Shown here one piece after another: positions 1 through 25,904 of a stretch of DNA of 25,904 bases. The notes beneath the pieces were generated by a model, which saw only the letters and a list, made by a program, of their open reading frames with translations, did no database searches and was not told the DNA's origin. The position numbers and the translations under genes are program-made. Source of the stretch: a virus; the IMG/VR virus record IMGVR_UViG_3300042371_000368, positions 1 through 25,904 of that record. The stretch is one strand, 5' to 3'. Each line of letters begins with the position of its first letter. Position 1 is the stretch's first letter.

Positions 1-17
1 GTCAGGTAACACGGCAG

Positions 18-321
18 GCGAGGCGAGGCAAGGTGCGGTAAGGCAAGGCGTGACTTGGCGTGGCAGGCCAGGCTGGGCGAGGCTTGGCGAGGCGGGGTAT
101 GGTAAGGCGGGGCATGGCAGGCGAGGCAGGCGGGGCGCGGCTTGGCGCGTCGAGGCTTGGTGAGGCAGGGCAGGCGCGGCTTGGCAAGGCACGGCGTGGC
201 ATGGCCCGGCTCGGTGCGGCTGGGCACGGCGAGGCAGGTAATGGCATGGCAGGGCAGGCGAGGCGAGGCGGGTCCCGGTGTGGCGTGGCGCGGTTCGGCA
301 TGGCGTGGCTTGGCAGGCGAG
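18..321 (+). repeat. Degenerate GGCNN pentanucleotide array, about 300 bp
   Basis: Short units of the form GGCNN (for example GGCGA, GGCAT, GGCTT, GGCAG) follow one another with occasional one-base phase slips. Because 5 is not a multiple of 3, all reading frames cycle through the same low-complexity composition. Long apparent ORFs therefore exist on both strands (60-359 plus, 2-454 minus), coding for Gly/Arg/Ala- or Pro/Ala-rich nonsense. I regard them as artefacts. GG dinucleotides spaced by 3-nt loops make the plus strand a candidate for two-tier G-quadruplexes. The array is followed directly by a perfect hairpin and a terminator, so it may be the 3' part of an upstream transcript. Function unknown. 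The first ~17 bases do not clearly belong to it. Confidence 0.85.
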
Positions 322-335
322 GAAACAAACAACGG

Positions 336-363
336 ATGATCACGAAACCAGCTTCGTGATCAT
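336..363. repeat. Perfect 11-bp inverted repeat (hairpin, 6-nt loop)
   Basis: The arms ATGATCACGAA (336-346) and TTCGTGATCAT (353-363) are exact reverse complements around the loop ACCAGC. Each arm contains TGATCA. No T-tract follows, so it is not a classical terminator by itself. It sits between the GGCNN array and a true terminator and could be a protein-binding dyad or a 3'-end stabilising hairpin. Confidence 0.85.
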
Positions 364-383
364 GAACAAACGACCACCTAAAA

Positions 384-423
384 CACAGCGCATGAAGCGG
401 CCCTTCAGGCGCTGTTTTCTTTA
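384..423 (+). terminator. Rho-independent terminator
   Basis: The stem pairs ACAGCGC (385-391) with GCGCTGT (409-415). A small internal mismatch is followed by a second pairing of GAAG (394-397) with CTTC (403-406), and a T-rich tail (TTTTCTTT) comes next. It closes whatever is transcribed from upstream, including the GGCNN array, and separates it from the next unit. The A-rich left flank (AAAACA) means it may also work on the opposite strand. Confidence 0.8.
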
Positions 424-453
424 AAACTCTCAGTAACTTAGGAGGCACAATCA

Positions 454-654
454 ATGACCAGTTTCACACCGAATCTCATTTATCCGCTCTATAGAGTCAG
501 GATAAGCGGATTAATGAGATTATCCCAGAAAGAAGAACTCATAAAATTCGTTCTTATAATACTAAGACACTCTCTAAGTCTTAGATATATAAGGGTTTAT
601 TCTCATTTATCCCATAATCCACACTCTATAAGAGGGATAAACGAAAATGTCTAA
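454..654 (+). CDS. Small ORF in structured leader; possible leader peptide (66 aa)
   Basis: A strong Shine-Dalgarno sequence (TTAGGAGG, ending at 445) precedes ATG 454 with an 8-nt gap, and the ORF stop overlaps the next gene's start (ATGTCTAA, 647-654), so translation is plausible and would couple to the downstream gene. The 66-residue product is hydrophobic and basic, rich in Leu, Ile, Arg and Ser, and matches no family I recognise. It is AT-rich, unlike its neighbours, and almost all of it lies in inverted repeats. The repeated 12-mer TCTCATTTATCC falls in two different reading frames, so the repetition serves DNA or RNA and not the peptide. It could be a leader peptide controlling 647-985, or a non-coding leader with a chance ORF. 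Confidence 0.45.
   Translation: MTSFTPNLIYPLYRVRISGLMRLSQKEELIKFVLIILRHSLSLRYIRVYSHLSHNPHSIRGINENV
472..641 (+). promoter_or_regulatory. Hairpin-rich leader with repeated GGATAA/TTATCC dyads
   Basis: Four stem-loops lie in a row. The first pairs 472-488 with 505-521 (17 nt arms, 16 matching). The second pairs AAGAAC 533-538 with GTTCTT 550-555. The third pairs CTAAGAC 562-568 with GTCTTAG 578-584. The fourth pairs TTTATCCC 606-613 with GGGATAAA 634-641. TTATCC occurs at 480, 520 and 607, and GGATAA at 500 and 635, so 500-505 can pair with either of two partners. The 12-mer TCTCATTTATCC is at 474 and 601, and CTCTATA(A)GAG at 487 and 624. This suits either a switching leader RNA or multiple operators for a dyad-binding regulator. 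Confidence 0.7.
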
Positions 655-985
655 TCTTTGCAAGCAGTGCGGGCGCTCGATAGCCCGTGGTGGCTACCCT
701 ATAGGGCGAGGCCGCAAGGCTTGGGCGTGCCGCTTCTGCGCGGTGCGTGCGACTGGGCTAACCACAACCGCACTCAGGGCCGCACACGGGGCGCGTATTG
801 CGGGCGAAAACTATCGGAGGGTCATTAAGCGTCTTAAAGACAAGATCGCAAAATACGAGCAGCTGGAGCCCCTTACGCACCGCAACTTGCGTGAGCGTAT
901 CGAGTTTCTTGAAGACGAGATCGCAACCATGCTTGATGACCGCAAAACCTTTGACCGGGAGATAGCAAAACATGGAGACAAATAG
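647..985 (+). CDS. Small zinc-ribbon and coiled-coil protein (112 aa)
   Basis: Two CxxC knuckles (Cys5/Cys8 and Cys28/Cys31) near the N-terminus form a likely four-cysteine zinc ribbon. From about residue 55 the protein is rich in Lys, Glu, Arg and Leu (RVIKRLKDKIAKYEQLE, then LRERIEFLEDEIATML), reading as an alpha-helical coiled coil. A zinc ribbon plus coiled coil suggests a nucleic-acid or protein adaptor that dimerises, but the exact role is unknown and I do not recognise a named family. Start ATG 647 overlaps the end of the leader ORF by 8 nt, and a GAGGG lies about 10 nt upstream. The 3' end overlaps the next gene by 14 nt. It is the first gene of an early/replication-type cluster. Confidence 0.75.
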   Translation: MSNLCKQCGRSIARGGYPIGRGRKAWACRFCAVRATGLTTTALRAAHGARIAGENYRRVIKRLKDKIAKYEQLEPLTHRNLRERIEFLEDEIATMLDDRKTFDREIAKHGDK

Positions 986-1256
986 CCAGGACATTCTTCA
1001 CCAAGTCGATGGCATCATCTCGGAGCGAGGCCTCCAGTATGGTGACCCGAGCGAGAGCTTCTGCCAGATTGCTGAGATCTGGACGACGCTCCTGAGAAGC
1101 CAACTCGCACCCGGTCAGCGGGTGAGTGCGAGCGATGTGGGATTGTTGATGGCAGCACTTAAGATCGTGAGACAGTCGAACACCCACAAACGGGATAACC
1201 TCGTTGATGCTATCGGCTACCTGACCATCGTGTCACGACTGGAGGAGCGACCATGA
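972..1256 (+). CDS. DUF6378-like phage protein (94 aa)
   Basis: The layout matches the small phage family annotated as DUF6378. An N-terminal helix is followed by a YGDPSESF-type motif (residues 23-30, typical form YGxxxENF), a segment IAEIWTTLL, then ASDVGLLMAALKIVRQ and a closing motif DNLVDAIGYL near residues 75-84. The family is common in phage replication/recombination blocks. Its biochemical function is not established, although the all-helical architecture has been compared with nucleotide-pyrophosphohydrolase-like folds (my recollection). The gene overlaps its upstream neighbour by 14 nt and its downstream neighbour by ATGA, so it is translated as part of the operon. The start ATG 972 is the only sensible one for the conserved region. 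Confidence 0.75.
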   Translation: METNSQDILHQVDGIISERGLQYGDPSESFCQIAEIWTTLLRSQLAPGQRVSASDVGLLMAALKIVRQSNTHKRDNLVDAIGYLTIVSRLEERP

Positions 1257-1576
1257 GCATCGTGAAAACCATCACCGAATACTTTGCCGGGTTGCCTGCC
1301 CGCTCACCGAGATGGCCAGCGGTGCGAGGTGCACACCTCAAACGCAACCCGACTTGCGCAGCGTGCGGGACTAAGGACAAGCTCGAGGTGCACCATATTC
1401 ACCCATTCCACCTCTACCCAAATCTCGAACTCGAACCCAGTAACCTCCTGACCTTGTGCGAGACGGGTGGCAACTGCCACATCATGCTCGGTCACCTCAA
1501 GAACTGGAAGAGCTACAACCTCGGTGTAAGGAAAGATGCGGAGGTTTTATTACAGAAAATAAAAGCCAGACCGTGA
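1253..1576 (+). CDS. HNH endonuclease (107 aa), first copy
   Basis: A compact HNH (beta-beta-alpha metal) nuclease. Zinc ligands are probably Cys35/Cys38 (CAAC) and Cys69/Cys75. The catalytic core is HHIH (47-50), Asn64 and His76, in the order His-Asn-His. The sequence around it (LEVHHIHPF ... NLLTLCE ... NCHIMLG) is a textbook match to small phage HNH proteins. It probably makes DNA nicks or double-strand cuts. Unlike the second HNH at 3703 it is not next to the terminase, so it may serve in recombination or as a free-standing homing-type nuclease. GGAGGAG precedes ATG 1253, the start overlaps the previous stop (ATGA) and its own stop overlaps the next start (GTGA). Confidence 0.88.
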   Translation: MSIVKTITEYFAGLPARSPRWPAVRGAHLKRNPTCAACGTKDKLEVHHIHPFHLYPNLELEPSNLLTLCETGGNCHIMLGHLKNWKSYNLGVRKDAEVLLQKIKARP

Positions 1577-2406
1577 GGTCTGCTTATTACCTTAAGTCCC
1601 CCTCGGTGATATCTTTCTCGGGTGGTAGAACTTCAGCCTTCATGCTGGCCAAAGTCCTTGAAGCGCATGAAGGAAAGCTCCCTGATTATGTCAAGGTGGT
1701 GTTCACTAACACCGGGCTTGAGCATCCGAAGACCCTCGACTTTATCGAACAGATATCAAAAGAATGGGGCGTTGATATCGTTTGGCTTGAGTATGCAGGC
1801 AAAGCCACCACCCCACGCTGGAAGCTTGTTACCCACGAAACCGCAGCACGCAACGGCGAACCCTTCACCGTGCTAATAAAAGAGAGGCAGTACTTACCGA
1901 ACCCGGTTGCTAGGTTCTGCACGGTCGAGCTCAAGATTCTTCTTCTTGACCGATGGGCGAAAGATACTCTCGGGGCTGAGTTCCGCAAGCATGATCAGCT
2001 TATCGGTCTGCGCTACGACGAGCCGAGGCGAGTATCAAACATCAAGAAGAACAGGAGGCGAAATCCTGCCGTTACTCCTTTGCATGAAGCAAAGCACACC
2101 CTTCAAGATGTGACGAACTTTTGGGCAAAGCAATCCTTTAGCTTAGATATCCCGATGCACCAAGGAAACTGCCAAGGGTGCTTTTTAAAAAGCCGTTACA
2201 GAACCGACCTTGTCGCACGGGAAACCCCAGAAGCTTTGAACTGGTGGATCGAGCAAGAGAGATCGATGCTCGGGGTGGCGACTGCAAAGAACCACACCTT
2301 CCGAAAAGACCGGCCCAGTTATGAAAACATCTTGAAACAATCCAGAATGCAACTCCCAATGTTCCCCGATTTCGATGACACCGTTAGCTGTCATTGCACC
2401 GATTAA
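1573..2406 (+). CDS. PAPS-reductase/ATP-pyrophosphatase-like enzyme (277 aa)
   Basis: The N-terminus carries the PP-loop motif SFSGGRTSAFM (SGGRTS at residues 16-21), followed by VVFTNTGLEHPKTLDFI and WLEY, as in the adenine-nucleotide alpha-hydrolase superfamily that includes PAPS reductase. Further features are NPVARFCTVELKI, a GLRYDEPRR motif, a GNCQGCF cysteine pair and a C-terminal CHCTD. The cysteines suggest a metal or Fe-S site or persulfide chemistry. Phages carry many such proteins, usually annotated PAPS reductase. Their substrate is unproven: sulfate activation, tRNA thiolation and DNA phosphorothioation-like chemistry are all possible. I take GTG 1573 as start because it overlaps the HNH stop (GTGA) and begins just before the conserved region. 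An upstream in-frame GTG at 1456 would run through the HNH gene. Confidence 0.85.
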   Translation: MRSAYYLKSPSVISFSGGRTSAFMLAKVLEAHEGKLPDYVKVVFTNTGLEHPKTLDFIEQISKEWGVDIVWLEYAGKATTPRWKLVTHETAARNGEPFTVLIKERQYLPNPVARFCTVELKILLLDRWAKDTLGAEFRKHDQLIGLRYDEPRRVSNIKKNRRRNPAVTPLHEAKHTLQDVTNFWAKQSFSLDIPMHQGNCQGCFLKSRYRTDLVARETPEALNWWIEQERSMLGVATAKNHTFRKDRPSYENILKQSRMQLPMFPDFDDTVSCHCTD

Positions 2407-2414
2407 GGAGGCTG

Positions 2415-2807
2415 ATGGCAGATAAAATTGCAACTGTAGTAAGGCTCGAGGTTCCGATACCACCCTCGACTAACCAACTCTTCCGCGCCTCGGGTCGGCG
2501 CGGCAAATTTTATAAAGCCCGATGCTATATGGCATGGCTCGCCGAGGTAGCGATCCTCATCCCTAGGGGGAAAGCTCTTGAAGGGCTGGCAGAGATCAAC
2601 ATCGAGATACATGGTGGCGAAGGTTGGACGCACCGGCGCGATTTGGACAACACGAACAAAGCGGTCATCGATATGTTGGTGAACAAGGGTTACCTTCATG
2701 ATGACAACACCAAATATGTAAGACGCATCACCACCTCTTATCATCCCCCGACCCAAGCTAAAGTGCGAGCGATTTGCGTTGTTTACCTTAGACGCACACA
2801 ATGTTGA
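2415..2807 (+). CDS. rusA: RusA-family Holliday junction resolvase (130 aa)
   Basis: RusA resolves four-way DNA junctions arising in recombination or replication, clearing branches before packaging. The acidic active site is recognisable: Asp76 and Asp78 in RRDLDNTNK, Lys82, and Asp97 in LHDDNTK. Their spacing (2, 4 and 15 residues) equals that of the E. coli enzyme (Asp70, Asp72, Lys76, Asp91). The N-terminus VPIPPSTNQLFR is also typical, and the length is close to the usual ~120 residues. Start ATG 2415 is preceded by AAGGAGG with a short 3-nt spacer. An upstream ATG at 2394 lies inside the previous gene and adds only seven residues. It overlaps the next gene by 7 nt. Confidence 0.92.
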   Translation: MADKIATVVRLEVPIPPSTNQLFRASGRRGKFYKARCYMAWLAEVAILIPRGKALEGLAEINIEIHGGEGWTHRRDLDNTNKAVIDMLVNKGYLHDDNTKYVRRITTSYHPPTQAKVRAICVVYLRRTQC

Positions 2808-3706
2808 ATAGTTTTTTTAGGAGACCGCATTTGGCAAAGCCAAAACAGCGTTGGTCTTGTGGGACTATAACCGATCGTGTTCATGAACTCCGAGTGAGCT
2901 TCCCGAAATCGGGAAGCCGCTTCCGATTTCTAGCACTGACCGACCTCCATTGGGATTCAGCGCACTGCGACCGAGCCTTCTTGAAAAAGCATTTGGATTA
3001 TGCACTCGCAGAGAACGCCCCGGTAGTAATCGTGGGCGATCTCTTCGATGTGATGCAGGGTAAATACGACCCTCGGGCCGACCCAAAGACGCTGCGACCC
3101 GAGCATCGCGGCAGTAATTACTTTGATTTGATTAGCAGCACAGCACTGGAATACTTCAAGCCTTACGCCTCTATCCTATGCCTGATTACGCCAGGTAATC
3201 ATGAGGCAGCAGTTATCAAGAGAAACGAGATCGACCTGATTGATAGACTCACCCACTCACTGAGAACCCAACACAACTCTCCCGTTATCTACGGTGAAGA
3301 CTGGTGCTACCTCCTACAAAAAAACGATAGAACAACAGGTAAAGCTGATGTGCGAACCAAGCGCATCTTCCTTCATCACGGCTATGGTGGCGGCGGTGAA
3401 TCAGGCAGAGGCATCCCCCAGCATCAAGCAACCCGATCGCAATGGCAGGCTGATGTCTTCATCAGTGGGCACATCCATCGTCGCAACACCGACCACAATG
3501 TCATCACCAGCGTCAGCGGTAAAGGGAACATCGAGACTACTGATCAATGGTTCGTCAGGTGTGGCAGCTACAAGCAAGAGCTCGACTGCGGGTGGCACAT
3601 CTCAAGAGGTGCCGCAGCTCGGCCGCTTGGTGGCTGGTGGATCACGACCGAGATGACTAGGTCGAACTCGCACACCGAGTACAACACCTTCCCGGAGCAA
3701 CCATGA
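2801..3706 (+). CDS. Calcineurin-like metallophosphoesterase (301 aa)
   Basis: All metal-binding motifs of the metallophosphoesterase fold are present in order: TDLHWD (Asp48, His50), GDLFD (79-83), PGNHE (131-135), LHHGYGGGG (His192, His193) and SGHIHR (His224, His226). The enzyme binds two divalent metals and hydrolyses phosphodiesters or monoesters. In phage replication blocks such proteins are usually assumed to act on DNA ends or nucleotides, like Mre11/SbcD or lambda PP, but the substrate is not predictable here. The last ~30 residues are low in motif content. The start overlaps the end of the RusA gene (ATGTTGA), and the stop overlaps the second HNH gene (ATGA). Confidence 0.88.
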   Translation: MLNSFFRRPHLAKPKQRWSCGTITDRVHELRVSFPKSGSRFRFLALTDLHWDSAHCDRAFLKKHLDYALAENAPVVIVGDLFDVMQGKYDPRADPKTLRPEHRGSNYFDLISSTALEYFKPYASILCLITPGNHEAAVIKRNEIDLIDRLTHSLRTQHNSPVIYGEDWCYLLQKNDRTTGKADVRTKRIFLHHGYGGGGESGRGIPQHQATRSQWQADVFISGHIHRRNTDHNVITSVSGKGNIETTDQWFVRCGSYKQELDCGWHISRGAAARPLGGWWITTEMTRSNSHTEYNTFPEQP

Positions 3707-4026
3707 GATCACATAAGCCCCCACGACATGAGGTCAGGTTCCACGATGCGCCTGGGTGCCGAGCACCTAGGCTCTCGCCTTCCCGTCGTGGCTATGGTCA
3801 TCAATGGAAGCAACTCAGGAAGCTTGCCTTCGCTCGCTCTCCGCTCTGCGTCCGATGCGCGGCGCCTGCCACTGATGTCGATCACATCGTCGCTAAGAGT
3901 CACGGTGGCACCGACTCCCTCGACAACCTCCAGACCCTATGCCACAAGTGCCACGCACTCAAGACATGGCATGAAGACCGCGTCGGTGGTGGTTTCGTCA
4001 AGCTTTCTGCGAGGCCTCAAAAATGA
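3703..4026 (+). CDS. HNH endonuclease next to terminase (107 aa), second copy
   Basis: This is the HNH type found just before the terminase genes of HK97-like phages. It has RRGYGHQWKQLRK, then CVRC (Cys49, Cys52), VDHIVAKSHGGTD (His61), NLQTLCHKCH (Asn75, Cys80, Cys83, His84) and KT. In phages such as HK97 and phi12 the HNH protein works with the large terminase to cut concatemeric DNA at cos ends, so a role in packaging is likely. The first ~25 residues are basic and rich in proline. GGAGCAACC precedes ATG 3703, which overlaps the metallophosphoesterase stop. After its stop comes a 129-bp non-coding gap before the small terminase. Confidence 0.92.
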   Translation: MRSHKPPRHEVRFHDAPGCRAPRLSPSRRGYGHQWKQLRKLAFARSPLCVRCAAPATDVDHIVAKSHGGTDSLDNLQTLCHKCHALKTWHEDRVGGGFVKLSARPQK

Positions 4027-4155
4027 CCATTTTTGGAGCAAAAAAGGGGAGGGGCGTCTGTTTTGTTTCAAGAGGGGTCAAAGTACCTCGCGTGGTATGC
4101 GTGGACAAAGATTCACGATTTTGGGCCTTTTTCATGATGTTTATGGAGTAGTGGT
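4027..4155. other. Non-coding gap HNH-terminase small subunit; candidate cos/TerS site
   Basis: The 129-bp gap is unusual in an otherwise overlapping gene block. It contains A- and G-rich tracts at its left end and a direct repeat GCGTGG-TAT-GCGTGG (4090-4104). It ends in GGAG (4145-4148), the ribosome-binding site for the next gene. In HK97-like phages the packaging start site lies in this neighbourhood, so it is a reasonable but unproven candidate for cos or the small-terminase binding site. No convincing promoter or terminator was seen. Confidence 0.35.
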
Positions 4156-4629
4156 ATGAAAGGTAGAAAAAAAACACCGACGGCGATACTAAAAATGCGA
4201 GGGTCGTGGCGTGCGAAGACGCGCCCAGGCGAACCCGCTCCGAGCGCATCGCAACTCGACTCGCCTGAGTTTCTTGGGGCCCGTGAAAAGATTATCTTCG
4301 ACCAGATGAGCGAGGCGTTGTTCCGTGTTGGCGTACTCACCGAGATCGATGGCTCGTCGCTTTCTCGTTATGCGATCTGCCTCGTCAGGTGGATCGATGC
4401 GGAAGCTTCTTTGAGCGCTGGAACTCCAACGCATATCGAGATCATGGGTGATGACGAACGCCCGAAGGGTTACAAAGAGACCCCGCCTTACATGGTGAGT
4501 TGCAAAATGCACGACCAACTTTTAAAACTTGAATGCCAGTTCGGGTTAACACCCGCATCTCGTCCGAATCTTCAGTCAACCAACGGCGGCAAAGATGGCA
4601 TCATCGACATCATGAGGGCGATCCAATAA
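4156..4629 (+). CDS. terS: Terminase small subunit, P27-like (157 aa)
   Basis: The small subunit recognises the phage packaging site and recruits the large subunit. The N-terminus GRKKTPTAILKMRGSWR is the hallmark of the P27 (phiC31/HK97-like) family, in which 'KP(T)xxLKxLxGxxR' is followed by 'R.x.xEPxP'. A helical body (LGAREKIIFDQMSEALFRVGVLTEIDGSSLSRYA) follows, and the usual basic patch and 'LxxxEcxFGLTPASR' motif are near residues 125-140. Length is normal. GGAG seven bases before ATG 4156 supports the start. The gene ends in TAA 4627-4629, overlapping the apparent large-subunit start. Confidence 0.92.
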   Translation: MKGRKKTPTAILKMRGSWRAKTRPGEPAPSASQLDSPEFLGAREKIIFDQMSEALFRVGVLTEIDGSSLSRYAICLVRWIDAEASLSAGTPTHIEIMGDDERPKGYKETPPYMVSCKMHDQLLKLECQFGLTPASRPNLQSTNGGKDGIIDIMRAIQ

Positions 4630-6203
4630 CAACCCGAGCGCCAAGGAAAAAGAAGCCGGTCACACCGAAAGATCACCCGATCGTTCGGTTCTTTGGTGAC
4701 CACTTGCGCCATACGAAGGGCGAGTGGGCTGGCACGGGTTTCGTCCTGGCTGAATGGCAGCGTCAGTTCTTGAATGAACTCTTCGGGACGGTGCGCAAAG
4801 ATGGCCTGCGCCAATACCGCACCGCCTACCTCGAGGTGCCCAGAAAGAACGGTAAGTCAACTCTCGCAGCGGGCATCGCTCTCTTCTTGCTCTGCCTTGA
4901 TCGTGAAGAGGGTGCGGAAATCTACAGCGCAGCATCCGACAAAGATCAAGCCTCGATCGTCTTTGACCAAGCCTGCCAGATGATCGAGGAGAACCCAAAC
5001 CTCTCAACAATGCTCCGCATCTATCGCAACAAAACCATCGAGCATAAAAGCTCGAACTCGTTCTACAGATCGCTATCCTCGGATGCCTTCACCAAACACG
5101 GGCTCAATGCTCATGGTGTGATCGTGGACGAGGTGCACGCTCAGCCGAATCGAGAGCTATGGGATGTGTTAACAACCAGCACCGGCGCACGAAGGCAACC
5201 GCTCACGCTCGCGTTGACTACCGCAGGGCATGATCGCCAGAGTCTATGCTGGGAGCTTCGCCAGTATGCCGAAGGGGTCAACGATAAGCTCATTCACGAC
5301 CCGACTTTCTATAGCAAAATCTACACCTCAACAGGCGATTGGAAGTCTGAATCGACTTGGAAACAAGCCAACCCGAACTATGGCGTCACGGTAAAGGAAG
5401 ACTATTTTGTCAAGGCAGTCGCAGAGGCATCAGCAAACCCCTCAAGAGAGAACGCTTTCCGCAGGCTACATCTGAACCAGTGGACATCGCAGGAGACGAG
5501 ATGGATCTCGCTCGAGCGCTGGGATGCGTGCTCCCGCGATCTCCCTGACCTTTCCGGTCGAATGTGTTTCGGTGGTCTTGATCTTTCATCAACCCTCGAC
5601 TTAACGGCGTTCGTGCTGCTCTTCCCGCCTATCGAAACGAACGAACCCTACTGGATCTTGCCGACCTTCTTCGCACCCGCAGACGCAGCGAGGGAACGAG
5701 AAAGAAACAACAAGCACCGGCTTGATGACTGGGAGCGCCAAGGTCTGATCGTGACTACGCCAGGGCGATCGCTCGACTATAGGGCAGTCGTGGCGGTCAT
5801 TGATGGACTGGCCCGAAAGTACAACATCCAAGAGATCGCAGTCGATCGCTGGAATATTAACCAGATCAGTAAGGATCTCGAAACGCTCGGCAAGAACAAC
5901 GGGCGACCCGATTGGCTTGTCGGCTTCGGGCAAGGCTTCGCAGCGATGACCGCACCCTCGAAAGAGTTAGAGGTCTTGGTGCTCTCTGAGAAGATCGCAC
6001 ACGATGGCAACCCGGTACTCAGATGGATGTTTTCAAATGTGCAAGTCGAGCGAGACAACGCAGGCAACATCAAAATGCACAAGGGAAAAGCGGTCGAGAA
6101 AATCGATGGCATCGTGGCAACAATTATGGCTTTAGGTCGGGCGCAAGTAAGCAGCTTAAACGCAACCAACATATACGACACCCAAGGAATAACACTACTA
6201 TGA
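4626..6203 (+). CDS. terL: Terminase large subunit, apparent ATA start (525 aa)
   Basis: This ATP-driven packaging motor and nuclease docks on the portal. Visible are the adaptor motif HTKGEWAG, Walker A PRKNGKST (residues 72-79), Walker B GVIVDE (164-169), the nuclease acidic residue in GGLDLSSTLDLTAF (Asp near 319), IAVDRWN, and a C-terminal KIDGIVATIMALGRA. This is the Terminase_1 (HK97-like) architecture at normal length. The frame has no ATG, GTG, TTG or CTG between ATG 4533, deep inside the small-subunit gene, and TTG 4704, inside the conserved domain. GAGGG (4614-4618) lies 7 nt before ATA 4626, which overlaps the small-subunit stop as ATAA. If ATG 4533 is used instead, 31 residues are added that are only small-subunit coding read out of frame. 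Confidence 0.93.
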   Translation: MTTRAPRKKKPVTPKDHPIVRFFGDHLRHTKGEWAGTGFVLAEWQRQFLNELFGTVRKDGLRQYRTAYLEVPRKNGKSTLAAGIALFLLCLDREEGAEIYSAASDKDQASIVFDQACQMIEENPNLSTMLRIYRNKTIEHKSSNSFYRSLSSDAFTKHGLNAHGVIVDEVHAQPNRELWDVLTTSTGARRQPLTLALTTAGHDRQSLCWELRQYAEGVNDKLIHDPTFYSKIYTSTGDWKSESTWKQANPNYGVTVKEDYFVKAVAEASANPSRENAFRRLHLNQWTSQETRWISLERWDACSRDLPDLSGRMCFGGLDLSSTLDLTAFVLLFPPIETNEPYWILPTFFAPADAARERERNNKHRLDDWERQGLIVTTPGRSLDYRAVVAVIDGLARKYNIQEIAVDRWNINQISKDLETLGKNNGRPDWLVGFGQGFAAMTAPSKELEVLVLSEKIAHDGNPVLRWMFSNVQVERDNAGNIKMHKGKAVEKIDGIVATIMALGRAQVSSLNATNIYDTQGITLL

Positions 6204-8041
6204 TTGAACGCATAAAAGGCTTTATCTCTCGGGCGCTTTCCCTTAGTGGTGGCAACCTGAAAGACCCTCGCTTGAATGAGCTCTTCGGTGGCGCATCAAC
6301 TGACTCGGGCGTCAGCGTCACACCCGATACGGCCCTCACCTACTCTGCCGTATATGCTGCGGTCAGGTGCATTGCCGAGTCGGTTTCGAGTCTACCGCTC
6401 AACTACTACGAACGCCTGCCGGGTGGTGGCAAGGCACACGCAAAAGCGAACCCGCTGCACACGCTCCTTCATGATGAACCTAATCCCGAGATGAGCTCGC
6501 TGCAATGGCGTGAGGCTTCGATGGCGCACTTGTTGCTTCATGGAAATTCTTACTCTGAAATCGTGCGTGACCTCGAGGGCAATGTGGTCGAGCTCTGGCC
6601 CATCGACCCGACTATGGTAACGCCCAGGCGCACCGACTCGGGTGAGCTTTACTACGAACTCAACCGGGGAAAGTCCTTCATCACCGCTGGCAATATGTTG
6701 CACATCCCCGGTCTGTCGTTCGATGGTATCTCGGGCATCAGCGTGATCGGCCTTGCCCGACAGTCGATCGGGTTATCGATGGCGATTGAAAGCTTCGGTG
6801 CTGGATACTTTGGCCGAGGAGCTCGGCCCGGTGGCGTGCTGACTTTCCCTGGTCAACTCTCACCCGAAGCAAGGCAGAACCTTCGCAGATCGTTTGAAGA
6901 ACTTCATGCCGGTGGTGCAAACTCTCACAGGGTCGCCCTGTTGGAAGCGGGCCTCAAATGGGAAGCCATCGGCGTGCCTCCCGATGACTCGCAGTTCTTG
7001 CAGTCGAGAGAGTTTCAAATCATCGAGATCGCCCGCTGGTTTAACCTACCACCGAACAAACTTAAGGATCTTTCCAAGACGAGCTACAACTCCCTCGAAC
7101 AGATGGAAATCAGCTTCGTCGTGGATACCCTGCGCCCGTGGCTAGTGCGTTGGGAGCAGCAGCTTAATCGCAAAATTATCAGGCCGAAAGACAAGGGGAG
7201 TTTCTTTTTCGAGTTTAATGTAGACGGGAAATTACGGGGCGAGATCGCTGCCCGTTATCAGTCGTACTCGGTCGCTCGCAACTGGGGCTGGCTGTCGGTG
7301 AACGAGATCCGAGAAAAAGAAAACATGAACCCGATCGAGGGTGGCGATGTGTATATGCAACCCATGAATATGCAATCGATCAACACCGCACCCACGGCAG
7401 CGCCTGCAACCGATCCGAGTCTGATGGCAGTGCCCACACCCGAGACCCAAGACCCGACAGCAATCGCAGCACCCGCAGCAGCAGGGGCAGATGTCGCCAG
7501 CACCGCATTGAACGGCGCACAGATCACCAGTCTTGTTGACTTGGTTACTCAGGTAGGCATGAAGCTCATCCCGATCGCATCGGCCAAGGCGATTGCAATT
7601 GCCTCGTTCCCATTCTTGTCGCAAGCGGTGGTCGATCAAATCTTCAACGGGCTTGACAGCGTGCCCGCACCCGTGGCACCCGTGGCACCCACACCCGCTC
7701 GCTCTCATGAGTCGATCATCCTACGCCTTCTTGACGATGCAGGCGAACGCCTTCAAAATGTGGAGTGTAGCGCCGTGAAGCGCTTCGCCAACAAACCAGC
7801 AGAGTTCTTAACCAAGCTTGATCACTTCTGTGCCGAGCATCGGGCCCGCGTCGTGAGTGCGTATGCACCCGTCTTGGAAGCGTTTGGCTTGACCACCGAT
7901 CTCGATGGCCATGTCCAGCGCCACCTCGACCAGTTCCGCTCGACCTGGTTGGACTTCTCAGGCAGTGTGACCGCAGCGAAACTTGCCGAAGCAGTTTCCG
8001 AAAAGATCAACACCATGAAAGGGGTCAAAGATGAAAACTAA
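6200..8041 (+). CDS. Phage portal protein, HK97 family (613 aa)
   Basis: The portal is the dodecameric ring at the capsid vertex through which DNA enters and leaves. Family marks are TYSAVYAAVRCIAESVSSLPLNYYER, HTLLHDEPNPEMSSLQWRE, HGNSYSEIVRD, VELWPIDP, HIPGLSFDGISG, QSREFQIIEIARWFNLPP and SFVVDTLRPWLVRWEQQLNRK. The canonical domain ends near residue 395. It is followed by an Ala/Pro/Thr-rich linker (about 400-435) and a ~175-residue C-terminal extension starting TALNGAQITSLVDLV, with a second proline-rich linker (VPAPVAPVAPTPA) inside it. ATG 6200 overlaps the large-terminase stop (ATGA). The extension makes the protein longer than the ~420-residue HK97 portal. Confidence 0.95.
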   Translation: MIERIKGFISRALSLSGGNLKDPRLNELFGGASTDSGVSVTPDTALTYSAVYAAVRCIAESVSSLPLNYYERLPGGGKAHAKANPLHTLLHDEPNPEMSSLQWREASMAHLLLHGNSYSEIVRDLEGNVVELWPIDPTMVTPRRTDSGELYYELNRGKSFITAGNMLHIPGLSFDGISGISVIGLARQSIGLSMAIESFGAGYFGRGARPGGVLTFPGQLSPEARQNLRRSFEELHAGGANSHRVALLEAGLKWEAIGVPPDDSQFLQSREFQIIEIARWFNLPPNKLKDLSKTSYNSLEQMEISFVVDTLRPWLVRWEQQLNRKIIRPKDKGSFFFEFNVDGKLRGEIAARYQSYSVARNWGWLSVNEIREKENMNPIEGGDVYMQPMNMQSINTAPTAAPATDPSLMAVPTPETQDPTAIAAPAAAGADVASTALNGAQITSLVDLVTQVGMKLIPIASAKAIAIASFPFLSQAVVDQIFNGLDSVPAPVAPVAPTPARSHESIILRLLDDAGERLQNVECSAVKRFANKPAEFLTKLDHFCAEHRARVVSAYAPVLEAFGLTTDLDGHVQRHLDQFRSTWLDFSGSVTAAKLAEAVSEKINTMKGVKDEN

Positions 8042-8591
8042 TACGATTGAACGCAGGTTCTCTACCGAACTCCGAGTCGATGTCGCAGCGCAGAAGATCA
8101 TCGGCTATGCGGCCAAGTACGATCTCTCGAGCGAAGACCTTGGCGGCTTTCGGGAGTTCGTTCGCCCTGGTGCATTCACCCGCTCCCTCGACAGCAACCC
8201 CGATGTGAGGGCGCTCATTGATCATAATCCGAGCCTCATCCTCGGGCGCACCGTCTCGGGCACGCTAAGACTTGAATCAGATGCGACAGGGCTCAAGGTT
8301 ACCATCGACCCGCCTGACACCCAGTATGCTGCCGACTTGATGGCAGTCATGTCTCGGGGTGATGTCTCGCAGATGAGCTTCGCCTTTACGACTTCCGAAG
8401 ACGCTTGGGATCTGGTGGACGGTAAACGGGTGCGCAGTCTTCTCGCCGTGGAGCTCCACGATGTGAGTGTGGTCACTTACCCCGCCTACCCCGATACCTC
8501 GGTGGCAGTTCGCTCGCTCTCGATCTACACCCAGGACGCAATAAGATCAGCGCAACGCATCCGAGAACTTCGCCTGCGTGGTGATCGGTAG
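8031..8591 (+). CDS. HK97-family prohead protease (186 aa)
   Basis: This serine protease (family S78) is packed in the prohead and trims the capsid scaffold domain before expansion. The likely catalytic triad is His65 (DHNP), Ser116 (SQMSFAF) and Glu141 (ELHDVSVVTYPAYPDT). These positions are close to those of HK97 gp4 (His65, Ser114, Glu138, from memory). The N-terminal strand IGYAAKYD and the FRPGAF-like segment (FVRPGAFTRSL) are also typical. It overlaps the portal gene by 11 nt. Directly after its stop lies a hairpin-rich gap, so the operon may be interrupted here before the capsid gene. Confidence 0.95.
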   Translation: MKTNTIERRFSTELRVDVAAQKIIGYAAKYDLSSEDLGGFREFVRPGAFTRSLDSNPDVRALIDHNPSLILGRTVSGTLRLESDATGLKVTIDPPDTQYAADLMAVMSRGDVSQMSFAFTTSEDAWDLVDGKRVRSLLAVELHDVSVVTYPAYPDTSVAVRSLSIYTQDAIRSAQRIRELRLRGDR

Positions 8592-8604
8592 TCCAGCAAC
8601 TTGG

Positions 8605-8672
8605 ACTAAGTCGCTCGCTTAGTTCACGCAAACGCCTTTCCGTGGACTAGGGGTGGGGGAATTCCTCCACCC
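8605..8672 (+). terminator. Two hairpins after the protease gene; possible terminator
   Basis: The first hairpin pairs ACTAAG (8605-8610) with CTTAGT (8618-8623). The second is stronger: 8651-8660 pairs with 8663-8672 around the core GGAATTCC, with one G-U pair. Neither has a downstream T-tract (the following bases are TACAAAAACCC), so a rho-independent terminator is doubtful. They may instead be RNA-processing or pausing structures. The rest of the gap (8673-8831) holds a TTGACT at 8692 with no good -10 box at normal spacing, and the ribosome-binding site of the next gene. Confidence 0.45.
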
Positions 8673-8831
8673 TACAAAAACCCTAGGAAAATTGACTTTC
8701 TGGAAGCTTTCTAACCAACCATATCGTGATTATCCATAATAAAGTGCGTGCTCCCACGAACAATAGGCTACGATAGCAATACGGCGACCGGCGTTTGCCC
8801 GGTTGAATGGATCGAAAAAAGGAGCAGAAAC

Positions 8832-9137
8832 ATGGATAGTAAGACAAAGATCAACCTTTTGGTTGCAGCGGTGGCGTGCCTGACAGTCAGCTTGATCGTG
8901 TCGTGTGTGGTCGTGGTGGTGTTAGTGAAGGGTGGTAACCAACAAATGACCCAAGAGTCGGCAGCGCAGAGCGTGACAGATATGGCGGCGGCGATGAAGA
9001 AGAATGCCATCGAGGCCGAGGAGCGGGAAGCGGTTCGCAGAGAGAGCGAGAGAGTTGCGGAAAGAGAACGAGTAAGGATTCAGACTTCCCGAGATAAAAC
9101 TGACGCAATGTTCAGAGATGCTTATAAGGGTCGTTAA
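8832..9137 (+). CDS. Small membrane-anchored coiled-coil protein (101 aa)
   Basis: An N-terminal hydrophobic segment (about residues 8-32, LLVAAVACLTVSLIVSCVVV) would span the membrane once. A highly charged helical region follows (KKNAIEAEEREAVRRESERVAERERVRIQ), probably a coiled coil. No known family is recognised. GGAG eight nt upstream supports ATG 8832. An in-frame ATG or GTG further upstream at 8748 would add 28 residues with no signal and poor spacing. The gene breaks the usual protease-capsid adjacency, is preceded by hairpins and followed by a strong terminator, which is the layout of a moron. Possible roles include superinfection exclusion, membrane contact during lysis, or host modification. 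None can be chosen from sequence. Confidence 0.75.
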   Translation: MDSKTKINLLVAAVACLTVSLIVSCVVVVVLVKGGNQQMTQESAAQSVTDMAAAMKKNAIEAEEREAVRRESERVAERERVRIQTSRDKTDAMFRDAYKGR

Positions 9138-9160
9138 CCCTTCCCCCCCGCTCTCCCTAG

Positions 9161-9189
9161 GCTCGCCTTTACCGGCGGGCCTTTTTTTT
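9161..9189 (+). terminator. Strong rho-independent terminator
   Basis: GCTCGCC (9161-9167) pairs with GGCGGGC (9174-9180) with one G-U pair and loop TTTACC, followed by CTTTTTTTT. It ends transcription of the small membrane protein gene. A weaker hairpin, AAGGGT (9126-9131) with ACCCTT (9137-9142), overlaps that gene's stop codon just before it. Confidence 0.9.
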
Positions 9190-9199
9190 GGCACGATGG

Positions 9200-9227
9200 T
9201 TGACGAACTAGGAATCCGTGGTTTAAT
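9200..9227 (+). promoter_or_regulatory. Putative sigma70-like promoter for the capsid unit
   Basis: TTGACG (9200-9205) and TTTAAT (9222-9227) each match the E. coli consensus at 5 of 6 positions, with a 16-nt spacer. Transcription would begin near 9234, between two terminators and about 118 nt before the capsid ATG. Host promoter rules are unknown, so this is inference from general bacterial consensus. Confidence 0.5.
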
Positions 9228-9254
9228 CGGTCTATCGAAATCAGTGCAGTCTTT

Positions 9255-9293
9255 ACGCACAGTTTCCCGAACTAGGGGCCTGTGCGTTTTTTT
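9255..9293 (+). terminator. Second rho-independent terminator / possible attenuator before capsid gene
   Basis: ACGCACAG (9255-9262) pairs with CTGTGCGT (9280-9287), with an inner CCC/GGG pairing, and runs into seven T residues (9287-9293). It lies just downstream of the putative promoter at 9200-9227. A transcript starting near 9234 would therefore either stop as a ~60-nt RNA or read through into the capsid gene. CGAACTAGG is repeated at 9204 and in the loop at 9269. Confidence 0.8.
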
Positions 9294-9351
9294 ATGCTTC
9301 TCACCGGAGCAGATGCACGAGTCCTAATAAGCCATATTAGGAAGAAATCCA

Positions 9352-10719
9352 ATGACCGAAATTGAAACCCTGCGCAACCAGCGCACCGCAAAACTAGCTG
9401 AAGCCCGAGCTATTCACGCTCACGGCACCACCGAAAAGCGAGAACTAACCCCCGAAGAAGCCGCAGCTTTTGAGGCTTTGGTTTCTCAAGTAGACGAACA
9501 CGAAGCCCGCATAACTGAGATCGAAGGCGGCGCAGCAGCTCCCGCAGAAGAAGCAGCACCCGAAGAAGCCGCTTCTGCTCGCAGTAATAAACTTGCAAGC
9601 TTGGAAGCCTCTTCCAAAAGACCCGCAGTGCGAAGGTCAAGCCCGATCGAAGCGCCTGCGTTTGTGCGCGATTTTGGCGATCGTCAATCAACTTCAGATA
9701 GAGCATTGGCCTTACGAGGATGGCTCGGATTTCATAGCGTAAACGGTGCCTCCAATGAACAAAGAAACGCTGCACAGCGCTCTGGCCTAGAACTTGGGAA
9801 CAATCGCTTGAGCTTTAAGCTCAACGCAAAAGCTCCTAAGACTCAAGCCGAAGCCCGTGCGCAATCTTTGACCGGTTCCGCTGGTGGTTACACTGTGCCA
9901 CAGGGGTTCATCAATCAGCTCGAAGCTTCTTTGCTGGCGTTCGGCGGGATGCGAGAAGTCGCAACCATCTTAAGGACAGCAGAAGGCAATGACCTGCCAA
10001 TTCCTACCGTGAGTGATCACAGTAATGTTGGCGCGATCCTTGCTGAAAATACTCAAGTTGCTGAGCAAGATATCACTTTTGCCCAGATCACCATGAAGGC
10101 TTATAAGTATTCATCGAAGCTCATCCGAGTTTCGTCTGAACTCTTGCAAGACTCTGCGATTGATTTGGAGTCGTTCATCGGTGGCGCACTTGGGGAGAGG
10201 ATCGCAAGGATCTTTAATACTCACGCCACAACTGGTGACAATTCCTCAAAACCACAGGGGATCTCGGCATCCGGTGCAGGTAAAACTGCTACCGCTGATG
10301 ACGCAATCACCTTCGCTGAGTTGCTTGATCTTCAGCATTCGCTCGATCCAGCTTATCGTGCGAACGCCAAATTCATGATGCACGACTCGACCTTCAAGCT
10401 TGTGCGAAAACTGGTGGATGATCAGAACAGGCCGATCTTTATGAACGACCTTTCTGCGACTTCTCCTGGTACTTTGTTCGGCGTTCCCGTCGTGATCAAC
10501 CAGGATGTGGCAACAGTTGCGGCTAGCGCCAAAGTTATATACTACGGTGATTTTTCTAAGTACCTCATTCGAGATGTGCAGGACTTCACACTCTTGCGCC
10601 TCGAAGAACGATACGCTGATTACCACCAAGTTGGCTTTGTTGGCTTCTCCCGTCATGATGGTCGCATCCTCGACGCTGGCACTGATCCGATCAAGCATTT
10701 AGTAATGGCAGCTAGCTAA
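9352..10719 (+). CDS. HK97-fold major capsid protein (455 aa)
   Basis: This protein forms the icosahedral shell. Residues 1 to about 100 form a charged Glu/Ala-rich helical delta domain that acts as internal scaffold and is normally removed by the protease; an Ala/Glu-rich stretch (AAAPAEEAAPEEAAS) lies near residues 60-75. The shell domain follows: LTGSAGGYTVPQGF (near 180), DLPIPTVSD, AENTQVAEQDITFAQITMKAYKYSSKLIRVSSELLQDSAIDLESFI, then STFKLVRKLVDDQNRPIF, TLFGVPVVINQDV and YYGDFSKYLIRDVQDFTLLRLEE. These are classic HK97-family strings. The start ATG 9352 is preceded by AGGAAG. It sits behind its own putative promoter and attenuator, consistent with a need for high and separately tuned expression. 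Confidence 0.96.
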   Translation: MTEIETLRNQRTAKLAEARAIHAHGTTEKRELTPEEAAAFEALVSQVDEHEARITEIEGGAAAPAEEAAPEEAASARSNKLASLEASSKRPAVRRSSPIEAPAFVRDFGDRQSTSDRALALRGWLGFHSVNGASNEQRNAAQRSGLELGNNRLSFKLNAKAPKTQAEARAQSLTGSAGGYTVPQGFINQLEASLLAFGGMREVATILRTAEGNDLPIPTVSDHSNVGAILAENTQVAEQDITFAQITMKAYKYSSKLIRVSSELLQDSAIDLESFIGGALGERIARIFNTHATTGDNSSKPQGISASGAGKTATADDAITFAELLDLQHSLDPAYRANAKFMMHDSTFKLVRKLVDDQNRPIFMNDLSATSPGTLFGVPVVINQDVATVAASAKVIYYGDFSKYLIRDVQDFTLLRLEERYADYHQVGFVGFSRHDGRILDAGTDPIKHLVMAAS

Positions 10720-10721
10720 AC

Positions 10722-10928
10722 ATGAAAGTTAAATTTCATACTTCTGTAGCGGGCTTGTCGTTCACTTATGATGCAAATCTAGTGTACGACCTCCCGCTCG
10801 ATGAAGCGGCTAATTGCATCCGACTCGGCTGGGCGAGCGCTGAAGAAGCGCTCGTTCCTCCGGTCTCGGAAACCCGACAAATCAAGGCTGAGAAGGCAAC
10901 CTCGAAAAAACAAAAAGAGAAACGCTAA
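10722..10928 (+). CDS. Small head-associated protein of unknown function (68 aa)
   Basis: A short protein between capsid and connector genes. The N-terminal half reads as beta strands (MKVKFHTS, LSFTYDANLVYDLP) followed by a helix (DEAANCIRLGWA), and the tail is basic and Lys-rich (KAEKATSKKQKEKR). Many siphoviruses encode a similar small protein here with the pattern 'strand - xxYxxGxVxxLPxxxAxxLIxxGxAxxx'. Its role is not established. The start lies 2 nt after the capsid stop and the stop overlaps the next start (TAATG), so it belongs to the capsid operon. Confidence 0.7.
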   Translation: MKVKFHTSVAGLSFTYDANLVYDLPLDEAANCIRLGWASAEEALVPPVSETRQIKAEKATSKKQKEKR

Positions 10929-11497
10929 TGTTGACAGTTGTCACTCCTCCAGCGACGGAACCGATCACCCTTGCAGAGATGAAGCTCCACTCGCGCATCG
11001 ATGGCAACGACGATGACGCTCTGATTAATACGCTCATCACCGCAGCACGACAGCAGCTCGAGCAGATGGCTAGCCATAAAATGGTGACGCAGACTCTTGC
11101 GCTTTCGATCGATGACTTCCCCGACTCTGGCATCCTCTACCTCGAGGGCCCAGTGCAATCGGTGAGCTCAATCCAATATTACGACCTCGATGGCAACCTT
11201 CAAACTTGGGATGACGAACTTTATCAGGTTGACATCACCTCGAACCCGGGCCGTATCATGCCCGCCTACGATGAGGACTGGCCTGATTACTTAGACGACT
11301 ACAACTCGATCGTGGTGACTTATGTCGCAGGCTGCGGCAACGCCAACGAAGTCCCAGCGATATTAAAGCAAGCGATCAAGATGCTCGTCGGCCACTGGTA
11401 CAACCAGCGCGAGACAGTAGGAGAAGCGCAGGGCTACGAAGTGCCCTACGCCGTCGATAACATCGTTAAAATGTTTAGTCGAGGCATTGTCAACTAA
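10928..11497 (+). CDS. Head-tail connector, gp6-like/phiE125 gp8 family (189 aa)
   Basis: The N-terminus LTVVTPPATEPITLAEMKLHSRIDGNDDDALINTLITAARQQLEQ is diagnostic for the adaptor family (HK97 gp6, SPP1 gp15), whose ring binds beneath the portal. The middle contains the WxDELYQVDITSNPGRIMPAYDEDWPD-type segment and VTYVAGCGNANEVPAILKQAIKMLVGHWYNQRE, the usual C-terminal helix with the conserved HWYxxRE. Length is normal for the phiE125 gp8 group. Start and stop are both TAATG overlaps with the neighbours. Confidence 0.9.
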   Translation: MLTVVTPPATEPITLAEMKLHSRIDGNDDDALINTLITAARQQLEQMASHKMVTQTLALSIDDFPDSGILYLEGPVQSVSSIQYYDLDGNLQTWDDELYQVDITSNPGRIMPAYDEDWPDYLDDYNSIVVTYVAGCGNANEVPAILKQAIKMLVGHWYNQRETVGEAQGYEVPYAVDNIVKMFSRGIVN

Positions 11498-11823
11498 TGC
11501 TAAAAGCTGGCGAATTAACCCAGAGAATAAGCTTTCAGCGTGATGAATCCACTACCGTGGATGATTACGGTCAGGTGACCCGCTCATGGAATACCTACTA
11601 CACGACCTGGGCGAGTGTTCGCCCGCTCTCAGGCAGGGAGCAAGAGCAGGGCATGGCGAGGCAGGCTTCGATCTCGCACCGTGTTCGTGTGCGTTTTAAA
11701 GATGGCATCCTTCACGGTGATCGCATCTCGATGGGTAGTCGCACTCTAGAGATCGTCAGCATCCGCAACATCGATGAGGGCTCATGGGAACTCGAGATCG
11801 ATGCGATTGAAAGGGGGAACTAA
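11497..11823 (+). CDS. Head closure protein, SPP1 gp16 family (108 aa)
   Basis: Family marks are AGELTQRISFQR at the N-terminus, DDYGQVTRSWNTYYTTWASVRPLSGREQEQG in the middle, and HRVRVRF ... GDRISMGSRTLEIVSIRNIDE. This fits the small beta-barrel stopper/closure proteins that cap the connector and hold DNA in the filled head. Position between connector and gp10-like gene is the standard order. It overlaps both neighbours by one base in TAATG. Confidence 0.9.
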   Translation: MLKAGELTQRISFQRDESTTVDDYGQVTRSWNTYYTTWASVRPLSGREQEQGMARQASISHRVRVRFKDGILHGDRISMGSRTLEIVSIRNIDEGSWELEIDAIERGN

Positions 11824-12353
11824 TGCCTAGAGCAGCAATCAACATCGACGCTTCCGCCCTTAAAGGTTTGCTCAACCTCATGGAACACATCAACGATAAA
11901 GTGAAACGAGCAGGGATCAAGAAGGCTCTTCATGAAGCGGGTGCCCTTATCGTGACCGATGCGAAGAGCAGCGTGCGTCGCAAGTACTCCATCCTTCATG
12001 ACTCCATCGGATCAAAAGAAAAAGTGGTACTGCGCAAGGGCGCCCAGTTCGGCTACTCGGTTATCGGGGCAGAGCGCAGAGCGGGGCGCATCATTGGTGG
12101 CGTCGAGCGCATCCCGACCAAGTACGCTCACTTTGTTGAGTACGGCACCGCAGCGCACCCAACCGGCAAGAACGATCTGACGAATGAAATCTTATTGAAG
12201 CGCAAAGGTGCAAAAGCAAAAGCGCAAGGAGCGATTCACCCAGGCTCCGCACCGTTTCCTTTTCTTCGCAGAGCATGGGATAACAACAAGACTAAGGCGA
12301 TCGATGTGATGGGTAAGATCCTTAACGACACCATCAACGAGGGCGCATCATGA
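11823..12353 (+). CDS. HK97 gp10-family head-tail joining protein (176 aa)
   Basis: The hallmark string KYAHFVEYGTAAHP (about residues 100-113) and a preceding basic helix region (ALHEAGALIVTDAKSSVRRK) identify the gp10-like family, which joins head and tail. The protein also has PFPFLRRAW near its C-terminus, another family mark. A Lys/Ala-rich insertion (LLKRKGAKAKAQGAI) is present. Length is slightly above the usual ~130-150 residues. It overlaps the preceding gene (TAATG) and the next gene (ATGA). Confidence 0.88.
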   Translation: MPRAAINIDASALKGLLNLMEHINDKVKRAGIKKALHEAGALIVTDAKSSVRRKYSILHDSIGSKEKVVLRKGAQFGYSVIGAERRAGRIIGGVERIPTKYAHFVEYGTAAHPTGKNDLTNEILLKRKGAKAKAQGAIHPGSAPFPFLRRAWDNNKTKAIDVMGKILNDTINEGAS

Positions 12354-12757
12354 GTGCTAGCAAAGCCCTTCGGGCCCGACTAATCGACGATGCTACGATG
12401 TCTGGTTATGTGGGAACTCGCATCTATCCCGGTCGTGCGCCACAAAAGCCGGTCATGCCTTACATTGTTTACCATCGCATCAGCACCATAAGGTCGGCAA
12501 CGCTCGACGCAGGCAACACGAAGGTGCCCGAAGTTCGCATCCAGTGTGATGTTATTGCAACAACTCAATCGGAAGTTGAAACCATCATGAATCAAATGCG
12601 AATCGTGATGGACAACTTTCGCGGCACCTCTTCGGGGGTGGTCGTTCTCGGCGTTAGCGTGAGTGATGAGCAAGACCAGCCCGAGTTTTTTGAAGGCTCG
12701 GACACCGTGTTTTATCATTCGTCTTTGGATTTTTCCATCATCTATAGGGAGTCTTAG
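12350..12757 (+). CDS. Tail completion/terminator protein, DUF3168 (135 aa)
   Basis: The family pattern is clear: an N-terminal helix (ALRARLIDDATMSGYVGTRIYPGRAPQKPVMPYIVYHRIST), a strand with IQCDVIATTQSEVETIMNQMRI and a C-terminal SSLDFSIIYRE. DUF3168 proteins terminate the tail tube and join it to the head (gp17/Ne1-like). The gene stands in the usual place before the major tail protein and overlaps the gp10-like gene in ATGA. Its stop is 2 nt before the next start. Confidence 0.9.
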   Translation: MSASKALRARLIDDATMSGYVGTRIYPGRAPQKPVMPYIVYHRISTIRSATLDAGNTKVPEVRIQCDVIATTQSEVETIMNQMRIVMDNFRGTSSGVVVLGVSVSDEQDQPEFFEGSDTVFYHSSLDFSIIYRES

Positions 12758-12759
12758 CT

Positions 12760-13167
12760 ATGGCAGCAGTCTTAACCCAAGGCACGGCAATCTCGATCGG
12801 CGGCACCACCCTCACTGGCGTGACCGATATCACACCACCCAGTGCGACCCGTGGCACCGTGGACATCACCAACCTTTTGAGCCCAGACCATGCGAAGGAA
12901 TACGCTGGCGGTCTGATCGATGGTGGCGAAATGTCTGCAACCGCAATCGTGGGCGTTGGCTCCGCAGCACTCGGCACGATCAGCGCTTACATCGAAGATT
13001 ACGGCGAAGCAAAAGAATGCATTATCACCCTTGCCGATACTTCGACCATCACCTTTGATGGCATCGTTACGAAGTTCCAAGTCGATGGCGTTGCCACCGG
13101 CGACAACACAGTGAAAGCAACTGTGGGCGTTAAACCAGTAGGCAAAATAACCTACGCATTAGATTAA
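12760..13167 (+). CDS. Major tail tube protein (135 aa)
   Basis: Position between the tail terminator gene and the chaperone pair, and the beta-rich sequence (GTAISIGGTTLTGVTDITPPSATRGTVDITNLLSPDHAKEY), identify the tube subunit. The motif 'VTDITPPSxTRxTVDxTxL' and the following GGLIDGGEMSATAIV are typical of short siphovirus tail tube proteins. It stacks as hexameric rings around the tape measure. At 135 residues it is at the short end, with no added Ig-like domain. The stop TAA 13165-13167 overlaps the ribosome-binding site of the next gene. Confidence 0.85.
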   Translation: MAAVLTQGTAISIGGTTLTGVTDITPPSATRGTVDITNLLSPDHAKEYAGGLIDGGEMSATAIVGVGSAALGTISAYIEDYGEAKECIITLADTSTITFDGIVTKFQVDGVATGDNTVKATVGVKPVGKITYALD

Positions 13168-13177
13168 GGAGTTTCAC

Positions 13178-13525
13178 ATTTTAGATAAGCAAAAGTTATT
13201 AAGTGCAGGAAGTGCATATAAGCTCGGGGAGATCGAAATCCCCGAGCTCGGTGGCAAAGTATTCCTCCGAGTGATTAGCTCCCGTGAGCGTGATCAACTT
13301 GAAAGCGAAATCAGTGCGGGCTCGAAGTCGGGCAACCTGTCCAACATCCGAGCCAAGCTCGTGGTGAGATCTATCGCAGATGATCAAGGCAAGCGGATCT
13401 TTACCGATGCCGAGGTCGATGCTGTGGGCGAGATGCCTGCGCCTCTTGTGGGGATTCTCTTCGATGCGTGCGCCCGTCATAACGGCATGAGTGGCGGAGC
13501 AGTTGAAGACGCAAGAAAAAACTAA
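13178..13525 (+). CDS. Tail assembly chaperone, gpG-like, apparent ATT start (115 aa)
   Basis: This is the upstream member of the chaperone pair that holds the tape measure during tail assembly. The family-like core is SAYKLGEIEIPELGGKVFLRVISSRERDQLE, followed by RSIADDQGKRIFTDAEVDAVGEMPAPLVGILFDACARHNGMS. No ATG, GTG or TTG precedes the conserved part: AAGGAG (13166-13171) lies exactly 6 nt before ATT 13178. The first ordinary start, GTG 13271, would lose 31 residues including LGEIEIPELGG. A 10-bp hairpin (13221-13248) lies early in the gene. A_AAA_AAC just before the stop gives a -1 frameshift product. Confidence 0.87.
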   Translation: MLDKQKLLSAGSAYKLGEIEIPELGGKVFLRVISSRERDQLESEISAGSKSGNLSNIRAKLVVRSIADDQGKRIFTDAEVDAVGEMPAPLVGILFDACARHNGMSGGAVEDARKN

Positions 13526-13845
13526 TCGAGCGTCCGGGGAGGCGGTTTCTATTCCGTCTCGCTGGGCACTTGAAGAAGACCGTCGGTGAACTCCTCGATG
13601 GCATGGACGCCCAGGAGTTGACCGAGTGGATGGCTTTCTCAACGATCGAGCCACTTGACGCAGACCGTGCCGACATTCATGCAGCGCAGGTGTGCTCAAC
13701 GACGGCGAATGTGTGGCGGGGATCTGAGACAAAGGTGCTCGAGGTGAAGGACTTCATCCCGGACTGGTACGGTGAAAACAAGAAAGCCGACAACTTCGCA
13801 GGGCTCAAGGCGTGGGCGACAGCGATGGGCACTAAGAAAACCTAG
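13178..13845 (+). CDS. Tail assembly chaperone GT fusion by -1 frameshift (about 222 aa)
   Basis: Ribosomes that slip back one base on A_AAA_AAC (13516-13522) leave the first frame after AsnAAC and continue at CTA 13522. They add about 107 residues, starting LIERPGRRFLFRLAGHLKKTVGELLDGMDAQELTEWMAF. That second segment is the gpT-like part: 'RFxFRLAxHLxxTVxEL' and 'ELxEWMAF' are recurrent in siphovirus chaperones. It has no convincing start of its own (TTG 13570 lacks a ribosome-binding site and lies inside the conserved region). The fusion binds the tape measure while gpG recruits tail tube protein, as in lambda. Confidence 0.85.
13516..13560 (+). promoter_or_regulatory. Programmed -1 frameshift signal: slippery A_AAA_AAC plus hairpin
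   Basis: The heptamer AAAAAAC (13516-13522) is in the correct phase, A_AAA_AAC, one codon before TAA 13523-13525. Sixteen bases downstream, GAGGCGG (13539-13545) pairs with CCGTCTC (13554-13560), including one G-U pair, around an 8-nt loop, a plausible stimulatory stem. Confidence 0.85.
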
Positions 13846-13854
13846 GAGTCGATG

Positions 13855-16560
13855 ATGGCAAAAACTATCGGATCATTAAATGTTTCGATGGGTCTTTCCA
13901 TAACTGACTTCATCACCAACCTCGACAAAGTTAAAGAGGACATGGGAAGCCTCGAGGCAGTCACTGCCGAGGCCTCGAAACACTTTGATGATGATGTCGC
14001 CGGGGTGATGGGCGACGCACTTCATAAGTTCGCCAAGACCTCGAAGTTGGGCGCAGACGATGCTCTCGCCTTTGCGGTGAGCTTGAAGAAGCTCGGCCTT
14101 GATGCGGACACGATCACTTCAACCCTAGACAAGTTCGGTAAAGGTATAGGCAAGTTTGCCAAGAACGCAGGCGAAGCGAGCAAGGCATTCGCTGGCATCC
14201 TCGGAAAGATCGGCGAGTCCGATAAGGTCTTACTCAAAGATATACAAGCGCTTGAGAGCATGGGCGTGAAAGCGTTCGATGCGATGGCCAAGGAACTTTC
14301 CAAGGTCGAAGGCAAAGCAGTCACGACTGCCGAGGTCATGAAGCGGATCGCCTCGGGTGCGATCTCAGGCAAGGATGCTTTGAAACTTCTCACGCAAGGC
14401 GGGCAAGCTCCAGTGGGTGGTGGCGATGCCGCCAAGGAATCGCAAGCGAAGAGCAAGCTCGCATCGTTCCTCACCCATGTCGAAACCAAAATCAAGTCCG
14501 CTGCCTCATCTATTTTCAAAAGCGTAACCAACCTCATCATGAACCCGGTCACCGCGATCGGGGGCGCTCTCGCCTCTTATGGTGTGTACAAAATCTACGA
14601 CCGAGCGGTGATGGCTTTTGCCAACACCGAAGAGATCCTGACCCGAATCAAAGGGCTCGCTGGCGAAGCCAATGCCGAGCGTCTTGGTGGCGTGATGGGC
14701 GAGATCGCTGATCAGGGGCGCATCGCTCAAGATGCAGTCGGCAAGCTAGCTACCGGGTTCCTCGGCCTCGGGGTCTCGGGTAAAGATGCTGCCACGATGA
14801 TTGAAAGCTTCGGGCGCACTAGTTTGGTTGCTGGTTCGGGTGCCACGGATGTCTTTAACAAATTAGGGGAAGTCGCTCAGAACATGACCCGCACGGGTCA
14901 AGCTTCCAAGGATGATTTCGCAGCGCTCGCAGCGATGGGCCTGCCTGTTTACCAAGCTTTGGCTGATCGATTAAATCTGGTAAACAACACAGCGATCAGC
15001 GCTAATGATGCCATGCGTTTGCTTGCTGAAAACAAAGTCGGAACTGGGAGCGCACTCAACGCACTTGCTGGGATGAGTAACAATGCAGATGTGATCAAGC
15101 AGGCAGAAGAACAGGCTGGAACACTTAAAGGTATTTACGCCCGACTTGCGGGTGAGGTGCAAGGGTTCTTTACTGAGTTCGGTGCCGACATTGTAGACGC
15201 TTTGGATCTCAAAGGTTTTTCAAAAAGCCTCATTGGGTTTATGCAAAGTCTCAGAGCGAACTTTGATTCCCTAACCCCAGCGATCAAAAATATCGGTATG
15301 GTGCTCGCCGTGGTTCGAGATGTGTTATTCGATGCGTTCAAGGGTTTGGTGAGTTTCTTCACCACGATGGGCGGGGCCGATGTGGCGGTGGGGAGTATCG
15401 ACAACATTAGGGCTGTGGTTGTTTCCTTTGCACAGGGCGTAATGGTAGCAATGCAGTCGGTGATGAGTGGGGCAATCACAGTCATCAATGAGATCGTAGC
15501 TGCCGTGGGCGGGCTCAAGAAGTTTGCAGCCATCTTTGCAGGTGTGGTAGCAGGCGCCAAGGTTGGAACGCTCGCTGGTTCGTTTGGTGGCGTTACTGCT
15601 CTTCCCGCTGCGATCATTGGTGGTGTTGCGGGTGGCCTTTACGCTAATAGCAAGGTAAGTGGTGGTGGCCCTCAGATCGATGCAGAAGCGATCAAAACAA
15701 AAATGAATGCCTCCTTTGATGAAATAACGAGACGCATCGGGGGAAGCGGTGGCGAAGCCGGTAATCAGTTCTTAATGGAACTAGAGAACACGATCGTTGA
15801 AAGGTCGAAGGGCTTCGCAGATAAGGCCAACCCGTTCCGAAAGTTCTCACTTGCTGGGGTCGACACGCAGATCGATTCATTCTTCTCCTCGCTGACTGCC
15901 GCTAATGTAGGGCACACTACTTTCTTAAGCACCTTGCAAGGTGGCGTAGGCTCGACGATCGCTATCCTTCGGCGCGAAATGGAACTTGGAAACCTTACCG
16001 CCGAAGAGTTCGCTGCCAAAATGACAAAGCTTTCTGAGGGTGCGATGTCATCGCTAGATGCCAAGCTAAAGGCTGGTATCATCACGAATACACAATACGC
16101 CAACGGGATCGCTCTGATCTTCGAGAAGATTGACGCCCTCGATGTTTCTGGCCTCAACGCATTCATGGGCGGTGATCAGATGCCCGCCTGGATCAGGGAG
16201 CTTTCCAACATTGAAAGCCCACTTGAAACCTATCGCAGAAAAATGGAAGAGCTCAAGATGACCCTTGCGGATCGGCCTGATCTTTTTGCAGCGGGTGCAG
16301 CGCAACTTGCTGACGAACTAGAACGCAGCGTGGGAGCGATGGAAGAATTGAAAAACCCTGCCGCACTCATGCAGGGCACGGCAGGCGCCTTCTCGCAAGT
16401 GCTCAAGATCCAAAACGCAAAGGGAGGCGAGAGCGCAGCGGATCGATTGTTAAGGCTACAACAACGGGCAGAAGAAAAAGACACCGCAAGAAATAACTAC
16501 TTGGCAGCGATCGCAGCAGCGACAGCAAACAACAATGCAATGAACATCGTTCAAGTGTAA
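13855..16560 (+). CDS. Tail tape measure protein (901 aa)
   Basis: It sets tail length and is ejected with the DNA. The N-terminal ~180 residues are helical (GLSITDFITNLDKVKEDMGSLEAV ... DALHKFAKTSKLGADDALAFAVSLKKLG). A tape-measure core follows around residues 240-450, with IYDRAVMAFANTEE, LATGFLGLGVSGKDAATMIESFG, FNKLGEVAQNMTRTGQASKDDFAALAAMGLPVYQAL. Hydrophobic stretches near 480-530 and 555-600 (FAAIFAGVVAGAKVG ... AAIIGGVAGGLYA) may insert into the host membrane. By the ~0.15 nm per residue rule the tail would be roughly 135 nm. AGGAG (13844-13848) fits the second of two tandem ATGs (13855, 6-nt spacer) better than the first (13852). Confidence 0.93.
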   Translation: MAKTIGSLNVSMGLSITDFITNLDKVKEDMGSLEAVTAEASKHFDDDVAGVMGDALHKFAKTSKLGADDALAFAVSLKKLGLDADTITSTLDKFGKGIGKFAKNAGEASKAFAGILGKIGESDKVLLKDIQALESMGVKAFDAMAKELSKVEGKAVTTAEVMKRIASGAISGKDALKLLTQGGQAPVGGGDAAKESQAKSKLASFLTHVETKIKSAASSIFKSVTNLIMNPVTAIGGALASYGVYKIYDRAVMAFANTEEILTRIKGLAGEANAERLGGVMGEIADQGRIAQDAVGKLATGFLGLGVSGKDAATMIESFGRTSLVAGSGATDVFNKLGEVAQNMTRTGQASKDDFAALAAMGLPVYQALADRLNLVNNTAISANDAMRLLAENKVGTGSALNALAGMSNNADVIKQAEEQAGTLKGIYARLAGEVQGFFTEFGADIVDALDLKGFSKSLIGFMQSLRANFDSLTPAIKNIGMVLAVVRDVLFDAFKGLVSFFTTMGGADVAVGSIDNIRAVVVSFAQGVMVAMQSVMSGAITVINEIVAAVGGLKKFAAIFAGVVAGAKVGTLAGSFGGVTALPAAIIGGVAGGLYANSKVSGGGPQIDAEAIKTKMNASFDEITRRIGGSGGEAGNQFLMELENTIVERSKGFADKANPFRKFSLAGVDTQIDSFFSSLTAANVGHTTFLSTLQGGVGSTIAILRREMELGNLTAEEFAAKMTKLSEGAMSSLDAKLKAGIITNTQYANGIALIFEKIDALDVSGLNAFMGGDQMPAWIRELSNIESPLETYRRKMEELKMTLADRPDLFAAGAAQLADELERSVGAMEELKNPAALMQGTAGAFSQVLKIQNAKGGESAADRLLRLQQRAEEKDTARNNYLAAIAAATANNNAMNIVQV

Positions 16561-16570
16561 AGGAGACACT

Positions 16571-17521
16571 ATGGCAGTCGTGAACACCTACGAAACTTTT
16601 GAAGGCCGAACCGGCAGTGATGACAGCAAACGCCAGGTCTCGCTGGTGCGTTCGTTCATCGTGCAGACGAACGATGTGGCCGACGATGTGCCCAACCTCT
16701 TCGGTGAGAACCTGCCCGCCATGTTCTCAGTGCATCCAAAATATGATAAAGCCTTCTGTGTCGGTAGGACTGCCTCGCAGATGGAAGACCCGCATTTCTG
16801 GAAAATCACTTGCAGTTACAACTCCAACATCGACACCGTGGCACCGAGTTCCACGCCGAGCGCAGCGCAGACGCCCGAGGTAGCGAGCCAGAACAAGGGA
16901 GCGAGCCCTGAAGAGAAGGCCAGCGAGGCAAACGAGAACCCGCTGACGAGGCCTACGGACATCGACTTTAGTACGGGCGACAAGGAATGGGTTCTCGACA
17001 AAGATTTTAGCACCCCCCGCAAGCCGATGGTGAATGGGAACGGCGAGCGCTTCGACCCTCCGGTGATGTCTCACAAGCCGTTACTCACTATGAAGCTAGA
17101 ATTTAACAGTGCCACCTTCGTCGCTCTCACATGGATGGCACGGGTCAAGTGCGTCAATGCGGATGCGTTCTCGGGTTTCCCTGCCCGCAGTATGCTCCTC
17201 GATAAAGTCACCGCAAAGAGGGTCTATGAGAACGGCGTCAAGTACTGGAGGATCTCGCTTGAATACCTACTAGATAAAGAAAGCTGGGATGCTTTAGTCC
17301 TGAATCATAGCTACACCGAATGGAACGGCACCCAACTGATCACGGCTCGAGATGTCGCGGGCAATGTTCTCCCTAATGGTGTAGTCATCATAGGTGACAC
17401 TGGCATTCCTCTCGATCACGGGGTCTTACCTACTGAGGCGAACGAAGGCTTCCTTCGCTTCCGTATTTACGACGATATTGATTACACTTACCTCACTCCG
17501 ATCTACAGAAAGATTCTCTAA
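16571..17521 (+). CDS. Tail protein of a planctomycete-phage type (316 aa)
   Basis: It follows the tape measure, where the distal tail protein usually lies. A first domain (RQVSLVRSFIVQTNDVADDVPNLF ... HPKYDKAFCVGRTASQMEDPHFWKITCSYNSN) is followed by a Ser/Ala/Pro/Glu-rich linker (about 92-125). A second domain carries a recurrent pattern: RPTDIDFSTGDKEWVLDKDF, NGNGERFDPPVMSHKPLLTMKLEFN, VNADAFSGFPARSMLLDKVTAKRVYENGVKYWRISLEYLL. I associate this 'VNSxGExFDPPV ... RVYENGxxYWRVxYEF' family with planctomycete genomes, which is recollection and not a search. The function is probably structural at the tail tip. GGAG precedes ATG 16571, and the stop overlaps the next start (TAATG). Confidence 0.75.
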   Translation: MAVVNTYETFEGRTGSDDSKRQVSLVRSFIVQTNDVADDVPNLFGENLPAMFSVHPKYDKAFCVGRTASQMEDPHFWKITCSYNSNIDTVAPSSTPSAAQTPEVASQNKGASPEEKASEANENPLTRPTDIDFSTGDKEWVLDKDFSTPRKPMVNGNGERFDPPVMSHKPLLTMKLEFNSATFVALTWMARVKCVNADAFSGFPARSMLLDKVTAKRVYENGVKYWRISLEYLLDKESWDALVLNHSYTEWNGTQLITARDVAGNVLPNGVVIIGDTGIPLDHGVLPTEANEGFLRFRIYDDIDYTYLTPIYRKIL

Positions 17522-18288
17522 TGTCCAGCGCCTATGGCTTTACCGAAGATAGTGCCAGACGCATCGCCCGAGTGGTGAAGTCGGTCGAGGGCGACACGAC
17601 CACGCCGACACGGATCGGGCCCATGCTGGGTGGTTCCACGATGTCGGTGGTGAAGGTGACGGCGCTAGGCTCGCCACTCAACACCGGGCAGAGGGTGGAC
17701 TACCACGCCAGCGCAGACACAATGAATGATATTAATGAGGTCAAGATCAGGGAGATAAGTGGCGCAACCCTCACCGTGGGCGCTCGGTACATGGGGCAAT
17801 TCTCTGGCTACACCGAAGCAGGGTTGCCCGTGTTTGTGGTGAGTGCCAGTTCGGCCTCTGGTGGTTCCGCAACCATAGAAGTGGTCACCGATGTTATATG
17901 CACCCCCACAGGGATTGAAGTGCAAACTGTTCAGTTATCTGGAAAAGACTACGATACCGCAATCATAAGGCAATTCCTTGGGCTATCGGATGTAATACCT
18001 GTTTCTTACACAGCGCAACAAAACAGGCTGGTAAAAGTTAATTCGGCTGCCACTGGTTTAGAATTTGGACTTAATGCAGGAACTTTAGAATCTGATATAT
18101 CATCGATCAAGGCCGATATCGTAATTCTTAAAACCGACATGGTAACGGCAAAAGCAAACATAGTAACCTTACAAGGTCAGATGACTACTGCCACCAGCAA
18201 TATCGCCACCTTGCAGGGTCAGGTTACTACTCTTCAATTTGATTATGCAGATTTACTTGCTAGGGTAATAGTTCTGGAGGCACCATAA
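17521..18288 (+). CDS. Tail-tip protein with C-terminal coiled coil (255 aa)
   Basis: The N-terminus GFTEDSARRIARVVKSVEG is a pattern I recall from planctomycete phage-like proteins. Residues 30-130 are probably beta strands (VVKVTALGSPLNTGQRVDYHAS ... LTVGARYMGQFSGYTEAGLPVFVVSAS). The C-terminal ~60 residues contain three near-repeats of a short heptad pattern (ISSIKADIVILKTDMV, KANIVTLQGQMTTA, NIATLQGQVTTL), suggesting a trimeric coiled-coil stalk. From about 17900 the codons become more AT-rich, approaching the next gene. This fits a tail-tip hub to which a host-range protein attaches. Start and stop are TAATG overlaps. Confidence 0.72.
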   Translation: MSSAYGFTEDSARRIARVVKSVEGDTTTPTRIGPMLGGSTMSVVKVTALGSPLNTGQRVDYHASADTMNDINEVKIREISGATLTVGARYMGQFSGYTEAGLPVFVVSASSASGGSATIEVVTDVICTPTGIEVQTVQLSGKDYDTAIIRQFLGLSDVIPVSYTAQQNRLVKVNSAATGLEFGLNAGTLESDISSIKADIVILKTDMVTAKANIVTLQGQMTTATSNIATLQGQVTTLQFDYADLLARVIVLEAP

Positions 18289-20099
18289 TGAAACTTGGAA
18301 AAACTACTCGTGATTCTGTTTTTCTAGGAGTCTCTAGCTTTAATACGACAACGGATGGACTTAGTTTTTTTTTCTCTGATAGTACTCGATTAACCTACTC
18401 GGCAACGAATGTCCTTAAAGTTTATTTTAATGAATATCCTAGAACGCCTATAGACTATGGCGGTCTTCCTAAAGGGCTGGAAGAAAACACGATTTACTAT
18501 TTAAAGTTTGGCACTTATACAAGGGTTCATTTGACTCTTTCAGATGCTGTCAGCGATATAAACCATTTTGATTTTACGACAATAAACATGACTGGTTTTG
18601 AGAGAGGATACATAACTCCACTAACATACAAATACAGCACATTTCCCTGCATCGAAAAAGCAGCGATTGATGTTGAAGATATGTTTTGTTGCCCACCCTT
18701 GCCAGCAATGAATGTAAACATTCCAGAATACATGACGCTAGACACAGGATCAGAAGATGATTCAGGTGATTACTATTTAGCAACTTATCCAGCAATGTAT
18801 TCAATTGGTATGCTTGCTGGTTCACCAGCAAATCTTGCATACAAAAGCAGAAATAAACCTTTTGAGGCAATTATTAGAACGCAATCTAATATCTATCAGG
18901 GGCCAACTACCTATGGAACTTTAGTTGAAGGATATACTTTAGCTTGGGAAATTTATACAGAGGCCGAAATTATTAGTGGTCTTGCAACTGGGAATATAAG
19001 ATTAAAAGTTTTATGTACAATTTGGGCAAGTACCACAGATAATGGTGGATCACTTGGATTGAAAACTATTCAAGAATATTACTCTGATTGGCAAGATAAA
19101 GCAGTTTTTAATTACACAGGAACCTGCACCATTCTAAATAATATGGATGTAGATTTTATGTTTCCTAGTGTTGCAGGTTATTATGCAACCCCAGCAGGCC
19201 TACCGATTCCGCACTCGGTTTCAGTTTCACCCAGTAATTCTTTTGTTACCATGCCTAGCACTGTGTATCTGAATATGCCTGATGCTGTTTTTGAGACTCC
19301 TGAAGGAAACATACCACTGGGGAACATAGCAGAAACCTTGAATTATAACGCTACACTTGGGGTTTATTATTCAGATCTTAAGAACTACTATTTGATTCCT
19401 GGACGCATTGCAATATTTGTAAGAATTTTTCCAAATGTGAATGCACAAAACAAATTCGCACTTGGCAATGATAGTACTGTTGGCGGTTTAACATACCAAA
19501 CGGCATCAAATTCAATCTACGGATCTTCTCCACAACTTTACTTCACAAATGACATTGAAGAAAGAGGCCCACTGGTTGGAAGTTTATCAAGTGCAGGAGC
19601 AGGGTACGGTGGATTATTTTCAGGATTAGCGCATGGAGAAACATTTATAGACAGCAGGGCAAAGGCTATATACACAGCTACAGCAGCAGGTAATCCAATT
19701 TTTGACCTTGAGGGCCATGTTATAGGTGTGTCTTTAGTTGGTGGCGCAGGCAGTGGTTATATAACACCTCCAACTGTGGCTATATCTAACTCAAATGCTA
19801 TTTGTGTAGCGACATTAGGAACGGGTACTCGTGCTGGAATGGTTGACTTTGTGACTGTTACAAATTCAGCAACTAACTTTGGCGACAGGGTGAACTCCAG
19901 AGCTTTCTTTTCAGCACCACCACCACCGTATTTTAACCTGACAGAAAAAAACTTCCGAATGGAATTGTTTTATTCGCAGTATAACTCAGCTAGAAAACGG
20001 CAATCATCGTTATATTATGACTTTTTTAAAAGCTATTATTATTATATCACATCATTTCACCCAGATGCTTACATCACTAGTCTGACCCCACCACCCTAA
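18288..20099 (+). CDS. Probable receptor-binding/tail-tip protein, AT-rich (603 aa)
   Basis: No named domain is recognised. The protein is rich in Tyr, Ser, Thr, Asn and Gly, as are beta-structured fibre proteins, and contains one copy of the common phage motif 'GAGSGYITPPTVAI' (near residue 485). The C-terminus has APPPPYFNL and an aromatic run (YYYYITSF). Unlike the flanking genes it is clearly AT-rich with many TTT, TAT, ATT and AAT codons. That suggests recent acquisition or exchange, as expected for host-range genes. It is coupled to the previous gene (TAATG). No frameshift is seen. Confidence 0.55.
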   Translation: MKLGKTTRDSVFLGVSSFNTTTDGLSFFFSDSTRLTYSATNVLKVYFNEYPRTPIDYGGLPKGLEENTIYYLKFGTYTRVHLTLSDAVSDINHFDFTTINMTGFERGYITPLTYKYSTFPCIEKAAIDVEDMFCCPPLPAMNVNIPEYMTLDTGSEDDSGDYYLATYPAMYSIGMLAGSPANLAYKSRNKPFEAIIRTQSNIYQGPTTYGTLVEGYTLAWEIYTEAEIISGLATGNIRLKVLCTIWASTTDNGGSLGLKTIQEYYSDWQDKAVFNYTGTCTILNNMDVDFMFPSVAGYYATPAGLPIPHSVSVSPSNSFVTMPSTVYLNMPDAVFETPEGNIPLGNIAETLNYNATLGVYYSDLKNYYLIPGRIAIFVRIFPNVNAQNKFALGNDSTVGGLTYQTASNSIYGSSPQLYFTNDIEERGPLVGSLSSAGAGYGGLFSGLAHGETFIDSRAKAIYTATAAGNPIFDLEGHVIGVSLVGGAGSGYITPPTVAISNSNAICVATLGTGTRAGMVDFVTVTNSATNFGDRVNSRAFFSAPPPPYFNLTEKNFRMELFYSQYNSARKRQSSLYYDFFKSYYYYITSFHPDAYITSLTPPP

Positions 20100-20170
20100 T
20101 AGTGCGAGCGATTTGCATCGCCAACCAAGCCAGATTAACCTCGGTAATATTCTTTTTTTCGGAGGTCATT

Positions 20171-20521
20171 ATGCCAGCAGGAATCTACAACTTCGCGGCA
20201 GAACAGGGCGCAACCCTATCCCGTACCATATTGTACACCGACGCTGACGAGGTCGAGACCGATCTGACAGGCTACACCGCAGCGATGCAGGTAAGGCCAA
20301 CCGCAGCAAGCGCAACCGTAACGCTGGAGCTCACCACCGAAAATACCCGAATCACGCTTGGCGGTGCCGCTGGAACTGTAGATTTACTCGTTGACGCTGC
20401 CACGATGGAAGCGATTACGCCTGGTAAATACTTCTACGATCTCGAACTTTATAACGGCTCAACGGTAATCAGACTCATCGAAGGCACCTTCACCGTGAAA
20501 GCGGAGGTGACAAGAATATAA
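20171..20521 (+). CDS. Fibre adaptor/baseplate-like protein, BppU-N-type (116 aa)
   Basis: A small beta-rich protein of the type that precedes tail fibres. It starts MPAGIYNFAAEQGATLSRTILYTDADEVETDLTGYTAAMQVRPTAASATVTLELTTEN, resembling the N-terminal 'ExGaTfxxxixxxD...DLTGYtaxmqVR' domain found in phage baseplate/tail proteins. The C-terminal part (TPGKYFYDLELYNGSTVIRLIEGTFTV) fits the same fold. The GGAGG (20161-20165) 5 nt before ATG 20171 decides the start. A GTG at 20102 would add 23 residues with no signal. Its stop overlaps the fibre gene (TAATG). Confidence 0.72.
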   Translation: MPAGIYNFAAEQGATLSRTILYTDADEVETDLTGYTAAMQVRPTAASATVTLELTTENTRITLGGAAGTVDLLVDAATMEAITPGKYFYDLELYNGSTVIRLIEGTFTVKAEVTRI

Positions 20522-22719
20522 TGCCAGACATTGTAACCATCAGCGAAACAAATAACATAGTAACCGTTTACGATGGCCGAGGGTTTAAGGGTGAACCCGG
20601 CGACTCCTTTGATCAGACTCTAAACACAACGGATGCGGTGGAGTTTGCTGGCCTTGTTAACAACGGCCTGACCTTTCCGACGGCAGACGGCACCGCAGGG
20701 CAAGTAATCGAAACAGACGGCGCAGGCGTTCTTACTTTTGTTACGCCTAGCGGTGGTGACTTTCTACCACTCGCTGGCGGCACGATGACAGGCAACATTG
20801 TTTTCGATGGAACCAGTGGGCAATTTATCGGCAAGGGAAGCTTCGACACCGCACGAAGCGGCAATTATGGCATCTCAATAGTTTGCTCGGTAGGGTACGA
20901 ATTTAACTGGCAAGCTGGCTGGCTGGTAACCACCGAGCAAAGCTCGGCAACACCACGGCCCCTTTATCTAGACTCGCTCGCTGGCACTACCTTAAGAGCA
21001 TGGGATTCTTCAGCGTCAACAGGCACCGAAGTTACGCATTTAGGTATCACTTTCGCAGATACCACAGTACAGACTACAGCGTACACCGGAGGGGCAGGCG
21101 TTTCTTCGCTCACCGCAGGGACTGGAATTTCCTTAGATGTTACCACCGGCGACATTACCGTAACGAACTCAGAGCCAGACCAGACCGTAGTTTTGACCGA
21201 TGGAACAGGGATTACGGTTACTGGAACTTATCCATCGTTCACGATTACCTCTAGCATTACGCAATACACCGACACCGATGCTAGACTTGCGCTCTCCGCA
21301 GGCACTGGTATCAGCTACGACAACACCACCGGAATCGTGACTAATGATAATCCAGATCAGACGGTAACGCTCACGGATGGAACAGGGATTACGGTTACTG
21401 GCACTTATCCTTCATTCACGATTACCTCTAGCGTCACACAATACGCAGACACAGACGCAAGGCTTGCACTCTCGGCTGGCACCGGCATAAGCTACGACAA
21501 TACCACCGGAATCATTACCAATGATAATCCAGATCAGACGGTTACGCTTACGGATGGCACTGGCATTACGATCACTGGCACTTACCCTTCGTTTACGATT
21601 GCTTACAGTGGAGCAGGCGGAGGCTCTGGAACAGTTACCACCGCAAGCGTAGTAAGCGCAAACGGCTTTGCAGGCAGTGTGGCAACGGACACCACCACCC
21701 CAGCGATAACAATTTCAACTAGCATCACAGGTCTTTTAATCGGCGACGGCACCGCTATCGCAGCAGCAACCGCAGGCACTGATTATGTTATTCCTTCTGG
21801 ATCAATCACCGGCTCGGCAGCATCCTTATCTGCCACGCTCGACGTGGCATCTGGTGGCACCGGCTTGGCAACTTTAACGGCTGATAATGTAATCCTTGGC
21901 AACGGCACTTCTTCACCTACTTTCGTTGCGCCTTCTACTTCTGGCAATGTCCTCACCAGCAACGGCACAACTTGGCAGAGTGTCGCACCGGCAGGCGGCG
22001 GATCTGGAACCGTTACGAGCGCAAGCGTAGTATCAGCAAACGGCTTTGGCGGTACTGTCGCAACAGATACGACCACGCCAGCGATTACTATCTCGACTTC
22101 CATCACCGGAGTGTTGAAGGGGAATGGCACCGCACTAAGTGCAGCCACCGCAGGAACGGATTATGTAGCACCAGCAGGCGCACTTGGAACACCTTCCAGC
22201 GGTACGCTCACCAGTTGCACCGGCTTGCCTATATCGACAGGCGTAAGCGGCCTTGGTACAAGCGTTGCCGCATTCCTTGCAACTCCAAGCTCGGCCAATC
22301 TAAAGACCGCCATCACGGATGAAACCGGAACTGGAGGAAGTTTAGTTTTCGCCACCTCGCCAGCGTTGACCACGCCAACCGTCACCGGACTTAACGAAAC
22401 GAAAACCGCACCGACAATTTCCTCTGGTGTGTTAGCGTTAAATTGTGCTTTAGGCAATGTGTTTCATGTAAGTTTAAATGCAGCAATTACTAGCTTGACC
22501 TTCTCGAATATACCGTCTTCTGGCACCGCTTACGGCTTAACTTTAGCATTTACCGCAGATGGCACCGCAAGGGCTGTTACATGGCCTGCCGCTGTAAAGT
22601 GGTCAGGTGGTACGGCGCCAACGCTGACCAGCACTAACGCAAAAGTGGACATCTTTGTGTTAACGACTTGGGATGCCGGTACAACTTGGTATGCCATGAC
22701 TGGAGGCCAGAACTTCTGA
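20521..22719 (+). CDS. Repetitive tail fibre protein (732 aa)
   Basis: The start contains a short collagen-like segment (GRGFKGEPGD). A glycine/threonine-rich shaft follows. From 21175 there is a 59-residue tandem repeat (DQTVTLTDGTGITVTGTYPSF ... YDNTTGIVTNDNP), two copies and a partial third. A longer block (SGTVTTASVVSANGFAGSVATDTTTPAITIS...) occurs at about 21621 and again at about 22002. The C-terminal ~90 residues (TISSGVLALNCALGNVFHVSLNAAITSLTFSNIPSSGTAYG ... ) look like the usual fibre head 'TVTGL ... ITxLTFSNxP'. It is probably a trimeric fibre. The overlap with 22719 (TGATG) couples it to the propeller gene. Confidence 0.85.
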   Translation: MPDIVTISETNNIVTVYDGRGFKGEPGDSFDQTLNTTDAVEFAGLVNNGLTFPTADGTAGQVIETDGAGVLTFVTPSGGDFLPLAGGTMTGNIVFDGTSGQFIGKGSFDTARSGNYGISIVCSVGYEFNWQAGWLVTTEQSSATPRPLYLDSLAGTTLRAWDSSASTGTEVTHLGITFADTTVQTTAYTGGAGVSSLTAGTGISLDVTTGDITVTNSEPDQTVVLTDGTGITVTGTYPSFTITSSITQYTDTDARLALSAGTGISYDNTTGIVTNDNPDQTVTLTDGTGITVTGTYPSFTITSSVTQYADTDARLALSAGTGISYDNTTGIITNDNPDQTVTLTDGTGITITGTYPSFTIAYSGAGGGSGTVTTASVVSANGFAGSVATDTTTPAITISTSITGLLIGDGTAIAAATAGTDYVIPSGSITGSAASLSATLDVASGGTGLATLTADNVILGNGTSSPTFVAPSTSGNVLTSNGTTWQSVAPAGGGSGTVTSASVVSANGFGGTVATDTTTPAITISTSITGVLKGNGTALSAATAGTDYVAPAGALGTPSSGTLTSCTGLPISTGVSGLGTSVAAFLATPSSANLKTAITDETGTGGSLVFATSPALTTPTVTGLNETKTAPTISSGVLALNCALGNVFHVSLNAAITSLTFSNIPSSGTAYGLTLAFTADGTARAVTWPAAVKWSGGTAPTLTSTNAKVDIFVLTTWDAGTTWYAMTGGQNF
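21175..21590 (+). repeat. 177-bp (59-aa) tandem repeat in fibre gene
   Basis: The unit begins CCAGA(C/T)CAGAC at 21175, 21352 and 21529, exactly 177 bp apart. The third unit is truncated near the Pro-Ser-Phe-Thr-Ile strand. Copies differ mostly at third codon positions, so they are not freshly duplicated. Confidence 0.85.
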
Positions 22720-23591
22720 TGCCAATTTCTAGACGAATAATGGGTGTTAGCAGAGCTGTTGCAGGAGGAACAGGCATTCGAGCTATTTTCGGCTATGGCT
22801 TTACCAGCGCTGCAGTATCCTTGACAAATTTAGTTTCATCGTCCGGTGTGGTCTCTGCCGATACCGCAGGCGTTGGAAGTTCTAGATTCAATCTAGCCGC
22901 CGCAGGATACGGAACCGATAAAGCTATATTTGGCTACGGATTTACCAGCGCTGCAGTATCCTTGACAAATTTAGTTTCATCGTCCGGTGTGGTCTCTGCC
23001 GATACCGCAGGCGTTGGAAGTTCTAGGCAAACCCCTGGAGCCGCAAGATACGGAACCGACAAAGCTTTATTCGGCTACGGAATTGGTTATTCCGTGACGA
23101 ACAAAATTTCTAATACCGGCGTGGTTTCTACCGATACCACAGGCGTTGGAACCGCTAGGGGACAACTAGCAGCCGCAGCTTACGGCGGTGACAAAGCTAT
23201 ATTTGGATATGGGCAAGGCCCAACAGCCGTGACGAACAAAATTTCTAATACTGGTGTGGCTTCTGCCAATACCGCAGGCGTTGGAACCGCTAGAAATAAA
23301 CTAGCCGCCGCAGGATACGGCGGTGACAAAGCTATATTTGGCTACGGATTTAGCGCATCCATGACAAATTTAGTCTCTAATACCGGCGTGGTTTCTACCG
23401 ATACCACAGGCGTTGGAACCGCTAGGGGAGACTTAGCCGCCGCAGGATACGGAACCGATAAAGCTTTATTCGGCTACGGGTTCGGTTCAAACAAGACAAA
23501 TTTAGTCTCTAATACCGGTGTGGTCTCTACCGATGGCGCAGCCGTTGGAACCGCCAGAGGACAACTTGCGGCCGCCTCCTACGGAATATAA
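22719..23591 (+). CDS. Six-repeat propeller-like tail protein (290 aa)
   Basis: The protein consists of six repeats of 42-47 residues after a ~20-residue leader. The consensus is K-A-I/L-F-G-Y-G, a variable 4-10 residue loop, TNLVSNTGVVSTDTTGVGTAR, then LAAAGYGTD. The Kelch-like arrangement (GYG strand, R, YG strand) and the repeat count suggest a six-bladed beta-propeller. Repeat 1 begins and repeat 6 ends so that blade closure is possible. Such proteins occur as tail fibre tips in freshwater and marine phages (my recollection). The start ATG 22719 overlaps the fibre stop. An in-frame ATG at 22668 lies inside the fibre gene and is unlikely. Loops between GYG and TNL vary most, as expected for a ligand-binding face. 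Confidence 0.82.
   Translation: MPISRRIMGVSRAVAGGTGIRAIFGYGFTSAAVSLTNLVSSSGVVSADTAGVGSSRFNLAAAGYGTDKAIFGYGFTSAAVSLTNLVSSSGVVSADTAGVGSSRQTPGAARYGTDKALFGYGIGYSVTNKISNTGVVSTDTTGVGTARGQLAAAAYGGDKAIFGYGQGPTAVTNKISNTGVASANTAGVGTARNKLAAAGYGGDKAIFGYGFSASMTNLVSNTGVVSTDTTGVGTARGDLAAAGYGTDKALFGYGFGSNKTNLVSNTGVVSTDGAAVGTARGQLAAASYGI
22800..23026 (+). repeat. Near-identical duplicated repeat (86 bp identical)
   Basis: Bases 22800-22885 and 22941-23026 are identical over 86 bp, 141 bp (47 codons) apart. They code for repeats 1 and 2 of the propeller protein. Repeats 3-6 are only similar at DNA level, so this pair is a recent duplication or gene conversion. Confidence 0.9.
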
Positions 23592-23594
23592 CCA

Positions 23595-24215
23595 ATGCCA
23601 TCAAAACTAAACTCGGAATTTAACTATCGTACTCAGGTGATCGGTGAGACACCTTGGGAGAAAATCAAAACTCTCCTAGGCTTCTTGGAAGGCCGACATC
23701 GAGCAAAAGCATTAGAGGAAGTAGGCGCTAAAAAGTTTGCAGCAAAGAAGGCCAAGCTTGAACACCTACGAAAGACTACCAACCTGGAGCATGAAACCTT
23801 GGAACTAGAGGCCGAGATTTTAGAACTAGATTCCGTTCAAGAAAGCCAAAGGCAATGCTACATCTTGAACCATCAAGAGATAGCCATCCTAGAAAAACTC
23901 TTGGCCGAACTTTACGAGATCGCAGAACCAACAAGGATTGAAGGCTACACAGACGAACAGATGTTTGAGTACAACGCACCAAACGAATTTGCGGTATGGG
24001 TGGCGAAAGAAATTCACGCAGAGATTCTGGCTCAAGGGCATCCTTCACCAGCGAAAATAAGAAACGCTATGTCCTGTCCAGAGGCATGGGCCGCACTGCA
24101 AGAGATCGGACTAGTGCCAGAAGGTACACCGATTCTAGGCAATAACGATCCTTCCAACATTCAATTGATACCCAAGAACCATCAAGGAGAGATATGCCTA
24201 ATTACGCAAAAATAA
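23595..24215 (+). CDS. Fibre-associated coiled-coil protein (206 aa)
   Basis: The N-terminus PSKLNSEFNYRTQVIGETPWEKIKTLLGFLEGRHRAKALEE leads into a long charged helical region (residues 45-110: KKAKLEHL, LEHETLELEAEILELDSV, EIAILEKLLAELYEI), probably a coiled coil. A globular C-terminal part (TPILGNNDPSNIQLIPK) follows. I recall relatives next to propeller-type fibre genes in aquatic phages and suspect a fibre assembly or chaperone function. That is inference from position. It starts 3 nt after the propeller stop and overlaps the next gene by 22 nt, so they are co-translated. Confidence 0.6.
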   Translation: MPSKLNSEFNYRTQVIGETPWEKIKTLLGFLEGRHRAKALEEVGAKKFAAKKAKLEHLRKTTNLEHETLELEAEILELDSVQESQRQCYILNHQEIAILEKLLAELYEIAEPTRIEGYTDEQMFEYNAPNEFAVWVAKEIHAEILAQGHPSPAKIRNAMSCPEAWAALQEIGLVPEGTPILGNNDPSNIQLIPKNHQGEICLITQK

Positions 24216-24556
24216 ACGGTGACACAGTAATCGAGTTTCCATCCTATCCACAGCGTGACCATCCGCAGACTAGCTTTGCCGATGGCTGGGCTGGTGGCGA
24301 TGTGGAAGGCTCAACTTATGTCCTAGTGGAAATAGAGGACACACCGCCAACCGACTACCTGACACAAGACACGGAAGTCGAGGCACCAAAAAAGGTGGCT
24401 GGTAAATGGAAGGTGAAAACCAAAGTCAAAGATATTTCGCTAGAGGAAAAAGCGAAACGCAAAGCGGATAAGCAGCAGCGTGACGCAGACCAAGAAGATA
24501 ACTTTCTGACCAAAGCAGAAATCAAAGCAATACGAAAATTACTCAAGGCGCAGTAA
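24194..24556 (+). CDS. Putative tail fibre assembly-type protein (120 aa)
   Basis: The N-terminus PNYAKINGDTVIEFPSYPQRDHPQTSF resembles the 'YAKIxxGxVxxFPYxxxxLxxxxPxTSFP' start of small proteins next to phage fibre genes (often annotated as fibre assembly chaperones). A central TYVLVEIEDTPP is followed by a charged helical C-terminus rich in Lys, Glu and Asp (EEKAKRKADKQQRDADQEDN). AAGGAGAG precedes ATG 24194, which overlaps the previous gene by 22 nt. Function is inferred from position only. It ends the host-recognition cluster. Confidence 0.6.
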   Translation: MPNYAKINGDTVIEFPSYPQRDHPQTSFADGWAGGDVEGSTYVLVEIEDTPPTDYLTQDTEVEAPKKVAGKWKVKTKVKDISLEEKAKRKADKQQRDADQEDNFLTKAEIKAIRKLLKAQ

Positions 24557-24571
24557 CCCGAAAGGCCCACG

Positions 24572-25904
24572 ATGAACCTTTTCCTAGCTCTCTTGCTCTT
24601 CTCCCAAATCGAGGCAACCTCTGTCGAGGGTGGTCGCACCTCTCCCGATGGCGCCGAGGAAATCCAAATCGACTTGCCCGGCTCGCAACAGATGAAGAAC
24701 ACCGGAGGCAAAGACGGCGCGGGCCTTTGCGTCTTCACCTCGATTGAGCACGCAGGGCGCTGGCAAAATGTGGACAGCATCCTCGGACTACAGCAGAAGA
24801 TGACACGGGAGCAGGGTGGTGGCTATCCGTCCAAGGTCGAGAAGATGCTCGCCAAGTATTGCGACGGCGCTCAATATCTCCAGTACGAGGGCAGCGACCC
24901 CGCACTGATCAAGCTTGCTCTCACTACGGGTCGGATGCCCTCGGTCACTTATGGCTACTCGCCCAGGTACACAGGCAAAATCGCACACATGGTGAACGCG
25001 GTACACCTCACAGAAAAATGGGCAGCGATCCTTGATAACAACTTCCCCGGCGAAACCAAGTACGAATGGATGAGCCCCGCAGAGTTCAAGAAGCGCTGGG
25101 TCTCGGGTGGTGGTGGCTGGGCCGTGGTCGTGATCGCTCCCCCGCCTCCTCCGATGCCGTACAACGAGGGCGAACCGGTTAAGGTGTACGGGCAGAAATG
25201 GGGCACACCCTCGAGCGCTGCGGTCGTAGCGCCCTATGAGTGGAAAGTTATCGATGCCAACCAAATAGCACTCTACAGCGCAGGCAAGCAACTCGGCGTC
25301 TGGATCATGGCGAGGCAATGCTACCGGGAACTATTGCCCGACGGCAACTGGTCATCAGACCAGGAGCTCGCCCCGTTCGCACCACCCGCATCACACCTTG
25401 CAAAGATCATCGAGCAACAGGAGCAGAACTTCGGACTCGATCGCTCACGCATCGACTCAGGCGTTGAAAAGTTCTGGTTAGGTGGCAGAGAGGTTACCCG
25501 CAAACAAGCCTACAGCGCTATTGAGGGCAAGGGCAAAGACCTCATCGATGATCGGGAAAAGCTTCGGCTAACTGTAATCGGCACGCCGTCTGAATGCAAG
25601 GCAGTGATAGCAGATCTCGAAAGCAACCCCGCACTCAGCGTGTTTGCAGACACCTTACTTGTTCAGTCCTATCGGCCCGATAACTGGGCAGTAAAGGAAC
25701 TCGGGTTCCTTCCCGGTACACCTCGCATCATGGTGCAGGGTGGCCCAGATTCACGGGGCGCGGGCAAGGTGCTTCACAGTCAACCCGATTACAATGGCGG
25801 GGCTAATGCCCTTGCTGATGCCCTTAGAAGGGTAAGGCCTGACTACGACCCCAACAAGGATGTGGACAAACGAAAAGCCCCCGCAAAGCCTACGGCACCG
25901 GATG
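24572..25904 (+). CDS. Exported C39-like cysteine peptidase, 3' end beyond window
   Basis: An open frame from ATG 24572 to the window edge (444 codons, no stop). Residues 1-15 (MNLFLALLLFSQIEA) form a signal peptide-like hydrophobic leader. A papain-like/C39-type domain follows: Cys53 in KDGAGLCVFTSIEHAGRW, His139 in HMVNAVHLTEKWAAILDNNF with Asp155-Asn156-Asn157, then EWMSPAEFKKRW and GGGWAVVVI. A proline run (PPPPP) separates it from a second domain (about 210-330), and a third looks thioredoxin-like (LTVIGTPSECKAVIADLESNP ... GTPRIMVQGG). I recall this architecture from planctomycete genomes. It may cut cell-envelope proteins during entry or lysis. It starts 15 nt after the previous stop, with no clear ribosome-binding site. 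Confidence 0.72.
   Translation, partial: MNLFLALLLFSQIEATSVEGGRTSPDGAEEIQIDLPGSQQMKNTGGKDGAGLCVFTSIEHAGRWQNVDSILGLQQKMTREQGGGYPSKVEKMLAKYCDGAQYLQYEGSDPALIKLALTTGRMPSVTYGYSPRYTGKIAHMVNAVHLTEKWAAILDNNFPGETKYEWMSPAEFKKRWVSGGGGWAVVVIAPPPPPMPYNEGEPVKVYGQKWGTPSSAAVVAPYEWKVIDANQIALYSAGKQLGVWIMARQCYRELLPDGNWSSDQELAPFAPPASHLAKIIEQQEQNFGLDRSRIDSGVEKFWLGGREVTRKQAYSAIEGKGKDLIDDREKLRLTVIGTPSECKAVIADLESNPALSVFADTLLVQSYRPDNWAVKELGFLPGTPRIMVQGGPDSRGAGKVLHSQPDYNGGANALADALRRVRPDYDPNKDVDKRKAPAKPTAPD

What the first reader, a model, noticed from the sequence alone, without database searches (positions are those of the whole stretch)
18..321. GGCNN pentanucleotide array, possibly G-quadruplex or R-loop forming
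Seen: about 60 units of GGCNN on one strand with only occasional phase slips, ending at a perfect hairpin plus terminator. Known: GG tracts separated by 3-nt loops can form two-tier G-quadruplexes, and G-rich transcripts favour R-loops. The two bases after GGC vary freely while GGC is kept, so something selects the GGC spacing and not a fixed sequence. It cannot be a normal protein gene because 5-bp units cycle all frames. Inference: a structural element, maybe an origin, a replication-fork pause or a transcript end.
Basis: partly seen in the sequence, partly recalled or inferred. Interest (0 to 1): 0.6.

Follow-up and report, generated by a model that had tools for sequence, protein, structure and literature searches.

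The report
Phage VIPR guide-RNA array
The odd GGCNN repeat is almost certainly a string of guide RNAs of a VIPR system (a recently described, CRISPR-like weapon carried by phages), and the first guide spells out a gene of close sibling phages that lack the system.

Summary
In detail: 61 GGY units lie in one 5-nt-spaced chain at window 12-320, nothing else in the window resembles it, and shuffles never come near it.

The interpretation changes. An identical, longer contig (L127) shows what the window's left end cuts off: a vipr gene, then a small accessory gene, then this array. The Vipr family matches the solved 'SUSP1 Vipr protein' (PDB 36pp) and folds like the CRISPR Csm3/Cas7 backbone. The array is therefore a VIPR vrRNA (guide) array, a kind reported in a 2026 preprint (PMC13142463).

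The 'phase slips' are 4-nt units (GGCA) that cut the array into guide cassettes of about 8-12 units. Read by the preprint's 1-nt skip rule, cassette 17-65 matches 18/18 in two sibling phages without VIPR. It has 4 mismatches in this phage's own copy of that gene. A cassette in relatives likewise hits sibling L138 16/16, against 7 mismatches in the carrier L142's own copy. Whole cassettes are gained, lost and shared between relatives.

The G-quadruplex, R-loop and origin readings are not needed. Expression and silencing were not tested here.

The parts
1..9 (+). last two codons and stop (GTC AGG TAA) of the accessory gene (vap); the full gene is L127:6568-7038, and vipr is L127:5904-6566, both off the window's left end
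   Evidence: identical overlapping contig L127, positions = window + 7029
13..322 (+). vrRNA (guide RNA) array of GGY/NN pentamers, 61 units
17..65 (+). guide cassette 1: GA GA AA GC AA AA GT TT GT, closed by GGCA; decoded target matches 18/18 in sibling phages L131 and L137
66..119 (+). guide cassette 2: CA TG GA TT GA GG AT AA GG AT; no exact 9-unit target in viral contigs
120..128 (+). short remnant unit pair GGCGA GGCA
129..172 (+). guide cassette 3: GG GC TT GC GA TT GA AG
173..236 (+). guide cassette 4: GC TT AA AC GT AT CC TC GC TG AC GA; no exact target in viral or genome contigs
237..256 (+). irregular stretch (GGTAAT unit, +1 slip)
257..315 (+). guide cassette 5: GA GA GG CC GT GT GC TC AT GT TT; two hits in viral contigs, no more than chance would give
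316..322 (+). terminal partial units GGCGAGG
336..363 (+). perfect hairpin ATGATCACGAA...TTCGTGATCAT; also present in siblings without VIPR, so not specific to the array
380..422 (+). intrinsic-terminator-like stem (ACAGCGC...GCGCTGTTTTCTTT) ending the gene group; present with and without VIPR; seen by eye, not returned by the consensus scan

Best explanation
The array is the guide-RNA (vrRNA) array of a VIPR system. In the intact locus (contig L127) the order is vipr, vap, array, hairpin, terminator, all on one strand. The array is presumably transcribed and bound by Vipr, a Csm3/Cas7-fold protein, with GGY held by the protein and each NN pair exposed. NN pairs then base-pair with dsDNA, skipping one target base after each pair, which usually falls on codon wobble positions. 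Four-base GGCA units mark the boundaries of individual guides. The window's first guide targets an early gene in closely related phages that lack VIPR, while the phage's own copy of that gene carries mismatches. The likely effect is repression of a competing sibling phage during co-infection. Shown here: locus anatomy, family membership, fold, cassette structure, target matches, self-mismatch. Inferred from the preprint's experiments on SUSP1 and P. fulva VIPRs: transcription, RNP formation, skip-rule pairing, silencing.
For: L127 is identical to the window over the 7000 bases compared and adds vipr plus vap upstream. The Vipr profile hits PDB 36pp 'SUSP1 Vipr protein' at 1.7e-40; L127 Vipr alone hits it at 3e-6. 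Both L127 Vipr and the SUSP1 gene are in phrog_4652. AF2 model pLDDT 97; top PDB matches are Csm3/Cas7-type CRISPR subunits, VIA Z 11. 76 of 106 array-bearing viral loci encode this protein, 75 of 76 copies on the G-rich strand; from the protein side, 33 of 70 vipr loci have an array nearby and none lies elsewhere in 327 kb. Among siblings, vipr and array are found together or not at all. Cassette 1 matches 18/18 in L131 and L137 with skips at wobble positions, 4 mismatches in its own allele; only 4 viral contigs match in all. A second cassette, carried by L133 and L142, matches L138 16/16 against 7 mismatches in the L142 allele. Across loci, 14 8-unit words match under skip 1 (11 after removing pattern-fetched loci) versus 1-4 in controls; skips 0, 2 and 3 stay at control level.
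Against: Four of the window's five cassettes have no convincing target here. About half the vipr loci found by protein lack an array by this detector; some are contig ends, others may use another repeat consensus. No transcript or binding data exist for this phage. The cassette lengths (7-14 units) only partly match the preprint's 9-16 units, and no distinct 3' tail per guide was identified. The preprint is not peer reviewed and its supplement could not be read here.
Confidence: 0.94

Rival explanations
1. A DNA or RNA structural element: G-quadruplex or R-loop forming array acting as an origin, fork pause or transcript end.
For: G-rich strand with GG every 5 nt, strong GC skew; located at the end of a gene group before a terminator.
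Against: Does not predict the strict pairing with vipr, the exact skip-rule matches to sibling genes, the mismatched own alleles, or whole-cassette sharing. Siblings without array and vipr keep the same neighbouring genes, so it is not essential for replication.
Confidence: 0.03
2. A recombination site for phage recombinases, for example CC dinucleotides every 5 bp as RusA cleavage sites.
For: RusA lies 22-56 bp downstream of arrays in L018 and L108 and 2 kb away in the window; many array loci lie in recombination/replication modules.
Against: RusA-like ORFs were found in only 5 array loci by the window query, against 76 of 106 for Vipr. Cassettes do recombine, but that does not explain the NN targets.
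Confidence: 0.01
3. A neutral simple-sequence expansion or an assembly artefact at the contig end.
For: Tandem units; the window contig begins at the array; L127 and L130 differ by a block flanked by a direct repeat, which assembly could collapse.
Against: Same element inside several independent contigs, with unlike NN content but constant GGY; slippage would copy NN as well. GGY is conserved across unrelated phages.
Confidence: 0.02

Closest known systems
VIPR systems (Vipr + vrRNA), PMC13142463; type system in phage SUSP1 (KT454805.2)
   Same: Vipr family protein (phrog_4652; PDB 36pp), GGY/NN pentamer RNA array next to it, one accessory gene, phage-borne, targets in rival phages under the 1-nt skip rule with skips on wobble positions.
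   Different: SUSP1 has separate ~100-nt vrRNAs with structured tails; here one continuous array is divided by 4-nt GGCA units. The accessory gene is a different family (phrog_15946, against phrog_5926 in SUSP1). Possibly the preprint's 'staggered array with overlapping vrRNAs', which could not be checked.
Class 1 CRISPR-Cas (type III Csm3/Cas7 backbone)
   Same: Vipr fold matches Csm3/Cas7 over about 150 residues; array of exchangeable guide units.
   Different: No CRISPR-type repeats and spacers; guide information is split into dinucleotides. No cas genes were noticed beside it, but none were searched for specifically.

Membership tests
VIPR | Vipr protein (RAMP family) encoded at the locus | tested here: met
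   L127:5904-6566, identical phage; phrog_4652 4.5e-28 shared with SUSP1 Vipr; PDB 36pp hit
VIPR | RRM/RAMP fold related to CRISPR Cas7 | tested here: met
   Model of family member L017, pLDDT 97; Csm3/Cas7 hits, Z 11
VIPR | vrRNA of alternating GGY and hypervariable NN | tested here: met
   Unit statistics over 348 units and sibling comparison
VIPR | 9-16 repeats per vrRNA followed by a 3' tail | tested here: inconclusive
   Cassettes of 7-14 units; no separate tail per cassette seen; the hairpin after the array is shared by siblings without VIPR
VIPR | targets read with a 1-nt skip | tested here: met
   18/18 and 16/16 matches; skip 1 stands above controls, skips 0, 2 and 3 do not
VIPR | accessory vap gene involved in DNA interaction | tested here: inconclusive
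   A small gene, phrog_15946, lies between vipr and array in L127, and its family was found in 25 array loci; fold search gives only weak winged-helix-like hits, E above 0.1
VIPR | transcribed array bound by Vipr and silencing of a target | not testable with these tools
   needs RNA-seq, pull-down and reporter assays
CRISPR-Cas | CRISPR repeats with unique spacers and cas1/cas2 | not tested
   The array has no CRISPR-type repeat; no dedicated search for CRISPR repeats or cas genes was run

The most novel reading that the evidence does not exclude
The GGCA-delimited cassettes form a memory array that is actively updated: an unknown process copies a rival phage's coding sequence into the GGC scaffold, dropping every third base, and carriers replace their own target alleles to become immune.
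Probability: 0.12. Interest if true: 0.9.

Novelty: new member of a known kind. Interest (0 to 1): 0.6.

Why it matters
It turns an unexplained repeat into a readable record of which phages compete with this one. The sibling set gives a compact natural experiment: carriers with mismatched alleles, non-carriers with perfect target sites, and arrays that differ by whole guides. That makes two open questions testable: how VIPR guides are acquired, and how carriers avoid self-targeting.

Tried and rejected
RusA cleavage-site idea: dropped once Vipr proved the common neighbour. Protein coding: 5-nt units cycle frames, and ORFs through the array are mechanical. Rfam: no match in 1-2500. Targets of cassettes 2 and 4: no exact match in viral contigs; cassettes 4 and 5: none in genome contigs. 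Cassette 5 hits in L167 and L168 and cassette 1 hits in L170 and L171 are judged to be about what chance gives. Matches L054 to L026, L050 to L044 and L084 to L051 are GC-rich and were not counted as targets. The masked skip-3 comparison was void because arrays matched themselves. The flank identity used wrong offsets and was redone. The PADLOC scan failed on a bad coordinate and was not repeated. Host not determined.

Full report
What is there. The window starts nine bases before the end of one gene and then runs into 61 GGY units spaced mostly by 5 nt (12-320). The chain score is 50.3 against at most 6.2 in 500 shuffles, and the best chain in the rest of the window is 3.3. The array is followed by a perfect hairpin (336-363) and a terminator-like stem (about 380-422).

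It is not unique. In 106 of the loci with enough units, one protein family was present in 76, with 75 of 76 copies on the G-rich strand, usually ending just before the array or one gene upstream. Seven members tested all fall in phrog_4652, function unknown, with no Pfam family above cut-off.

Identification. A literature search found a 2026 preprint describing VIPR: a phage-encoded RAMP protein, Vipr, with vrRNAs of alternating GGY/NN that read DNA through NN pairs with one base skipped between pairs (PMC13142463). Three checks tie our family to it. The SUSP1 gene at 28474-29061 matches our profile at 6e-44 and phrog_4652 at 8e-96, and GGYNN runs are visible in the intergenic stretches beside it. 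The PDB entry 36pp, 'SUSP1 Vipr protein', matches our profile at 1.7e-40. The AlphaFold model of a family member (L017, pLDDT 97) matches Csm3/Cas7-type CRISPR subunits, Z 11 over about 155 residues.

The window's own locus. Contig L127 is identical to the window over the 7000 bases compared and continues upstream: vipr (5904-6566), a 156-aa accessory gene (6568-7038, phrog_15946) and then the array. Profile search puts L127 Vipr in the family (3e-47). Among close relatives, L130, L133, L134, L142 and L197 have vipr and array; the others held show neither, though several of those contigs do not reach the locus. In L131 another gene occupies the place between the same two neighbours, and the hairpin and terminator remain. 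So the hairpin and terminator are not specific to VIPR.

Cassettes. The slips are 4-nt units, mostly GGCA: of single-N units in the sibling arrays 60 are A, 6 G, 3 T. They cut the arrays into blocks mostly of length 5n+4: the window has 49, 54, 44, 64 and 59 nt blocks plus short remnants. Flanks are about 90-100% identical among the four nearest relatives while cassette content differs. L130 has all five window cassettes plus six more in the middle; one cassette is shared by L133 and L142 at different positions, another by L130 and L134.

Targets. Decoding NN with one skipped base, cassette 17-65 matches 18/18 in L131 and L137, in frame, with skips at wobble positions; L131 and L137 differ from each other only at skipped bases within the site. 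L135 and L136 have 2 mismatches. The carriers L127, L130, L134 and L142 have 4. In all viral contigs only four records match exactly, two being these siblings. In L127 the gene lies directly upstream of vipr. The cassette shared by L133 and L142 matches 16/16 in the Prim-Pol/AAA gene of L138, while its carrier L142 has 7 mismatches there, as do L134 and L127, which do not carry it; L197, a VIPR phage without this cassette, has 2. L133's contig does not hold that gene. In the three matches examined closely (window, L133, L208) the match runs exactly from one slip to the next, apart from one extra matching pair in L131, which supports reading slips as guide boundaries. An array in L208 matches a site in the vipr gene of L121 and L203-L207, and one in L093 matches a site within the vipr coordinates of L056, in line with the preprint's statement that some vrRNAs target other VIPRs.

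Controls. Across all loci held, 8-unit words matched perfectly 14 times under skip 1 (11 after excluding loci fetched with a skip-1 pattern), against 1-4 in five unit-shuffled controls; skips 0, 2 and 3 gave 4, 1 and 2, at control level. Overlapping words are not independent, so this is support, not a precise test.

Limits. Four of five window cassettes have no convincing target. About half of the vipr loci found by protein have no array by this detector. Nothing here shows transcription, binding or silencing; these are inferred from the preprint's experiments on other VIPRs. The preprint's supplement was not readable, so the VIPR type and the match to its 'staggered arrays' are open. Real cassette loss between L130 and L127, or assembly collapse at the direct repeat flanking the block, cannot be told apart here.

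Noticed in passing
window 454-654: 66-codon ORF after the terminator whose sequence forms long imperfect hairpins; a 3-sequence alignment with L131 and L197 gave 55 pairs, 21 with two-sided changes, no Rfam match. A 7-sequence realignment gave a weaker structure. Repeated TTATCC/GGATAA motifs in the window appear replaced in concert by GTTCC/GGAAC motifs in L131 and L197.
   Followed up: partly
L208 7062-7102 and the array of L093: Guide cassettes of other phages match sites inside vipr genes of further phages (L121, L203-L207; L056), apparent VIPR against VIPR.
   Followed up: partly
L035 2144-2429; L014 2635-4273: Arrays in other loci are split by near-identical hairpin-like spacers; possibly the ribozyme-interspersed layout of the preprint, not tested.
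   Followed up: no
L131 about 3190-3880: A different gene (start MNYALTPIETVYKGYKFRSRLEARW, read by eye) sits where carriers have vipr-vap-array, a possible alternative module at the same site.
   Followed up: no
window 22781-23554: 132-135 nt tandem repeats in a coding region.
   Followed up: no
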